Part shown: in pieces, positions 1 through 64,000 of the stretch
Layout: every line of letters starts with the position of its first letter
Numbering within the stretch: the stretch's first letter is position 1
NCBI GenBank assembly: GCA_903901015.1
Contig: CAIUPH010000026.1
Location: 62,001 to 126,000, forward strand
Reading direction: 5' to 3'
DNA: 64,000 nt
DNA from: Candidatus Bathyarchaeota archaeon
GTDB taxonomy: Archaea; Thermoproteota; Bathyarchaeia; Bathyarchaeales; Bathycorpusculaceae
Translations under genes and position numbers: made by a program
The notes under the pieces: model-generated
Databases searched by the model: none
Told to the model about the DNA's origin: nothing
Seen by the model: only the letters and a program-made list of their open reading frames with translations

Positions 1-1
1 T

Positions 2-424
2 GTTCCCGCAGTTTCCGACGCAAGCCAAAGCGCATGGATGCAATATGTCTACATGCAGAAACCAAAACCAACAGACGCAACCGGTGTACCTATTACTCTC
101 AGCGTTATCGACTCCAATGGAAACTTGAGGCAAATTGGCTCAACGACAAGCGATACCAGCGGCATGTTTACCTACACATGGATGCCGGATATCCAAGGCA
201 ACTACACAGTAATCGCTACATTTGCAGGTTCACAATCTTACTGGGGATCATCTGCTGAAACATCGTTCTATGCATCTGCAGTACATGCAACACCAACACC
301 AACTACTTCACAAACAAACCTGGCAACGACATCAGATTTAATAACGTACATGGCAGTAGGCGTGATCGCTATAATCATTGCAATAGCCGTAGTCGGATTG
401 CTCATACTCAGAAAACGACCATAA
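2..424 (+). CDS. C-terminal part of a secreted PQQ-propeller/Ig-like surface protein (5' truncated)
   Basis: The reading frame is open from base 2, so the gene begins before the window and only about 140 residues remain. They match the C-termini of the two full-length paralogues downstream: an Ig-like domain containing VPAVSDAS and VYMQKPKPTD, a Thr/Pro-rich linker, one hydrophobic membrane segment and a final RKRP tail. The layout implies an extracellular protein held in the membrane by its C-terminus. An ATG at 38 is internal and should not be taken as the start. The gene is followed by the first copy of the conserved 3' element. Function unknown; binding or scaffolding at the cell surface is inferred. 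Confidence 0.85.
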   Translation, partial: VPAVSDASQSAWMQYVYMQKPKPTDATGVPITLSVIDSNGNLRQIGSTTSDTSGMFTYTWMPDIQGNYTVIATFAGSQSYWGSSAETSFYASAVHATPTPTTSQTNLATTSDLITYMAVGVIAIIIAIAVVGLLILRKRP

Positions 425-436
425 ACAAATCAAACC

Positions 437-592
437 AAAAACTATCTTTCCCCTTTTTTAGTCCTTTAAAAAATTCGTGTTGGAGAACAGTGGGGGGCTG
501 AGTGGGCTCTGGTTAGAATTCACAACAATAGCCATAAGAGCGTTTGCATCGCTCTTTTCTCCAAATTGGTCCAGAGCCTCAGCAAACCCTCA
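437..592 (+). ncRNA. candidate structured 3' RNA element, copy 1
   Basis: This block begins about 13 nt after the stop codon. A pyrimidine/T-rich start (CTTTCCCCTTTTTTAG) is followed by a hairpin system: GCTGAG 497-502 pairs with CTCAGC 578-583, GCTCTGG 506-512 pairs with CCAGAGC 571-577, and an inner hairpin AAGAGCG 536-542 pairs with CGCTCTT 550-556. The same structure recurs after the next two paralogues. It could be a terminator, an mRNA-stabilising 3' UTR element or an independent small RNA. No known family is recognised. The rest of the gap (593-810) shows nothing identifiable. Confidence 0.55.
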
Positions 593-810
593 CGATACTC
601 ACAATGCGTAGAAATTGGAATGAGGATTGAGAATTATTCCCTTTCTTTTTTCAATGGCAACTAGTTGAACCTCTGTCAAGTGGAGATTTTCCGCAAAATC
701 ATTTGTGCTTTTAGCTGAGGAACTACAAGTGGGCCAAATGATGATGTTTTAGTGTACAATACTGCCAATAGACAGGGAAAGTACGCCTTGGGAATATTGC
801 TTTGCCATCA

Positions 811-879
811 CGATAGGTGAGTGTGGCTTATTAGCCCTCTCTGCAATTGCCTAACTTACAAAAATAGGAGAAGAAAAAA
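811..879 (+). promoter_or_regulatory. 5' leader with conserved CTTATTAGCCCTC motif and Shine-Dalgarno
   Basis: The leader shares CTTATTAGCCCTC (828-840) with the leader of the third paralogue at about 5010. Here GGCT-TATT-AGCC forms a small hairpin. GGAG at 867-870 lies 9 nt before the ATG at 880 and fixes the start. The shared motif suggests common regulation of the paralogues. Confidence 0.45.
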
Positions 880-3642
880 ATGAAATTAAAAACCAAAACT
901 TCGGCTCTTGCAATTGCTATATTTCTGATAATTACAATTGGAACATCAATGATGTTATTGCCAACTACTAATGCACATACACCCGTATGGCAGGTTCCGA
1001 CATTTGCCTTCGTGCAGGTCGTGCCTAACCCTATAGGTGTTGGTCAGACCGCAACCGTTTACATGTGGTTATCCAACACTTACGACAACGAACTGATTAC
1101 CAACAATTATCGTTTTCGAAACTACACGCTCACAATTACTTCACCAAACGATACATCCAACACAATAATCTTTCCGTACGTTTCAGATACCACCTCAAAC
1201 ATGTTCTACTCCTTCACACCCACATCGGTAGGCACTTACAGCTTTAATTTCACATATCCAGGACAGACATTGACCACCGACAACTCTCTTCCAACTTCAG
1301 CATACATAAACGACACTTATCTGCCTAGTTCATCAACCTGCACATGCACAGTTCAACAAGACCAAATTTCAAGCATTCCAGAACCACCGCTTCCAACTGA
1401 ATATTGGACCCGGCCAATTTACGGTGAAAACGTCTACTGGTACTCGATATCCTCAAACTGGCTAGGCACAGGCTCAGCAGGCTATAGCACAGGCGCAGCA
1501 GGATGCAATTATCCCCCAGGTAACGCAATAGGACCACAAACTAACCATGTTATGTGGACATACCCAATTGACATGGGCGGAGTGGTCGGCAACAATGGTT
1601 ACCAAAATATTGGCGTGACAAACTTCGACGGGTCAGCATACAACGCACGGTTCACTAACCCCATAATAATCAACGGCTATCTATACTACACAATGCCCGT
1701 GTCATTCACAGGCGGAACCACTGGAAAAACTGTCTGCCAAGATTTGCGAACAGGAAAAATCATATGGACCAGCACTCAAATACCTGCTCTATCCTTTGGC
1801 TATGTCTATGACCTCGAAGACCCTGACCAGCATGGTGCTTATCCTCCGATACTCTTCACTTCCAACTTCGCTCGAGCCTTTGACGCATACACAGGCGACC
1901 CATTATTCAACGTTACAGGAGTTCCAACCGGCACAGCAGTTGTAGGTCCAAATGGCGAACAGCTAAAACTTATCTTGACAAACAACGGCAACTCAACTAA
2001 CCCAGTGATGTATCTGAGCGAGTGGAACTCATCCAGAATTTGGGAAACATGGATGAACCCATGGACTAATGGAGTCATTACGAGTCCAACGTTATACAAC
2101 GACTCAACAACTACTGGCGCCAGTTTAACAACCACTCAAGCGCAGTATGCAAGCGTTACGCAGCCAGCAATATCCGCGCCTGCAGGCAACGACCCGAATC
2201 TACCCGCAACCAATAACTATGTGATATATGGCAACGTTGTAAACTCAAGCAGTTCACTCTACACCTATGACTGGAACATTTCGCTATCATGGCTCAACAC
2301 TATCACACCCGTGCCAACTATAGTTGCAGGCTGGGCAGGCGACAGAGTGCTTCTCAGAAGCGGAACGACTCCATCAGGAACCTCACAAACACCCTACACG
2401 TACTACGCAGTAAACCTAAATGCTTCAACAGGAACAGTGGGCAACATAATATGGAGCAAAACACTTCAGCCACCAGCAGGCAACATCACCGTCAGCTACA
2501 GTGGGCCAGCCAACAGTGACCCAACAAACGGAGTCTTCGTCGAATTCTACAAGGAAACAATGCAGTTTGTCGGCTACAACTTGAATACAGGTGACAAACT
2601 TTGGGGTCCAGTAGGCGACCAATCACAACAACAACTGATGTACTACAACTCAGGCTACAACAGCGGAGGAAACGAAAACGGCGCAGCAATCGCCTACAAC
2701 AAACTCTACTACGACGGATTCGGAGGAGTAATGTCCTGCTATGACCTACAAACCGGTGATTTACTGTGGACTTACGGTAACGGCGGCACAGGCAACACCA
2801 CAAACAGCGGCTTTGAAGTCCCAGGTCCATACCCAACATCAATAATGGCTATCGGTAACGGAATAATCTACACAACCACCACTGAACACACTGTTAACAG
2901 TCCAATCTACAAAGGAGGATTAGAACGCGCCATTAACGCCACAAACGGCAAGGAACTCTGGACTCTCGACCTAGTCACATCTGAAGCTGGCTCACCAAGT
3001 TCAGCTTTAGAAACTGGTGCCATCGCAGACGGCTTCTCTGTTAGCTTAAATGGCTACGACAACCAAATTTACTGTGTTGGTCAAGGACCAAGCGCAATAA
3101 CAGTCAACGCGCCATCAGCAGGACTATCCTTTGGTCAATCTCTGGTAATCTCAGGAAAAGTAACAGACATTTCTTCCGGAACAAATCAAGACGAGCAAAC
3201 AGCCAAATTCCCTAATGGTGTTCCAGTGGCTTCTGACGCAAGCATGGGCAACTGGATGCAATACGTCTACGAACAACATCCTCTTCCAACAAACTTCACA
3301 GGCGTTCCAGTGACAATCAGTGTATTAGACGCAAACAACAATTACCGAGAAATAGGCCATGCCACTACAGATTCAAGCGGAACCTATCATGTGACGTGGA
3401 CACCTGATATTTCGGGCACATATACAGTCTATGCGAACTTTGACGGAACCAATAGTTACTGGCCATCACACGCTGTAACAGCATTCAGCGTTGACCCAGC
3501 AGCATCAACAACAACACCACAGCCAACACAAGCACCTACAAGCGCTGACTTATACTTCGTCCCAGCAATCGCAGGTCTATTCGTTGCAATCATCGTAGTC
3601 GGTGCTTTACTAGCAATCCTGTTGCTTAGAAAGAGACCTTAA
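880..3642 (+). CDS. secreted PQQ-like beta-propeller protein with C-terminal Ig-like domain and membrane anchor
   Basis: 920 aa. Residues 1-32 form a signal peptide (hydrophobic core 9-27, likely cleavage after TNA). An N-terminal Ig-like region follows. The middle carries propeller-blade motifs typical of PQQ/outer-membrane-barrel-assembly-like repeats: DLRTGKIIWT, NLNTGDKLWG, DLQTGDLLWTYG and INATNGKELWTL. The C-terminus has a second Ig-like domain, a Thr/Pro/Gln linker, one transmembrane helix and RKRP. The ATG at 880 is supported by GGAG. The protein should sit outside the cell on the membrane. PQQ-fold proteins can bind a quinone cofactor or act only as scaffolds, and no cofactor residues were identified. 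It is paralogous to the genes on either side. Confidence 0.85.
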   Translation: MKLKTKTSALAIAIFLIITIGTSMMLLPTTNAHTPVWQVPTFAFVQVVPNPIGVGQTATVYMWLSNTYDNELITNNYRFRNYTLTITSPNDTSNTIIFPYVSDTTSNMFYSFTPTSVGTYSFNFTYPGQTLTTDNSLPTSAYINDTYLPSSSTCTCTVQQDQISSIPEPPLPTEYWTRPIYGENVYWYSISSNWLGTGSAGYSTGAAGCNYPPGNAIGPQTNHVMWTYPIDMGGVVGNNGYQNIGVTNFDGSAYNARFTNPIIINGYLYYTMPVSFTGGTTGKTVCQDLRTGKIIWTSTQIPALSFGYVYDLEDPDQHGAYPPILFTSNFARAFDAYTGDPLFNVTGVPTGTAVVGPNGEQLKLILTNNGNSTNPVMYLSEWNSSRIWETWMNPWTNGVITSPTLYNDSTTTGASLTTTQAQYASVTQPAISAPAGNDPNLPATNNYVIYGNVVNSSSSLYTYDWNISLSWLNTITPVPTIVAGWAGDRVLLRSGTTPSGTSQTPYTYYAVNLNASTGTVGNIIWSKTLQPPAGNITVSYSGPANSDPTNGVFVEFYKETMQFVGYNLNTGDKLWGPVGDQSQQQLMYYNSGYNSGGNENGAAIAYNKLYYDGFGGVMSCYDLQTGDLLWTYGNGGTGNTTNSGFEVPGPYPTSIMAIGNGIIYTTTTEHTVNSPIYKGGLERAINATNGKELWTLDLVTSEAGSPSSALETGAIADGFSVSLNGYDNQIYCVGQGPSAITVNAPSAGLSFGQSLVISGKVTDISSGTNQDEQTAKFPNGVPVASDASMGNWMQYVYEQHPLPTNFTGVPVTISVLDANNNYREIGHATTDSSGTYHVTWTPDISGTYTVYANFDGTNSYWPSHAVTAFSVDPAASTTTPQPTQAPTSADLYFVPAIAGLFVAIIVVGALLAILLLRKRP

Positions 3643-3653
3643 AAAATAAAACA

Positions 3654-3822
3654 AAAACTATCTTTCCCCTTTTTTAGTCCTTTAAAAGAATTCGTGTTGG
3701 AGAGAAGTTGGGGCTGAGTGGGCTCTGGTTAGGATTCACGAATACTAGCCATAGTTGTCGTGTAGAGCGTTTGTATTGCTCTTTTCTCCTTAATTGGATC
3801 CAGAGCCTCAGCAAACCCCTCT
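3654..3822 (+). ncRNA. candidate structured 3' RNA element, copy 2
   Basis: Second copy, starting 12 nt after the stop codon. GCTGAG 3713-3718 pairs with CTCAGC 3807-3812, and GCTCTGG 3722-3728 pairs with CCAGAGC 3800-3806. The inner hairpin AGAGCG 3764-3769 pairs with TGCTCT 3777-3782, where a C-to-T change leaves a G-U pair. The region between the hairpins differs more from copies 1 and 3, while all stems are kept. Confidence 0.55.
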
Positions 3823-3937
3823 TTTATGCTTCTTCGGAATACTCACTTTTTTTAAGTTGACGCTGGGGATGGGTTCGGTCCCTGCTAGCAAGAAGCTTTG
3901 CTTTGAAAGGTTTCGGGTACGATTCGTTTTGTTGTCT

Positions 3938-4207
3938 TTAAGCTAGACCCATGTGTTTTATGAACGTCAAGACATTTTCATACTCTTTCAGGTATTGTTT
4001 TCCTTTTTCAGTAAGCCTCAGTGAAGTCTCGTCATCAATCAATCCAAGATCTTTAAGGTCGCCGATGTATTTCTTTAAACGGTCATACGAGACATTAATT
4101 TTCATTTGAACCCGCGTTAGTACTATTCGATCGTTTTTAGATTCGTCGTTTAGCACTAAGAGTAACTCACCCAAGATTGTGATTCTATCTCGTCGTAAAG
4201 TCTTCAT
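3938..4207 (-). CDS. small winged-helix DNA-binding protein
   Basis: 89 aa, a single winged-helix domain: RDRITILGELLLVL as helix 1, a recognition region around NVSYDRLKKYIGDLKDLGLI, and a wing ending SLRLTEKGKQYL. This matches the archaeal ArnR1-like/HTH_45 group of one-domain regulators. It starts 1 nt after the stop of the upstream 7-TM gene, so the two are surely co-transcribed and may form a membrane-sensor/regulator pair (inference). Target genes are unknown; the flanking propeller genes are candidates by position. Confidence 0.8.
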   Translation of the reverse strand: MKTLRRDRITILGELLLVLNDESKNDRIVLTRVQMKINVSYDRLKKYIGDLKDLGLIDDETSLRLTEKGKQYLKEYENVLTFIKHMGLA

Positions 4208-4208
4208 T

Positions 4209-4883
4209 CTATGTTTCCTTTTTCGGTGACTTATAAAATGTTAAATATGCAACGGAAAGGAAAATTGCCAACCCACTCAATCGAAGTGCCAGTGCCCCCC
4301 ACCACGCAACCATACTTGCATCGGTCGCCCAAATTATAAGTGAGTACTGGCTTATTGCGAGCAGGCTGTAGCCTAAAGGAGTCAATAGCGATATTGAATC
4401 TGGCTTTGCTAAATGGCTCCTAACTGTACTAATTATCACGTAGGTAAGAGAAATAATTATGAAAATGCGAACATATGATGAGGCGATCCGGTAGTTATCG
4501 AAGTTAAATTGGGGCATGAAAATTATTGCTATAACGGATGATATGATAGCGACGGCGATTAGACTGAACGCAATATTCCATGAAAGTTGGCTATTCTTGG
4601 AAGTCTTCTTTGAAAAGTAATAAGTGGCTGCAAGGAAGATAAATGAAAAAGTTCTTGCTATGAGTTGGACCCATAGGAGGTCGTCTGATAAAAAAGAAGG
4701 TTGGGCATAAGTTATGGCTGAGAAAAAGTAGGATGCGCCAAGCAAGCCGAAGGCAAGAGGCAAGCCAACATATTGCTCCTTTCTTGTGAAACGGTACGGT
4801 TTGGTCATGAACCATACAAGGGTGAAGCATAGAATCGCCGAAGTAACTTCATATATGACTCGAAACTCTTCGTATTGGGGCAT
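4209..4883 (-). CDS. seven-TM membrane protein of unknown function
   Basis: 224 aa with about seven hydrophobic segments (roughly residues 10-25, 37-57, 68-88, 100-120, 134-153, 165-182, 194-213), no signal peptide and a short charged C-terminus (KSPKKET). No catalytic motif is seen. The arrangement resembles the integral-membrane sensory modules found in front of kinases, but here no kinase follows. The next gene, 1 nt away, is a winged-helix regulator. A sensing role is inferred from that context only. The start is the ATG at 4883. Confidence 0.6.
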   Translation of the reverse strand: MPQYEEFRVIYEVTSAILCFTLVWFMTKPYRFTRKEQYVGLPLAFGLLGASYFFSAITYAQPSFLSDDLLWVQLIARTFSFIFLAATYYFSKKTSKNSQLSWNIAFSLIAVAIISSVIAIIFMPQFNFDNYRIASSYVRIFIIISLTYVIISTVRSHLAKPDSISLLTPLGYSLLAISQYSLIIWATDASMVAWWGALALRLSGLAIFLSVAYLTFYKSPKKET

Positions 4884-5000
4884 ACCAATTATTAGTTTCG
4901 TTATTTCTTATCTGTCTTTCTTTCGCTTTTTAGTTAAAATCACATGAGCATTCTTGTCTGTAATCCAAAAAAGATGACATTTTTTTGTATGCACTACAGA

Positions 5001-5068
5001 GGAGTGAGTCTTATTAGCCCTCACCATCGAGTTTAAAGGCACAAACACTTTAAGGAGAAGAAGAAAAA
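5001..5068 (+). promoter_or_regulatory. 5' leader with conserved motif and Shine-Dalgarno
   Basis: GTGAG (5004-5008) can pair with CTCAC (5019-5023), enclosing TCTTATTAGC. The core CTTATTAGCCCTC is the same as in the leader at 828-840. AAGGAG at 5052-5057 lies upstream of a TTG start at 5069. Confidence 0.45.
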
Positions 5069-7816
5069 TTGCAAATTGTTAATAGCAAGAAAACAACAGC
5101 TTCAACGATTGCATTTGTCATAATTCTGATAATCGGCATGCAATTATTCTTAGCGCCATCTACCAATGCACACACACCCGTATGGAATATTCCATCTTTT
5201 GCGTACGTGACCGTTGCGCCATCGCCAGTAGGTGTAGGGCAGACCGTTCAAGTATACATGTGGGTGGATACTCCTATGCCAAGTGCAGCACTTACAAACG
5301 ACATCAGACGTCATGGCTACACATTAACGATCACTGCTCCTAACGGCCACGTTGACACAGAAACGTGGAATACAATCACTGATACAACCGGGATTCAGTA
5401 TTTCTCATATACCCCCGACCAAACCGGTAACTACAGCCTCTTTTTCAAATATGCAGGCGAAACATACACTTGGACCGGAACCTATCAAGGCGATGTTTTT
5501 TCATCAGCTAACGCAACAACCACACTTAGCGTAACTGACACACAGCTACCACAGCCCAAGGACACTTATCCTCTTCCAACCGAATACTGGACACGCCCGA
5601 TTGAAGGACAAAACACATACTGGTTCTCTATCTCATCAAACTGGCTAAACGTACCATGGATACGTACTGGTGCGACAGTCACTGGCGGTGCAGGCTACGG
5701 AAGATATCAACAAGACGGCACAGCACCAAACAGCGCACACGTAATGTGGACAAAAGAGATTCAATTCGGCGGAGTCGTCGGAGGCAATGACACACTTGTT
5801 GCAGGCGAAACATACTACATGGGCGGCTCATACAACGTCAGATTCAGCAACGCAATAGTGATGCAAGGCTACCTCTATTACCAAGAGCCATACGGTAACG
5901 GCGGTAGCGGCGGCGACTACTTAGCAGTAAACATTAGGACAGGCGAAGAACTCTGGCGCATAAACGCATCCGCAACAGGCGTCTCTCTTGTACCAACCTT
6001 TGGCTATCTGCCATCATTCGATTCAGGTAACCAACACGGAGTATTGCCCAACGGTCTACTGATTGCTACACAGACTCTATCAGGCGGTGTTACCGCTTGG
6101 CGCGGGTATGACCCAAGAACAGGCGTCCTCACATCGATGAACGTCACCTATGTACCTTCAGGCACAACACAAGCCGCAACCCTAGCCGCGTCAACAGGTT
6201 CAGCAGTATCAGTCGCAGGTTTACAGGGTGAAGAACTCATTTACACCGTAACCAACTGCGGAACCGCAACCAACCCACAGTACTATCTATCGCAATGGAA
6301 TTCATCCGACGTAATAGGCTGGAATAACGCTTTCACCCCCACAAGCTGGTATTCTGGACAAATTAACGCAAACGTACCATTAACACCGGCAAGACCAACA
6401 ACTTCAGCAGGCACAGGCAACGCTTGGAACTGGAACGGAACCGCTTGGGCAATAACGTCATCAACGCTAGCAACGTCCACAAACCCATCATATGACTGGA
6501 ACGTTTCAATTCCGTCACTTGGAGGATCAACAGTATGGAACGTCTACAGAGATGCTTACCTCAACGATATAATGATTGCAATTCAGGGAAGCCTTGGAGC
6601 AGGTCCAAGAACACTCGAAACAGGCGACAACATCACAGCAATAAGCCTTAACCAAGCAACAGCAGGAAGAGTACTTTGGACAAAATCCTACCCAATTGCA
6701 CCAAACAATGAAACACGGCAGATAATCGCGGTCGACAATAAAGCACGAACATTTGTCACAGAAGACAAAGAAACACTGCTACTTACGGGCTACAGCTTAG
6801 TTGACGGCAGCCAAATATGGACTAACCAAAGAGCAGTCGCGGAATGGGACACAGTCAGAGAAGACACACTTTGTGCTTACGGAAACCTATACTGCGCTGG
6901 TTACGACGGAATACTCTACTGCATTAACGACGCAACTGGCAACCTGGAGTGGACTTATGGCAACGGCGGCGCAGGCAACAGCACCTATGAAGGACTCGGA
7001 ACAGCATACGGACACATGCCCATCTTCGTTGACGTAATTGCAGATGGCAAAGTAATCTTAGGAACCACAGAGCACTCGCCTAACTCGCCTTGGTACAAAG
7101 ACTCACGATACCGCGCCATAAACGCCACAGACGGAACAGAACTTTGGACACTGACAGGCTGGGGCACAGGTATGTATGTCGGCCAGTACGATATCACTGC
7201 AGACGGGTACTTCCTTTACCTTAACTGCTACGATATGCAAATATACTCAGTCGGCAAAGGCCCAAGCGAACTATCAGTGACAGCATCACCCAAAGTGTCG
7301 GCACTCGGCAGCAGCGTTATAATCGAAGGCACAGTAACCGACATAGCTTCAGGCACAAAACAGGACGACCAAGCAGCACGATTCCCCAACGGCGTCCCCG
7401 CAGTTTCAGATGCAAGCCAGAAAGCATGGATGGAATACGTTTACATGCAAAAGCCACGCCCAACTGACACAGTCGGCGTACCAGTTGTAATCAGCGTAAC
7501 CGACGCAAACAACAACACAAGACAAATCGGCACAGCAGTAAGCGACTCAAACGGCTTCTACAGCTTCAACTGGAAACCAGACATCGAAGGCAAATACGCA
7601 GTCTCCGCTTCATTCGCCGGATCAGAATCTTACTATCCATCCAACGCAGTGACCGCTTTCGCAATTGACCCGCAAGTCGCAACACCAACCCCACAACCCA
7701 CTATGCCACCATCTACCGCTGACACGTACTTCATTCCAGCAATCGCAGGCTTGTTTGTCTTAGTTATCGTAGTAGCCATTGTACTGGCTCTATTGATGCT
7801 AAGAAAACGACCATAA
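5069..7816 (+). CDS. secreted PQQ-like beta-propeller protein with C-terminal anchor (third paralogue)
   Basis: 915 aa from a TTG start with a good Shine-Dalgarno. Signal peptide 1-34 (cleavage after TNA), then HTPVWNIPSFAYV, the same mature N-terminus as the paralogue at 880. Propeller motifs include NIRTGEELWRI, NDATGNLEWTYG and INATDGTELWTL. The C-terminal Ig-like domain (VPAVSDAS, VYMQKPRPTD) closely matches the truncated first gene. One terminal transmembrane helix ends in RKRP. An extracellular, membrane-anchored protein is expected; ligand unknown. It is followed by the third copy of the 3' element. Confidence 0.85.
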   Translation: MQIVNSKKTTASTIAFVIILIIGMQLFLAPSTNAHTPVWNIPSFAYVTVAPSPVGVGQTVQVYMWVDTPMPSAALTNDIRRHGYTLTITAPNGHVDTETWNTITDTTGIQYFSYTPDQTGNYSLFFKYAGETYTWTGTYQGDVFSSANATTTLSVTDTQLPQPKDTYPLPTEYWTRPIEGQNTYWFSISSNWLNVPWIRTGATVTGGAGYGRYQQDGTAPNSAHVMWTKEIQFGGVVGGNDTLVAGETYYMGGSYNVRFSNAIVMQGYLYYQEPYGNGGSGGDYLAVNIRTGEELWRINASATGVSLVPTFGYLPSFDSGNQHGVLPNGLLIATQTLSGGVTAWRGYDPRTGVLTSMNVTYVPSGTTQAATLAASTGSAVSVAGLQGEELIYTVTNCGTATNPQYYLSQWNSSDVIGWNNAFTPTSWYSGQINANVPLTPARPTTSAGTGNAWNWNGTAWAITSSTLATSTNPSYDWNVSIPSLGGSTVWNVYRDAYLNDIMIAIQGSLGAGPRTLETGDNITAISLNQATAGRVLWTKSYPIAPNNETRQIIAVDNKARTFVTEDKETLLLTGYSLVDGSQIWTNQRAVAEWDTVREDTLCAYGNLYCAGYDGILYCINDATGNLEWTYGNGGAGNSTYEGLGTAYGHMPIFVDVIADGKVILGTTEHSPNSPWYKDSRYRAINATDGTELWTLTGWGTGMYVGQYDITADGYFLYLNCYDMQIYSVGKGPSELSVTASPKVSALGSSVIIEGTVTDIASGTKQDDQAARFPNGVPAVSDASQKAWMEYVYMQKPRPTDTVGVPVVISVTDANNNTRQIGTAVSDSNGFYSFNWKPDIEGKYAVSASFAGSESYYPSNAVTAFAIDPQVATPTPQPTMPPSTADTYFIPAIAGLFVLVIVVAIVLALLMLRKRP

Positions 7817-7825
7817 GCAAACAAA

Positions 7826-7985
7826 ACAAAAACTACCTTTCCCCTTTTTTAGTCCTTTTAAAAATTCGTGTTGGAGAGAAGTTGGGGCTGAGTGGGCTCT
7901 GGTTAAATTCACAACAATAGCCTAAAGGGCGTTTGCATTCGCTCTTTTCCCCAAATTGGTCCAGAGCCTCAGCAAACCCATCACA
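7826..7985 (+). ncRNA. candidate structured 3' RNA element, copy 3
   Basis: Third copy, starting 10 nt after the stop codon. GCTGAG 7887-7892 pairs with CTCAGC 7968-7973, and GCTCTGG 7896-7902 pairs with CCAGAGC 7961-7967. The inner hairpin AAGGGCG 7925-7931 pairs with CGCTCTT 7940-7946; an A-to-G change gives a G-U pair. The rest of this gap to 8268 shows no recognisable feature. Confidence 0.55.
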
Positions 7986-8268
7986 TCTCCAAACGCAAAC
8001 TTTCTGTTAGAACTTGCCGAAGGGTGCATTTTTTACCGTTATTTGACTAATTAGCCATAATTAAGACCGAATGGGTTCACATGCCGCCACTTGTTATATT
8101 ATCTTAGCTCCACCCAATGTAGCCCTTGAAAATTCGGATTTATTTTTTTTTGACCTCGAATCAGCTTTCAAATGGAATCTGTAGCTTGATATTTGTTTCT
8201 TTAGAACAATTAACTCCTTTGTCAATACACGATAAACTAAAATTATTTCGGTAAGCTATACGTACACT

Positions 8269-8975
8269 CTAAAGTGCTGCAAGTATAACTGCGATTATAC
8301 CGCTTAAGAATACTCCCTCGAACGTTCCTGCGCCGCCTATGCTTGCCATGGGCGCCCCGAGTTTTGGGATTTTGTGGAGGTTTAGAAAGTCAGCGCCTAT
8401 TAACGCGCCAAGGACCCCGAAACATACGCTATTACAAATGCTGAACTTGGGGCGAGAACGATAGTTGTTACGGCTGCAGTAATTGGCGGAATTAATGCAG
8501 GTGTAACTATGCCGACTCCCTTTACTGGTCTTGCAACCAAACGAGTAATGAAAGCAACAACCGCAACGCCCACAAGGCAATAGAGCATTATCGTGAAGGG
8601 TGCTTTGCTGAGTAGGTAAATGGAGACTGCTGTCGGAATCAGCGCCCCTCCGACGTTTACGGCGAGTGTGGTTACTGCGCAACCCTGCTGGAATCGAGGA
8701 ATACGGTAAGTAACTCCGAAAGAGTCGACGAATTCTTCCCTCACCACTTGAACCGACGTCTTCAACTTGACCAGTGGAATGATGATGAAGCTCCCGAGCA
8801 AAGTAGCCGCCAAGATAACGATTATCATCCAGGGGCTAAAACCCACGTCTGCGAAGGCAAAACTGATGACGCCGAAGAAAATCAGCCCCACCACAACTAG
8901 CAAGAGGAGAAAGAGCACGGCGTAGACTGGGTAGTTGTGGGAACGGTAAACAGTTTTTCCGCTTTCTTCACTCAC
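8269..8975 (-). pseudogene. DUF1614 membrane protein split by a single-base frameshift
   Basis: Two overlapping frames together give one DUF1614-type membrane protein of about 235 aa. The first (GTG start at 8975) runs to IAYVSGS and then stops at 8400. The second supplies the family C-terminus with [21 protein letters not shown] and [10 protein letters not shown]. One extra G in the GGGG run near 8419-8422 would restore the frame as SGVLGALIG. This could be an assembly or sequencing error, a real mutation, or a -1 slip. About six membrane helices are visible. The function of DUF1614 is unknown. Confidence 0.75.
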
Positions 8976-9094
8976 GGCTAAACCTCAAAGTTTCAATGAT
9001 AGTTCGAGCTAAAGAGTTTTTCAGTTTAGCAGACCACCAAATTTCCTCTTCACAAGGAGGTGCTGTGAGAGAACTGTTTCTATGTGTTTGACGG

Positions 9095-9823
9095 TTAAGG
9101 GTTTCTGTATCCGTGTACTTCTACCTTAATGACTGATAGGTCGTCGCCAGGTTGGAAATACAAGGGCGTTGCACACTTGGTTCCTGGAACGTACTGGTAG
9201 TTTTGAGTGAAAACTCCTGTGCCGGTGCCTCTGCTGACAGGTGAAGGCATGGTAGTGGAAACAGTTATCCATGAACCATTCATTGCTAAGTACTGCACGT
9301 TGATTTCAGCGTTATACAGGAATCCTGTGTTGTTGAAGTTTACTGAAACATAATAGGTATGGGGTTCGCTCTTCCAATCTGAATTGTTAGAACCAGTTAT
9401 GTCCATAAGGGCTCCGCTGTACGGAATGGCAACTGGTTTAGCCGCGTTTTCAGCAGTTAGTTGAGCATTGTACCAATACACAGAAACCGGTGCAATCACG
9501 ATGCAGACCACGGCAATTATAGCAGCGACTTTTTTCCAAGTGTTCTTCCGCCGTCCTTTGTGAACTCCGTTCTCCGAAAAATTATCAAGAAGATCAAGCG
9601 CCAGTCGCCCCTTTTCAGTCAAGCCGTATCTTCCGTCGCTTTGCTTCTCCACCAATGCACTGAGCGCCTTCAGATGGTAATTGACCCTGCCTGTGTTCTC
9701 AATCTGCCCCAACTTCATCAGTTCAACGTAGGGCAGTGGCCCTTTGTCCTTGAGGCATTTTAATATGGTTTGTCGGGTTTGGTCTTTGAGAATTTTGTGG
9801 AGGGTGGCGAATTCTGCGGTCAT
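9095..9823 (-). CDS. membrane-tethered winged-helix regulator with extracytoplasmic domain
   Basis: 242 aa. Residues 1-85 form an ArsR-like winged helix (LHKILKDQTRQTILKCL, VNYHLKALSALV, YGLTEKGRLAL). A basic stretch (KGRRKNTWKK) is followed by one transmembrane helix at about 97-115. Residues 120-242 should lie outside the cell and look like a beta-rich domain. This is a one-component membrane regulator layout: outside sensor, inside DNA-binding domain. The start is the ATG at 9823. The secreted two-domain protein encoded divergently at 10042 is a plausible partner or target (inference). Confidence 0.75.
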   Translation of the reverse strand: MTAEFATLHKILKDQTRQTILKCLKDKGPLPYVELMKLGQIENTGRVNYHLKALSALVEKQSDGRYGLTEKGRLALDLLDNFSENGVHKGRRKNTWKKVAAIIAVVCIVIAPVSVYWYNAQLTAENAAKPVAIPYSGALMDITGSNNSDWKSEPHTYYVSVNFNNTGFLYNAEINVQYLAMNGSWITVSTTMPSPVSRGTGTGVFTQNYQYVPGTKCATPLYFQPGDDLSVIKVEVHGYRNP

Positions 9824-10041
9824 ATGTATCAGCAGTTTAGAGATGCCTGCTTTGTTCTCTTAAGGCTATTTGATTAAAACCGTTATCAAAAATTTATCAC
9901 CTGGCTAATCCTGCAAAAAAGATAACTCTGAAGCTTAAGCAGAACCGAAACCGAATGTGACTAAGCAAAATTTTGATTGCAAACGCGAGCAAAGACGCTA
10001 TATAGGTATTCAGCGCTAACTACCAAAGAACAGGTGAAAAA

Positions 10042-10788
10042 ATGAAAAAAATCATACTCGTCGCATTAGCAGTCGTACTCATCATCGTGGTTGCCGGCGG
10101 ATACCTCGGTTTGACTTACTACACTAACCAGACTAAAGACCAGAACAAATCGTCAGTCGCCCTTTCGATCGAACAAATTCGTGACCAAGCCATGGCTTAC
10201 GTAGCCGCCAACTATACTGGCACCGTGCAGCTTATGACTAGTGCTGCATGGACCGGCGGCAGACAAGACACGGGCCTGCTAGGCTCAGAACTATACCAAT
10301 GCAGCAGCGGAGACTGGAACGTTCAAATACAGTACCCAGTCGTTCCCAATCCAGTGTACAGCATCAATGTGTCGTACTCCACCCAAACCGATACCGTTAG
10401 CTGGATCGGAACATACAGTGGAGTCTTCGTTGAAACAAGTCACGCAGTCAACATAGCCACCGCCTCGTTTTCCACTCAGGAACAAGCAAGAGACACAGCC
10501 CTCGTTTTCATTCAAGCATACCACAACGAAACCACACCCTACATGCAGAGCGTCACTTGGGGCGGCGGAAGAACAACACCTGAGGGACTTGTAGGCTCAG
10601 AAACCTACACCTACCAAGCCGCTGGAAACTCTTTTTGGAAAGTAACCCTCCAGTACCCAGTCATACCGAACGCAGTATACACTGTAAACGCGACTTACTA
10701 CACGCCCAGTAATGCAAACTTTATCGTTTGGCAGGGCACCCTGCTAAACGGCACCGTAACCGAAACCGCCTACAACTTCAACCCATAA
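10042..10788 (+). CDS. N-terminally anchored extracellular protein with a duplicated domain
   Basis: 248 aa. Residues 4-27 are a hydrophobic signal anchor, followed by a charged linker. Two similar domains of about 90 residues follow: EQIRDQAMAYVAANY, TSAAWTGGR, GLLGSE and QIQYPVVPNPVYSINVSY in the first, and EQARDTALVFIQAYH, QSVTWGGGR, GLVGSE and TLQYPVIPNAVYTVNATY in the second. The helix-plus-strand pattern resembles PepSY-like folds, but that is a guess. An extracellular location is likely and function is unknown. It is divergent from the membrane-tethered regulator. Confidence 0.7.
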   Translation: MKKIILVALAVVLIIVVAGGYLGLTYYTNQTKDQNKSSVALSIEQIRDQAMAYVAANYTGTVQLMTSAAWTGGRQDTGLLGSELYQCSSGDWNVQIQYPVVPNPVYSINVSYSTQTDTVSWIGTYSGVFVETSHAVNIATASFSTQEQARDTALVFIQAYHNETTPYMQSVTWGGGRTTPEGLVGSETYTYQAAGNSFWKVTLQYPVIPNAVYTVNATYYTPSNANFIVWQGTLLNGTVTETAYNFNP

Positions 10789-10822
10789 AAAATGACGAAT
10801 GGCGGATTATTTTTTCCGCTTT

Positions 10823-11032
10823 CTACGGTTTTCTGTAATCCTTAATCGGTGCAATCGGCAGCGTAGACGTCGCAGCTACACCCTCAATGGGCTTCACGAT
10901 GTCTCCCACAAAATGTAGTGCATTCTCGTTTGTGTCAGCTTGGAACAGAATCGCAAAGTCCCATTCGCCAAACACCTGGTAAGCTTCCTCAAGGATTACG
11001 CCGTTCATGGGTTTCTGTTTCCACTTTATCAT
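10823..11032 (-). CDS. small ferredoxin-fold protein, Lrp/AsnC ligand-domain or DUF3303-like
   Basis: 69 aa from ATG 11032. The visible elements YQVFGEWDFAILFQAD, a helix NALHFVGDIVKPIEGV and a strand ATSTLPIAPI have the alternating pattern of stand-alone alpha/beta-barrel ligand domains. The expected first beta strand is absent. The frame is open for about 26 further codons upstream but without a usual start codon, so the N-terminus is uncertain. No DNA-binding part is present. A small-molecule-sensing role is inference only. Confidence 0.5.
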   Translation of the reverse strand: MIKWKQKPMNGVILEEAYQVFGEWDFAILFQADTNENALHFVGDIVKPIEGVAATSTLPIAPIKDYRKP

Positions 11033-11192
11033 TTCAGCATAGAGTTCCCTGAGCCTTCGAGACCGAGCGCAATCATGGCAAAATACTTCTGTACAGATTT
11101 ATCAATAAAAATACCTGAACAAGCCTTTGTTTTGTGGCGTTTTAAAACATTTGTGACTGTAAGATTGCAGCAACTATCCTTTGGGCTTTTTT

Positions 11193-11966
11193 TCATCGGA
11201 TTTGCAGCGCAAGTTCAATAAAACCCGTGGCAACCGCAATCAGAACGGCACCGTAGATGCTCTTAGTCTTCCAAGTGACGAACAGTTTACTTGCAACCGT
11301 CAGCATATTGCAGACCTGCCATGGCAGCGAGTTTGATGAAACGTAGCTTTGGAACGCAAAAACCCCAATTATAGCCAACAGCAAAACGTTTACTTTTCCA
11401 ACGTACCTGTTGAAGATTATGCCCGAGAAAAACAGTGTTTGCAAGAAGACCGAAACTACGTTGACTAGCACGACCCAAATAATCAAGCCGTTTGTGGTGT
11501 ACCCGATAACCCATTGTTGATGGAAGAAGAACTCCGTCGCTAAAAAAACTGCAGACGCAAAAAGTAACCCCAAACCAGTGTATTCAACTGTTCTTCTGCT
11601 ATTCTTCACTTTGAGACCCAGTTCCTCAAAAGAAACCCTCCTATTCCAACCGAAAACTGCCAAAACTGGGATAACAGCGTAAGCCAACACGTTAGTTACG
11701 ACATAGTTAAACGTCAAGTTGTTATCAATCAAAGGCTGTTCGGGCAGGGAAATTGGAAATGCGTATTGAAGCAGCCTGCCGTGTATCGTAACGAAGGTGA
11801 AGCTTAACAAAAAGAGCAGAAAAGCCAACTCAAACAGCCATGTTTCTTTCCGTCTTATTTTAAAAAATAAAGCAACGCCAAGCACCGCCACTGCTACCAG
11901 TAGCGTGGTTAAGTTTGCTCCGAATAATCCATAGTAGGTTGGGTGAGCGCCAAACTGAAGATCCAT
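11193..11966 (-). CDS. multi-TM membrane protein, degenerate CPBP (CAAX-protease-like) family
   Basis: 257 aa with about eight hydrophobic helices. FEELGLKVKN followed by paired helices is typical of CPBP/ABI membrane proteases. At the place of the family's catalytic EExxxR motif the protein reads QTLFFSGIIFNRY, so both glutamates and the arginine are missing. If the assignment is right, it is an inactive relative. The start is the ATG at 11966. No operon partner is close. Confidence 0.5.
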   Translation of the reverse strand: MDLQFGAHPTYYGLFGANLTTLLVAVAVLGVALFFKIRRKETWLFELAFLLFLLSFTFVTIHGRLLQYAFPISLPEQPLIDNNLTFNYVVTNVLAYAVIPVLAVFGWNRRVSFEELGLKVKNSRRTVEYTGLGLLFASAVFLATEFFFHQQWVIGYTTNGLIIWVVLVNVVSVFLQTLFFSGIIFNRYVGKVNVLLLAIIGVFAFQSYVSSNSLPWQVCNMLTVASKLFVTWKTKSIYGAVLIAVATGFIELALQIR

Positions 11967-12049
11967 ACGTGGTCACTCAACTGTGGGCTTTCAGTAAAAA
12001 TAGGCTTTGAGGTACAGTTACTTGTTAGTACGCTCGTTTACAGGTTGAC

Positions 12050-12646
12050 TTAACTTTTATTGTTTAATCCCGACTTAATCATTTCTCTGGCAGCACTGAG
12101 GCATTTTTCAAATCCGCCAAGGTAAGTGAACAACTGGTCGGCAGGCGCTTCCTCAACCACTAACCGCTTGGTGCTCGCGTGGATGCAGCCGTCCAGCATC
12201 AGGTTGTCGGTTAACTCCACTTCTTCGATGAACATGCCTTGGGTGTCTCGTAGTTTTCCGTCGCTGTCGCGTTTGACTTTGCCGCCGAGGGCTTTGACTG
12301 TGCGCTCAGTAAACGGTGCGGCAATGTTGGTGTAGGCAAACACTTTTTTGCCTATTGCGTGGGCGAACCCGATTTCGTACGCCGTTCCTACATCGGCGCT
12401 TGGACTTCTAAACGGCGTTAGGTTCGCAACGACTAAGTCGCAGGATTTAATCAAATCCTCGTTCACCTCACTGATGCACAAGCCCAGTTCTTTCGGGCTC
12501 TTATTTTTGGTATCCACTTCATTGTCTAATGGAAAAACCCCTTCAAAACCATATTTGTTGCACACCGCTTTTTTTTGCTCACCGATTTCTTTGGCGTTAA
12601 TAAGAAAGACTTCTGGGCCAGCAAGGTAAACGCGAATTGGTTTCAA
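12050..12646 (-). CDS. nucleoside 2-deoxyribosyltransferase-like protein
   Basis: About 198 aa. RVYLAGPEVFL at the start, DLVVANLTPFRSPSADVGTAYEIGFAHA and KVFAYTN match the nucleoside 2-deoxyribosyltransferase / DNPH1 fold. The AGP loop and the conserved ADVGTAYEIG segment are the substrate-site hallmarks. Such enzymes cleave or exchange N-glycosidic bonds of deoxynucleosides or nucleotides. A TTG at 12646 with GAGG 8 nt upstream gives the usual N-terminus (MKPIRVYLAGP); an earlier TTG at 12673 lies directly against the TATA box and is less likely. Confidence 0.8.
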   Translation of the reverse strand: MKPIRVYLAGPEVFLINAKEIGEQKKAVCNKYGFEGVFPLDNEVDTKNKSPKELGLCISEVNEDLIKSCDLVVANLTPFRSPSADVGTAYEIGFAHAIGKKVFAYTNIAAPFTERTVKALGGKVKRDSDGKLRDTQGMFIEEVELTDNLMLDGCIHASTKRLVVEEAPADQLFTYLGGFEKCLSAAREMIKSGLNNKS

Positions 12647-12673
12647 TGAAGTATCCTCACAGATTCTGTGCAA

Positions 12674-12685
12674 TATTTATAAATA
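12674..12685. promoter_or_regulatory. palindromic TATA box shared by two divergent genes
   Basis: TATTTATAAATA is a perfect 12-bp palindrome, 28 nt from the start at 12646 on one side and 36 nt from the ATG at 12721 on the other. Both distances fit an archaeal TATA box, so TBP could load the polymerase in either direction. Confidence 0.55.
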
Positions 12686-12720
12686 AACTAGTCAGGTAAT
12701 AAATTTTGGAGACGAAAGAA

Positions 12721-13275
12721 ATGCGTATTTTAGGTGTTAGCGGTAGCCCGCGGGTTGGCGGCAATACCGATTTGATATTGAATGAGGCTCTACAGGCAGC
12801 TAAATCCAGCGGCGCTGAAGTAACTTTAATCCGTCTTTCTGACTACAAACTTGCGCCTTGCAACGCCTGCATGAGCTGCTTCTCAACTGGGAAATGTGCA
12901 ATCAAAGACGATGGGCAAACCCTCTACGAGGCAATCACTGGTGCAGACGGCGTCATCTTGGGTAGTCCATCCTACTTCCAAGGAGTTACGGCTCAGATGA
13001 AAGTGTTTATCGACCGCATAGGGTTCTTAGCTTTGGCGCGAAAGAAAACAGATTTCGTTGGCAAGGTGGGAGGCGTTATTGCGGTAGCTCGAAGGTCTGG
13101 TGTGTCGGGTACCTGCAACCAAATGCTGACCTTTCTAACAGCCACTAGAGTAGTGATACCAAGCGGCGGAAGAGTCTTTGCACTCGGAAGAGAAAAAGGC
13201 GACGTCCTCAACGACAAGGAAGGTATAGATGCCGCAAGGAACCTTGGAGTTTCCATCGTTAAGGCTCTAAAGTAA
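12721..13275 (+). CDS. iron-sulfur flavoprotein (NADPH-dependent FMN reductase family)
   Basis: 184 aa flavodoxin-like protein. GVSGSPRVGGNTD (6-18) is the FMN phosphate loop. C47-x2-C50-x2-C53-x5-C59 is the compact cysteine motif of the archaeal iron-sulfur flavoprotein (Isf) family, which carries a 4Fe-4S cluster plus FMN. GSPSYFQGVTAQMKVFIDR is the conserved flavin-contacting segment. Family members pass electrons from ferredoxin to acceptors such as O2, H2O2 or CO2-reduction partners; the partner here is unknown. ATG 12721 has GGAG 9 nt upstream and is preferred over the TTG at 12706. Confidence 0.88.
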   Translation: MRILGVSGSPRVGGNTDLILNEALQAAKSSGAEVTLIRLSDYKLAPCNACMSCFSTGKCAIKDDGQTLYEAITGADGVILGSPSYFQGVTAQMKVFIDRIGFLALARKKTDFVGKVGGVIAVARRSGVSGTCNQMLTFLTATRVVIPSGGRVFALGREKGDVLNDKEGIDAARNLGVSIVKALK

Positions 13276-13438
13276 ATACGCCCTAACCAAAATAGTCGGC
13301 ATTAGCAAGCAATCTTTGTTCTATCTGCAGAAGCTACCGCAGATTGCCAATAACCAGTTTTCTTGGTGCAACAATAGATTTTGGCGGTAAATTTAGGGTC
13401 CAGAACGCCAGTTTACACAGTAGTACAGCTGAAAAATG

Positions 13439-13481
13439 TTAGTCAAGAAACCTTGACTAAGCTTAGTCAACATTCCTTGAC
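13439..13481. promoter_or_regulatory. tandem inverted-repeat operators upstream of regulator-hemA operon
   Basis: Two copies of GTCAA-N6-TTGAC (13442-13457 and 13466-13481) have centres 24 bp apart. The first is extended to a perfect 9-bp inverted repeat (TTAGTCAAG ... CTTGACTAA). They lie about 100 bp before the regulator gene, where an autoregulator could bind as two dimers. The rest of the 13276-13583 gap shows nothing else definite except GGAGAGG at 13571-13577, the ribosome-binding site for ATG 13584. Confidence 0.6.
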
Positions 13482-13583
13482 GAGAACGCTTTTAGTCTAA
13501 AGAAACTAAACGATTTTTGAAGAAAAACCGGGCGGGAATTCATCCTTCCCGAACAATGAACCTCCACGTAGGAGAGGAAAAAA

Positions 13584-14552
13584 ATGACCACTGTCCTGAC
13601 ACAAACCCAAAAAATTGAAAACGGCGGCTACTTTTTTGAAATGTTAAAATCCCTTGACCTAAAATGCAAAAGCTGCGCTCCCATAACTCCCCTTGAATGC
13701 ATAACAAGATGCAAAGTGCACAGGCTAAAAAACGAGTTGCGTTGCCTGAGGAAAACCCTCGATAACCCTGACTACGTAAAAGACCTCTTCAACGTGCTGA
13801 AAAACCCCACGCGCCTAGTCATTCTGCAGGTCTTGTTAAACGGCAGATACTCGGTAAACCAGTTGCAGCTTGAACTAAAAAAAACCGGGTGCCTGGCCAA
13901 CCAAAACGCAGTAATCGAAGAATACCTGCCTCCATTAACCGCTTTGGATTTAGTCAGTGAATTGCAAGACGAATACAGCCTAACCCTGTTCGGTAGCCGC
14001 CTAGCTAACCTGCTCGGCTGCTTCCCCAAATACGCCCAAAAACTTCCCACCCACTCCGAATGCTATGAAGAAGCCGTTTTGCAATACCTGCTGTCGGGAC
14101 CAAAAACTTTTGAACAGATAGAAACAGTTGTTTTGCCCAAGAATGTATCCCGAACCCTAAGACGGCTAAACTCAGATTGCTTAATTAACGCGCCCACCCA
14201 GCGAGACTACGTATTCTTTTTCAGAACCATTCGAAGCCCCGACAAAGAAAACATTAACGACACAGAAAGAAAAATACATAAAGCAATCCCACAGGAAGGA
14301 ATTCCAGCTGGGCAACTAGCGGAAAAAACAGGTTTCTCCAAAAGCGTAATCTACCGAAACATAAAACATCTGAGAAGCAAAAAACTGGTGTTCCAAAGAA
14401 GAACCCCCAAAACTTATCACCTGACAATTAAAGGCGAAAAATTGGCTACGGTACTCACTGAGCTCCAACAAACCGTAGGCGACACTTGGCTTTCTTTCCA
14501 GCAAGCAGCTTTGGAAAACGCAAAAGCCCTAAAAATAGGTGACTTAACTTGA
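13584..14552 (+). CDS. Cys-rich multi-winged-helix regulator upstream of hemA
   Basis: 322 aa. The N-terminus has cysteines at about 27, 30, 38 and 42 (CKSC, ECITRC) suited to binding a metal or Fe-S cluster. Residues about 65-135 form a first winged helix (LFNVLKNPTRLVILQVLL), followed by a second (about 150-215) and a third (about 235-295, GQLAEKTGFSKSVIYRNIKHL). Its TGA overlaps the hemA TTG in TTGA, so the two are translationally coupled. Tetrapyrrole- or iron-responsive control of hemA is inferred from context and the Cys cluster; no close named family is recognised. Confidence 0.7.
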   Translation: MTTVLTQTQKIENGGYFFEMLKSLDLKCKSCAPITPLECITRCKVHRLKNELRCLRKTLDNPDYVKDLFNVLKNPTRLVILQVLLNGRYSVNQLQLELKKTGCLANQNAVIEEYLPPLTALDLVSELQDEYSLTLFGSRLANLLGCFPKYAQKLPTHSECYEEAVLQYLLSGPKTFEQIETVVLPKNVSRTLRRLNSDCLINAPTQRDYVFFFRTIRSPDKENINDTERKIHKAIPQEGIPAGQLAEKTGFSKSVIYRNIKHLRSKKLVFQRRTPKTYHLTIKGEKLATVLTELQQTVGDTWLSFQQAALENAKALKIGDLT

Positions 14553-15850
14553 CGGTGCCCACAGGCGCCAAACCCCTCGACATCATAAACGTAAGAATAA
14601 CCCACAAAACCGCACGTGTGCCCCTGCTGGAAGCGGCTTCTTTTAAGGATAAAGCCGACGCATACGCCGAAATTCGCTCGCTCGATGGGGTGCAGGAATC
14701 TGTGCTCATTCAAACTTGTAACCGCGTGGAACTGTACCTCGTAAGTGAACATGGCGATAGAACCGTCAAGTCAGCCGTGGGTCTCTTGGAGAACCGTGCA
14801 TCAGCGGACCCGGAGGAAGCCTGCAAAGCAGTTGAGTGGGGCGTCAACGGCGAGGCGCTAAACCATCTGCTGCGGGTTGCCTCCGGGTTAGAATCCATGG
14901 TTGTAGGCGAAGATCAAGTCATAAACCAAGTTTGGAACGCTTACCTTGAAGCTGAAAAAGTCAAAGCATCGGGTCCAGTTCTTAGTCTTCTCTTCAATCG
15001 GGCGGTAAACGTGGGCAGGCGAGTGAGACGCGAAACTAAACTCAGTAAAGGCGCGGTGTCCGTTGGTTCAGCAGCGGTGGAACTTGCGGAGAATCTTTTG
15101 GGTAGCCTTAAAGAAAAGAAAATCCTCGTGATGGGTGCAGGTGAAACAGGTACACTCATCGCTAAAGCCATGGCACGACGCTGCCTTAACCCGATATTCG
15201 TGGCGAACAGAACCTACGAAAGAGCGTTTCGGCTAGCTGAGGAACTGGGCGGCAAAGCCGTGATGTTCGACAAGTTCGGTGAAGTTCTCGTGGACGCAGA
15301 CGTGGTCTTCTGTTCAACTTCTGCTCCCCACTACCTGCTAACGAAAGAGCTTGTTTCTTGGCTGCTCTCAGCACGTCACAACAAAAAAGAACTTATCGTA
15401 ATCGATGTTTCCAACCCCCGCAACGTCGAAGAAGCCATCCGCGAGCTGCCCTACGTGAAGCTCTACAACATCGACGACTTAACATCGATTGCTGAACACA
15501 ACAAGGCTGAACGCCAAAAAAGCGTGGAGGAAGCCCAAGGAATCGTCGACGAAGAACTCAGGGCGCTCGAATATACTGTGAAGGCGAACTCTGTTGGCGA
15601 AACTGTTGCTACGTTGCTTTCACGAGTTGAAGGAAGCCGCCAAAGAGAACTCGGCAAAGCACTGAACCTGCTGGGCGAGTTGGATGAACGCCAGAAAAAA
15701 ATTGTAAACGACTTAACCTGCATCCTGCTGAAACGGACGTTTCTGCCAGTTATCGAGAACCTGCGCTTAGCCGCCCAAAACGAAGACACCGAAGTCGTTG
15801 AGGTAGCAGCAAAACTGTTGGAACTTCATAATAACACGGTTGAGAATTAA
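14549..15850 (+). CDS. hemA: glutamyl-tRNA reductase
   Basis: 433 aa, normal length. It reduces glutamyl-tRNA(Glu) with NADPH to glutamate-1-semialdehyde, the first step of tetrapyrrole synthesis (heme, siroheme, cobalamin, F430). Catalytic Cys57 lies in IQTCNRVELY. ASGLESMVVGEDQV is the family signature, KILVMGAGETGTLIAKAM the NADPH-binding Rossmann loop, and a C-terminal helical dimerisation domain follows. It starts at TTG 14549, overlapping the upstream stop by 4 nt. No other hem genes are nearby. A tRNA-Glu gene lies elsewhere in the window at 57.5 kb. Confidence 0.95.
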   Translation: MTVPTGAKPLDIINVRITHKTARVPLLEAASFKDKADAYAEIRSLDGVQESVLIQTCNRVELYLVSEHGDRTVKSAVGLLENRASADPEEACKAVEWGVNGEALNHLLRVASGLESMVVGEDQVINQVWNAYLEAEKVKASGPVLSLLFNRAVNVGRRVRRETKLSKGAVSVGSAAVELAENLLGSLKEKKILVMGAGETGTLIAKAMARRCLNPIFVANRTYERAFRLAEELGGKAVMFDKFGEVLVDADVVFCSTSAPHYLLTKELVSWLLSARHNKKELIVIDVSNPRNVEEAIRELPYVKLYNIDDLTSIAEHNKAERQKSVEEAQGIVDEELRALEYTVKANSVGETVATLLSRVEGSRQRELGKALNLLGELDERQKKIVNDLTCILLKRTFLPVIENLRLAAQNEDTEVVEVAAKLLELHNNTVEN

Positions 15851-15870
15851 GGCAATTCAAATTTTAAAAT

Positions 15871-15995
15871 TGGCGCCGGGGAAGGGATTCGAACCCCTGC
15901 GAGCCGAAGCCCACCAGCTATCTTGCCATTTTCTGGCTTTAGCCCTCTTTTGTTTGATCTCGAGGCTGGCGCGATAACCACTCCGCCACCCCGGC
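15871..15995 (-). tRNA. tRNA-Ser(CGA) with 39-nt intron at 37/38
   Basis: A class II tRNA on the minus strand. Acceptor GCCGGGG (15989-15995) pairs with CCCCGGC; discriminator G and encoded CCA end at 15871. The anticodon stem CCAGC/GCTGG encloses the CGA anticodon (15960-15962). Bases 15920-15958 interrupt the loop between positions 37 and 38, the canonical archaeal intron site. The variable arm GGGC-TTCG-GCTC and T-arm GTTCGAAT are intact. The mature length is 86 nt with CCA. It is convergent with hemA. Confidence 0.93.
15920..15958 (-). other. tRNA intron
   Basis: 39-nt intron of tRNA-Ser, placed after position 37. It contains short self-complementary parts (GGCT-AA-AGCC and GCCA-GAAAA-TGGC). 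Removal by the archaeal tRNA-splicing endonuclease at a bulge-helix-bulge is expected; the exact motif was not modelled. Confidence 0.8.
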
Positions 15996-16380
15996 TCCAG
16001 CCAATAGATTTGCTGTGGTGGCTAAAAGAGTTTTCAGTGTCGAAACCTGGTTGGGCTTTGTTTTTCGTCTTCGCTCTTTATGTGGGCGGGTTGGTTTTAA
16101 GGGTGCCACAAGACTGTTTGGCATCTGCGTCCTATTTTGTGTTAGCAACGTTTTTCTGCAACTGTTTCAATGTGAGATAATCATTTTTCTACACACGGTG
16201 TGCATGGCTCCATGTTGAAAACGCCGCGGTGTCCTTGTGAATGTATGTATAGCCTATTTTTTTCTTCACAAGAATCAATGAACCGCGAAATGCAGTCGGA
16301 CACTCGCATGCTCCATACAGAAACCTTACCACATATCAAAGCAGAAGGTAGCCACAGCAAAACCTGCTTTGCCGCTACCG
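15996..16380. other. intergenic region without recognised genes
   Basis: 385 nt between the tRNA-Ser gene and the vapC-like gene. Short open frames have no family features and no convincing ribosome-binding site. A 12-nt stretch TCCATGTTGAAA at about 16209 also occurs in repeat family A, too short to call a copy. Confidence 0.4.
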
Positions 16381-16764
16381 CTACACCCATATCGTGTGTA
16401 TTTCTTTAATCTGCTTAAAATGAGGATCATCAGAAACGCAAACCGCGTTTAACATGGATGCCGTTGCAGCTATCATACTGTCACCCATAGAAAGCTGATA
16501 TTTTTGCCGCAACTCAGCAGACAACTGTGCCACTTCCTCATCAACGGAAATAGTCTTAAAACTTTGTTTCAGTCGTGAAATCCTTAATTTGGCCGTTTCT
16601 CGCCCTTCACGTAAAAGCGTTAACCGGTAAAGTTCATGCACTACTACAGAGGAAACGTATTTTTCACGTCTCATCTTTTCAATCTCTATCTTTTTGCGCA
16701 TATCTAGATTTTTGGAATAAAAAAGCTCCATAAAAAATCTGGTATCATAGACCCGCTTAGACAT
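16381..16764 (-). CDS. vapC: PIN-domain toxin, VapC family
   Basis: 127 aa PIN-domain ribonuclease. Acidic residues typical of the Mg-dependent site are D7 (VYDTRFF), E44 (VVHELYRL), D95 (SMGDSMIAATA) and D112/D113 (SDDPHF). VapC toxins cut specific RNAs until bound by their antitoxin. It overlaps the AbrB-type antitoxin gene upstream by 8 nt, the usual antitoxin-first order. All catalytic positions look intact, so it is probably functional. A decayed relative is present at 31.1 kb. Confidence 0.88.
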   Translation of the reverse strand: MSKRVYDTRFFMELFYSKNLDMRKKIEIEKMRREKYVSSVVVHELYRLTLLREGRETAKLRISRLKQSFKTISVDEEVAQLSAELRQKYQLSMGDSMIAATASMLNAVCVSDDPHFKQIKEIHTIWV

Positions 16765-16987
16765 CTTCTTCCCTGAGTTTGTCTAGTTCTTTTTTCATTT
16801 CTTCAACAGTCGCGTAAGGTGCACCGGAGCCGATTAAATCCCAGATAGATTTTTTGGGTTTGAAGAGGATTCCTTCCGGTGTTTCAACGACTTCTAAGCG
16901 TGTTCCTTCCTCAATCTTGAACTTTCTACGAAACTTTACGGGAATGGTTGTCTGACCTTTCTTTGTTACTACCACTTCAGACTCCAT
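16757..16987 (-). CDS. vapB: AbrB/SpoVT-type antitoxin
   Basis: 76 aa. Residues 1-45 form the swapped-hairpin AbrB fold (VVVTKKGQTTIPVKFRRKF, LEVVETPEGILFKP). The acidic C-terminal tail (VEEMKKELDKLREEDV) is expected to wrap the toxin. It binds its own promoter and neutralises the adjacent PIN toxin. A second protein of the same kind lies at 31.3 kb. Confidence 0.88.
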   Translation of the reverse strand: MESEVVVTKKGQTTIPVKFRRKFKIEEGTRLEVVETPEGILFKPKKSIWDLIGSGAPYATVEEMKKELDKLREEDV

Positions 16988-17237
16988 ACATTAATCACGT
17001 ATTACTTTATGCTATTCTTACCCTCTTAAACATAACTATCATGGCTAACGAGTCTAAAAAAGAAAATAAAGCGCAGATGGTCAGGGTTCTCTAAAGGCAA
17101 CCCCCTCCTGCCGAGTTACAAAAACCGAAAACTGCTTATGTACTGCTGCGTCAGATGAGGGATTAATGGAAACAATGTTTCCGTGCTCGATGAGAAATCA
17201 AATTCTTCGAATCAAAAATCTTTAGAGGTAGAAAGAA

Positions 17238-17393
17238 ATGACGACAAAAAAATCAAAAGTAAATGATGTAAGACACAAAACAGACTTCACTAAATTTAAA
17301 CCCCAAGAAGTCAAAAAGAACCAGTATCAAAACACCAAAAGAATTAACACGTTTTTGCCCGTTTCAAATGAAGAGGCACCAAAAACTAAATAG
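17238..17393 (+). CDS. small Lys-rich hypothetical protein (51 aa)
   Basis: ATG at 17238 with GAGGT at 17225-17229, 8 nt upstream. The protein is hydrophilic and basic (MTTKKSKVNDV at the start, NEEAPKTK at the end) without cysteines or hydrophobic segments. No family is recognised. Support comes only from the ribosome-binding site and an uninterrupted frame. Confidence 0.35.
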   Translation: MTTKKSKVNDVRHKTDFTKFKPQEVKKNQYQNTKRINTFLPVSNEEAPKTK

Positions 17394-17452
17394 CTCAAAA
17401 ATTTTTCAATCTCATAATTCAGACAATCTATTCCATGCTTTGTACTAAAGTA

Positions 17453-17512
17453 ACCAGCTCCGCTTTTGTGTCGGTTGTTGCGTATAGGTTTTTTTGGAGC
17501 AAATACTTTAGA
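17453..17512 (+). repeat. dispersed intergenic repeat family B, copy 1
   Basis: Contains TCGGTTGTTGCGTATAGG, then a T run, then TTTAGAAAAA. Related copies lie at 31757-31845 and, inverted, at 34041-34115. It falls in the 322-nt gap before the ribosomal operon, which otherwise holds only the L3 promoter. Confidence 0.5.
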
Positions 17513-17668
17513 AAAATCTGTCTCGTAGCTGTCAGCAAATGACAAGGCTGTAGATGTTTGCAAATCAACGCCACCCCCGAAAGTCTTTGAGCCAACAGGG
17601 AAAAACTAGGAATAGCTGATTTGCACATTCAATAGTCTGCACATCGTTTTGCGTTTTTGACGGCAACG

Positions 17669-17676
17669 TTTATAAC
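17669..17676 (+). promoter_or_regulatory. TATA box of ribosomal operon
   Basis: TTTATAAC lies 40 nt before the ATG of L3, in an AT-rich stretch with no closer gene upstream. It fits an archaeal promoter for the L3-L4-L23-L2-S19 operon. Confidence 0.5.
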
Positions 17677-17715
17677 TGAACCTACTATTTTGTAAAGGCG
17701 CGAAGCGGAAGTACT

Positions 17716-18732
17716 ATGGGACATCGTAAAACTCATGCTCCAAAACATGGTTCATTAGCCTATTTGCCAAGGCACCGTGCGAAGAAACCAACAGCACGGA
17801 TAAGATACTGGCCAAAAATAAATTCAGAATCTCCTAAACTACTAGGTTTTTCAGCAGCCTACAAAGCAGGCATGACTTATGTCTTCACCATCGAAGACCG
17901 TAAACGTTCACCCCACTTTGGCAAAGAAGTGGCGCGAGCAGTAACCATTCTTGAAACTCCACCGATAATCATCTGTGGAATACGGACTTACACTAAAACA
18001 CCATATGGGCTCCAAAACATATCGGAAGCCTGGATGAAAGACCCACCAGCAATACTAGACCGGAAACTAGTTCTGCCAGACAACTTCAACACTGAAGCAA
18101 TGCTCGAAAAACTCTCGCAGAACCTCGAACAAACAAACATAGTTCGAGTCATCGCCGCCACACAACCATCACAAACCAGTCTCTCAAAGAAGAAACCTGA
18201 AACAAGCGAAATCCAAATCGGCGGCGGAACAATCGCCCAGCAATTCGAGTACGCAAAACAACTTTTAGGCAAAACCGTAACCCCTGAAGAGGTCTTCAAA
18301 GAGGGACAATACATCGACGTCGGCGGAATCACCGTGGGTAAAGGTTTTCAAGGTCCAGTTAAACGTTGGGGAGTAACATGCCTACAGCATAAAGGCAGAA
18401 AAACCAAACGAGGTATCGCAACTTTAGGCCCCTGGAATCCACACCACCTCATGTACTCAATCCCACGAGCAGGCCAAATGGGATACCACCAACGCATCGA
18501 ATTCAACAAACGCATACTCAAAATCGGCAAAAACGGCAAAGAAGTCACCGTTAAAGGCGGCTTCATCCGATATGGCGAAGTAAACGGACCCTACATGCTA
18601 CTCTCAGGAAGTATCCCCGGCACAGAAAAACGCCAAATACGCCTCCGAGTTCCAGCACGTCCACCCACCGAAACACCGGAAACACCACCACAAGTAACAT
18701 ATATATCACTGGAGTCCCCACAAGGAAAATAA
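17716..18732 (+). CDS. rpl3: 50S ribosomal protein L3
   Basis: 338 aa, archaeal/eukaryotic-type uL3. MGHRKTHAPKHGSLAYLPR is the typical N-terminus, and GFSAAYKAGMTYV and VKRWGVTCLQHKGRKTKRG (the central loop near the peptidyl-transferase centre) are strongly conserved. It is the first gene of the S10-type operon; rpl4 starts 14 nt after its stop. Confidence 0.97.
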   Translation: MGHRKTHAPKHGSLAYLPRHRAKKPTARIRYWPKINSESPKLLGFSAAYKAGMTYVFTIEDRKRSPHFGKEVARAVTILETPPIIICGIRTYTKTPYGLQNISEAWMKDPPAILDRKLVLPDNFNTEAMLEKLSQNLEQTNIVRVIAATQPSQTSLSKKKPETSEIQIGGGTIAQQFEYAKQLLGKTVTPEEVFKEGQYIDVGGITVGKGFQGPVKRWGVTCLQHKGRKTKRGIATLGPWNPHHLMYSIPRAGQMGYHQRIEFNKRILKIGKNGKEVTVKGGFIRYGEVNGPYMLLSGSIPGTEKRQIRLRVPARPPTETPETPPQVTYISLESPQGK

Positions 18733-18745
18733 GGTGAATTAAGCC

Positions 18746-19525
18746 ATGGCACAAAAAACAGCAGAAATCTTTGACTTGCAAGGCAAATCAACAGGCAAAA
18801 TTACGCTTCCCACTGTTTTCTCTACACCCCTACGACCAGATGTGATTAAACGCGCCGTCTTAGCCATCCAATCCAACAGACGCCAGCCTCAAGGTAGAGA
18901 CCCAATGGCTGGAAAGAAAACCACCGCAGAATCACGCGGAACAGGTAGCGCAACCGCAAGAGTTCCACGCATGAAAAGCGGCGCGGGCAGAGCAGCTTTT
19001 GCTCCATCCACCGTTGGCGGAAGACAGCCCCATCCGCCAAGAATCGAAAAGAAAATAGTGCGTGCGATTCCAAAGAAGGAAGCAAAATTAGCTTTAATTT
19101 CAGCCATCGCAGCAACCGGGCAAAAAGAAACCATAACAAGCCGAGGACACAAAATCGGTGACGTTACAGAGTTTCCACTGATTGTTGAAGACGCATTTGA
19201 AAACTTGACAAAAGCAAGCGAAGTCGAAAACACATTCGCAAACCTTGGAATAGCTGAGGATTTAACCCGAGTACGGGACAGCCGCAGCGTCCGCGCAGGC
19301 AAAGGCAAGCACAGAGGCAGAAAAATGAAGCAAGCCATCGGTCCACTCATCGTGGTCGTTGATGGAAAAAGCTTAGTTAACGCTGCCAGCAACCTTCCAG
19401 GCGTACAAATAACCACCGTCACTAACCTCAACACTGAAATGTTAGCCCCGGGAACACACGCAGGAAGATTAACCGTTTGGACTAACGGCGCAATCGAAAA
19501 ACTAAACACCCTCTATGGAGAATAA
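18746..19525 (+). CDS. rpl4: 50S ribosomal protein L4
   Basis: 259 aa, archaeal uL4 (L4e/L1e type). PLRPDVIKRAVLAIQSNR and QGRDPMAGKKTTAESRGTG carry the conserved extended loop that lines the exit tunnel; a Rossmann-like core follows. The start ATG 18746 is preceded by AGGTGA. It lies between L3 and L23 in the normal archaeal order. Confidence 0.97.
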   Translation: MAQKTAEIFDLQGKSTGKITLPTVFSTPLRPDVIKRAVLAIQSNRRQPQGRDPMAGKKTTAESRGTGSATARVPRMKSGAGRAAFAPSTVGGRQPHPPRIEKKIVRAIPKKEAKLALISAIAATGQKETITSRGHKIGDVTEFPLIVEDAFENLTKASEVENTFANLGIAEDLTRVRDSRSVRAGKGKHRGRKMKQAIGPLIVVVDGKSLVNAASNLPGVQITTVTNLNTEMLAPGTHAGRLTVWTNGAIEKLNTLYGE

Positions 19526-19530
19526 ATGCA

Positions 19531-19791
19531 ATGGACATTAATGACATAATTATTTTCCCGTTGATGACGGAATCCGCCAGCGTAATGGTTGAAAAAGACA
19601 ACAAACTAATTTTCATAGTTAACATCAAAGCAGGCAAAACCGACGTTAAACGCGCCGTTGAAACCCTCTATGAGGTTAAAGTTAAAAAAATCAACCTGCT
19701 CATTACTCCTCAGGGCGAAAAGAAAGCGTTCGTGAAGCTAAAACCAGAATTCAAAGCTTCAGACGTTGCAATTAAACTTGGAATACTCTAA
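19531..19791 (+). CDS. rpl23: 50S ribosomal protein L23
   Basis: 86 aa, uL23. FPLMTESASVMVEKDNKLIF and VKRAVETLYEVKVKKINLL match the family; it sits at the tunnel exit and contacts SRP. It starts 6 nt after the L4 stop. Confidence 0.95.
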   Translation: MDINDIIIFPLMTESASVMVEKDNKLIFIVNIKAGKTDVKRAVETLYEVKVKKINLLITPQGEKKAFVKLKPEFKASDVAIKLGIL

Positions 19792-19809
19792 CACTAGAAG
19801 GCATGACTT

Positions 19810-20550
19810 ATGGGAAAACGAATTCGTGTTCAAAGAAGGGGTCGCGGTGGAAGAAACTTCCGCGCCAACACACACAAACGTGTTGCTCCAGCAAAGTACC
19901 CTGCAATAGCACCTAAACAATCCTTTGAAGCCTCAATAATGGGCACAATCACAGATCTCGTTCACGACCCAGGCCGTGGTTCACCGCTGTCACTGATCAA
20001 ATTCGAGAACGGCTTATCCATCTACACAGTTGTTCCTGAAGGCGTTTTCACTGGACAACAAATCTGCTACGGCGGAAAAGCTCCAGCGGAAATAGGCAAC
20101 ATTATCCCACTGGGCAAAGTTCCAGAAGGAACGATCGTTTGCGATCTTGAACTTCGTCCAGGCGACGGAGGAAAGATGGCGAAGTCTTCAGGTGCATACG
20201 CAACCGTAGTCGGTCACACACCGCAAGGCACCATGATTCGTTTGCCTTCGGGACGCACACGCTACGTTGACGATTACTGCCTATCAACTGTCGGTGTAAT
20301 TTCCGCTTCAGGAAGAATCGAAAAGCCATTCCTGAAAGCAGGCGCGAAATTCCATTTGATGAAAGCAAAAGGACACACTTACCCACGAACAAGTGGTCGC
20401 AAAATGGTTCCAGCTTGCCACCCATTCGGAAGCAGCAAACGCAGCTCTCGCAGATGCACAACAACCTCGCACGGTGCTCCACCAGGACAGAAAGTCGGAC
20501 TCATCGCTGCTCGTGGCCCAGGACAGAAGAAGAAACGGGCAATCCGCTAA
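19810..20550 (+). CDS. rpl2: 50S ribosomal protein L2
   Basis: 246 aa, uL2. MGKRIRVQRRGRGG at the N-terminus and the C-terminal histidine-bearing segment (TSHGAPPGQKVGLIAARG) are the usual landmarks; the latter lies near the peptidyl-transferase centre. Position between L23 and S19 is standard. Confidence 0.97.
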   Translation: MGKRIRVQRRGRGGRNFRANTHKRVAPAKYPAIAPKQSFEASIMGTITDLVHDPGRGSPLSLIKFENGLSIYTVVPEGVFTGQQICYGGKAPAEIGNIIPLGKVPEGTIVCDLELRPGDGGKMAKSSGAYATVVGHTPQGTMIRLPSGRTRYVDDYCLSTVGVISASGRIEKPFLKAGAKFHLMKAKGHTYPRTSGRKMVPACHPFGSSKRSSRRCTTTSHGAPPGQKVGLIAARGPGQKKKRAIR

Positions 20551-20594
20551 GGAAACTATAAAAGAAAAAAAATCAAGTTAAGGAATGTTGAAAG

Positions 20595-20999
20595 ATGCCG
20601 AAAGAATTTAGCTACCGTGGACACAACCTCAACAGCATAACAGCTATGTCCATGGATGAGTTCATCAATATACTTCCCTCACGCCAACGAAGAAGCCTAC
20701 AACGCGGATTAACACCAGAACAACGCATCCTGCTCGAGAAACTACGCGAAGCCAAAGAAGCCCAAAAAGAAGGCAAAGAATTCAGCTTGAAAACACACGT
20801 CCGAGACCTAATCATTCTGCCAGAGATGGTGGGCGCAAAAATCGGAATCCACAATGGCAAAGAATTCGTTGCAGTCGACATAAAACCTGAAATGATCGGG
20901 CACTACCTTGGCGAATTCGCAATCACCAACAAGCCAGTCCGCCATGGAACTCCTGGTATCGGCGCATCACGTTCATCAATGTACGTGCCGCTGAAATAA
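20595..20999 (+). CDS. rps19: 30S ribosomal protein S19
   Basis: 134 aa, archaeal uS19. [19 protein letters not shown] and a C-terminal [19 protein letters not shown] with the family glycines are diagnostic. It is the last gene of the cluster here; the usual next genes (L22, S3, L29) do not follow. Confidence 0.96.
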
Positions 21000-21003
21000 A
21001 CCA

Positions 21004-21034
21004 ATTTCTTTCTTTTGTTTTATCCTTTGTTTTG
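21004..21034 (+). terminator. T-rich archaeal terminator after S19
   Basis: Several T runs separated by C and G start 5 nt after the S19 stop, matching the U-rich intrinsic terminators of archaea. This supports a true operon end after S19. Confidence 0.5.
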
Positions 21035-21077
21035 TTGATGCTTTCGTATACCCCAGTATGTTTTTAGCTTTTTAATG

Positions 21078-21150
21078 GCTTATGAAAACGCCAATACTGA
21101 CCTACCCCTCTTTAGGGTTCTGCATCGATATGATATTTGGATCTGAGGGG
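21078..21150 (-). repeat. dispersed repeat family A, copy 1 (inverted)
   Basis: On the minus strand it reads AGAGGGGTAGGTC, then TATTGGCGTTTT, the same end as copies 2 and 4. With copy 2 it forms imperfect terminal inverted repeats of about 30 bp around 21085-21330. Confidence 0.55.
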
Positions 21151-21259
21151 TGTGCTGTATTCTGTTTTTGGGTGGTTTGTTGCTTTTTTTCTGTTACAAT
21201 AAAGTTGTCCGTCAGGAAAGTTAAACAGCGAAGAAAATACAAAACTGAATTGTGCACAG

Positions 21260-21330
21260 GGCTCGGATCCTATTAGAGGTTCCATGTTGAAACGATAGAG
21301 GGGTAGGTCCTATTGGCCCTTTTCAGCGCC
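21260..21330 (+). repeat. dispersed repeat family A, copy 2
   Basis: Shares 40 of 42 aligned bases with the inverted copy at 34262: GGATCCTATTAG, GGTTC and ATGTTGAAACGATAGAGG appear in the same order. The ~245 bp between and including copies 1 and 2 contain no gene and could be a MITE-like insertion. The remaining part of the 21000-21403 gap shows nothing else. Confidence 0.6.
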
Positions 21331-21403
21331 ATATGCATGTTGAAAAATCAAATTAACGAGAGAAAAGAAAACAAAAATGTTAAGCCCATCAAAGAGGCTT
21401 GGG

Positions 21404-22087
21404 TTATTCTCTGCTTGAGAGAACTATAATGTAGTCTGCTGTGTCAGCGCACATGTCTGCAGCCTGCTCGATGAACTCGATGAGGTCATCGAATATTACC
21501 ATGGCGCCGCAGTTTATGTTTACGCCGTACTTGACGAATAGGCTTTTGGCTTTGAGGTATTCAATGTCGATTGCATGTTCGATTTCGCCGACTTGCTGGG
21601 CTTCTTTTATGGCTTCAGTGGGGTTGGATGAGATTTTCTCGATGCTGCTTCGAAGCGTTTGAGCCGTTTCCACTAGTTTACCCGTCATGTAAACGGTTTT
21701 CTCTGTTAGTTCCGATGGAATGTCGGCGTCAGCGAGCATTTCGAGGCATCTGGCTGCGTCTTTAGTGTGGTCTGCCAGCGTATCTAATCGTTTGACAAGG
21801 TGAAGCAGGTCTTCACGGTAATCTGCAACCAGTGCTGCACCCTTCGACAACTCCATGAAAACGTCTGTTCGCAGAGCATCAACTTCCTCTTCTGCCTTGT
21901 AGAGGTTTTCAATGTATTTTTTAGATTCTTTAAAGTTCTTATCCGCGAAGCTTTTGGTTGCTTTATTCAGCCACGTTACCGTGTCAAAAGCCTTCGTGAT
22001 TTGATCGTGAGCTAGTTCTAATCCTCTGGTTTTGCGTCTTTGCTCAAACCAATCGTAACTTTTTTTCTCCACCCACAGCATCTCCAT
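21404..22087 (-). CDS. DUF47 (PhoU-like) family protein
   Basis: 227 aa, all-helical. VEKKSYDWFEQRRKTRGLELAHD and repeated acidic helices (EEEVDALRTDVFMELSKGA, LAAD-type pairs such as RLDTLADHTKDAARCLEML) match the DUF47/PhoU-like group, which binds metals and often works with PitA-type phosphate transporters. No transporter gene is adjacent. Normal length. Phosphate-related regulation is inferred from the family only. Confidence 0.85.
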   Translation of the reverse strand: MEMLWVEKKSYDWFEQRRKTRGLELAHDQITKAFDTVTWLNKATKSFADKNFKESKKYIENLYKAEEEVDALRTDVFMELSKGAALVADYREDLLHLVKRLDTLADHTKDAARCLEMLADADIPSELTEKTVYMTGKLVETAQTLRSSIEKISSNPTEAIKEAQQVGEIEHAIDIEYLKAKSLFVKYGVNINCGAMVIFDDLIEFIEQAADMCADTADYIIVLSSRE

Positions 22088-22188
22088 TGTGTTTAAACAT
22101 TTATTCTTGTTTGCAGATATAACCCTTCTCTTAATAGGGTTTTTACCGCTAACTTCTTTGGTTATGGTTCTTTCTTAAAAACGCTTTT

Positions 22189-22287
22189 TTAGATTAAGCT
22201 GGCGTCAATCGATAAGAGCCAATCGTAAAAAAGTTCAGCGTTTTTAATTTTCACTTGCTTTGCATCATTTAGTTTTTGTTTCAACAT
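22189..22287 (-). CDS. possible 32-aa micro-ORF
   Basis: ATG at 22287 follows a GAGGGG Shine-Dalgarno-like run; the product begins MLKQKLNDAKQV and ends LLSIDASLI. No family is recognised and chance is possible. The rest of the 22088-22472 gap shows nothing definite. Confidence 0.2.
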   Translation of the reverse strand: MLKQKLNDAKQVKIKNAELFYDWLLSIDASLI

Positions 22288-22472
22288 TTTCCCCTCAAAC
22301 AACAACTCGATTAAACATGACTGAAGTACACCATGCCGCTTCGGGTTTTGCACGCTGCTTTATGGGTTTTTAGTTTGCATGGCGCAGCACGCTAAAACAT
22401 ACTTGCCCACTACTACCCTATTTAGAGTTGCCCAAATAATCTATAGAGACCACATTAGACTATATTGACATT

Positions 22473-23405
22473 TTAGTGTTGAAGGACAACCTTTGCCAAC
22501 GCAACCTTATCTTCTAAACTCTTCATAACTGTATTTGCCACTTTCACATCGAGTCCAAGCTGTTCAAGTCTGCCCTTCGCCCCAGCATCCTTTGTGTCAA
22601 TGACAAAAGCATCGAGGAAGTCACTGTAAAACTCTGCAACCCCAAACGCAGAGACTTCCACGCCTAAACTGCGCAGCATTTTATCCGCGGGACCCTTAAT
22701 GGGCAAACCGGCAACTATGGGGCTGACACCGACGACCCTTGCGTTTGTCCGCTTCAACGCATCTCTCACCCCATCAACGGAAAGGATAGTGCCGATGCTA
22801 ACGACGGGATTACTGGGGCAAACGACAACCGTCTCCGCATCCAGTATTGCGTCCAGAACTCCAGGCGAAGGCTTCGCAGTGGCTGCGCCGACGAATTCCA
22901 CGCTTAAAATCTCGTCTTTAGCTTGCCTTCGAACAAAATACTCTTCAAAATGCATTGAGCCTTCACGGGTTTTTACTCTGGTTTCAAACTTGTCGTTGGA
23001 CATGGGCAAAACCTTCACGCCTAAACCTAATACATCGCAGATTTCACTGGTGATTTGTGTCAACGTGAAACCTTGCTTTAACCGTTGAGTTCTATAGAGG
23101 TGAGTTGCTAAATCCCTGTCGCCCAAGCCAAACCACGTGTCTTCTCCGTGTTTTCTGAGCGTTTCGAGGCATCGGAAAGTGTCGCCCCTGATGCCCCAAC
23201 CCTTCACTTCATCGACAATGCCTGCCAATGTGTACGTGACGATGTCAACGTCGGGCGAGATGTGCAAACCGAAAAGTTCGATGTCGTCGCCAGTGTTTAC
23301 TACAACCGAGAGGTCTTCTTCTTTAACCAGCTTCGTTAAACCCGTTAGGAACCTGGCTGCGCCCACTCCTCCCGCTAAAGCCGTAATCAAAACAGGTACA
23401 TCCAA
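22473..23405 (-). CDS. cofD: 2-phospho-L-lactate transferase (coenzyme F420 biosynthesis)
   Basis: 310 aa. It joins the activated phospholactyl (or phosphoenolpyruvyl) moiety to the deazaflavin Fo to give F420-0 or its dehydro form. ALAGGVGAARFLTGL is the N-terminal nucleotide loop, VVNTGDDIELFGLHISPDVD the metal/Fo-site signature, and GWGIRGDTF and GLGDRDLATH are further hallmarks. TTG at 23405 directly follows the moaE stop, so the two are co-transcribed. It implies F420 synthesis in this organism; no other cof genes are in the window. Confidence 0.93.
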   Translation of the reverse strand: MDVPVLITALAGGVGAARFLTGLTKLVKEEDLSVVVNTGDDIELFGLHISPDVDIVTYTLAGIVDEVKGWGIRGDTFRCLETLRKHGEDTWFGLGDRDLATHLYRTQRLKQGFTLTQITSEICDVLGLGVKVLPMSNDKFETRVKTREGSMHFEEYFVRRQAKDEILSVEFVGAATAKPSPGVLDAILDAETVVVCPSNPVVSIGTILSVDGVRDALKRTNARVVGVSPIVAGLPIKGPADKMLRSLGVEVSAFGVAEFYSDFLDAFVIDTKDAGAKGRLEQLGLDVKVANTVMKSLEDKVALAKVVLQH

Positions 23406-23867
23406 TCAGCGATTGTGTTTTTCTGAAACCCAGTATTCCTTTGCGGAGCCTTTCTTGGTTGTTATGTGTTCTTTTTTGAAAACTGGCACTTCACTCTTGT
23501 AACGCTCCACCGCTTCGCGAAGGACGGGAAAAACGTCTGTTCGATGAGCCCCTGCAACCGCCACGTAGACCAAGTCTTCGCCAACGTTGAATTCGCCCAG
23601 TAAATGATGAATCTGCACGTTCACTATTCCAGGGTTCTGGGTTAATTCCTCACTTATTTTGTTGAGCACCTGATCGGCTTTTTCTTCATATGACTCGATG
23701 GTGAGTTTCTGTACACTTTCCTTCTCTGAATCAAGCGTTTCGCCGCGGACAACACCGATGAATAGGCCTATTGCACCGGCTTTGTGGTAGTTGGGGTCTT
23801 TTTTGATGTTGTCGATTGCGTCTTGGGCGTTGAATGTTCCTTTTTTGTGCACACCAGCGTTAGTCAA
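23406..23867 (-). CDS. moaE: molybdopterin synthase catalytic subunit MoaE
   Basis: 153 aa. GAIGLFIGVVRGETL, VQIHHLLGEFNVGEDLVYVAVAGAHR and SEVPVFKKEHI carry the conserved MoaE positions, including the catalytic lysine in the FKKE segment. With MoaD thiocarboxylate it inserts dithiolene sulfur into precursor Z. No moaD is adjacent. It is upstream of cofD in one operon. Confidence 0.9.
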   Translation of the reverse strand: MTNAGVHKKGTFNAQDAIDNIKKDPNYHKAGAIGLFIGVVRGETLDSEKESVQKLTIESYEEKADQVLNKISEELTQNPGIVNVQIHHLLGEFNVGEDLVYVAVAGAHRTDVFPVLREAVERYKSEVPVFKKEHITTKKGSAKEYWVSEKHNR

Positions 23868-23953
23868 AACTTAGTCTCCTGTTTAGAAAATAGTTAAGTG
23901 AGGTGTCTAAAACTGTTTACGGTTAAAGAATAAAATAAAAAAGAAAGAAATGT

Positions 23954-24592
23954 TTAGGCTGGAACAGCTGCTGGTTCTGGTGCTGCTTCTGCTGGTACCT
24001 GTGGCAGTTTTGCTGGTGCTGAAATTAGCTTGGATTTGCGTATGCCGACGTGTCTTAGCGGTGCAACGAGTTTAGCTTGGTTATAGATGTCTGAAGCGAT
24101 TTTGCCAAGAACCATTTCTTGAACGAACTGGTCGAGTGTTAATGCAGCGGCTTTTTCTTTGATGGTTTTTGTCATCATAACGCGGATGATTTTTTCCTGT
24201 GAAGTCTTTATTCGTGAAAGCGTCAGTGCTGAAACAGAGATTCTGAGTTTGTAGCCGTCTTTTGTGGTTAAGTTGAATAAACCATCAACTTTGGTGGTTC
24301 TTCTTCTAACTAAGCTGCGTAGGTAATCTCGTGAGTACTCGTGACCTTTAAAGAGGGTTTTGGCGGATTTTCCGTCAACCTCGTTCACTTGGAAGAACAT
24401 TTTCAAGTAATGATGAGAAAAGTCGCCTGTAATATCAAAAAGGGTTGCTTCAACAACTCTGCCGATCATTAATTTTTCTTCTTGTGCAGGAATCGAACCT
24501 AACTCTATGTTACCGAAGAACGAGGGCGCAGTAACCATATACCAGGATTTGCCCCGCCACTTATCGCGTACATGTTTTGTTTTGGCAGACAA
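23954..24592 (-). CDS. rps3ae: 30S ribosomal protein S3Ae
   Basis: 212 aa, eS1 family, archaeal/eukaryotic only. DKWRGKSWYMVTAPSFFG near the start, IGRVVEATLFDITGDF, and GHEYSRDYLRSLVRRRTTK are diagnostic. The C-terminus ends in an Ala/Pro-rich tail. Stand-alone gene between serS and moaE. Confidence 0.95.
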   Translation of the reverse strand: MSAKTKHVRDKWRGKSWYMVTAPSFFGNIELGSIPAQEEKLMIGRVVEATLFDITGDFSHHYLKMFFQVNEVDGKSAKTLFKGHEYSRDYLRSLVRRRTTKVDGLFNLTTKDGYKLRISVSALTLSRIKTSQEKIIRVMMTKTIKEKAAALTLDQFVQEMVLGKIASDIYNQAKLVAPLRHVGIRKSKLISAPAKLPQVPAEAAPEPAAVPA

Positions 24593-24642
24593 CTTTATTT
24601 CCCCAAACGTGCCACAACATTCTCATAGAAATATTAAAAGGT

Positions 24643-25932
24643 TTAGAGTTTTCTACCTATTTTTTCTCTGTCACCCATGTATTTGCGTAGGGCTTGAGGA
24701 ATATTTATCGTTCCGTCCGATTGCTGGTTGTTCTCTATAATCGCGACGATGGTTCTTCCAGTGGCAATAGCCGTCGAATTCAAAGTGTGGACAAAACCTT
24801 TTGGCGCTGCACCTTCTTTTTCCCGGTACTTTATGCCCAGTCGCCTGCCCTGGTAGTCGGTGCAGTTGCTGCATGAAACCACTTCGCGGTACCCGTTCTG
24901 CGCGGGCATCCAGGCTTCAATGTCGTATTTTTTAGCCGCTACGGTTCCGATGTCGCCCGTACAAACGTTAACGACGCGGTAGGCTAAACCGATTTCCTGC
25001 AACAGTGCCTCAGCGTTCGCCAAGAGTTCCTCATGGAGTTTAGCTGAGTCTTCAGGTTTGCAGAAGATGAACTGCTCGATTTTGTTGAATTGATGTGTAC
25101 GGAAGATGCCGCGTGTATCTTTTCCATGTGCTCCTGCTTCTTTGCGGAAACATGTACTCATGCCTGCGAGTTTAACGGGCATGTCTTGTTCTTTGAGGGT
25201 TTCGTTCATGAGCATCGCCGCCATGGGATGCTCGGAAGTCGCGATTAGGTACAGGTCTTCGTTCTCGACTTTGTAGAGGACTTCTTCAAAGTCGCCAAGC
25301 GAAGTTACTCCCTCATACGCTTCACGTTTCATAAGTAGTGGCGGAACAACCGGAGTGTAGCCCTTTTTAGAAAGCTCCTCGATTGCGAAACTCATAAGCG
25401 CCAAATCTAACATTGCGACTTCATGTTTGAGGTAGAAGAACCGTGACCCCGAGATTTTTCCCGCCCGCTCCATGTCGATTTGGCCAAGGTTCAACGCTAA
25501 GTCAATGTGGTTTTTGACTTCAAAATCAAACTTTGGGATTGTTCCCCAAGTTTTCACTTGCACGTTATCGTTTGAGTCCTTGCCCAGCGGAACCGAGTCA
25601 TCTAGCAGGTTTGGTAGGTTCAAGAGGAAACCGTGGGTTTTTTGTTCCTGTTCAGCCACTTGTTTTTCGATAATTTTTATTTTTACATCTATTTCTACTG
25701 CTTTCGCGAATTCGGCGTTGGCTTCTTTGCATGCTTTTTTGAGTTTAGCGATTTCTATGGTTACGAGTTTTCGGTCGTGGCGCAACTCGTTAAGCATAGT
25801 TAAGTTTAGACGCCATGCTTTGTCGACGGTGATTAATTCTTCCAGCATTCCCAGAACATCGGGGTTGCCGCGTTTAGCCAAATTAGCTTTTACAAGTTCG
25901 GGGTTCTCGCGGATAAGCTTGATATCTAACAT
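24643..25932 (-). CDS. serS: seryl-tRNA synthetase
   Basis: About 429 aa, bacterial-type (common) class II SerRS. The N-terminal coiled-coil arm covers about residues 30-100 and contacts the long variable arm of tRNA-Ser. Motif 2 is TCFRKEAGAHGKDTRGIFRTHQF; motif 3 is LNSTAIATGRTIVAIIENNQ, with arginine in ATGR. ATG 25932 gives the standard N-terminus MLDIKLIRENPELV; an upstream in-frame TTG (25962) adds ten unconserved residues. Confidence 0.95.
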   Translation of the reverse strand: MLDIKLIRENPELVKANLAKRGNPDVLGMLEELITVDKAWRLNLTMLNELRHDRKLVTIEIAKLKKACKEANAEFAKAVEIDVKIKIIEKQVAEQEQKTHGFLLNLPNLLDDSVPLGKDSNDNVQVKTWGTIPKFDFEVKNHIDLALNLGQIDMERAGKISGSRFFYLKHEVAMLDLALMSFAIEELSKKGYTPVVPPLLMKREAYEGVTSLGDFEEVLYKVENEDLYLIATSEHPMAAMLMNETLKEQDMPVKLAGMSTCFRKEAGAHGKDTRGIFRTHQFNKIEQFIFCKPEDSAKLHEELLANAEALLQEIGLAYRVVNVCTGDIGTVAAKKYDIEAWMPAQNGYREVVSCSNCTDYQGRRLGIKYREKEGAAPKGFVHTLNSTAIATGRTIVAIIENNQQSDGTINIPQALRKYMGDREKIGRKL

Positions 25933-26053
25933 GTTCTCACGTAGCAATTCTCTATCTAACAAAATCGGCTATTTAACTTTACGATAAAACCGTTTTGGAT
26001 GTAACTAAAAAATAGAAGAAGTTTTGGATGTGGATTCTATTGTTTGCCCAGTC

Positions 26054-26344
26054 TTACTTTTTGGTAAGAGTTATCTCCATCGTGGAAACCATTCTGGACT
26101 TAGTTTCGCCCTCGCGTGGGGGCATCTCGACTGTTCCGATGGCAATCTTGCTGACTTTTAGGTCTTTTATGAAACGGTTTCTTGTGATTTCAGCTGCGTC
26201 AACAGCGGTCGTTATGGCTTGTCCTCTTGCTTTCAAAGTAATTTCTTTTAGGTTTCCTGCAGAGAGACTTGTAATGATTGCCAGAACATAGCTCATTGGA
26301 GGTTTGTTTCCCACGAAGATAACGTCTGAGTTGTTTTGAGTCAT
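26054..26344 (-). CDS. albA: chromatin/RNA-binding protein Alba
   Basis: 96 aa. VIFVGNKPPMSYVLAII at the start, followed by ITLKARGQAITTAVDAAEI, matches Alba. The lysine in GNKPPMSY is next to the position acetylated in Sulfolobus Alba. It coats DNA and RNA as a dimer. Divergent from the CDP-alcohol transferase gene. Confidence 0.93.
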   Translation of the reverse strand: MTQNNSDVIFVGNKPPMSYVLAIITSLSAGNLKEITLKARGQAITTAVDAAEITRNRFIKDLKVSKIAIGTVEMPPREGETKSRMVSTMEITLTKK

Positions 26345-26549
26345 TTTGTTTTCTTCCTATGTTTCTTTGTGTAACGTTGCTGTTTTGCGCTTTGCGCGGC
26401 AGAACGTCACTTCCAAAAATATACGGTTTCTTCCTTATAAGTCCATTGAAAAACCACCCGTAAACAAAAAATGTTTAACAATAAACAAAGAAAGGCTTTT
26501 CTACAGCCGCCCCCTAATCTGCAATAACACCTGCCAGTTGAGAAACCAC

Positions 26550-27176
26550 TTGCTCACCAAACTAAAAAAACAAATCCAGCAAATGCTCACTTCACAAGCC
26601 ACCGCCGCACACAAAATAGGCTTAACCCCCAACAAAATCAGCGCAATCGGCTTTATCCTCGCGCTGGCCTCAGCGGTTTCGTACGCGGCAACCACATCCA
26701 AGTCGCCTTGGCTATTAATTGTGGCGGTGGTTTTTCTTATGGCGTCAGGCTTCTGCGACACCATGGACGGCATAGTAGCTCGAACCTTCCAGCAAACAAC
26801 CGTGTTCGGAGGATTCTTCGATTCGGTGCTTGATAGGTATGCTGACGCCGCTGCCTACGCAGCAATAATCGTCGCTGGATTAAGTAACGCAGCTTGGGGA
26901 CCCTTTTGGGGTGTACTTTGGGGCTTAACGGCGCTTGCTGGTTCTATCATGGTCAGTTACACTCGTGCAAGAGCGGAAGCCGTTGGAATAAAGATGGAGT
27001 CAGTTGGGCTTGCTGAACGCGCCGAACGGATGCTTATCTTAGCTGTTGTTTCGATAATTGCGTTTTTCTGGTTGCCCGCATTGGGCTACGGAATAGCTGT
27101 TTTGGCGGTGCTTGCGAACTTTACAGTCATACAAAGAGCTTGGCATGTTTACAAAACATTAAAAGTTAAGAGTTAA
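26550..27176 (+). CDS. CDP-alcohol phosphotransferase, archaetidylinositol-phosphate-synthase type
   Basis: About 208 aa, integral membrane. The signature D-x2-D-G-x2-A-R-x8-G-x3-D-x3-D is seen as CDTMDGIVAR ... GGFFDSVLDRYAD. These enzymes transfer a phospho-alcohol from CDP-activated lipid. AHKIGLTPNKISAIGF at the start is typical of archaeal versions that make archaetidylinositol phosphate. An open frame extends upstream to 26346, but its residues look non-coding; TTG 26550 (MLTKLKKQIQQM) gives the family N-terminus. Confidence 0.85.
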   Translation: MLTKLKKQIQQMLTSQATAAHKIGLTPNKISAIGFILALASAVSYAATTSKSPWLLIVAVVFLMASGFCDTMDGIVARTFQQTTVFGGFFDSVLDRYADAAAYAAIIVAGLSNAAWGPFWGVLWGLTALAGSIMVSYTRARAEAVGIKMESVGLAERAERMLILAVVSIIAFFWLPALGYGIAVLAVLANFTVIQRAWHVYKTLKVKS

Positions 27177-27208
27177 AAAATGAAAAGAAAAAGCAGCAGA
27201 TTAGCCGC

Positions 27209-27502
27209 TTAGTATCTTCGTTTGTAGCCTGTGGAGTGGCGTTCGTTTTCTGCGCGGACCTTAACGATGCCGCGGTGAACTGCACATGAAATACAGTAGT
27301 ATTTTGTGTCTACCCAAGAGGCTAAGTACGTGCCGCTTTGCCTGAGTTCTTTAGCTAACTGAGGCTCAACAAAGGATACTCTGCGGGTGGAGCGTTTCGC
27401 CTTGTCCCGTGGTACCGACGCACCACAGTTTGCGCATTGAACAAGAGTACTGGAGCCTTTGTTTCCTTTTGATCTTCCTCGGCTTTTTCGTTTAACGGGC
27501 AT
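27209..27502 (-). CDS. rps26e: 30S ribosomal protein S26e
   Basis: 97 aa, eS26. Zinc-binding cysteines are C23, C26, C70 and C73 (QCANCG, YYCISC). The basic N-terminus (MPVKRKSRGRSKGNKG) and YLASWVDTKYYCISCAVHRG fit the family. Found in eukaryotes and some Thermoproteota-type archaea, which supports the lineage guess. Confidence 0.93.
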   Translation of the reverse strand: MPVKRKSRGRSKGNKGSSTLVQCANCGASVPRDKAKRSTRRVSFVEPQLAKELRQSGTYLASWVDTKYYCISCAVHRGIVKVRAENERHSTGYKRRY

Positions 27503-27551
27503 TATTTTGACCTCTTTCTTTCCTAATGTGCCATTTATGGACTTAACTATC

Positions 27552-28439
27552 TTATATATCTGACCGTATTTTTAGAAGCGAAGCGATGTTTGCTTTCGGA
27601 TTTAGTTGAGGAACAATCTTGCCTTCGCTTGAAGTCATCAAAGTTGTCACTCCTGGACCATGCCCCGCGGTGACGCAGTTTGAATGAACCACCACGCCCA
27701 CGGAAACGGCGCCTTGACGGTAAATCCTGCCGAAAGAATGGTCTGCATCGATGATGGCTACTAAATCTCCAAGCCTCAAATTTTCCAAGCCGTACTGTTC
27801 AACCACTGTTTCATCGAACAGTTGAATGTCGTAGTCGCCTGAGTTAACTTGGTTTGCGCCCAAGCCTGAACCCATAATCGCGGCTGGAACAATGTGGGTA
27901 ACTGGTACTTCCAGTTTGGTGCCGCTGGGTTTGGGGTTCCATGCCTCAAGCAGAGCGGGATCCATGTTGAGTACTTTTATGTCTGGGTAATCGAGAAGTT
28001 TCAAGCCTAAACCGTAGGCTTTCACGAGGATTCGGTCGCCAAGCAAAAGTTTCTCTAAAATCTCGGATGGAAAATCGATTAGCACGTGTTCTATTCCGCC
28101 ATGTTTTCCGGTGACTATGCCTTCCGTGCCTTTCCCGTCGCCGGTAGCTATTATGGCTCTGTTGCCTACGCATGACAGAACGTTGAAAGCGGTGTTTGCT
28201 GCTTGCCCCGACCGCGCATCGTTCTCCTTGTTTTCCACGCTCACGCCCGGTTCTACATGGTCTGCTTCCCAACCGCATGCCGGGTCGCCCACTCGCAGGT
28301 TGTAGGTTATGCCGCCTACGCCTGGAAGCACTAAGGGTTTGCCTGTGGCTGAAACATTGTAGACTGAACGAATGGTTGGGCTGGCGATTTCGCCCATGAC
28401 GGAGATTTTTATGAGTTTTTCGACGTTTGTTTTGAGCAT
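27552..28439 (-). CDS. DUF4438 family protein
   Basis: 295 aa, normal length for DUF4438. VLPGVGGITYNLRVGDPACGWEADHVEPGVS at the start, TGKHGGIEHVLIDF and GDLVAIIDADHSFGRIY are conserved landmarks. The last contains Asp/His residues that could bind a ligand or metal (inference). C-terminal SNCVTAGHGPGVTTLMTS is also typical. Function not established. Confidence 0.85.
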   Translation of the reverse strand: MLKTNVEKLIKISVMGEIASPTIRSVYNVSATGKPLVLPGVGGITYNLRVGDPACGWEADHVEPGVSVENKENDARSGQAANTAFNVLSCVGNRAIIATGDGKGTEGIVTGKHGGIEHVLIDFPSEILEKLLLGDRILVKAYGLGLKLLDYPDIKVLNMDPALLEAWNPKPSGTKLEVPVTHIVPAAIMGSGLGANQVNSGDYDIQLFDETVVEQYGLENLRLGDLVAIIDADHSFGRIYRQGAVSVGVVVHSNCVTAGHGPGVTTLMTSSEGKIVPQLNPKANIASLLKIRSDI

Positions 28440-28583
28440 AAGTGTTCCTCGCTGGCTTTGGACTAAGCGCGTGGGGGCTAATAAAACTTCACAGACGCGG
28501 TTTTTTCGGGTTTAAGCAACTCTTAAATCATGCGCGTCTTTAATGTTGAAGTAGAGCAACCTAATTGTGAAGTGAATTAAACC

Positions 28584-29162
28584 ATGGCTGAAATTGGATT
28601 AAGAACAAAAATGTTAGTTCGAGACATCATGAGCAGCCCAGTCGTCACCATCGACGAAGACGAAACTTCAAACAAAGCTGCCGTCAGCATGGAAAAGAAC
28701 AATTTAGGCGCCGTAATAGTCACCAACAAAGCAGGAAAATCTATCGGCATCATAACTGAACGCGACTTAGTCCTAAGGGTCATAGCTAAAAACCTCAAGC
28801 CAGACACCATAAAAGGCAAGGAAATCATGACTACCCCATTGGTCACCATAGAGCCTGAAGCAACCATAAGCGACGCCGCGAGAAGAATGACAAGGCTTGA
28901 CATCAGGCGTCTTGGCGTAATCTACAAGGGTAACCTTCTGGGAATAATCTCGAGCAAAGATATCCTTGGCGTGATGCCTGAGCTTATAGAGACAATGGTT
29001 GAAAAATCACGCATCGAGGGTGCCGCTCAAACCGAAGAAGACGAAGAAGTCCCCATGTCAGGGTACTGCGACCGATGTAGCGCCTACAACGAAAACCTCA
29101 AGGAACGCAACGGACAAAACATCTGTGAAGAGTGCCGCGTGGAATTCGAAGAAGAAAAATAG
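28584..29162 (+). CDS. CBS-domain protein with C-terminal zinc ribbon
   Basis: 192 aa. Two CBS domains (about residues 8-65 and 74-130) form one Bateman module that usually binds adenine nucleotides: VRDIMSSPVVTIDEDET, GIITERDLVLRVI, EIMTTPLVTIEPEAT and GIISSKDIL. A zinc ribbon follows with C162, C165, C181 and C184. Energy- or ligand-sensing is inferred from the family; the partner is unknown. No operon link to pyrC (102 nt gap). Confidence 0.88.
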   Translation: MAEIGLRTKMLVRDIMSSPVVTIDEDETSNKAAVSMEKNNLGAVIVTNKAGKSIGIITERDLVLRVIAKNLKPDTIKGKEIMTTPLVTIEPEATISDAARRMTRLDIRRLGVIYKGNLLGIISSKDILGVMPELIETMVEKSRIEGAAQTEEDEEVPMSGYCDRCSAYNENLKERNGQNICEECRVEFEEEK

Positions 29163-29263
29163 CGCAAACAAATTTTGCGCCAAATAGATAAACCAATTGT
29201 CAAACCAAACCCTTGATAAACTTTAATTAACCAAACCGCCCGCTATTCCATTCGTGAACCGCC

Positions 29264-30610
29264 ATGATAGTTGATTCCGTTTTCACAAACGCCAAAGCCT
29301 ACTTATTCTGGCAAATCGTCGACTGCAGCATTGCCGTCGAAGAAGGAAAAATCTTCAAGATTGGCAAAGAAACCCAGATGCCCCAAGCCGATGAGAAAAC
29401 CGACCTCCACAACCTGTTGGTTCTGCCCGGCTTGATTGATGAGCACGTTCATCTACGCGATGAGGGCAGGGCATACAAGGAAGATTTTGCGTCGGGAACC
29501 GCCGCGGCAGCTGCAGGAGGATTCACCACTGTTTTGGATATGCCAAACAACGACCCAGTCACCATGAGCGCCCAAACCCTGCGCAGCCGCATGCGAACTG
29601 CACAAAATAAAATTCTCGTTAATGTTGGGTTTTACTCTGAATTTCCCAGAAAAATCTCTGAACTTGAGGATATTGTTGCTGGGGGCGCGGTTGGGTTCAA
29701 GCTTTTTATGGGTTTGCAAGTTGGCGGCTTGAACATCGACGATGATGAAGCTATCTTAGAAGCGTTCAAGGAAGTTGCCAAACTGGGTGTGCCAGTGGCT
29801 GTGCATGCCGAAGACAAGGCATCATTGGCCGCTAATGAGGAAAAACTCAAGCAAGCCAAAAAAACAAGCACTGCCGACTTCCTGCGGGCACACACGGAAG
29901 CAGTCGAACTGAAAGCAATCCAGCGCCTCCTAAAACTAAGTCAGCAAACCGATATGCGCCTTCATTTCTGCCATGTTTCAACCGAGGAAGGCTTAAACGC
30001 CATCAAAGAAGCAAAAAAATCTGGCGGAAAAGTAACCTGTGAAGTCACCCCAAACCACCTGCTCCTATCGAGCGACGACTTGATACAGCATGGGCAACTT
30101 GCGATTATGGCGCCTCCTCTGCGTAGCAAAACCAACGTTGAAGCCCTCTGGAAAGGATTGGAAGAAGGCACGGTTGACGCCATCGGTTCAGATCATGCAC
30201 CCCACGCTTTGAGCGAGAAATCAGTCAGTAGCGTCTGGGATGTAAAAGTCGGCGTGCCAGGACTCGAAACAACATTGCCCTTAATGATGACGCAGGTGAG
30301 GAAGAACCGATTAACCATAGACCGAGCGGTACAGTTGCTCTCTGAGAAACCCGCCGAAATTTTTGGCTTAACCGACCGCGGACGCCTGGAACAGGGCAAA
30401 AACGCCGACCTAACCGTCGTGGATTTTAACTGCAAATTCAAGATTGACGCTTCCAAATTCAAGTCCAAAGCCAAGTATTCGCCCTACGACGGCTGGGACG
30501 TCCAGGGCAAAGTAGTAAAAACCGTCGTGAACGGCAAACTGGTTTTCGATGAGGGCGAAATCGCGGCTAAGGGCGGATGCGGGTTTGTGGTGCGGAGAGG
30601 CATCGGTTGA
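29264..30610 (+). CDS. pyrC: dihydroorotase
   Basis: 448 aa, class I amidohydrolase. H61 and H63 of LPGLIDEHVHLRDEG bind the first zinc. GGFTTVLDMPNNDP carries substrate contacts, and GSDHAPH with D310 is the catalytic base. It cyclises carbamoyl-aspartate to dihydroorotate in pyrimidine synthesis. The stop TGA overlaps the TTG of the next gene in TTGA. Confidence 0.93.
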   Translation: MIVDSVFTNAKAYLFWQIVDCSIAVEEGKIFKIGKETQMPQADEKTDLHNLLVLPGLIDEHVHLRDEGRAYKEDFASGTAAAAAGGFTTVLDMPNNDPVTMSAQTLRSRMRTAQNKILVNVGFYSEFPRKISELEDIVAGGAVGFKLFMGLQVGGLNIDDDEAILEAFKEVAKLGVPVAVHAEDKASLAANEEKLKQAKKTSTADFLRAHTEAVELKAIQRLLKLSQQTDMRLHFCHVSTEEGLNAIKEAKKSGGKVTCEVTPNHLLLSSDDLIQHGQLAIMAPPLRSKTNVEALWKGLEEGTVDAIGSDHAPHALSEKSVSSVWDVKVGVPGLETTLPLMMTQVRKNRLTIDRAVQLLSEKPAEIFGLTDRGRLEQGKNADLTVVDFNCKFKIDASKFKSKAKYSPYDGWDVQGKVVKTVVNGKLVFDEGEIAAKGGCGFVVRRGIG

Positions 30611-31083
30611 AGTTTCTCGCTGACGCTATGCTTGGGAAACTGGCGCGTTGGCTGCGAATGTTAGGGCACGATGTTGTTTATTCGGTTGATTTTGATGATG
30701 CTGAGCTTTTGGAACTCGCTAAGACGGAGGAGCGGGTTTTGTTAACGCGGGATTTGGAACTGTACAAACGTGCCATCATCAAAGGATTGGATGCTTACTA
30801 CGTTGAAGGCAAAACGGGTCCCGAATGGCTTGCGGAAGTCGCCAAACGGTACAGCCTGCAGTTAGAGATTGACATGGATAAGTCACACTGCCCAATCTGC
30901 AACACCAAACTTGTGGCGGCACCCAAAGAACAACTCAAGAACGAACTGGAAAAAAACACCTACACATATTACGACAAATTTTGGAAATGCCCAAACTGCG
31001 GCCAAATCTACTGGCAAGGAGCCCACTGGAAACAAATTACAGCGACACTGAGTCAAGTGCAACAAAAAAGGCGCTGTTTATAG
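30607..31083 (+). CDS. Mut7-C RNAse domain protein with zinc ribbon
   Basis: 158 aa. MKFLADAMLGKLARWLRMLG with VLLTRDLEL matches the Mut7-C domain, a PIN-fold relative with acidic residues D5, D30-D31 and D53. The C-terminus has a zinc ribbon (CPICNTKL, CPNCGQIYW). RNA cleavage is predicted from the fold, not shown. TTG 30607 overlaps the pyrC stop and gives the family start. Confidence 0.88.
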   Translation: MKFLADAMLGKLARWLRMLGHDVVYSVDFDDAELLELAKTEERVLLTRDLELYKRAIIKGLDAYYVEGKTGPEWLAEVAKRYSLQLEIDMDKSHCPICNTKLVAAPKEQLKNELEKNTYTYYDKFWKCPNCGQIYWQGAHWKQITATLSQVQQKRRCL

Positions 31084-31093
31084 GTGCGTTTTT

Positions 31094-31272
31094 TTATTTG
31101 CACCAGACGGTCTTGAGGTTGTCGATGTTTTTGAAGTGAGCGTCATCTGAAAAAAGCGGGCATTCTTTGATTTGGGCGGTTGTGGCTATTACACTGTCCG
31201 CCATGGGCATTTGATGTTTGCTTCTTAATTCGGCGCTTTTAATTGCTAAGCGGTATCATAGGTTCGTCTTTC
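31094..31272 (-). pseudogene. VapC toxin remnant with internal deletion
   Basis: Minus-strand translation gives a YDT motif like the N-terminus of the VapC at 16.4 kb, then an immediate break. The next homologous frame runs LAIKSAELRSKHQMPMADS ... CPLFSDDAHFKNIDNLKTVW to the end, matching VapC residues about 79-127. About 70 codons in between are missing and the frames differ. D95 and D112-equivalents remain but the E44 region is lost, so no toxin is made. It directly follows the AbrB antitoxin at 31271. Confidence 0.75.
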
Positions 31273-31504
31273 AGGCGTCTTCTGCTCTCATTTCATCCAG
31301 CATTTTCTTAACTTCTTCAACGTTTGCTTCTCCCGCGCCGCTTCCCGCCAAGTCAAGGAAGCTTGGGAGGTTTTTTATGACGATTTTACCGTCTTCTTCG
31401 ACAATTTGGACTCTGCTGTTTTCGTCTATCCCATATTTTCTGTGCAGTTTTATGGGTATGGTTACTTGTCCTTTTCTTGTAACTACAAGTTCTTTTGTAG
31501 TCAT
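31271..31504 (-). CDS. AbrB/SpoVT-type antitoxin (orphan)
   Basis: 77 aa. LVVTRKGQVTIPIKLHRKYG and VQIVEEDGKIVIKNLP form the AbrB fold, with an acidic toxin-binding tail (VEEVKKMLDEMRAEDA). It resembles the antitoxin at 16757. Its partner toxin is degraded, so it may persist as a DNA-binding regulator or by protecting against related toxins. Confidence 0.85.
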   Translation of the reverse strand: MTTKELVVTRKGQVTIPIKLHRKYGIDENSRVQIVEEDGKIVIKNLPSFLDLAGSGAGEANVEEVKKMLDEMRAEDA

Positions 31505-31947
31505 GTTTTAGCCCAAGTTATACAAGCCCAAAAGTACTACTTTAGCCTAATGTAACTTTTTTAGAATCATGCTTTTCGAAGTGCAAAATTGCTTATAGGG
31601 GGCGGCTGGTTTGGTGTTGGTGGGCGGAGTTTGCCGAATGGGCTATGTTAGTGCCCGGTTGCATTGTGTTGTTCGCTGTTTTCTTTTGCTGCCTAAAACT
31701 GCGTGGCTCACTGCTTGTGGTGGGTTTGTACAATCAGAAAGCAGCTTTTTCTGACGTGGAAACCAAAACACAAGTCGCTGCCCAGTCTGTTGGTTGTTGT
31801 TGTGTATAGGGGTTTTTTGCAACAACCACTATAGAAAAACTTACAACGGCTAACGCCAAAGAGGCACTTATAGCTTAAAAAAGCGTAAAATAGGCTTAAA
31901 TTCCATTTCCAACAGGTAACGAAGCGGTTAAAAGAAAAGAATGGCGT
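31505..31947. other. intergenic region with repeat B copy
   Basis: 443 nt without a supported gene. It holds repeat B copy 2 (31757-31845); the GC/T-rich part 31590-31740 shows no coding or RNA signature I can name. Confidence 0.4.
31757..31845 (+). repeat. dispersed intergenic repeat family B, copy 2
   Basis: Contains AAAACACAAGTCGCTGC, CTGTTGGTTGTTGT, GTATAGG and GTTTTTTGCAACAACC. GGTTGTTG and CAACAACC form an 8-bp inverted repeat. It aligns with the minus-strand copy at 34041-34115 over about 75 nt and with 17453-17512. Confidence 0.55.
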
Positions 31948-32190
31948 TTAAAAGAGCCATTTTAGGGGTATATCTTGGAAGGTTCCGTCTGGCAGGGTTC
32001 TTCGGATGGTGATTGGCAATACGCCTGCATCGAGCTCTGAGAGGGCAATGTCGATTGGGTTTGTGTTTTCAGCTGCATCAACCAAGATTGGTGCTCCCAT
32101 CGAGATTTGAAGCGCACGAGCGCCCACTATTCGTGCTTTCTCGAAGCGAGTAATTTTTGGGGGTCCTACAATGATTTTTTGTTCTGACAT
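31948..32190 (-). CDS. rpoK: DNA-directed RNA polymerase subunit K
   Basis: 80 aa, RPB6/omega homologue. [22 protein letters not shown] and [18 protein letters not shown] are diagnostic. It helps assemble the polymerase clamp. It starts 1 nt after the thermosome stop, so the two form an operon. Confidence 0.95.
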
Positions 32191-32191
32191 T

Positions 32192-33868
32192 TTACATCAT
32201 TCCTCCGGGCATTCCACCCATACCGCCCATGCCCATTCCGCCAGGCATTCCTCCTCCTGGCGGCATTGGAGGCGACTTCATTTTCTGTGATGCTATGACG
32301 TCGTCGATTTTAAGAATCATCGATGCTGCTTCGTTTGCTGACTTTATGATTTGTTTCTTGACTGCCAATGGTTCGTAGACGTTTATTTTTGTCATGTCTT
32401 CGACACTGCCTGCGAGAACATCGACGCCAGCCCACGTTTCTCCTTTCTGATGCCTAGTCCGTAACTCTGAGAGAATATCAACTGGATCCAAACCCGCGTT
32501 TTCCGCAAGCGTCGTCGCAATTATCTCAAGCGATTCCGCAAACACTATGATTGCAAGTTGCTCACGTCCCTGCACAGTTTGTGCATACCGTTTAAGGACA
32601 CTTGCCATCTCCATCTCTGGAGCGGACCCGCCCGCGACGATTTTGGGTTCCTCAACGAGGTCTTTAACGACGCAAAGCGCATCATGAATTGAGCGTTCGG
32701 CTTCTGCAGTCATCCGCTGCGTTCCACCCCTAATCAAAAGCGTGACGGATTTGGGGTTCTTGCAGCCCTCAATGTACGTCATCTTATCGTCGCCAGTTCT
32801 GCGTTCTTCAACCAAAGCTGCGTAGCCAAGGTCTGAAGCTGAGAGCGCGTCGATGCTGCTTATGATTTTTGCACCGGTGGCTCTTGCGAGTTTTTCCATA
32901 TCGGATTTTTTGGCGCGTCTAATCGCTATCACGCCTTTTCTTGAGAGAAAATGCTGAGCCATATCATCTATGCCTTTTTGGCAGATGACCACGTTGGCAC
33001 CTGTAGCCAAGACTTTTTCAACCATGTTCTTGAGCATGGTTTCTTCTTCTTTAAGGAACGCTTCAATCTGCTCTGGGGATTCGATGCTGATTTTCGCGTC
33101 CATCTCTGGCTTCTCATTCTCCAATGACGCATCGAGCAACGCGATTTTGGCTTTTTCGAGGCGTTTTGGCATGCCCGAATGCACGATTTCTTTATCTAAA
33201 ACTATGCCGAAAATTAAACTGGTTTCTTTAAGGGATTCACCGGTTTTCTTCTCAACTTTCACATCGTCCACATCGGCTCTAAAGGTGCCGTCGGGTTGTT
33301 TCTCGGCAACTGCCAACATGGCTTTTACAGCTATGTCGGCGAGGTAATCTTTGTATTCGGCTACGATTTTGCTGCCCATGGAGGTTGAGGCTGCTTTTTT
33401 GAGGTAATCGGTTGATTTGAGGTCGATTGATATGGCGATTTTCTCGAGTGTTTCGAGGGCTTTGTCAGCGGCTTTTCGATAGCCGTCGATTATGACTGTT
33501 GGATGAATGTTTTTGTCAAGTAAATCTTCTGCTCGGCTCAACAGTTCGCCTGCAATAATCACGGCGGATGTGGTTCCGTCGCCTGCTTCTTTATCCTGGG
33601 TTTTGGCAACTTCGACTAGCATCTTTGCAGCTGGATGCTGAACATCCATCTCGTCAAGGATTGTTCGTCCATCGCTCGTAATTGTGACGTCGCCGAAGCT
33701 GTCAACCAGCATCTTATCCATGCCTCTTGGGCCAAGCGCGCTTCGGACGCTTTCAGCTATAACTTTAGCAGCAGTAATGTTATTGTGCTGTGCTTCTCTT
33801 CCGCGGCTCCTATCTGCGCCTTCTCTCATAACAAGAATAGGTACTCCGCCAGATTGTGAATTTGACAA
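32192..33868 (-). CDS. thsA: thermosome (group II chaperonin) subunit
   Basis: 558 aa. [40 protein letters not shown] and the Asp-containing nucleotide sites are typical of ATP-driven group II chaperonins. The C-terminus is the Gly/Met repeat tail ([13 protein letters not shown]). TTG 33868 with GGAGGT 8 nt upstream gives a normal N-terminus ([19 protein letters not shown]); the frame open further upstream to 33916 is not conserved. Linked to rpoK. Confidence 0.95.
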
Positions 33869-34040
33869 ATCAAGTGACCTCCAATAATGCGAACAACAAC
33901 AAAACGTACCTAACAATATAAGTTTTTCCTATTAAAGCCATGCTGAACAAACACTATGCAGACGTTTTCTGCATCATTTAAGGCGTTTTCTGGGCTTCGG
34001 TGCGCTTCATTTTTGTGGGGCGGATGGTTCTTTGTTTCTT

Positions 34041-34115
34041 CGTTAGTAGTTGTAACAGAAAACTTCCTATACCACAACAACCAACAGGTGCAGCGGCAAA
34101 TTGTGTTTTGTCTTC
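34041..34115 (-). repeat. dispersed intergenic repeat family B, copy 3 (inverted)
   Basis: On the minus strand: AAAACACAATTTGCCGCTGC, CTGTTGGTTGTTGTGGTATAGG, GTTTTCTGTTACAACTAC, in the same order as copy 2. Located in the thermosome upstream gap. Confidence 0.55.
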
Positions 34116-34261
34116 GGATTGGAATTAGGTTTGCGTTCTGGTTGTACAGGCAAACACAAGTTCGACGGCGGCGCAGAGCATCTGCAATTTTTTTTCTTTA
34201 GGCAGGCAATAAGGCAATGATGAAAAGAACTGCTGCTCTAATGACCTGCCCCAGTGACCCT

Positions 34262-34318
34262 CTACCCCTCTATCGTTTCAACATAGAACCACTAATAGGA
34301 TCCAAATAGGTTCGTGAA
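34262..34318 (-). repeat. dispersed repeat family A, copy 3 (inverted)
   Basis: On the minus strand: TTCACGAACCTATTTGGATCC, TATTAG, GGTTC, ATGTTGAAACGATAGAGG, GGTAG. Shares 40/42 bases with copy 2 and an 18-nt block (TTCACGAACCTATTTGGA) with copy 4. The rest of the 33869-34328 gap holds only repeat B copy 3. Confidence 0.6.
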
Positions 34319-34328
34319 AAATGGTCAT

Positions 34329-35063
34329 CTAAAGTTTTTCTGCGACGAATTCTTTTGCCCAGCCAGTGATGAATTCCACGTTGAGCTTCGTTAAGTAATA
34401 CAGGGTTTCAAAACTCAAGTTTACCAGCGCTGCAAACGGCGTAAAAATGAACCTTGCAACCACCCGCCGAAATAGCTGAAACAGTTTAAAGTGACCGTAA
34501 CGCCGATAGGATATGCCGATAGTAACGTAGTTTTTGGATGTGCCCAAATGTGTTGCACCCAGGAAAGGAAGAACTTTCCAAACGTAACCTGTTTTTTGGA
34601 CGTAGCGTTTGAAGTATTGGTCTTCGCCGAAGAAAAGCTTCGGAGGGTTATAGTTTTCCATGAGTTGCCGTCGAATGATGATGTTGTTGATATGCGGGTT
34701 AGTATCCAATTTGCTCAGGTTATACACGGTTCCGACGACTCGTTCGTAGGCTGCAACATGCTTGTTCTTGTGCACTGCAACTGTGCCGATGGCGCCAACC
34801 TTGGGCGTAATCGCACTCTTGACTAAGAGGAGCCAGTTCTCTGGCAAAAGCATGTCGTCATCGACCATCGCCACCCACTCCGTCTTAGCCGACAGAACCC
34901 CGTTCTTGCGTGCGGTACTCAGCGGTTTCTCATGAGTGTTTATGATTTGCCCCGCGCACGGCATGTGCTTGAGCTGATGCATCAGGGTCGGGTTAGCTTC
35001 GTCCCTTGAAGGCACCACAAAATCAACTTTCATGTCTTTGTCGGAGCAGGATGGCATAGGCAT
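34329..35063 (-). CDS. family 2 glycosyltransferase
   Basis: 244 aa. VDFVVPSRDEANP, a helix-strand Rossmann-like GT-A core, and the metal-binding MVDDDML motif; later FGEDQYFKRY carries the expected acidic catalytic position. Two C-terminal hydrophobic stretches suggest membrane association. A TATA-like AAACTATTTA about 23 nt upstream of ATG 35063 suits a leaderless start; an internal ATG at 35033 (MKVDFVV) is the alternative. First gene of the glycan island. Confidence 0.8.
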   Translation of the reverse strand: MPMPSCSDKDMKVDFVVPSRDEANPTLMHQLKHMPCAGQIINTHEKPLSTARKNGVLSAKTEWVAMVDDDMLLPENWLLLVKSAITPKVGAIGTVAVHKNKHVAAYERVVGTVYNLSKLDTNPHINNIIIRRQLMENYNPPKLFFGEDQYFKRYVQKTGYVWKVLPFLGATHLGTSKNYVTIGISYRRYGHFKLFQLFRRVVARFIFTPFAALVNLSFETLYYLTKLNVEFITGWAKEFVAEKL

Positions 35064-35120
35064 AATGTTCGCGTTTGGGTTAAATAGTTTATCGCAACCC
35101 TCAAATGCGCTGGGAAAAAG

Positions 35121-36509
35121 TTACATGTTAAGGATTTTGGCGGCTTTTTGCGCGGCGCGCTTGTTCTTCTTCGTTATCATCCCTTTCTGGATACCGTTGA
35201 GGAGTTGCAGAATCATGCCCTGCTTCACATGTTCAACCATCTGCTGCTCGCTGACGTCGGGAAGCCGCATGCAGTTGCCGATTTTAACGTTGTAGGCTGC
35301 GATGTCGAATTTTTTGGCGATGTCATGAAGTTTTGAGCCGATGATGGGGTTAGTTATGGACCAGGAAATGTACTCGATTAGATTCTCGCTTAGGCATTTA
35401 CGCGCAAACTCGAGGGTGTTGTTGACTTCTTGTGGGGTTTCATGTTCGAGTTTGCCGTTTGCTTCCCAAGCGTTGTAGAGCATCAGGAAACCGTAGACTT
35501 TGATTCCGTATTTCTTCAGAAGCTCAAGTGTTCGGATGTTGTCGGCTTGCGTTGCGTTCTTGCCTATTCCTTTTAGGACCCTGTCGTTTGCGGATTCAAG
35601 GCCGATGTGGACAAGCCATACGTGAATGTCGCTTAGTTTCTGGGATAACTCATCGTTTAACTTGTCTGCCCGCAGGTTACATTGGAACGTCATGCCCTTG
35701 AGATGTAGTTTCTCGATTTCAATGCAGACTTCAAGGCACCATTTGATGTCAACGTTAAAAGTGTCTGAGCGCAGGTAGATTTCCCGGATGCCTCTGCCAT
35801 ATAGGTAGTTGATTTCTTCCGCGATGTTTTTTGGTGAACGCTGCCGAACCCAGGGCTTTTCAAGTTTCCAAACGGGGTTTGAGCAGTAAGTGCAGTAGTT
35901 TGGGCAGCCGCGGATTGGAAGCAGGTACGCCATGCGTTTCTTTTTGCTGACAGCTATGTCGTAGTTTTCAAAGTCTATCATGTCCCAGGCTGGGAAAAAA
36001 TCGATGTCTTTTAGGAGCGGTCGGACGCCGTTGTTTTTTTGGAGGTTAACTGTGCCGACCACGTCGGTTACTGGTTGTTTAGCTTGGATTTTTTTGAGTA
36101 ATTCTGCGGTGGTTTCTTCACCTTCGCCCACGATGCAGATTTCAATTGGGGTGTTTTTGAGGACGTCCTGGGGGTCGATGGTTGGGTGAGCGCCGCCTGC
36201 AACCATAAGCATGTCAAGCCTCAGTTCCTTTACTTTCGCGATTGTCTCGAACGATAAGTCTCTTCGGGGTGTGGTGAATGAAATGGCGTAAACGTCAGGC
36301 TTAATTTCCCTGACTTTTTCAACGTGCTCTTCCATGGAGAGGAAGGGTTCAAGATAGTAAAATTCTATGTTTGGCAGGCGGGGTTTTGCGTAGCCGATTA
36401 TATAGAGGATTCCAAGGTTTGGCGATTCAGTAACGGCTTCGCCTTTGGATTCGCGTCCAAATGGTGGGTCAGCAAAAACAACCTTAAGCTTCTTTTGAGT
36501 TGGCGTCAT
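35121..36509 (-). CDS. B12-binding radical SAM protein
   Basis: About 462 aa. Residues about 1-140 form a cobalamin-binding-like domain (LKVVFADPPFG, MVAGGAHPTIDP, IVGEGEE). The radical SAM core follows with C-x3-C-x2-C in RGCPNYCTYCSNP, the 4Fe-4S site. The SPASM-like end is absent. BchE-type members do methylations or other radical chemistry on lipids, glycans or cofactors; the substrate is unknown. ATG 36509 is chosen, with a TTG 30 nt earlier as alternative. Its place in the island suggests a glycan or lipid modification (inference). Confidence 0.85.
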   Translation of the reverse strand: MTPTQKKLKVVFADPPFGRESKGEAVTESPNLGILYIIGYAKPRLPNIEFYYLEPFLSMEEHVEKVREIKPDVYAISFTTPRRDLSFETIAKVKELRLDMLMVAGGAHPTIDPQDVLKNTPIEICIVGEGEETTAELLKKIQAKQPVTDVVGTVNLQKNNGVRPLLKDIDFFPAWDMIDFENYDIAVSKKKRMAYLLPIRGCPNYCTYCSNPVWKLEKPWVRQRSPKNIAEEINYLYGRGIREIYLRSDTFNVDIKWCLEVCIEIEKLHLKGMTFQCNLRADKLNDELSQKLSDIHVWLVHIGLESANDRVLKGIGKNATQADNIRTLELLKKYGIKVYGFLMLYNAWEANGKLEHETPQEVNNTLEFARKCLSENLIEYISWSITNPIIGSKLHDIAKKFDIAAYNVKIGNCMRLPDVSEQQMVEHVKQGMILQLLNGIQKGMITKKNKRAAQKAAKILNM

Positions 36510-36660
36510 GTTTTCTTTGTTCACCGAAATGTAATCCACTACTCACTTTCCATGCAGGCGTATATATTTTGCTACTTTAGCTTTCTTTCTGCGGTTACAG
36601 GTAAACTTCATAAACTGCAACAGGGAAATGTAACGCACACTGAATTGAGGCATAATTGAG

Positions 36661-37797
36661 TTGGCAACCTTCCTTGTAGTTCACCCATACCTTGACATTT
36701 ACGGTGGCGGCGAACGCGTCTGCCACAACGTAATCAAAACTCTAGTTGCCCACGGGCAAAAAGTTGAATTGTTGACTTTTGATTTTGAAGCAAACAAGTA
36801 CCGCGATATTGTCGGAGAAGAGTTTCCCAAGGAAGTTGTTGTCCACTCACTCGGCAAACGCATTGAGATTGAGCCGCCCTTTACCATCTACAAAAGACAC
36901 CGCGCCTTTGTTAAACTGCTAAAAAAATACAAAAACCAATTAGAATACGATTATTTGTTTTCCACACAATCTTCATCGCCATTTGAACCAGTTTTCTTAA
37001 ACAAAGCCAAAAAAAACATAGCCTACGTTCACTTCCCAGAAATACACTACGACTACGCTCGCTCTGGGCTGAAGAGGCGGCTTTATCTATGGCTGTTTAA
37101 GCGGTGGGTTGAGCAGGGCATAGATAAGCTGGATTTGGTTTTTTGTAATAGCAACTACACTAAAGAAAAAATTATGCATTATTGGACAAGCCATGGTGTA
37201 AAAGAGCCAATCGTTGTTTATCCCCCAGTTAACCTAGAGACGTTTTGGTCTGACAAGCCGTTGGCAAAACGCCGCAAAAGAGTAACCTATGTTGCTCGCT
37301 TTATTCCAGTAAAAAGACATGAAATAATGAAAAGGTTAGCTGCTGATTTACCTGCCTACGAGTTTGTAAGCGTCGGTGGATTAATCGATGCAGAAAAAGC
37401 ATGGTTTAGCAAATTCACAGAAAATCTGCCGCCGAATTATTCTGTTAAGACAAACTTGCCTGGACCAGAGATGCTTAAAGTTTTGCATGATTCCCGAATT
37501 TATGTTCATTTGATGGAGGGAGAACATTTCGGCATAGCCCCTGTTGAAGGCTTAGCAAGCGGATGTGTTACAATAGTTCATAACAGTGGAGGCATGAAAG
37601 AGTTTATCCCTGACGAGTTCAGATGGGAAACCTACGATGACTTACAGCAGAAGATTGTCAGGTTCATGGAAGATGAAAATGCAAGTGCAAATTGGGAATG
37701 CAACCGCCAACTGCTATGGAGCAAAATTTCCGTTCTTAATCCTGAAACGTTCCAAAATAAAATATGGTCTCAAATACAGGAACTTTCAAAAGAATGA
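36661..37797 (+). CDS. family 4 glycosyltransferase (paralogue 1)
   Basis: 378 aa, GT-B fold. The N-terminal donor-side loop is DIYGGGERVCHNVI, and the C-terminal E-x7-E motif appears as EHFGIAPVE in LMEGEHFGIAPVEGLASG. It probably transfers mannose- or glucose-type sugars to a lipid-linked or protein glycan; similarity in layout to ALG11-type mannosyltransferases is noted. It starts at TTG 36661. A close paralogue follows at 40105. Confidence 0.88.
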   Translation: MATFLVVHPYLDIYGGGERVCHNVIKTLVAHGQKVELLTFDFEANKYRDIVGEEFPKEVVVHSLGKRIEIEPPFTIYKRHRAFVKLLKKYKNQLEYDYLFSTQSSSPFEPVFLNKAKKNIAYVHFPEIHYDYARSGLKRRLYLWLFKRWVEQGIDKLDLVFCNSNYTKEKIMHYWTSHGVKEPIVVYPPVNLETFWSDKPLAKRRKRVTYVARFIPVKRHEIMKRLAADLPAYEFVSVGGLIDAEKAWFSKFTENLPPNYSVKTNLPGPEMLKVLHDSRIYVHLMEGEHFGIAPVEGLASGCVTIVHNSGGMKEFIPDEFRWETYDDLQQKIVRFMEDENASANWECNRQLLWSKISVLNPETFQNKIWSQIQELSKE

Positions 37798-37836
37798 AGA
37801 GGAAACTTGTAACACTATGTTTATGGCGATGTTGGT

Positions 37837-38454
37837 ATGAGCAAAGAAGAGAAGTTGAAAGCTGAACCCATTGAAGTCAAATTCGGGTTTTCAGAGAGAA
37901 AACATCTGCCCGTTGTAAAAGTTGGAACAGTTTCGTATCCGCTGTGGAAATATAGGTACGCCAAAAGAATCGGGAAAATGGTGGCTGCCCTATGCCTTGA
38001 TGAATGGGGAAAAGCAATTATTTATTCGGAACTTGACCAATTTGAAAAATATTATTTGCCGCCCTTTCCATTGAAGAATAAGACCGTCTTGGATTTGGGC
38101 GCTTGCTGTGGTGAGACAGCTTATTTCTACCTTCAACATGGAGCCAAAAAAGTCATCTGTGTCGAACCCGACCCAACGCGAGCAAAACTAATTCTCCAAA
38201 ATAAACAAAATCTAAATCTAAACATAGAACTAATCAACGAATTTTTCGTTCCAAAACATCTCTTGCTAGACCATGACTTCATTAAATGTGATATTGAAGG
38301 GCATGAAATTGATTTGATTCCATCTGCCAAAGAACTGAAACCTTGCATTGTTGAAGCTCATGGACTAAATATTCGGGAGCAATTTGAGAAGATCGGTTTC
38401 CATGTAGTGTTTCGCCAGAAGAATGGTCTCTTCTTGATGACAAATTATTCTTAA
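37837..38454 (+). CDS. FkbM-like SAM-dependent methyltransferase
   Basis: 205 aa. SAM motif I is TVLDLGACCGETAYF; KKVICVEPDPTRAKL is the acidic loop that binds ribose; FIKCDIEGHEIDLIP is the FkbM signature. Such enzymes O-methylate sugars. ATG 37837 follows the upstream GT4 by 39 nt, so co-transcription is likely. Target glycan unknown. Confidence 0.82.
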   Translation: MSKEEKLKAEPIEVKFGFSERKHLPVVKVGTVSYPLWKYRYAKRIGKMVAALCLDEWGKAIIYSELDQFEKYYLPPFPLKNKTVLDLGACCGETAYFYLQHGAKKVICVEPDPTRAKLILQNKQNLNLNIELINEFFVPKHLLLDHDFIKCDIEGHEIDLIPSAKELKPCIVEAHGLNIREQFEKIGFHVVFRQKNGLFLMTNYS

Positions 38455-38512
38455 CATAAACGTGTGATTTGCGGAACCCAGAGGGTTTATAACTAAAACA
38501 GCGTTTTCTTAG

Positions 38513-40015
38513 TTGGCAACTGAACGAGCAATGATAAAGCTAAGAATCGACGTTGACTATCCGTACCCCTCAAGGGCTAAAAGCTTTCTGTATGTAGCCC
38601 TGCGAATAAAAAAAAGAAAAAGCAAAGACTACCTGAAAAACGCACGCATCATTGCAAGGATGATTAACGAATCGCCAAAAGAGGTTAAGGCTTACTGGTT
38701 CTTTACCCCCTACACTATCCCTGACAAGAACCTGCTTGATTTGTTAAATCCAGAAAAGCACGAGGTAGCGCTTCATGTGGCAAATGACGCCATGAAAGAA
38801 TGGAAAGTTTTGGAAAAGGAAACCAACCGCAAAATAGAGAACTACACCATTCATGGCACTAAACGAATATTCACTAGAATCCTTTGGGGTCGCAAAATAA
38901 CCGAAAGCCAAACCAAGATACCAAACGATTTTCCTTTAAAATCGTTCCATGACTTCGAAACATACGGTTTAGATGCCGTGTGCTTCCACGCCAGTAAAGA
39001 TGATGCCCAAAAGGCAACAAAAGACTGGATTAACGCCGGCTTTGTCATTTCCATGCATCCTGAATGGCTCTTTCATGGGAGCAAAAGAAGTCGAAGGGGT
39101 GCGCTCTATGAATCACTAAAAAGCGTTTTGGAAGTGGACCCTGAACTCGATACGATAAGCGTGAGTGAGAGGGTTGGAATTAGAATCGCTCGCGACTTTC
39201 GAGAGTACGAAAAAAGTGTCAAGCCAACCGACGATTTGATTTTTAAGCTTGACTCAAGGGATATGGACATTTTTACTTTTGTTGAACGGAAATGGTGTTG
39301 CCCCATCGCTAATCCGCCGAGCCCTTGGTCAAGAACCGACGACAACATCGGGTTGCTTGAAATAAAAGACTGCGAAAGCTGGTGGAGTGTAATCGGAAAG
39401 AAAACGCGCAACATGGTGCGCAAAGCGGAGAAAAGCGGCGTAAACGTTACCGTTGTCGACCCAAGTGACAAGTTAGCTCAAGGCATTTGGAAAATCTATA
39501 ATGAAACCCCAATTCGGCAGGACCGGGCTTTTTCCCACTACGGCGAATCGCTTGAAACTGTAACGGGCAACATGTATGCAGCTAAAACATCCACCTTCAT
39601 TGCGGCAAACATAGGTGATGAACTTGTCGGATTCATCCAAATACTTTACGGTGACGACATAGCCATAGTTTCAAACATACTCACGATGCTGAAGCACTGG
39701 GATAAATCCGTAAACAACGCCATGATTGCAAAAGCGGTTGAAGTCTGCGCATCCAACGGCAACCGATGGCTCATGTACGGAAGAATAGGCAACCACCCTT
39801 CACTCGACAAGTTCAAGGAAAACAACGGGTTCGTCAAGTACCCTATATCCCGTTACTACATACCAATCACGGGAAAAGGAAGAGTGGCTATACGCTTGAG
39901 CTTGCATAAGGAACTCAAAGACGCGTTGCCCCAGTCCATAAAGGACCCAATTATTCCCATATTTAACTGGGTCAGCAGGAACAAGATGCGGTTAAAACTT
40001 GCACGCCGCAAATAA
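38513..40015 (+). CDS. polysaccharide-deacetylase-like / GNAT-like fusion protein
   Basis: 500 aa. The N-terminal half (about 1-240) has the deacetylase-like pattern IKLRIDVDYPYPS, HEVALHVAND, YTIHGTKR and VISMHPEWLFHG. The C-terminal half (about 265-480) looks like a FemAB/GNAT-type acyltransferase: WWSVIGKKTRNMVRKAEKSG, FIQILYGDDIAIVSNI, WLMYGRIGNH. Such a pair could remove and replace an acyl group on a surface sugar (inference). It starts at TTG 38513; TTTATAA 24 nt upstream suits a leaderless start, and ATG 38531 is the alternative. Confidence 0.7.
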   Translation: MATERAMIKLRIDVDYPYPSRAKSFLYVALRIKKRKSKDYLKNARIIARMINESPKEVKAYWFFTPYTIPDKNLLDLLNPEKHEVALHVANDAMKEWKVLEKETNRKIENYTIHGTKRIFTRILWGRKITESQTKIPNDFPLKSFHDFETYGLDAVCFHASKDDAQKATKDWINAGFVISMHPEWLFHGSKRSRRGALYESLKSVLEVDPELDTISVSERVGIRIARDFREYEKSVKPTDDLIFKLDSRDMDIFTFVERKWCCPIANPPSPWSRTDDNIGLLEIKDCESWWSVIGKKTRNMVRKAEKSGVNVTVVDPSDKLAQGIWKIYNETPIRQDRAFSHYGESLETVTGNMYAAKTSTFIAANIGDELVGFIQILYGDDIAIVSNILTMLKHWDKSVNNAMIAKAVEVCASNGNRWLMYGRIGNHPSLDKFKENNGFVKYPISRYYIPITGKGRVAIRLSLHKELKDALPQSIKDPIIPIFNWVSRNKMRLKLARRK

Positions 40016-40104
40016 ACAGCCTCCAAGCAAGAGGTAACAGCATTAGACGTTAAGGGAAATCTTGATTAAACCTAAACGCTCAATTCTAAAAAGGACGACG
40101 TAAC

Positions 40105-41253
40105 ATGGCAAAATTCCTGGTTATTCACCCAAACATGGACATTTACGGCGGAGGCGAACGCGTATGCCATCACATCATCAAAGCACTCGTCGCCCAAGGA
40201 CACCAAGTGGAGTTGCTGGCGTTTGATTTTGACCAAACTCGCTACAGCGAAATCATGGGTGAAAAACTACCCGAAAAGATAACCGTCCACACACTAGGAA
40301 ACAGAGCCACTGTGGAAGCGAACCCGCCATTATCCGTTTACAAAAGACGCCAAAATATCCTAAAACTTCTAAAAAAGTACAAAGCCACTGTCGATTACGA
40401 TTATACGTTTAGCACACAAACCTTCTCAGCGTTCGAAGCTACACTTTTAGAAAAAGCAAAAAAAAACATTGCCTATGTGCACTTTCCCGAAATCCACTAT
40501 GACTACGAACACGCCAAACGAAGCAAAAGATTGTACCTGTGGCTATACAAGAAGTTGCTTGAAAAAGATATCGGTAAACTGGCCTTGGTGTTCTGCAACA
40601 GCAACTATACTAAAGCCATGACAGAAAAGTACTGGAGCAGGTTCGGAATCCAAAATCCCGTGGTTGCTTATCCTCCTGTTGAAGAGCGTTTCTGGTCTGA
40701 TAAACCGTTAAACCAGAGAGCCAAGCAAGTATTGTATGTTGGTCGTTTGGTTCCTCAGAAACGGCATGAGCTAATGAAGAAATTAGCTGTCGACTTTCCC
40801 CAGTTTGAATTTGTAAGCGCCGGTTTGTTGAGAGATAGCGAGCAATCATGGTTTGAGGACTTTTCAAAAGACCTACCAACCAACTACACCGTTAAACCAA
40901 ACCTGCCTGAAGAAGAATTAATCAAGCTTTTTGAGGATTCGCGAATCTACTGCCACTTGATGGAAGGAGAACATTTTGGCATTGCTCCGATGGAGGCGCT
41001 GGCAAGCGGATGCATAACGCTCGTTCATAACAGCGGGGGAAGCGGAGAATTTATCCCCGAGGAATTTCGATGGAGCACTTTTGAAGATTTAAAGGAAAAA
41101 ATAGCCCGATTGGCAGAGTCGACTGATGAATATGCTCTTTGGAACAAGAAAAAGGGGGAACTGCGAGACAAGATATCGGTCCTAAAGCCTGAGAGTTTTG
41201 AAGAGCAAATATCAACCAGTATAGCAAATTTGATACAGAATCTGAAAACTTGA
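40105..41253 (+). CDS. family 4 glycosyltransferase (paralogue 2)
   Basis: 382 aa, GT-B fold, closely related along its length to the GT4 at 36661 (same DIYGGGERVCHHII loop, KKNIAYVHFPEIHYDY and EHFGIAPMEALASG with the E-x7-E motif). The two genes bracket the methyltransferase and the fusion gene, so the duplication is recent enough to read by eye. Probably adds a similar sugar at another step. ATG 40105. Confidence 0.88.
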   Translation: MAKFLVIHPNMDIYGGGERVCHHIIKALVAQGHQVELLAFDFDQTRYSEIMGEKLPEKITVHTLGNRATVEANPPLSVYKRRQNILKLLKKYKATVDYDYTFSTQTFSAFEATLLEKAKKNIAYVHFPEIHYDYEHAKRSKRLYLWLYKKLLEKDIGKLALVFCNSNYTKAMTEKYWSRFGIQNPVVAYPPVEERFWSDKPLNQRAKQVLYVGRLVPQKRHELMKKLAVDFPQFEFVSAGLLRDSEQSWFEDFSKDLPTNYTVKPNLPEEELIKLFEDSRIYCHLMEGEHFGIAPMEALASGCITLVHNSGGSGEFIPEEFRWSTFEDLKEKIARLAESTDEYALWNKKKGELRDKISVLKPESFEEQISTSIANLIQNLKT

Positions 41254-41419
41254 AATTTTAGAGCCGAAAGCAAAGCTATAGTGGCAGTATTATAGAATTG
41301 CGATTGAAGGCTCGCGGTATTTTTCCGCTACCTGATTAAGGATGGCAAAATAATTTTGAGTTGACTTACCTCCAGCAAAAGGATCCGTTTTCTGAAAACA
41401 GTTCATTTTAGAAAGAACG

Positions 41420-42349
41420 CTAAAACGTTCTTTTAAAGGCCAATATTGAGTATTGTTCAGATATAGCTCGCTCTCTATCTATTTTGAAGATAGCTTGCTC
41501 AAATTTCCTCAGGATAATTCGTCTGATTTCGGGCGAATGAACTTCAATCATATAGTAAGCAACTTTCTGCAAAATTTCGGCTGGAACATTTGCTAAACAT
41601 TCTTCAGCACCCTCACAATCAAATTTTGCGATTTCTGCCCCACTTTCAGCTATAACTTTTGAAACATCAGTAATTTTTATTTCGATATGGTTTGGTCCTT
41701 CGTCCAAAAGTCCGAAGCCTGGATCTTTTTCGCCATAGTGGATTATTTTTGTTCCATCTTTATCTCCAATGCCGGAATTGTGAATTTCAGCGTCAATATG
41801 ATTGAGCTCAACATTTTTTTTGATTACCTCTATGTGTTCCCCAACGGGTTCGTAAATGATGACTTTTTTTGCACCCTTGGACCAAAAATAAGCGGCTGAT
41901 TCGCCTTCAAATCCTCCAACATCTAGCACGACTTTACCTTTACAGTCGCATACATAGTCGCCTCTTCGTATTTCTTGGATGCAGTATAATATTGCTAAGG
42001 AGCCAAATAGTTCAATCTCACTGTTTTTTAAATGGTATAACCCGTTTTCTTGGTGAACGGCAAAGGGTGCCATTAAATCAAAAATCATGGGTAATATTGC
42101 GTAAGAAGACGTTACGTCGCTTCTTTCATCCACTATTCTAAACGTATCGTCGTCTAATTGTGTTACGATGTACTTCTTTAGAAACGCGAAATTGTCGCGA
42201 AATACCCTATATTGAGGATATGTCAGGCAATAAGTTGACTTGTTCTTAAAAGTGACTGGTCGTCTGATCTTGGACCTTTTCAAGGATAATACGGCGAGAG
42301 GGTTACGAGTAACTGTCAGCATTCTCCAAATTACTCCTATTTTCGCCAA
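41420..42349 (-). CDS. FkbM family methyltransferase
   Basis: 309 aa. The N-terminal region (about 1-120) is specific to the group; SAM motif I is KVVLDVGGFEGESAAYF; KKVIIYEPVGEHIEVIKKNVELN is the next motif; EIAKFDCEGAEECLANV is the FkbM acidic-motif equivalent. Likely O-methylation of a sugar. It starts at TTG 42349. Base composition around 41.3-44.7 kb looks more AT-rich than the ribosomal region, which hints at a different origin. Confidence 0.88.
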   Translation of the reverse strand: MAKIGVIWRMLTVTRNPLAVLSLKRSKIRRPVTFKNKSTYCLTYPQYRVFRDNFAFLKKYIVTQLDDDTFRIVDERSDVTSSYAILPMIFDLMAPFAVHQENGLYHLKNSEIELFGSLAILYCIQEIRRGDYVCDCKGKVVLDVGGFEGESAAYFWSKGAKKVIIYEPVGEHIEVIKKNVELNHIDAEIHNSGIGDKDGTKIIHYGEKDPGFGLLDEGPNHIEIKITDVSKVIAESGAEIAKFDCEGAEECLANVPAEILQKVAYYMIEVHSPEIRRIILRKFEQAIFKIDRERAISEQYSILAFKRTF

Positions 42350-42566
42350 CTTTTCACCCTTCTTTACTGCATAAGAGATATGTTTAGTATGTTAAGTTTT
42401 AGTCTTGCTGTCAATGTTTACTGTTTTTTCTGGGGGGGTCTTTTGAGGGAGTACTCGATTGTTTTATCAAATCCTCGGTTGATATTAACCGCTGGACATT
42501 ATGAGAGATAATTTTATTACTTTAGTTTCTGCATCTTTATCTTATTTGTTGCAGAGGGCTTGATAA

Positions 42567-43799
42567 GTGAGAATCGCGATGCTTCATCCTTCGCTTACTT
42601 TGCGTGGCGGCGCTGAAAGGCAGCTACTAATCTTAGCTATAGAATTAGAACGGATGGGGCATGAAGTTGAAATTTTCACATGTGCAATCAATGATAACTG
42701 CTACCCTGAACTGACCCGACAGCTCACAATAAATAGGGTAAAAACCCCCGACACAGGTTCGTTCCAAAATATAAATCAAAAAAGAACGTTGTCTTCACGG
42801 TTAGCTGGAAGATTCAAAGGCTACACATCCGATTTACCGTCCATGATTGCGCTGGGGAAAAAAATACCTAAAGGTTTCGACGTAATTAATAATCAGAATT
42901 CTCCAACCCAGTGGGCGGCATTCTTTGCTAAAAGAAAACTGGACGCTCCGATTGTTTGGAACTGTAACGAGCCGCCATTTTACTATTCAGATCCAAAACA
43001 AAGAAGAGGTTTAGGAAAAATCAATCTGCCCCTATACGAAGGATTCGATAAAATCGCCGTTGACTACATTGACAGTATAGTTTCAGTTTCTTTAGTTGAC
43101 AGCAGACGCATCGAAAAAGCCTATGGCAGGTCATCCAAAATAGTTCGCCCCGGCGTCACCACTGAATTGCTTCTTAAAGCGTCAGGTAAAGAACTACGGA
43201 TAAAGTATGGGCTCGAAAACAGTTTTGTTCTTCTTCAAGTAGGCAATATTGCACGCGACAAACGGCAATGCGATTCATTGATTGCACTGCATTATCTATC
43301 CAAAAAGCATGATAATGTAAGGTTGATTTTAGTCGGTCAAGGTCCAAGAGATGAACTTATGGCCTTAAGCAGAAAATTGGGTGTCGACAAGAAGGTTCTG
43401 TTTTTGCAAAATTGCTCTGATGAGGAATTAGCACAAGTGTATGCTGCATGTGATGCATTTGTTTTTCCGGCGCAGATAACGTGGGGATTAGTAGTCATAG
43501 AGGCTATGGTGGCATCTAAACCCGTGTTAGTCTCGAGAGAAGCTGGGTCTTCAGAGATTATTCAAGAGGGTCAAAACGGATTTGTTATAGAGGAACCTTA
43601 CACTAAAAATATGGCTGCAAAAATTGAGAAGTTGATAACGGACCCCGACCTGCGAAGGAGAATAGGAAATAACGCCTACGAGTACACCAAAGAAAACTTA
43701 TCTTGGGAAATCTACGCAAAAAACATGGAAACTGTTTTCGAAAAAACAATAGCCAATTTTAGAAAAAGCAAATTAAGGCAATTCTCTTTTATTTCTTAA
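42567..43799 (+). CDS. family 4 glycosyltransferase
   Basis: 410 aa, GT-B fold, different from the duplicated pair. MLHPSLTLRGGAERQLL is the N-terminal loop; FVLLQVGNIARDKRQ starts the C-terminal Rossmann domain; TWGLVVIEAMVASKPV is the nucleotide-sugar motif, in which the first acidic residue of E-x7-E is Thr. It starts at GTG 42567. It overlaps the convergent gene at its 3' end by 4 nt. Confidence 0.88.
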   Translation: MRIAMLHPSLTLRGGAERQLLILAIELERMGHEVEIFTCAINDNCYPELTRQLTINRVKTPDTGSFQNINQKRTLSSRLAGRFKGYTSDLPSMIALGKKIPKGFDVINNQNSPTQWAAFFAKRKLDAPIVWNCNEPPFYYSDPKQRRGLGKINLPLYEGFDKIAVDYIDSIVSVSLVDSRRIEKAYGRSSKIVRPGVTTELLLKASGKELRIKYGLENSFVLLQVGNIARDKRQCDSLIALHYLSKKHDNVRLILVGQGPRDELMALSRKLGVDKKVLFLQNCSDEELAQVYAACDAFVFPAQITWGLVVIEAMVASKPVLVSREAGSSEIIQEGQNGFVIEEPYTKNMAAKIEKLITDPDLRRRIGNNAYEYTKENLSWEIYAKNMETVFEKTIANFRKSKLRQFSFIS

Positions 43800-44722
43800 A
43801 GGTCCCTAATTGAATCTAAAACTTCGTCTCTAACATGGTAATTTTTTAGTGAAGCATCTGCGATTAAGTCCCTGACTATTCTTGGGTGCTCATTCAATGC
43901 AACTGTTCCAAGAGCAGTGGGGCAATTGAAACCTAATTCTTTTCTGCGTATCTCAGCAGCTTTTTTCCAGAACGACGCAGGGTCATCTGAATGATTTTTG
44001 AGGGCTTCCATATCTTTTCTGAGGTTTTCAAGACCAAACATGTCAATGTGTTTTTGGCATTTTTCGAGATAATCGATGGGAAAAAGAGACCAGTATCTGT
44101 AAATGGGCTTTGGAAGATAGATGGCCTTCGACAAAGGAGATGAAATAGAATTGGCATAGGTCCATTCGATGCCCTTATAAATGTACTGTAGCATTCTTCT
44201 TGGGTGTCTGAGGCCTCTGCGGGTTTCTGATTTTGTGAATGATTTGCTTGGACCAAGCGTCCACGCATCCACCACAGCGACTATGTCCTTATTGTTTTTT
44301 GAGAATCTTAATCGGAAATCTTCGTAGAACCGGTAGTCCTTTACTAGATGGACAAAAGGTAAACTGAAAGTGTTAACGTCTGGGCGTGTTTCAGGGAGCG
44401 CTCTGAGGAATTCTACGTCGTCTTCATGGATGATTTCGTTTGCTTGTATGGAAAAAATGTAGTCGTAACTGCATTTGGCTCTGATTACGTTGGTTACTTC
44501 TGTGATGACACTGTATTTTTTTTCGCTGGGCCATTGCTGCCTGATGACCTTGACTTTCTTGTTTAACGATGCGATTTTCTCAACCACTTCAAAAGTGCCG
44601 TCTGACGAGTAACCCTCGCCGATTAAAAATTCATCGCATACAGGTAAACATGCGGCTATCGACTCCACAAAAGGGTACCCAGTTTTCAAGACGTTTTTCA
44701 GCACCATGAAGCCGGAAATCAT
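43796..44722 (-). CDS. glycosyltransferase family 2-like protein
   Basis: 308 aa. Start ISGFMVLKNVLKTGYPFVES, then LIGEGYSSDGTFEVVEKIAS, a GT-A-like substrate-entry pattern with EGYSSDG. No clear D-x-D is seen (QANEIIHEDD may serve). Likely sugar transfer to a surface glycan. Starts at ATG 44722. Confidence 0.75.
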   Translation of the reverse strand: MISGFMVLKNVLKTGYPFVESIAACLPVCDEFLIGEGYSSDGTFEVVEKIASLNKKVKVIRQQWPSEKKYSVITEVTNVIRAKCSYDYIFSIQANEIIHEDDVEFLRALPETRPDVNTFSLPFVHLVKDYRFYEDFRLRFSKNNKDIVAVVDAWTLGPSKSFTKSETRRGLRHPRRMLQYIYKGIEWTYANSISSPLSKAIYLPKPIYRYWSLFPIDYLEKCQKHIDMFGLENLRKDMEALKNHSDDPASFWKKAAEIRRKELGFNCPTALGTVALNEHPRIVRDLIADASLKNYHVRDEVLDSIRDL

Positions 44723-44816
44723 AAATGGCCACTGGAAAAAGGTTCAGGGCAGAACTTATTAATTTACTTATAGGTAAGGTGTTTATGGCATTGTATACTG
44801 TGGAGGCGGCGTTCAG

Positions 44817-45716
44817 ATGAAGATCGGTGTAACAGCGCCAGTTTACGTGAACAACGAAGAACACAAGAAATACCTTGATTTGACAACTAAATCCATTGTT
44901 TCTTCAAAACACGAAATCGTTTGGGTGCCCTGCGAAAACTACGTTAACCCCACTTTTCAACCGCTTGTTTATGTCTTCGGCCATCCACCAAGCGAGACCA
45001 GAATCCTTAATCCAGAGGGAAAACAGAGCGTTTCTCACGCGTGGAATCTGGGCATCGAAGAAGGCAATATGGCAGGATGCGATTACATCTTGGTAATCAA
45101 CACGGACATTGTGTTCAAAAGCAACACAATCGACAGATTGGTTGATTTTGCCCAGAAACATCCTGAAGCCGTAATGTGGACGGGCACCGAATGTGAAGAC
45201 CTACCAAGCTTAGAGTCGTGCCCCGAAAACGAGAACATAACCATGAACCCGCATTATTCATGTTTCCTGGTTAAACACGACTTTTTCAGCCATGTGGGGA
45301 ACTTCGACGAAAATTTTGCGCCGTCATACTGCGAAGACGTAGACATGTACACGCGGCTGTTGCTTTCAGAAAAAAAAGCTTACAAGTACGGCGGCGCCCG
45401 ATTCTACCATTTCGGCTCGCGGACCATAAAATCCGATGAAGCTCTCCTGAAAAATAATTCGAGAACTCACAGCAGATGTCAGCTTTATTTTTCTGAGAAA
45501 TGGGGTTCTCCCATGATTGAGGATGTTGAGAAGATTAAGACAGTTTTTTTTAAGCATCCCTACAATGAAGCGGATAAACCATTGAGTTACTGGAGGCCCC
45601 CCCAAAACTCGGGGAAGTTGAGGGATGCTCTTCCTTTGTCTGTTCAGTTTTCGTTTGTTTCATTCTTGAATTGGATGAAACGAACTAAAAACCGAGTTAA
45701 ACCACACCGAAATTGA
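44817..45716 (+). CDS. family 2 glycosyltransferase
   Basis: 299 aa. MKIGVTAPVYVNNEEHKKYL at the start, VINTDIVFKS as the D-x-D metal site, and FDENFAPSYCEDVDMYTRLL as the acceptor/catalytic segment (rhamnosyl-type GT2 pattern). ATG 44817. Last gene of the glycan island; the next gene is 6 nt from its stop on the other strand. Confidence 0.85.
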   Translation: MKIGVTAPVYVNNEEHKKYLDLTTKSIVSSKHEIVWVPCENYVNPTFQPLVYVFGHPPSETRILNPEGKQSVSHAWNLGIEEGNMAGCDYILVINTDIVFKSNTIDRLVDFAQKHPEAVMWTGTECEDLPSLESCPENENITMNPHYSCFLVKHDFFSHVGNFDENFAPSYCEDVDMYTRLLLSEKKAYKYGGARFYHFGSRTIKSDEALLKNNSRTHSRCQLYFSEKWGSPMIEDVEKIKTVFFKHPYNEADKPLSYWRPPQNSGKLRDALPLSVQFSFVSFLNWMKRTKNRVKPHRN

Positions 45717-45721
45717 AGTTG

Positions 45722-45991
45722 CTAAAGCAGAAGAGCTACTAAAAGCTCATTTAGTTCCTGCTTGTTCTTGACTCCTCTAAAGATTGCTTTGCCCGTGGAG
45801 TATACGCGGAATGATTGGCCTTGGAAGGTTAACTCGAAAATTATCCCAGCAATCTTGTTCTTGAGGGTGGCTTTTTTCAGGATGTTGGAGATTGCCTCGT
45901 CCTTCTTCTCGTACTTGAACACTACTATAACGTCGCTTTCTGCCCCACATGTTCCCTCGATTCGAGACACGTAATCGTCGACTGTGGCCAT
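45722..45991 (-). CDS. small protein with TBP-half-like pattern, last gene of the Fe-S operon
   Basis: 89 aa. IIFELTFQGQSFRVYSTGKA followed by IFRGVKNKQELNELL resembles one repeat of a TATA-binding protein (strand-turn-strand then helix), but only by eye. ATG 45991 overlaps the stop of the desulfurase gene in TAATG, so it belongs to that operon. Function unknown. Confidence 0.5.
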   Translation of the reverse strand: MATVDDYVSRIEGTCGAESDVIVVFKYEKKDEAISNILKKATLKNKIAGIIFELTFQGQSFRVYSTGKAIFRGVKNKQELNELLVALLL

Positions 45992-47217
45992 TAGAGCTGC
46001 TCAAACTCCTTCAAGACTTCAAGGAAACGGTCCACTTCTTGCTGCGTGTTGTAGATGTAGAAGCTTGCGCGGGCTGAGGATTCCAGCTTGAAAATCTCGT
46101 GAAGCGGCTGAGCACAGTGGTATCCGCTGCGCATCATGACGCCGTAGTTGTCGAAGAACAATGCAACGTCGTGCGAAGACAAGCCTTTTACGCCGAAGGG
46201 TATGATTCCCAGTTTCTTTGAAAGGTCGCTTGGACCGTAAACGGTTACTTTGCTGCATTCCTTCATGCGCTCGGAAGCGTACTTAGTTAATTCTTTCTCA
46301 TGGCTCAAAACGTTGTCCATGCCTAAAGCTTCAAGGTACTTGACAGCTGCTCCCAAGCCGATTGCGCCGCCGATGTTCGGGGTGCCAGCCTCAAATTTCC
46401 ATGGTAACTCATTCCATGAGACGCTGCATTGGCCTTGGCTAACGGAGACTTCCTTTATCATTTCGCCGCCGCCCATGAATGGAGGCATCTTTTCAAGCAC
46501 TTCTTTCTTGCCGTAGAATACTCCGATGCCTGTGGGGGCGAGCATTTTGTGTCCTGAAAAAGCAAGAAAATCCATGTCTAAATCTTGAACGTTGACCTTC
46601 ATGTGGGGCATTGATTGGGCGCCGTCGACAAGCATCAAGGCGCCGTTGTCATGCGCTACTTTGCCGATGCGTTTAACGTCGTTGATTACGCCTGTAACGT
46701 TTGAAACATGGCTTAGGCAGGCTATCTTTGTTTTTTTGGAGATTTTGCTTTCAAAGTCGTCGTAGTCCAGTGTGCCGTCGGGGTGGACGTTGGCGTATTT
46801 GATTGTGAAGCCCTTTATTTTGGCGGTGATTTCCCAGGGAACGATGTTGCTGTGGTGCTCCATGAGCGAAACCAGAACCTCATCACCCTTGCCAAGATTG
46901 CTTAGTCCCCATGAATAAGCCACCAAGTTGATGGCTTCCGTTGTGCCCCTGACAAAAACGACTTCGCTGGAGCTTTTGGCGTTGATGAATTTAGCGATGG
47001 TTTCGCGGGATGTCTCGTAGAGGTCGGTTGCTTCCAGTGAGAGGGTGTGGACGGCTCGGTGGACGTTGCCGTTGTGGTTTTCGTAGAAGTCCGTTACGGC
47101 GTCGATGACTTGGCGTGGTTTCTGGGTGGTTGCAGCGTTGTCAAAGTAGATTAGGGGGCTGCCGTTTATTTTCCGATTCAGGATTGGAAAGTCTTGTCGT
47201 GGGGCTATGGCATCTAT
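45991..47217 (-). CDS. sufS: cysteine desulfurase, SufS type, without a canonical start
   Basis: About 408 aa if translation begins at ATA 47217. DFPILNRKINGSPLIYFDNAATT is the family N-terminus and lies before the first usable TTG (46926). The PLP lysine is in SGHKMLAPTGIG, the persulfide cysteine in RSGYHCAQPL. PLP enzyme that releases sulfur from cysteine for Fe-S assembly. No ATG, GTG or TTG exists in frame between an upstream TGA and 46926. An ATG at 47213 is in another frame; one missing base after it would fix the gene. Confidence 0.85.
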   Translation of the reverse strand: MDAIAPRQDFPILNRKINGSPLIYFDNAATTQKPRQVIDAVTDFYENHNGNVHRAVHTLSLEATDLYETSRETIAKFINAKSSSEVVFVRGTTEAINLVAYSWGLSNLGKGDEVLVSLMEHHSNIVPWEITAKIKGFTIKYANVHPDGTLDYDDFESKISKKTKIACLSHVSNVTGVINDVKRIGKVAHDNGALMLVDGAQSMPHMKVNVQDLDMDFLAFSGHKMLAPTGIGVFYGKKEVLEKMPPFMGGGEMIKEVSVSQGQCSVSWNELPWKFEAGTPNIGGAIGLGAAVKYLEALGMDNVLSHEKELTKYASERMKECSKVTVYGPSDLSKKLGIIPFGVKGLSSHDVALFFDNYGVMMRSGYHCAQPLHEIFKLESSARASFYIYNTQQEVDRFLEVLKEFEQL

Positions 47218-47726
47218 GATTTTTTTTCTGCCTCAGGTTTTAGCCTCTTAGAGAGTGTCTTTGCCAGTTCTTCCTCTTCTAATGCTTGTTTTTCTTCGAA
47301 TGTGTGTTCTTTAGGCAGCCAGCTTGGTGCTTCGACATTTCTCTGTGTGAAATACTGTCGGATGGCACGTTTCAAGGCACCGACTGCGAGGACTCCGCAG
47401 TGGAATTTAACGTCAGGTAACCCGCCGATTTCCTCCACCACACGTTTCCACGTGATGTCATTCCACGCAGCTTCCAAACTCATGCACTTTATCATTTCAG
47501 TGACGATGCTGGAGGTGGCGATGTTGGCGGCGCAGCCGTAGCTTTCAAACTGCGCTTTCTCAATGATGTCTTTGTCGCTGATTTTCAAATAGAAAGTTAT
47601 CATGTCTCCGCAGGCAGGGTTTCCTGCAACGGCGACGACTGTGGCATCTTCCATTTTGCCAAGGTTCTTTGGGTTACGGAATAAATCCATGATTTTTGGG
47701 TTATACGGTAAGGGCATACGTGACAT
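47214..47726 (-). CDS. iscU: Fe-S scaffold protein, IscU/NifU-like
   Basis: 170 aa. All three cluster-binding cysteines are present: GNPACGD, ESYGCAANIATSS and KFHCGVLAVGALK. It receives sulfur from desulfurase and iron and hands on the cluster. The C-terminus has a charged tail (LEEEELAKTLSKRL). Its start lies 2 nt after the nifS-like stop, and its stop touches the sufS start region. Confidence 0.93.
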   Translation of the reverse strand: MSRMPLPYNPKIMDLFRNPKNLGKMEDATVVAVAGNPACGDMITFYLKISDKDIIEKAQFESYGCAANIATSSIVTEMIKCMSLEAAWNDITWKRVVEEIGGLPDVKFHCGVLAVGALKRAIRQYFTQRNVEAPSWLPKEHTFEEKQALEEEELAKTLSKRLKPEAEKKS

Positions 47727-47728
47727 TT

Positions 47729-48952
47729 TTAATCTACTCCTGTTGAGCCAACTATCCCTCTGATACGGTTGACAGCTGTAGGTAGAACCTTCAGAACGTA
47801 AGCTATATCTTCTTCTGTGTGGGCGCGAGTGACTTTCATGAGTATGCTGCCGTGTGCTTCACTGTAGTGGCGTCCGATAGCGACGAGCACGTGGCTGGGC
47901 TGCAAAAGTCTTCTGCTGCATGCGCTTCCGCTTGAAACGTAGACGCCGCTAAGACTCAGCTCGATTGTTAATGCTTCGCCTTCTGCGCGGAGTATGCTTA
48001 CGTTTGCGTTGTCTGGAGAGCGTTTGTCGCCTTTTGGACCGTTAAAGCGCAAGTCATCAAGCTCGTTGAATATGCCGTCGACAAGTTTGTCGCGCAGCGT
48101 TCGCATCTTGGTGGTGTTTGCTTCAAAGTTCTCGAAAGCAAGCTCGGAAGCCTTGGTGAAGCCGACGATTAACGGGGTGTTTTCGACGCCTGGCCAAAGT
48201 TTTTGTGTGCCAATTTGCCCTTCGAGGATGCGCTCCATGTTTATGCCGCTTTTAAGGTACATTGCGCCCATACCTCTTGGACCCTGAATCTTGTAGCTGC
48301 TAAGGGTGGCTAAGTCCACGTTTAGGTTCTGCACGTTTAAGGGGATTCTGCCGTATGCGTCTGAAGCGTCGGTGTGGAAGAGGGCGTGTGGGTTTTTGGC
48401 TTTAACGATGTCCACGGCTTCCTTGATGGGCTGGATTGTGCCGACCTCGTTGTTTACCGATGAGATGCTGACCAGTATGGTTTCGCTGTCGACTGCTTCT
48501 TTGAGTTTCTCCAGATTAACGAAGCCTTCGTTGTTGACTGGGATTTTCTGGGTTGTGAAACCGTATTTCTGCATCATCTCGGCTACTTGGAGCACGTTGA
48601 TGGGTTCGATTTCTGAGATTACGATTTTTTTGCCCTTGCCTTTCTGTGCAAAGCATGAGCCCATTATGGCTTGGTTGTTGGCTTCGGTTTCGCTTGGGGT
48701 GAAAGTGATTTCTTCAAGGTTTTTGGCGCCTATGTATTTGCTGATTTTTTTGAAGCTGTTCATTATGACTTCGAACGCTTCCCAGCCGGGTTTGTGGGTT
48801 AGCGTGGGGTTGCCGTAGGCGGTCTTGTTGAAGTAAGGCAGCATCGCATCCACCACTTCCTGTGGGACGATGCAGGAGTTTTCGTTGTCTAAGTAAACCT
48901 CATGTTTTATGCCCTCGTGCAGTTTGAGGAGCGCTTTTACGTTTTCAACCAT
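47729..48952 (-). CDS. NifS/IscS-like protein with altered active site
   Basis: 407 aa, class V PLP aminotransferase fold. The persulfide cysteine loop GSACSRRLLQPSHVL and the lysine in LSSYKIQGPRGMG are kept. Two usual features differ: N-terminal YLDNENSC in place of YLDNAATT, and ISEIEPINVL where IscS has the catalytic EHKAVL, so the active-site histidine is replaced by proline. SAHK is SSYK. The true desulfurase may be the SufS-like neighbour, and this one may be altered in activity. ATG 48952. Confidence 0.85.
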   Translation of the reverse strand: MVENVKALLKLHEGIKHEVYLDNENSCIVPQEVVDAMLPYFNKTAYGNPTLTHKPGWEAFEVIMNSFKKISKYIGAKNLEEITFTPSETEANNQAIMGSCFAQKGKGKKIVISEIEPINVLQVAEMMQKYGFTTQKIPVNNEGFVNLEKLKEAVDSETILVSISSVNNEVGTIQPIKEAVDIVKAKNPHALFHTDASDAYGRIPLNVQNLNVDLATLSSYKIQGPRGMGAMYLKSGINMERILEGQIGTQKLWPGVENTPLIVGFTKASELAFENFEANTTKMRTLRDKLVDGIFNELDDLRFNGPKGDKRSPDNANVSILRAEGEALTIELSLSGVYVSSGSACSRRLLQPSHVLVAIGRHYSEAHGSILMKVTRAHTEEDIAYVLKVLPTAVNRIRGIVGSTGVD

Positions 48953-49237
48953 ACAGTATCCTACCTGAATTTTTTGGGACAGATAAACTCGTTCTATCCT
49001 TGCTAGTATCTAGTTCAAGTAAAAAAACCTAACCGCGGCAAGCCTTCCCAACTCGCATTTTTCTAAAGTTAATTTCTGTCTTTAAAAAAAGATTTGAACA
49101 GAAAAACTGTGTCTCCATTGTAGTTTAAAGATTTACATGGAAAGAATATCAAATTTCTAAACAAATGGCTGTGAATTAAACTAAATTTAAATAGAACTTA
49201 AGAAAATAGAGGCGCTTGGGGATGTTATACGGCTGCA

Positions 49238-49411
49238 ATGTTTGAAATAAGAAATACAATGAACGGCAAATTCTACTGGAGATTCAAAGCAATCAACGGC
49301 GAATTAGTTGCAACAAGCGAGGTTTACGAGACAAAACAGGACTGCAAAAACGGCATAGACTGCATCATGAGCAACGCGGTTTTTGCCGCTATCCGCGACC
49401 AAACCGTCTAA
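49238..49411 (+). CDS. DUF1508 (YegP-like) mini-protein
   Basis: 57 aa, single DUF1508 repeat. MFEIRNTMNGKFYWRFKA and NGELVATSEVYETKQDCKNG match the family, whose single domain often works as a dimer. GAGG at 49209-49212 lies upstream but at a long distance. Function of the family is not established. The gap before it (48953-49237) shows an AT-rich promoter-like stretch at about 49185-49198 and nothing else. Confidence 0.75.
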   Translation: MFEIRNTMNGKFYWRFKAINGELVATSEVYETKQDCKNGIDCIMSNAVFAAIRDQTV

Positions 49412-49555
49412 GCCCTTCATTTTTCTTTTTTTCCAGACCCAGAAGTTTAACATTGTTTTTTCAATTTCTGAGTTAAACATCGGGCGAAAAAACCTTCAAG
49501 TTACAAAAAAACTCTAATAACCCATCCAAAACCATACTATCCAACAACCAAATTA

Positions 49556-51844
49556 TTGGCGAATACCTTGAAGATTGCAGAGTTATCCGTGCCCGAATCC
49601 GTCAAAGAAGTCCTGCTTGGCTTGGGAATATCCGAGTTGTTTCCGCCTCAGGAAGACTGCATACTGGCAGGAGTGCTCGATGGCAAAAACATCGTTTTAG
49701 CCAGCCCGACAGCTTCAGGCAAGACGTTGATTGCGGAGCTCTGCGCGCTCAAACATGTATTGGAGAGAGGGGGCAAAGTCATCTACCTCTCACCGTTGCG
49801 GGCTTTGGCAAGCGAGAAGTTTGAGGAATTCAAAAAATACTGCACCATCAAAAAGCCAGATGGAAGAGAAGTTTCGGTGGGCATCAGCACGGGCGACTTT
49901 GACAGCGCCGACAACTGGCTTGAACGATACGATGTCATCATAACTACAAACGAGAAAGCCGACTCGCTGCTGCGTCACCGCGCCAAATGGATGGACACCA
50001 TTTCGTTGGTTGTTGCCGACGAAATTCACCTGTTAAACGACGGCGGACGCGGACCAACCTTAGAAATCGTGTTGGCAAGACTCATGCAGGTTAACCCCCT
50101 TATCCAGATTTTAGCGTTAAGCGCCACCATCAACAACGTGGATGAAATCGCAGGTTGGCTCAACGCCAAATACATCGTGACCGAATGGCGTCCCATAAAT
50201 CTCAAAGAAGGCGTCATGCTTCAAGCTGAAGTCCAATACAAAGATGGTTCCTCAAGGAAGGTGGAACAAGAAACCCACTTTACCATCATAAACATGGTTT
50301 TAGACACCCTCAAGAACGGTGGGCAAGCGTTGATTTTTGCTTCCACACGGCGCAACGCGGTTTCAGCGGCTAAAACCGTTGCAACTCACATGGATAAGGC
50401 GCTTTACCCGAAATCGGGTTCAAAACTGGTTAAACGTTCGTTAGAGGAGAAAACACGCAAGGTTCTCGATGAAGAAGCTAAGAAAATCCTCGATGCAGGC
50501 GAACGAACAGGTTTGAGCGAGGAACTTGCCGATTTGGTTCGCTGCGCCACGGCATATCACCATGCAGGGCTGTCGGGGGCTCACCGCAAAATAATCGAAG
50601 ACGCATTCAAAGACCGAAAAATCAAGGTTTTAACCGCCACCCCAACGCTGGCATGGGGCGTCAACTTGCCCGCACGCACAGTCATAATCCAAGATTACCG
50701 CCGCTTCGAAGCTGGACTTGGCAACTACCCCATAAGCGTCCTGGATTACAAGCAGATGGCAGGGCGGGCGGGAAGACCAAAATACGACAAATTCGGCGAA
50801 TCCGTACTCATCGCAAAAACAGCCGACGAAGCCGACTTCCTCATGGAAAACTATGTGATGGCGAAAACCGAGAAAATCTGGTCCCGCCTCGCAGTCGAAA
50901 AAATCATCCGCACCCACGTGCTCTCAACGATAGCTTCAGGCTACGCAGACACAGAGCAGGGTATCTACGAGTTTTTCGGAAAAACCTTCTACGCTTACCA
51001 ATTCGACGTGAAAGCCATCAAAAGCGTCATAGACAAAATCCTGCGTTTCCTCGATGAAGAAGACATGATCTGCGTTGCAGGCAACCGCCTCTTAGCCACT
51101 AAATTCGGCAAGCGCATAAGCGAACTCTACATCGACCCCCTCTCTGGCGTAATCATCAGGGATGCCTTGCAGAGTAAACCCCCGATTCTAACTGAGTTCA
51201 GTCTGCTGCATTTAGTTTCGCATACACCCGACATGGGTCCGATAATGCGCCCCTACCAGCGTGAAATGGAGCAGTTAACCATTCAAACTGAAAATCACAT
51301 GCAAGAATTATTCACCGACCCCCCAGACCAACTGCGTGACCACATCGGCTACGCAGAATTCCTAGGCGAAGTCAAAACCGCCATGGTTATGAACAACTGG
51401 ATAGAGGAGTTGCCCGAGGAAAAAATCATCGAACGCTTCAGTGTTCAGCCCGGAGACCTATATCGAACCGTTGAAACCGCCAAGTGGCTCCTCCACGCCA
51501 TAGACGAGTTGTCGCCTGTTGTAGCTAAAAACAAGGAAGTCCCAGCGTTAAGCCACGAACTCGTTGAACGCGTTTCCAAAGGCATCAAGAGGGAGCTGTT
51601 GCCCATTGTGGCGTTGGAGGGCGTTGGCAGAGTCCGCGGGCGCATCATATTCAACGCAGGATATCAAACGATTCCAGACCTCAAGCACGCCTCGATAGAA
51701 GAACTCACCAACCTGCCATCCGTGGGTCCAAGGTTAGCCAAGAAAATCAAGGAGCAGGTCGGCGGCTTCGTCAAAAAAGAAGAATGGGCAGATTTAGGAA
51801 AAGCCCCTGAAGGAACGCCGCAGAAAGGCTTGTTTGAGTTTTAA
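49556..51844 (+). CDS. hel308: ATP-dependent DNA helicase, Hel308/Ski2 type
   Basis: 762 aa. Motif I ASPTASGKT (49-57), motif II DEIH, motif III LSATIN, motif VI QMAGRAGRPKYD. A winged-helix and ratchet region follow; the C-terminal helix-hairpin-helix (VALEGVGRVRGRIIF, NLPSVGPRLAKKIKE) is the Hel308 hallmark for forked DNA. Acts at stalled replication forks and in repair. TTG 49556 (MANTLKIAELSVPESV). Overlaps purB by 4 nt at the 3' ends. Confidence 0.93.
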   Translation: MANTLKIAELSVPESVKEVLLGLGISELFPPQEDCILAGVLDGKNIVLASPTASGKTLIAELCALKHVLERGGKVIYLSPLRALASEKFEEFKKYCTIKKPDGREVSVGISTGDFDSADNWLERYDVIITTNEKADSLLRHRAKWMDTISLVVADEIHLLNDGGRGPTLEIVLARLMQVNPLIQILALSATINNVDEIAGWLNAKYIVTEWRPINLKEGVMLQAEVQYKDGSSRKVEQETHFTIINMVLDTLKNGGQALIFASTRRNAVSAAKTVATHMDKALYPKSGSKLVKRSLEEKTRKVLDEEAKKILDAGERTGLSEELADLVRCATAYHHAGLSGAHRKIIEDAFKDRKIKVLTATPTLAWGVNLPARTVIIQDYRRFEAGLGNYPISVLDYKQMAGRAGRPKYDKFGESVLIAKTADEADFLMENYVMAKTEKIWSRLAVEKIIRTHVLSTIASGYADTEQGIYEFFGKTFYAYQFDVKAIKSVIDKILRFLDEEDMICVAGNRLLATKFGKRISELYIDPLSGVIIRDALQSKPPILTEFSLLHLVSHTPDMGPIMRPYQREMEQLTIQTENHMQELFTDPPDQLRDHIGYAEFLGEVKTAMVMNNWIEELPEEKIIERFSVQPGDLYRTVETAKWLLHAIDELSPVVAKNKEVPALSHELVERVSKGIKRELLPIVALEGVGRVRGRIIFNAGYQTIPDLKHASIEELTNLPSVGPRLAKKIKEQVGGFVKKEEWADLGKAPEGTPQKGLFEF

Positions 51845-53178
51845 GCTCCCTTTGCAAAGCGCTCAGCTTGCTTAACCGCGGTGCCCAAGTAGTTTTTGGG
51901 GTCGAGTGCGTGGTCGATTTCTTTTTCGCTGAGTTTGCTGCACATGAATTTGTCTTCCATGAGCACCTGCTTGAAGTCTTTTTTGTCAAGTGCGCTCTGG
52001 ATGGTTAGTTTTCTTAGCATTTCGTGGGCGTCTTGCCTGTTTACGCCTTTCTTTGCCAGCGCCATCATCACTGACTCCGACATTGCGCGTCCCTGAGTCA
52101 ACGACAGGTTAGCGAGCATGCGTTCGCTGTCAACGCGCAGGTTCGCGACGATGTTGCACATAAGATTGAGGATGTAGTCGAGCAGTATGTTTGATTCTGG
52201 GAGGATGAAGCGTTCGGCTGAGGACTGGGTTAAGTCGCGTTCGTGCCATGTAACCATGTCTTCCAAGGCTGGAGTGCTGAGGCTGCGGACGATTCGGGCT
52301 AAACCGCACACGCGCTCGCAGGTTTCAGGATTCTGCTTGTGAGGCATTGTGGAGCTGCCGACTTGTTTTTTTGCTTCAAACGACTCGAAGAGCTCGGCGA
52401 TTTCGGGGCGCTGGAGCTCGCGGATTTCAGTTGCGAAATTCTCAAGTGACGAAGCCACTGACGCGTAGATGCAGATGAGTTCTGCGTAGCGGTCTCTTTG
52501 TACGATTTGCGTGGAGATTTCAGCCGCTTGGAGTCCGAGCCGCTTCATGACGAGTTGCTGAATCTGCTCGGCGTGCTCCCCCAAACCTGCTTGTGTGCCG
52601 ACGGCGCCGCTTATTTTGCCGACTAAAACCCGTTTTTTGCATTCTTCTATGCGTTCTATGTGCCTGTTGATTTCGTATCCCCAGACGGCGAACTTGAAGC
52701 CCAACGTGATGGGTAAAGCGTGTTGCCCGTGAGTTCGCCCTATCATGACGGTATCTTTGTGGAGAAGCGCTTGTTTTTGCAAAATAACCTTGAATTCAAC
52801 GAGCCTTTTCTCGATGACGCCCAGCGCGTCTTTGAGTTGGAGAGCATTGGCTGTGTCCACGATGTCATAGCTCGTTGCCCCGAGGTGAACGTAGGCGCCG
52901 CTTTCCCCGCAAACCTCACTGAGCACGCGTACCAACGAGGCAATGTCATGTTTAATTTCCTTCTCAATCTCCTTCACCCGCTCAACCTTCACGTATTTTG
53001 TTGAAGCCATCGACGCGATTTTCTCCGCATCCTTCAATGGAATGTTTCCCACTTGAGCATGTGCCAACGCTAGCGCAGCTTCAACATTCAAGAGTTTTTG
53101 GACGCGGGTTTCTTCATCGAAGATTTTAAGCATTTCTGGCGTACCATAACGACCAGTGTCGATTGGAAGGATAGGCAA
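51841..53178 (-). CDS. purB: adenylosuccinate lyase
   Basis: 445 aa. Fumarase-superfamily signature SSTMPHKQNPETCE; catalytic His in RTHGQHALPITLG; GATSYDIVDTANALQL is the first conserved block. Cleaves adenylosuccinate and SAICAR in purine synthesis. Normal length; ATG 53178. Confidence 0.95.
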   Translation of the reverse strand: MPILPIDTGRYGTPEMLKIFDEETRVQKLLNVEAALALAHAQVGNIPLKDAEKIASMASTKYVKVERVKEIEKEIKHDIASLVRVLSEVCGESGAYVHLGATSYDIVDTANALQLKDALGVIEKRLVEFKVILQKQALLHKDTVMIGRTHGQHALPITLGFKFAVWGYEINRHIERIEECKKRVLVGKISGAVGTQAGLGEHAEQIQQLVMKRLGLQAAEISTQIVQRDRYAELICIYASVASSLENFATEIRELQRPEIAELFESFEAKKQVGSSTMPHKQNPETCERVCGLARIVRSLSTPALEDMVTWHERDLTQSSAERFILPESNILLDYILNLMCNIVANLRVDSERMLANLSLTQGRAMSESVMMALAKKGVNRQDAHEMLRKLTIQSALDKKDFKQVLMEDKFMCSKLSEKEIDHALDPKNYLGTAVKQAERFAKGA

Positions 53179-53268
53179 GACTGTGTAACCTCAAAGAGGG
53201 ATATGCAGATTAAACATTAATGTTTTACCAATACACTAACACAGGATAATTAGTCTAGGTGTGGAACG

Positions 53269-54720
53269 ATGAGAGTTACTGTTGCAATGGTAGATAAGAA
53301 CGACGATAGCACGGTTGAGCGAGTTCTTGACGTGCTGAATTCTTTTGATTTATGGATGCCTTCGCATTTTGGCTTGATTACCCCAAAGAAATGCGTGTTT
53401 GAAAAAAACGTTGAAATCATCAAGAAACAGGGCTTAAAATCATCTGCCGCCGCAGGCTACGTTACCTCAAAATCCAGGTCAACCAGCGACTACGATCACC
53501 TGCAACTGGATGACGCGGCATTGCTGTTTGAAGGCAGAATTTATTCATCCATACCCGAATCCTCTGTTACCCAGCAGGTAGCGAAAGACCCATCGCACTG
53601 CGAAGCCACATTGCAAACACTCATGGAGCATGCAGACGGCGATTACGCGTTATTCATGGTTAAAAACGGCTGGGTTGTCGCGGGAAGAGACCCGATTGGC
53701 GTTCAGCCGCTGTATTTTGGCGAAAACAGAGACATCGCTGCCTTCGCCACGAACAAAAAAGCCCTCTGGAAACTCGGATTAGAAACTCCCAAGTCGTTTC
53801 CACCGGGGAATTTGGGATTTGTGAACAAGGAAGGCTTCAAATTCAAACCCGTCAAAACTTTAGCTTACCTGGAACCTGAGAAAATAACGTTGGATAAGGC
53901 TGCAAAACAGCTTCAAGTACTCCTCGAAGAATCCATCAAGCGCCGGGTGCATGGCTTAAAAGAGGTCGCCGTCGCGTTTTCAGGAGGCTTAGACAGCAGC
54001 ACAGTAGCTTTTTTCGCCAACAAATGCGGCGTCAAAGTCAACTTGATGCATGTAAGCTTGGAGAATCAACCTGAAACGGAAGAGGCAATTAGTGCTGCTG
54101 AACAGCTGGATTTGCCTTTGCAGGTGGATTTGTTCAAAGACTCCGACGTGGAAGCGGTGTTGCCCCAAGTTGTGGATTTAATCGAGGAGCCCGACCCGAT
54201 TAAAGCAAGCATAGGGGTGCCGTTTTTCTGGGCATCTCAAAAAGCTGCGGAAGCCAACTTTAAAGTGGTGTTAGCTGGTCAGGGCGCAGACGAACTCTTC
54301 GGCGGCTACCAACGGTACGTCACCGAATATTGCAAGGACGGCGTTGAAGTGGTTAGAAAAACGATGTTTGGCGACGTTTTGAGGATTCATGAGAGCAACC
54401 TTGAGCGGGACCTGAAAATCACTGGTTTCCACGATGTTGAGTTGCGGGTGCCGTTTGGGTCGTTTGATTTGGCTGAGTTTGCGCTTGGTTTGCCAATTGA
54501 GTTGAAAATCGAGTGTAAACCTGACACATTGCGAAAACTGGTGCTGAGAAAGATGGCGCTGGAAGCTGGTTTGCCCACGTCGATTGCGGATAAACCCAAG
54601 AAAGCGGTGCAGTACTCCACGGGCATAAGTGATGCAGTGAAGCGGATAGCAAAAGCTCACGACAAAACCGTCGGCGAATACATAAACGAGTTATTCGAGC
54701 AGTCCAAGAGCAAGCTCTAA
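53269..54720 (+). CDS. asparagine synthase-like protein with inactive glutaminase domain
   Basis: 483 aa. The C-terminal synthetase domain has the ATP PP-loop S238-GGLDSS and AGQGADELFGGYQRY. The N-terminal domain keeps the layout of a glutamine amidotransferase (MEHADGDYALFMVKN, RDPIGVQPLYFG) but begins with Met-Arg, so the nucleophile Cys2 is missing. It may use free ammonia or another substrate; it could also be a beta-lactam-synthetase-like amidating enzyme. ATG 53269. Confidence 0.8.
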   Translation: MRVTVAMVDKNDDSTVERVLDVLNSFDLWMPSHFGLITPKKCVFEKNVEIIKKQGLKSSAAAGYVTSKSRSTSDYDHLQLDDAALLFEGRIYSSIPESSVTQQVAKDPSHCEATLQTLMEHADGDYALFMVKNGWVVAGRDPIGVQPLYFGENRDIAAFATNKKALWKLGLETPKSFPPGNLGFVNKEGFKFKPVKTLAYLEPEKITLDKAAKQLQVLLEESIKRRVHGLKEVAVAFSGGLDSSTVAFFANKCGVKVNLMHVSLENQPETEEAISAAEQLDLPLQVDLFKDSDVEAVLPQVVDLIEEPDPIKASIGVPFFWASQKAAEANFKVVLAGQGADELFGGYQRYVTEYCKDGVEVVRKTMFGDVLRIHESNLERDLKITGFHDVELRVPFGSFDLAEFALGLPIELKIECKPDTLRKLVLRKMALEAGLPTSIADKPKKAVQYSTGISDAVKRIAKAHDKTVGEYINELFEQSKSKL

Positions 54721-54742
54721 AGAATCCGTTTTTTCCCAGGCA

Positions 54743-54875
54743 TATTTGGATCCTAATATCCAACCATTGCACAGGACCTATAGAGAGGTCAATATTCACG
54801 AACCTATTTGGAGCCAATAGAAACTCATTGCACAAACCTATCGGGGGTAGGTCGTATTGGCGTTTTTTCAAGCCA
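54743..54875 (+). repeat. dispersed repeat family A, copy 4 (two degenerate units)
   Basis: Two related units in tandem, each with TATTTGGA then CATTGCACA. The second begins TTCACGAACCTATTTGGA (as in copy 3) and ends GGGGGTAGGTC, TATTGGCG, T-run (as in copy 1). It fills most of the gap between the asparagine-synthase-like gene and tmk. Confidence 0.55.
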
Positions 54876-54894
54876 TTAGAATCCTATAAACCCT

Positions 54895-55509
54895 TTAATC
54901 AATCAACAAACCCTTGGCAGATTTGAGCAAACCCAGAACCTTGGCATGCAACTCTTCAGCCACAACCTCCTTGGGTCTGTCACCGTCCACTCGAACAAGC
55001 TCGCCCTTCGCCACGTACTTGAGGTAAACTTCCCGAACCCTCTGCTGAGTCTCCAACGTCTCCATCACTGATTTCTTTCGCTGCAAACGCTCAATCACCC
55101 GTTCAGGCGGCACATCGATGAAGATGCTGAAGTCGGGCTGAAGTGCTCGGGCGTTAATGGTTTTTATCCATTCTAAACTAAGACCTCCGCTCCCTTGATA
55201 CGCCAAGGACGAGTAGATGTAGCGGTCGCAAATCACCAGTTTACCATTTTCCAAAGCAGGTTTCACTTCGCTGTACATGTGTTCGATGCGGTCGGCGGCG
55301 AAAAGCAATGCTTCAGCTTCAGTTGGCAAGCGTTTGTCTTCGTAGAGGCAGTCTTCGCGGATAAACGAACCTGTTTTACCGCAACTAGGCTCAGCAGTCA
55401 ACAATACATTGTGGGTTTTTTCGAGTTTTTTCGCGAGCAGCTTTGCCTGAGTGGTTTTTCCGCTTCCATCTAAACCTTCGATAACGATGAAAATGCCCTT
55501 TTTGCCCAT
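54895..55509 (-). CDS. tmk: thymidylate kinase
   Basis: 204 aa. P-loop IEGLDGSGKTTQAKLL; DRY motif in VICDRYIYSSLAYQG; LID-like region QRKKSVMET. It phosphorylates dTMP to dTDP. ATG 55509 gives the standard start MGKKGIFIVIEG; the TTG 9 nt earlier is a possible alternative. Confidence 0.94.
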   Translation of the reverse strand: MGKKGIFIVIEGLDGSGKTTQAKLLAKKLEKTHNVLLTAEPSCGKTGSFIREDCLYEDKRLPTEAEALLFAADRIEHMYSEVKPALENGKLVICDRYIYSSLAYQGSGGLSLEWIKTINARALQPDFSIFIDVPPERVIERLQRKKSVMETLETQQRVREVYLKYVAKGELVRVDGDRPKEVVAEELHAKVLGLLKSAKGLLID

Positions 55510-55586
55510 GTTTGTCAACTCGGCTGCTATGCGTTACACATTAATGGAAGTTACCTAAATATAGCTTACAACTGTGAGGCTGCACT

Positions 55587-56867
55587 GTGCCTAAAGCTTA
55601 CTGGGGAGAAATCAAGGATCCCGTACACGGCTACGTGTACATTACTGAATCGGAAAAGAACGTTATCGACTCATACCCCATGCAGCGTCTTAGGCATCTG
55701 CGCCAGCTTGCCGGATCCGAATACGTTTATCCAGGCGCCAACCACACCCGCTTCGAACACTGCCTCGGAGTCATGTACCTCGCGGGGGAAGTTCTCGAGA
55801 ACCCAAACATCAGCCGAATAGTGAGCGACGAGGAAGTGGATATGTGCAGGATTTCAGCGTTGCTCCACGACGTCGGTCACGGACCGTTTTCCCATGTTTT
55901 TGAGCATTTACTAATCAAAGACCTTGACAAAACCCATGAAGATATCACTTCTTGGATAGTTGAGAAAAGCGAAGTCGCTGACAAACTCTCCAAGATGGGT
56001 TACAACCCCAAAGAAGTCGCGGGGCTAGCCGTTGGAAAACTCCACAAGCCGGGCAGAGCTTTTCTGGATCAAATCATAAGCAGCGCCGTCGACGTGGATA
56101 AACAGGACTTCATCGTGCGGGACACATACCACACAGGCGCAGAATACGGCTTCATCGACGTCTACCGCCTCATACATGCACTCGACGTGTTGGGCGAAAA
56201 CTTGGCAGTTGAGCTCGGCGCTTTGTCGGCACTGGAAGCATTCATGATTGCCCGCATCGAATCGTTCAAGAGCATCTATTTCCACCGCGTCGGCAGAGCA
56301 GCCCAAATCATGCTTGCAAGCGCCATGGAAAAAGCTAACAGCGAACTCGGCTTAACCGCCTTCAAAACACCCGAAGAATACCTTGCGCTTGACGACTACA
56401 CGGTTTGGTCAGCACTCAAAAAATGCGAAAAATCCAAAGGAATCATAGCAGATTTAGAGCACCGCCGAATGCTCAAATGCGCTTATGAACGCACCTTCTA
56501 CGAAAAAGACGCCATGATATCCAACCTGTTCGGACGCGAATCGTATAGGCGCCAGATTCAGAGTGAAATCGCGAAGGAAGCAGACGTGAACATTGAATCT
56601 GTCATAATCGATGTGCCCACCGTGCCATCTGTGCCCTACCACCATGCTGTCCTGATGGAATCCATGGAAATCCCCGTGTTCACAAGAACCCAAACGGGCG
56701 AAAAAATGTTGCAGCGGCTAAGTGAGAGTTCCAAGATTTTTGAAACTCTCAAGGGCTTCATGAACATCCTGCGCGTCTACACCTCAGAAGCGGACAGGGC
56801 AAAGGTTGAGAAGGCAACGGCGAAGATTCTGGGCAAGATTCCCTCCGCCGCAAAAATCTCGTTTTAA
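55587..56867 (+). CDS. HD-domain phosphohydrolase (SAMHD1/dNTPase-like)
   Basis: 426 aa. Metal ligands of the HD fold: H58 in HTRFEHCLG, H94-D95 in LLHDVGHGPFSH, and the later SSAVDVDKQDF. The layout matches dNTP triphosphohydrolase-like HD proteins. Next to tmk, a dNTP-balance role is plausible (inference). GTG 55587. Confidence 0.88.
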   Translation: MPKAYWGEIKDPVHGYVYITESEKNVIDSYPMQRLRHLRQLAGSEYVYPGANHTRFEHCLGVMYLAGEVLENPNISRIVSDEEVDMCRISALLHDVGHGPFSHVFEHLLIKDLDKTHEDITSWIVEKSEVADKLSKMGYNPKEVAGLAVGKLHKPGRAFLDQIISSAVDVDKQDFIVRDTYHTGAEYGFIDVYRLIHALDVLGENLAVELGALSALEAFMIARIESFKSIYFHRVGRAAQIMLASAMEKANSELGLTAFKTPEEYLALDDYTVWSALKKCEKSKGIIADLEHRRMLKCAYERTFYEKDAMISNLFGRESYRRQIQSEIAKEADVNIESVIIDVPTVPSVPYHHAVLMESMEIPVFTRTQTGEKMLQRLSESSKIFETLKGFMNILRVYTSEADRAKVEKATAKILGKIPSAAKISF

Positions 56868-56942
56868 TGTGCGATACGCTTTTTCTTAAATACTAGGTGT
56901 TACTTAAGCAAACAAACAGAACGTGCTTTGAAGGGAAATTAA

Positions 56943-57467
56943 ATGTCCAGGGATAACGCAGACGACAAGAAAATTATCAGTGTCCGAATCAAGAGGAAGC
57001 CTGAGATGCTAAAACCAGAGGATTCTTCGCTGCTTTACTCGGAAGCAGACGTGCGACGTTTCGTCACGGAGTTTGTTTCTTCCTGGATCAGGGGCGACAT
57101 AACCATTCGTTTCCCAACCGCCGCTGAACTTGCCAAGAAGACGCCGCTTAGCATCCCGTTTCCAACTGACCCTTCAGTCAACGCGGAACTAAAAATCAAA
57201 GAACACTACGTTGACCTTTTGTCAGTAGTTGCGGGGATTAAACCTGCAGGCGACGAGGAACTGCAGAGGGCGATTGCTGAGGTTTTCAAGATGCTGCTCA
57301 TGTTCCGCAGTGCAAACCGCATCGAAGGCAAAATCATGTCAAACGACCTCGAAAAAAGAATCGCAGACCTCGAAAAAACCGCGGCAACCCAGACTAAACT
57401 GGTCGAGCAAATAACCGCTTTTCTGTTTACACCAAAAAAACTCAAAGCCGCCAAGCCAACCAGCTAA
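56943..57467 (+). CDS. hypothetical helical protein
   Basis: 174 aa, soluble. Residues 1-40 are charged; a helical block follows (SEADVRRFVTEFVSSWIRGD); the C-terminal part has heptad-like spacing (LEKRIADLEKTAATQTKLVE), a probable short coiled coil. No family is recognised. It starts at ATG 56943 and precedes a tRNA gene. Confidence 0.65.
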   Translation: MSRDNADDKKIISVRIKRKPEMLKPEDSSLLYSEADVRRFVTEFVSSWIRGDITIRFPTAAELAKKTPLSIPFPTDPSVNAELKIKEHYVDLLSVVAGIKPAGDEELQRAIAEVFKMLLMFRSANRIEGKIMSNDLEKRIADLEKTAATQTKLVEQITAFLFTPKKLKAAKPTS

Positions 57468-57537
57468 AAGCAGGGTTCTGGAAGGGTAAGGTTTATTCGA
57501 GGGAAAAAACATTCTGGTTGGTGCTTCTATCAAAAGC

Positions 57538-57615
57538 GCTCCGGTAGTATAGTCCGGTCAAGTATACTGGCCTTTCGAGTCGGCGACCCGGGTCCGAATC
57601 CCGGCCGGAGCACCA
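57538..57615 (+). tRNA. tRNA-Glu(UUC)
   Basis: 78 nt including the encoded CCA. Acceptor GCTCCGG/CCGGAGC; anticodon stem CTGGC/GTCGG (two G-U pairs); loop C-T-TTC-G-A with anticodon TTC; T-arm CCCGG-GTCCGAA-CCCGG type. No intron. It is the substrate carrier of HemA chemistry encoded at 14.5 kb. Confidence 0.94.
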
Positions 57616-57640
57616 ACTTATCCCTTTAAAAAAAACTGTT

Positions 57641-57652
57641 ATATTTTTTAGT
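57641..57652 (+). terminator. T-run terminator after tRNA-Glu
   Basis: ATATTTTTTAGT lies 26 nt past the CCA end, a typical archaeal U-rich stop signal. Confidence 0.4.
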
Positions 57653-57788
57653 TTGCGTTGTGGGCGCCCACATTTTCTTTAGCTCTAGCGGGTCGATATT
57701 CGGGTTCCCTTTTTGATGCATCCTTCCATCTCTGTGATGAATTTTTGCGGCGAAACGGATTTCATAACGTTCAACCTTTCCAGTATTA

Positions 57789-58922
57789 TTACTCGGTTAT
57801 TGAATGGTACCAGCTGAGGATGTATTCGGGCAAATTCAAGCCCCGTTCAGTCAATCTTTCCGCCAGTTTAACAGGCAGCGGGCTGAGAACGTATGCGGCT
57901 CTTGTGTAGAAACGACGCGGAATTCCCGGTCGTATGTCTTCTGGGATGATTATTTGGAGGTCTGACTTCTTCGCGAGCGCGGAGTTTTCTGAGCCCGTGA
58001 TAGCAAGCACCGAGCCGCTGTATTTTCTGAGGGCATCGCACCAGAGCAAGATGGGTCGGGATTCGCCCGAGTAGGAAATCAGAATTTCAAGGTCTCCCGC
58101 CCTTGGACGCGGAGTATTGACGCCCCGCGCCATGAAAACGTTGTCGCCAAGAAAACTCTTTATATGGAAAAGCCTGATACCCGTCATCTTAGCAATCTGG
58201 TTCGCGGTTCCTCTGCCTCCGAGAAAAACGTTAGTGCCCTTCTCCAGCATGTCCACGACGCGAGTGTAGGTTTCTGACTCGACGTTCGCATCGATGATGT
58301 CGCCGATGGTTTCGAATTCGTCCTCACACAATTTAAAGACATCGTCAGATTCAAGGTTTCGAAAGATAGCTTCAATCATCATATTCAAAAGTTCAAGCGT
58401 GCCCAACTCGAAAATGTCACCCATAATCCCCGTTTCACTATACACCGAAGAAGGCTTGGATTTTCCCCGCCCCTCAATCTGGATTACGCTTCCGTGCCGT
58501 CGGGTGATTTCGGCTAAGGGTGATTCGGAACTGGAGGTTAAAAGCGCCATGCTGAAGCGGCTGGATTTTTTCTCTTCAATGTACATAGCTAAGTCCTGTG
58601 CCATAACTAATGGGTCGTTGGAGGAGCCGCTGCCCGAATTCATGAGCAGGAGCGTTTTTTTGAAGCGTTTGTCCAGGTCTGCCGCGGCGTCGTACATGTT
58701 TTTTCCTGGAAAGCCAGGGTCGTCTGGAGTCAAAACCACCTTGTTTCTTGCACCTGGTTTGCTAAGTGTGAACAGGCTCACCGCGGCGTTGAGAGAGTAA
58801 AGTGATCGTCCTGAGCCGCTGCAGATTATGCAGTCAGCTTCCTTCAAATCTTCATAGAATGGTCTGAGGCTGGCTTTGTTTATGGCAAGTATGTTATCGC
58901 GGATTTTAGTTGTGAACCCCAT
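57789..58922 (-). CDS. double SIS-domain sugar-phosphate-binding protein
   Basis: About 377 aa. Two SIS folds: ICSGSGRSLYSLNAA and NSGSGSSNDPLVMAQ in the first, FLGGRGTANQIAKM and ILISYSGESRPILLW in the second. Double-SIS proteins act as aldose-ketose isomerases, deglycases or regulators. No glutaminase domain is present, so it is not GlmS. The C-terminal LPVKLAERLTERGLNL is unassigned. ATG 58922 is chosen; in-frame TTGs at 58943 and 58964 lie close to the likely transcription start. Confidence 0.8.
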   Translation of the reverse strand: MGFTTKIRDNILAINKASLRPFYEDLKEADCIICSGSGRSLYSLNAAVSLFTLSKPGARNKVVLTPDDPGFPGKNMYDAAADLDKRFKKTLLLMNSGSGSSNDPLVMAQDLAMYIEEKKSSRFSMALLTSSSESPLAEITRRHGSVIQIEGRGKSKPSSVYSETGIMGDIFELGTLELLNMMIEAIFRNLESDDVFKLCEDEFETIGDIIDANVESETYTRVVDMLEKGTNVFLGGRGTANQIAKMTGIRLFHIKSFLGDNVFMARGVNTPRPRAGDLEILISYSGESRPILLWCDALRKYSGSVLAITGSENSALAKKSDLQIIIPEDIRPGIPRRFYTRAAYVLSPLPVKLAERLTERGLNLPEYILSWYHSITE

Positions 58923-59090
58923 GGTGCTGATTGAAATTTTCAAGTGAACGACATCCCAATCCACTCTGTTCCCAAATCACTATATTACATTTACGATTGG
59001 TCGGCAACACATGAAACAATAAACCGCACGCTAAAGAAGGAGAATATATTGGAGAAACTCAAAAGTTCAAAAACAGCTATTTCTTTTTTG

Positions 59091-59297
59091 TTACTCTTTT
59101 TCCTCGGCAGATTCATGCTCGCTTATCATGTGCCGGTTGAGTTGACCTTTGTTTGCGAAAGCTCTTCCGCATATTTCACAGGTTACTTTGCTCGGGTCTA
59201 TTCCACGTAGGGGTTCTTCATGCAGCGGCGGCGCTTGAGGTAGGGGCGTGAGTTTTTTTTGTTTGTCGCTTGATAGTTTTCTTTGCATACAAGGCAC
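59091..59297 (-). CDS. single C2H2 zinc-finger protein
   Basis: 68 aa. C40, C43, H56 and H61 fit C-x2-C-x12-H-x4-H (VTCEICGRAFANKGQLNRH). Basic N-terminus, acidic C-terminus (ESAEEKE). Small one-finger proteins occur in archaea and may bind DNA or RNA; target unknown. Confidence 0.85.
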   Translation of the reverse strand: MPCMQRKLSSDKQKKLTPLPQAPPLHEEPLRGIDPSKVTCEICGRAFANKGQLNRHMISEHESAEEKE

Positions 59298-59394
59298 TTC
59301 AACGATTAAAGCGGCTCTGTTAATCTCTTAAACGTATGTGGTTACAGTTAGGCAGCAACAAAACGCGAATTTAACGAAGAAAAATAAAAATGGT

Positions 59395-60060
59395 TTAGGG
59401 TGGGGGAAGGTGTTTTCCGCAGCGGGGGCAAAACGTTGCGTATGGGTCGACGGGTGCGCCGCAGTTGGGGCAGAACCGTGACGTCTGCATCGTAGGCGCT
59501 GGCTGGGCAGGAGCGTAGGTATAGGGGTATGGCTGTATGTAGGGCTGCACTGGAACCTTGATTGAGAAGAACGCAATCAAAGCGATTATCCAGGCAATAA
59601 CCATTATTATCAAGCCAATGCCAAACACAATTACCAGTATGGCGCCGATGAAGAGCAATGTTCCCGCGGTTTCAAAGAGGTGTTCACCTGATTTTTGGGC
59701 AAGCGAATTGAAGGCTTTCCTAAGGTACATCGCCATTAACACGAAGAATATGAAGATAATTATTAAGAGCAAAACCCCCGAGAGCAACCCGAAGAGGGCG
59801 CCGCCTGCTCCAAATGCTAAACTGCTGGATACGCCAGTTACGATTACGGCTATGAAGCCTACTGCGAGAGCTACTAACCCGATGACTCCGAAGAGCACAG
59901 CCATGAGCGCGTTATGGTAGATACTGTCGTCTTTGTAGTGCTCTGAGAGCCCCTTCATGCCTATCAGAACCAGTATGATGCCGATTATGCTTACGGGTGG
60001 AATAAAGCAGAGGATTGCGCCGATGCCTGCTAAATCTTTACTGGACGCCAAGTTACTCAT
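59395..60060 (-). CDS. DUF996 membrane protein with C-terminal zinc ribbon
   Basis: 221 aa. About four membrane helices in residues 8-165 with DUF996 features (ASSKDLAGIGAILCFIP at the start). A Pro/Tyr/Gln linker follows, then a zinc ribbon with CPNCGAPV and CPRCGKHLPPP. Function of DUF996 is unknown. Confidence 0.85.
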   Translation of the reverse strand: MSNLASSKDLAGIGAILCFIPPVSIIGIILVLIGMKGLSEHYKDDSIYHNALMAVLFGVIGLVALAVGFIAVIVTGVSSSLAFGAGGALFGLLSGVLLLIIIFIFFVLMAMYLRKAFNSLAQKSGEHLFETAGTLLFIGAILVIVFGIGLIIMVIAWIIALIAFFSIKVPVQPYIQPYPYTYAPAQPAPTMQTSRFCPNCGAPVDPYATFCPRCGKHLPPP

Positions 60061-60189
60061 TTTGCTGTTGCCTCAAGATTGTATCTATTAGCTGTGGATA
60101 AAAAGTTATGCAGTCAAACTGCCGCTCACCAACTTACACCTAACAGTAAATAAAAGGCGCCTGCAATGAAACATGGAGGACGAATCACT

Positions 60190-61722
60190 TTGACAAGTAA
60201 CATAGCTTTAGCTTACAAGGAGCTTTTATCGAAAACCAAGGATGCAGTGGTGCTTTCGACGGCTGAAGGCATAATCAACTGGGACATGGAAACTTACATG
60301 CCGCCAAACGCGGTGGAACAACGCAGCCAACAGCTTGCACTGCTAAGTCGCATCCATCATCAACTGGGCACTGACCCGCAGATAGGAAAACTCTTGAGTA
60401 GCATCCAAAAAAGCGCGGATGCAAAAGCGCTGGGGCAAGTGGAGAAACGCAACCTGTACCTCATCGAAAAAACCTACCGTGAACAGACTGCGTTGCCCGA
60501 GAAACTCGTCGGGGACCTTGCCATGCAGGAAGCTGTGACAGTCAATACGTGGAAGAAGGCGAAGGTGCAGAAAAACTTTAAACTCTTCAAATCTGACTTG
60601 CAAAAACTTTTGGACCTCAGCCAGCAAGCCGCAGATATTCTCATGAAAGTTAAAGGCAAGAAGACGCCCTACGAGGCGCTGCTGGATAATTTTGAGCCAA
60701 AAATGCCCGCAGAAACCATAACTAAAACATTTAGCCAGTTGCTGTCTGGCATAAAGCCGTTGATTGAAAAAATCGAAACTTGCCAAACTAAGCCTTCCAC
60801 CAAAATCCTCAACCAATCCGTGCCAGTTGAGAACCAACGCAAAATTACTCAGCTCATAACACAAACCCTCGGCTACGACACCGCATCACAGGCGGCGCGG
60901 GGAAGAGTCGACGAAACCGAACATCCCTTCACCACAGGCTACTACGACGACGTACGCATAACCACCCATTACTACCCCCACAACTTCACCAGCTCAATGT
61001 TCTCTGTCCTCCATGAGACAGGGCACGCCCTCTACGAGCAGCATCTCAAACCTGAATGGATGTACCAACCAGTAGGTTCAACATGCTCCTTTGGCATCCA
61101 CGAATCTCAGTCACGGTTCTACGAGAACATAATTGGGCGCTCCAAAGAGTTCTGGACGGGTTTTCTGCCAAAAATCGAGCAGGCAGAACCCAGCCTTGGC
61201 AAGCTCCAGCTGGACCCATTTATCCAAGCCGTCAATAAGGTTGAACGCTCCAAAATCAGAATCGAAGCAGACGAAGTCACCTACAGCCTACACATCATCA
61301 TACGCTTCGAACTTGAAAGGGACCTCTTCGCGGGCAAAATCAAAGTCAGCGAGCTACCTGAAGTTTGGAACCAGAAGTACATGGATTATCTTGGTGTGAA
61401 AGTAGAGAACGACTCGGAAGGCGTGATGCAGGATACTCATTGGGCAAGCGGTTTGTACGGTTACTTCCCAAGCTATGCTCTTGGCAACATTTACAGCGGT
61501 CAAATAGCCGCCGCCATCACCAAAAGCCTGCCCGACTGGCAAAAGCAGCTTGCATTGGGAAACCTTGAACCCGTCAACAACTGGCTAAAAACAAACATCC
61601 ACAGCATGGGCGACCTCTACGACCCCGAAGAACTAATCAAACATGCAACAGGAACAACACTGGATTCAAAGCCGTATCTTGAGTACCTGACCAAAAAATA
61701 CAGCGGTCTCTACGGGTTTTGA
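60190..61722 (+). CDS. M32 family metallocarboxypeptidase
   Basis: 510 aa. H275-ExxH (VLHETGHALYEQH) binds the metal, followed by the M32 GIHESQSRFYEN block. INWDMETYMPPNAVEQR is the family N-terminal signature. It removes C-terminal residues from peptides. TTG 60190 has GGAGGA 9 nt upstream, better than the ATG at 60166. Convergent overlap of 13 nt with the next gene. Confidence 0.93.
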   Translation: MTSNIALAYKELLSKTKDAVVLSTAEGIINWDMETYMPPNAVEQRSQQLALLSRIHHQLGTDPQIGKLLSSIQKSADAKALGQVEKRNLYLIEKTYREQTALPEKLVGDLAMQEAVTVNTWKKAKVQKNFKLFKSDLQKLLDLSQQAADILMKVKGKKTPYEALLDNFEPKMPAETITKTFSQLLSGIKPLIEKIETCQTKPSTKILNQSVPVENQRKITQLITQTLGYDTASQAARGRVDETEHPFTTGYYDDVRITTHYYPHNFTSSMFSVLHETGHALYEQHLKPEWMYQPVGSTCSFGIHESQSRFYENIIGRSKEFWTGFLPKIEQAEPSLGKLQLDPFIQAVNKVERSKIRIEADEVTYSLHIIIRFELERDLFAGKIKVSELPEVWNQKYMDYLGVKVENDSEGVMQDTHWASGLYGYFPSYALGNIYSGQIAAAITKSLPDWQKQLALGNLEPVNNWLKTNIHSMGDLYDPEELIKHATGTTLDSKPYLEYLTKKYSGLYGF

Positions 61723-61928
61723 GCGGGTTTTTTCTTGGTCAATTCTTTGTAGAGATAAATGATAAAGTAGGCTGCGATTGAACCGACGAAAAGGTAAATT
61801 CCAGTGTAACCGACAGCGGCGTCGTAGTAGTTGGCGCCGTAGAGGAACAGTAGAAAACCAAGGATGAATATGCCAAGTAACGTCCAGTCAGTCCAAGACA
61901 CTGAATTTTTCCTCGCCGAATTAGGCAT
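61710..61928 (-). CDS. small two-TM hypothetical membrane protein
   Basis: 72 aa. Two helices (about 15-32, 42-60: TLLGIFILGFLLFLYG and IYLFVGSIAAYFIIYLY), then a basic tail (KELTKKKPAQNP). ATG 61928. Overlaps the carboxypeptidase 3' end by 13 nt. No family recognised. Confidence 0.6.
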   Translation of the reverse strand: MPNSARKNSVSWTDWTLLGIFILGFLLFLYGANYYDAAVGYTGIYLFVGSIAAYFIIYLYKELTKKKPAQNP

Positions 61929-62074
61929 TCAATACAGGCTTTGAAATATAAAGATTTACTGACAGCTCCGCGCCAAACATAATTGTTGTCGCCACCAGAA
62001 AACAAACACCAAACAGCAAGTTAGCCCTAAAACATCTTTAGTTAACCTTAATCTTCTGCAGCTATTCCGACATT

Positions 62075-62082
62075 TTTATATA
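62075..62082 (+). promoter_or_regulatory. TATA box of the HTH-Fae-Hps gene
   Basis: TTTATATA, 37 nt before ATG 62119, with GAGG at 62107-62110 as ribosome-binding site (8 nt spacing). The AT-rich TATA and good SD suggest strong expression. Confidence 0.55.
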
Positions 62083-62118
62083 CAAGCTAAGCCTCAAAGA
62101 GCGACCGAGGATAATATA

Positions 62119-63558
62119 ATGTCGGGAATAGACGTTAAAAAGCCAGAAACACGCGAAATATTTGTAAAAATGCTAACAGACGCCGCAAAAAAAGAAGTTG
62201 GTTCTAAAGGAAAAGCATCAAAACCGACAGTCGTCGGAACAGCAAAAGAAATGGACATTCACAGGGACACACTCTATTCATGGCTAAAGGAATTCAATGT
62301 CGATTTCAAAGAAATCGCAGACCGCATGCCGACAACCGCTGACGATGTTGAAGACGATTCGGGACCCACCTACCTAATCGGCGAATCGCTGCTTGGGGAA
62401 GGAATGGAAGTTGCACACATTGACTTGATGATAGGCGACAAGAACGGACCCATCGGTCAAGCATTCGCCAACGGCATGACACAACTATCCGCCGGACACA
62501 CACCGCTACTCGCAGTAATCAGACCAAACCTGCCGCCTAAACCACACACATTAATCGTGCCAAAAGTCACCGTTAAAAACATGGAGGACACCGGCAAAAT
62601 TTTCGGTCCAGCACAAGCCGCAGTCGCAAAAGCCATCGCTGACTCAGTCGAAGAAGGAGTTATTCCACCAAGCAAACTAGACAGCTGGGTTATCATCTGC
62701 AGCGTTTTCATTCACCCAAAAGCAACTGATTTCCGCAAGATATACCAGTACAACTACGGCGCAACAAAAATGGCTCTAAAACGTGCACTCAAGAAATACC
62801 CAACACTGGAAAAAATCATCTACGAAAAAGACCGCGCTAAGCATCCAATCATGGGCTTCAAAGTTCCACGCCTATGGAGACCACCATACCTCCAAATAGC
62901 GCTCGATGCACCCTCAATGGAAGGAGCAAAGAAGGTGATAGAGCAGTTGCCTGGAAGCGACAGAATCATCATCGAAGTCGGCACACCATTCATCAAACGC
63001 TACGGCACAAGAGGCATCAACGAACTACGCCAAATAGCCAGAGACAAATTTATGATTGCAGACTTAAAGACGCTTGACGTTGGCAAAGTTGAAGTAGACA
63101 TCGCCTATGAAGACACAGCAGACGCAGTTGTTGCAGCAGGCTTAGCGCCAGCAGAAACACTTGATGCAACCGTTTCAGAATCAAGACGCCTTGGAATCTA
63201 CGCAGTCATAGACATGCTAAACGTGGAAGATGTGCTTGCCAAATTGAAGTCAATCAAAGAATTTCCAGACGTCGTCATCTTACACAGAGGCATCGACCAA
63301 GAAACAGGCAGAAGCAGCGGGCTCGAACGCATAAAAATCATACGCCAAGCATTCCCCAACAAGAAATTCCTAATCGCAGTCGCAGGCGGAATAGTCCCAG
63401 AAACAGCCAAAGAAGCACTAGATTTAGGCGCAGACATACTTATCGTCGGCAGATACGTAACACAATCCAAAGACATCGAACGTTCAGTGCGAGACTTCCT
63501 TGAATTGACGCCAAGCATGCGCGAAGACGTAGACTTATACAGAGTCCACACAGAATAA
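62119..63558 (+). CDS. fae-hps: HTH - formaldehyde-activating enzyme - hexulose-6-phosphate synthase fusion
   Basis: 479 aa in three parts. Residues about 35-70 look like a helix-turn-helix ([20 protein letters not shown]). Fae spans about 84-250, with catalytic H100 in [18 protein letters not shown]; Fae condenses formaldehyde with tetrahydromethanopterin. Hps spans about 255-479 ([43 protein letters not shown]), the enzyme that joins or splits hexulose-6-phosphate. Fae-Hps fusions are known in archaea, where Hps runs backwards to make ribose phosphate and formaldehyde. The N-terminal HTH part is not usual. Confidence 0.92.
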
Positions 63559-63581
63559 ACCAAAACCCGAGCGAAAGCTCA

Positions 63582-63605
63582 ATTCTACTTTCTTTTTTAT
63601 TTTAA
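63582..63605 (+). terminator. T-rich terminator after fae-hps
   Basis: ATTCTACTTTCTTTTTTATT, 23 nt after the stop codon, between convergent genes. Confidence 0.45.
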
Positions 63606-64000
63606 TGTGAAAATATTTTCAGCGTTATGAAAGCGAGCAAGAAGATTACAGCGGTGATTGCGAACAATATAACGAAGCTAAGGCTGTTTGCAAGAAAAGG
63701 TCCAAGGAACGCACCCAAGCCAGCGCCCAAACCGACGAGTCCATCGAAAAAGCCCGCTTTACCCTCAGGAATAACTTCCATGGATAGAGAAAGCATCAGG
63801 ATGTAGTACATGGCATAGGCAAAGCCGATGAAAACAAGCAGGAGTCCAACCAAAATTTTAGGAAACAGGGCAAACTCTACGATGCCAACCAACGCAAATA
63901 TCAGAAGACTTCGCAGGATTACGAATCGGGGCATTTGTTTTTTTATGTCCATCGTTCTTGCGCGCCTGCGAATTAAGAAGTACCCTATTGTTGCACCGAC
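63602..64000 (-). CDS. C-terminal part of an MFS-like transporter (5' end beyond window)
   Basis: The frame is open from base 64000, so the gene starts outside the window; the ATG at 63952 is internal. About 132 residues remain: the end of one helix pair, IRRRARTMDIKKQMPRF as a cytoplasmic loop, then four helices. EVIPEGKAGFFDGLVGLGAG and FLGPFLANS resemble the MFS motif regions between helices. Substrate unknown. Confidence 0.7.
   Translation of the reverse strand, partial: VGATIGYFLIRRRARTMDIKKQMPRFVILRSLLIFALVGIVEFALFPKILVGLLLVFIGFAYAMYYILMLSLSMEVIPEGKAGFFDGLVGLGAGLGAFLGPFLANSLSFVILFAITAVIFLLAFITLKIFSH

Follow-up and report, generated by a model that had tools for sequence, protein, structure and literature searches.

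The window analysed here is a stretch of 64,000 nts from a Candidatus Bathyarchaeota archaeon (contig CAIUPH010000026.1). Ten open reading frames, A to J, occupy positions 34329-45716 (Table 1), where the initial annotation had counted nine genes; the kinds of genes it named are real. The GT4 assignments (genes at 36661, 40105 and 42567) are well over the Pfam/NCBIfam cut-offs, and the GT2-like signal of A (34329), I (43796) and J (44817) falls below the curated ones, which gives six glycosyltransferase-like genes where five or six had been proposed. Both of the expected FkbM-like methyltransferases score over the TIGR01444 cut-off of 37.7 bits (44.6 bits for the gene at 37837 and 62.6 bits for the gene at 41420). 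Gene B carries the two domains expected of a B12-radical SAM enzyme and resembles BchE/HpnJ, with a score far under the equivalog cut-offs. Together with the fusion E, a two-domain protein of 500 residues, this content supports a glycan-building island. The window's cluster includes no nucleotide-sugar or flippase gene that would name the sugar.

Table 1. Genes and flanking features of the glycan cluster (window coordinates).
Gene	Position	Strand	Description	Family evidence
A	34329..35063	-	GT2-like glycosyltransferase, conserved left edge	weak PF00535
B	35121..36539	-	B12-binding radical SAM enzyme, conserved edge gene	PF04055 + PF02310
C	36661..37797	+	GT4 glycosyltransferase, core copy	PF00534/PF13439
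D	37837..38454	+	FkbM-family methyltransferase, AT-rich, variable	TIGR01444 above cut-off
E N-half, residues 1-215	38513..39157	+	atypical NodB/ArnD-like deacylase domain (putative)	
E C-half, residues 216-500	39158..40015	+	FemX/MprF-like GNAT-fold transferase domain (putative)	
F	40105..41253	+	second GT4, accessory paralogue of C	
G	41420..42349	-	FkbM-family methyltransferase, AT-rich, variable	TIGR01444 above cut-off
H	42567..43799	+	GT4 glycosyltransferase, variable	PF00534 E=3e-35
I	43796..44722	-	probable GT2-like glycosyltransferase, variable	PF13704 E=0.015 only
J	44817..45716	+	GT2-like glycosyltransferase, variable	PF10111 E=5e-5, below cut-off
Right anchor, outside glycan cluster	45991..51844		two cysteine desulfurase genes, SufU, Hel308	names by sequence recognition, without family scan

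Matches to E are found in 56 of the 151 genomes of the order, mostly in one family, and the homologues are 46-69% identical end to end. Most members of the genus and many members of the family have E, and most other families lack it; a scan of 300 phylum genomes finds a match to the N-half in just one genome outside the family. The fusion is no assembly accident, since homologues from dozens of genomes share the same two-domain architecture. We found no published description of this fusion in the literature searched. Outside the family, all three close homologues of the C-domain (L148, L053 and L054) have an adjacent separate gene of the N-type or NodB-type. In L148, a member of another family, the C-type gene and a NodB-type gene share 14 bases, and in L053 and L054 the C-type gene is directly followed by an N-type or NodB-type gene. 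ArnD is the nearest named relative of these neighbour genes, one of which matches ArnD at 7.5e-5 and PF01522 at 0.0019. That the halves occur as separate neighbours in three genomes outside the family argues for a single pathway step.

Other divided versions are of several kinds. At L100:8001-9510 the fusion appears as two ORFs with an 8-base overlap at the linker, which is either a real split or possibly a sequencing (indel) error. In genome G058 the halves are on separate contigs (L057 and L058), with an intact N-half at the suf site and the C-half away from it, downstream of a decayed N-half with two TGA codons. In two alphaproteobacterial loci (L106 and L107, at about 5.1-10.5 kb), a NeuC-like gene on one side and NeuB/NeuA-like genes on the other, all recognised by inspection, flank a FemAB-like relative of the C-half. 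This Neu-type setting hints at an acylation of nonulosonic-type amino sugars.

We obtained an alignment-based model of E with pLDDT 91 and pTM 0.83; the single-sequence prediction, at pLDDT 34, was useless. The model alignment (A4) left out the L148 genes because they blurred the N-domain columns. In a Foldseek search with the whole-E model, which the C-domain dominates, the best PDB matches are the aminoacyl-tRNA-dependent peptide synthases Sbb17 (E=3e-11)/Sba18, followed by L-PGS, MprF/PGS and FemX, with TM-scores by target of about 0.5-0.6 for single-domain chains. A search of a viral fold library returns mostly generic GNATs. Sequence searches of the PDB find nothing convincing for either half. 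The C-half matches TIGR03019 with E=3e-8 and 31-33 bits, under the curated cut-off of 260 bits, and the window protein does not pass the PF02388 or PF09924 cut-offs (the best members have E=1.6e-4 and 8.9e-4). The CoA loop [QR]xxGx[GA] appears in residues 381-415 of none of 55 sequences, and the pair F434-K435 is invariant in 53/53. The key lysine of DhpH-C sits in a Phe-Lys pair, F328-K329, and FemX has Lys305 (PMC12945691); F434-K435 may correspond to these residues. A FemX-like fold and the Phe-Lys pair are also found in GNAT-like proteins of unknown donor. The basic tail of E (its last 32 residues carry +4 to +9) is what one would expect of a helix contacting tRNA or membrane. E lacks a signal peptide and membrane segments, and its net charge is about +21; both would fit a cytosolic enzyme that binds RNA or membrane.

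The structure prediction, a check suggested by the initial annotation, gives the C-half a GNAT-type fold of the tRNA-dependent kind. The label "GNAT-like" holds for the fold, but not in the sense of an ordinary acetyl-CoA GNAT, since the nearest folds are tRNA-dependent and the CoA loop is lacking. For the donor we lean somewhat towards aminoacyl-tRNA over acyl-CoA. More specifically, one chain might "unmask and aminoacylate": in this tentative reading, an ArnD-like deacylase is joined to a FemX-like transferase that would put a tRNA-borne amino acid onto an amino sugar of the archaeal surface glycan. Also possible, though we doubt it, is the same exchange with an acyl-CoA (or acyl carrier) donor, in which the amine would receive a common acyl group, for example acetyl or 3-hydroxybutyryl. 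The sequence hits to generic GNAT families (PF00583, PF13480) and the weak matches to CoA-dependent acetyltransferases favour that donor, but no sequence has a CoA loop at the expected place and the best folds are those of tRNA-dependent enzymes.

In the N-half, residues D13, D15, H83, H88, H114 and H182 are invariant in 50/50 sequences. Its elements DxD, WFF, HEVAL-H and HP, on strands 1, 2, 3 and the last in turn, follow the order of the NodB motifs MT1, mt7, mt8/MT2 and MT5 (PMC10967932). The two Asp of the CE4 MT1 are present as D13 and D15, spaced as DxD and not in tandem. The strand motifs mt7 and mt8 are found in the model as AYWFF on strand 58-64 and HEVAL on strand 83-89, and the MT5 His is the invariant H182, after strand 178-181. 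The H-x3/4-H pair of MT2 is absent: H88 is invariant, and four or five residues further along there is no conserved His. The main candidate to stand in for the second histidine is H114. Because that histidine is missing we do not file the N-half as CE4; ArnD is itself placed outside CE4 (PMC10967932). No family matches the N-half significantly, and PF01522 does not match the window protein, with one of 55 members reaching E=0.047. When profiles are compared directly, the N-domain shows no link to canonical PF01522 proteins (P 0.4) and a weak one to XrtA-type proteins (P 0.005). With the neighbour-gene family included, the match to the NodB-like neighbours reaches P=5.7e-5, where the best of 16 controls has 0.041; the first of these values is somewhat flattered by the choice of the alignment set among about a dozen profile pairs. 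The set D-x-D, L-H, H-G and H-P also appears in a distant stand-alone copy, L127. The motif order and the invariant D/H residues support the proposed "deacetylase-like" half, as a putative atypical NodB/ArnD-like deacylase with a modest sequence link to NodB.

One or both domains might not be catalytic as assumed, the N-domain being a non-hydrolytic sugar-binding module or an enzyme for another amide and E only acylating the glycan. The MT2 motif without its second His and the weak profile link to canonical NodB would agree with this, but the invariance of five candidate active-site residues in 50/50 sequences and the conservation of the motif set as far as L127 make it unlikely.

The reading we prefer, to which we give about even chances, is that E works in the cytosol on a precursor of the surface glycan, removing the N-acyl group from one of its amino sugars and then re-acylating that sugar, within a variable glycan locus. 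E would act on the precursor, most likely lipid-linked, before export. The N-domain, with a bound metal, would hydrolyse the N-acetyl or N-formyl group of the amino sugar, and the C-domain would move a new acyl group onto the freed amine of the same sugar. The finished glycan would presumably be passed to surface proteins by an AglB/STT3 encoded elsewhere; STT3 is present in the genome.

We compared the stretch from B to the suf genes in 16 related genomes that have both edges, one genome per species, which samples variation between species only. The 37 protein families found between B and the suf genes include 19 that occur in a single genome. E is recovered in 16/16 genomes, B in 15/16 (the L024 stretch stops within B, a clipping matter) and a GT4 of the C/F type in 15/16, and every other family is in at most 4/16. 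Glycosyltransferases make up most of the variable families tested; the others include methyltransferases, an epimerase and additional radical SAM genes. Among the window's own variable genes, H, I and J occur in 2/16, 3/16 and 2/16 cassettes, and D is found in none of the others. An orthologue of A, 75-87% identical, adjoins B in most subclade genomes with a long enough locus; C is in nearly all subclade loci, and B orthologues are 79-89% identical in the genomes that also carry C. The suf-hel308 block is near E in 29 of the 35 loci with a full-length fusion, and of the remaining six, several sit on short contigs or at the end of a contig.

Other genes were noted at these loci. At 45991-48952 of the window, a SufU-like gene lies between two cysteine desulfurase-like genes, with a Hel308-like neighbour, an arrangement kept in most of the family. 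One variable cassette includes a PKD/DUF11 surface-type protein of 639 residues (L033:13166-15085), and in two cassettes a DUF3131 protein lies between the GT4 C and the fusion (L022:10858-12384).

Composition by gene is not uniform. Against a background GC of 0.482 +/- 0.023, D has 0.39 (z -4.1), G 0.385 (z -4.3) and H 0.41 (z -3.2), and A, B and E have host-like GC3. The AT-richness reported for 41-45 kb is there, but it is not confined to that region, as D at 37.8-38.5 kb is equally AT-rich. In the loci of related genomes, mean GC3 is 0.543 for B and C, 0.479 for E and 0.431 for the variable genes. Core exceeds variable GC3 in 13/15 genomes (Wilcoxon P=0.0003), and the contrast is also present inside the window. 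Because the AT-rich genes are those that turn over between relatives, we interpret the pattern as a partial exchange of genes; of the "partial foreign origin" first suggested, this much stands, but uptake of the island in one step is rejected. A single acquisition of the whole cluster as a common kind of foreign glycan island, fusion included, would account for the low GC of D, G and H, but it is highly improbable given the host-like GC3 of E, A and B, the family-wide conservation of E and its site, a divergence of E that tracks that of nifS (Mantel rho 0.53; 0/999 permutations), and signs of exchange in interior genes only.

The GT4 genes C and F, which bracket D and E, had suggested a module duplication, and this does not hold. 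C and F are 59% identical and form separate lineages in the GT4 tree, each spanning the genus, with moderate support for the split (92/67 and 65/61; the F clade, of 10 sequences, has 92/67) and no sign of recent local copying. About half of the loci lack F, and where present it is found beyond E or together with C; in three relatives both F and C are on the B side of the fusion, and F brackets nothing. The match between D and G covers 55 residues only, and E is single-copy in the window's genome (2.05 Mb assembly). We reject a duplication of the module because the C and F lineages are old and genus-wide, the D/G match is short, E is single-copy and the placement of F varies. The GT4 pair is an old paralogy.

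The gene content, the conserved site and the turnover describe a surface-glycan locus that is specific to the species and keeps a fixed chromosomal position beside suf-hel308. As a whole, with the mechanism of E included, this is the best explanation we have, and we hold it with evenly divided confidence. The conserved edge genes A, B and C, together with E, surround a set of glycosyltransferases and methyltransferases that can be exchanged. Bathyarchaeia have here a variable glycan locus of a serotype-like kind, with a bearing on the recognition of these cells by viruses and neighbours. The parts of E are of known kinds, and the fusion is kept across an archaeal family known from sediment, peat and termite-gut samples. 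If E does unmask and aminoacylate, it would connect the surface coat of this family to its pool of tRNA, and it is a concrete candidate enzyme for amino-acid decoration of archaeal glycans.

Several known systems compare with this locus and its fusion. Bacterial O-antigen and capsule loci also have a fixed site, conserved edges and an exchangeable AT-rich interior of glycosyltransferases, whereas the present locus is archaeal and its variation is known between species only. NDST, one enzyme with both N-deacetylase and N-sulfotransferase activities (PMC13353177), would work alike, in that a single polypeptide unmasks an amine and substitutes it; but its second domain is a sulfotransferase, it is eukaryotic and it acts on heparan, and we claim no homology of the fused whole. 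With the FemABX/MprF enzymes (including Sbb17 and DhpH-C), E shares the predicted C-domain fold, the lack of a CoA loop, the invariant Phe-Lys pair and a basic C-terminal helix. It differs from them in that the C-half has only 10-15% identity, under the Pfam/NCBIfam cut-offs, and is fused to a deacylase-like domain in an archaeal glycan context, with a putative use of tRNA. In XrtA/PEP-CTERM loci, a FemAB-like family (TIGR03019) and polysaccharide deacetylases are both tied to that exopolysaccharide system, but as separate genes, and E scores 31 against the cut-off of 260. With ArnD and CE4/NodB, the N-half would share a likely (beta/alpha) barrel, and it has their motifs Asp-x-Asp (strand 1), "WFF" (strand 2), "HEVAL-H" (strand 3) and His-Pro (last strand); unlike them, it is short (215 residues), without the second MT2 histidine or a significant direct family hit.
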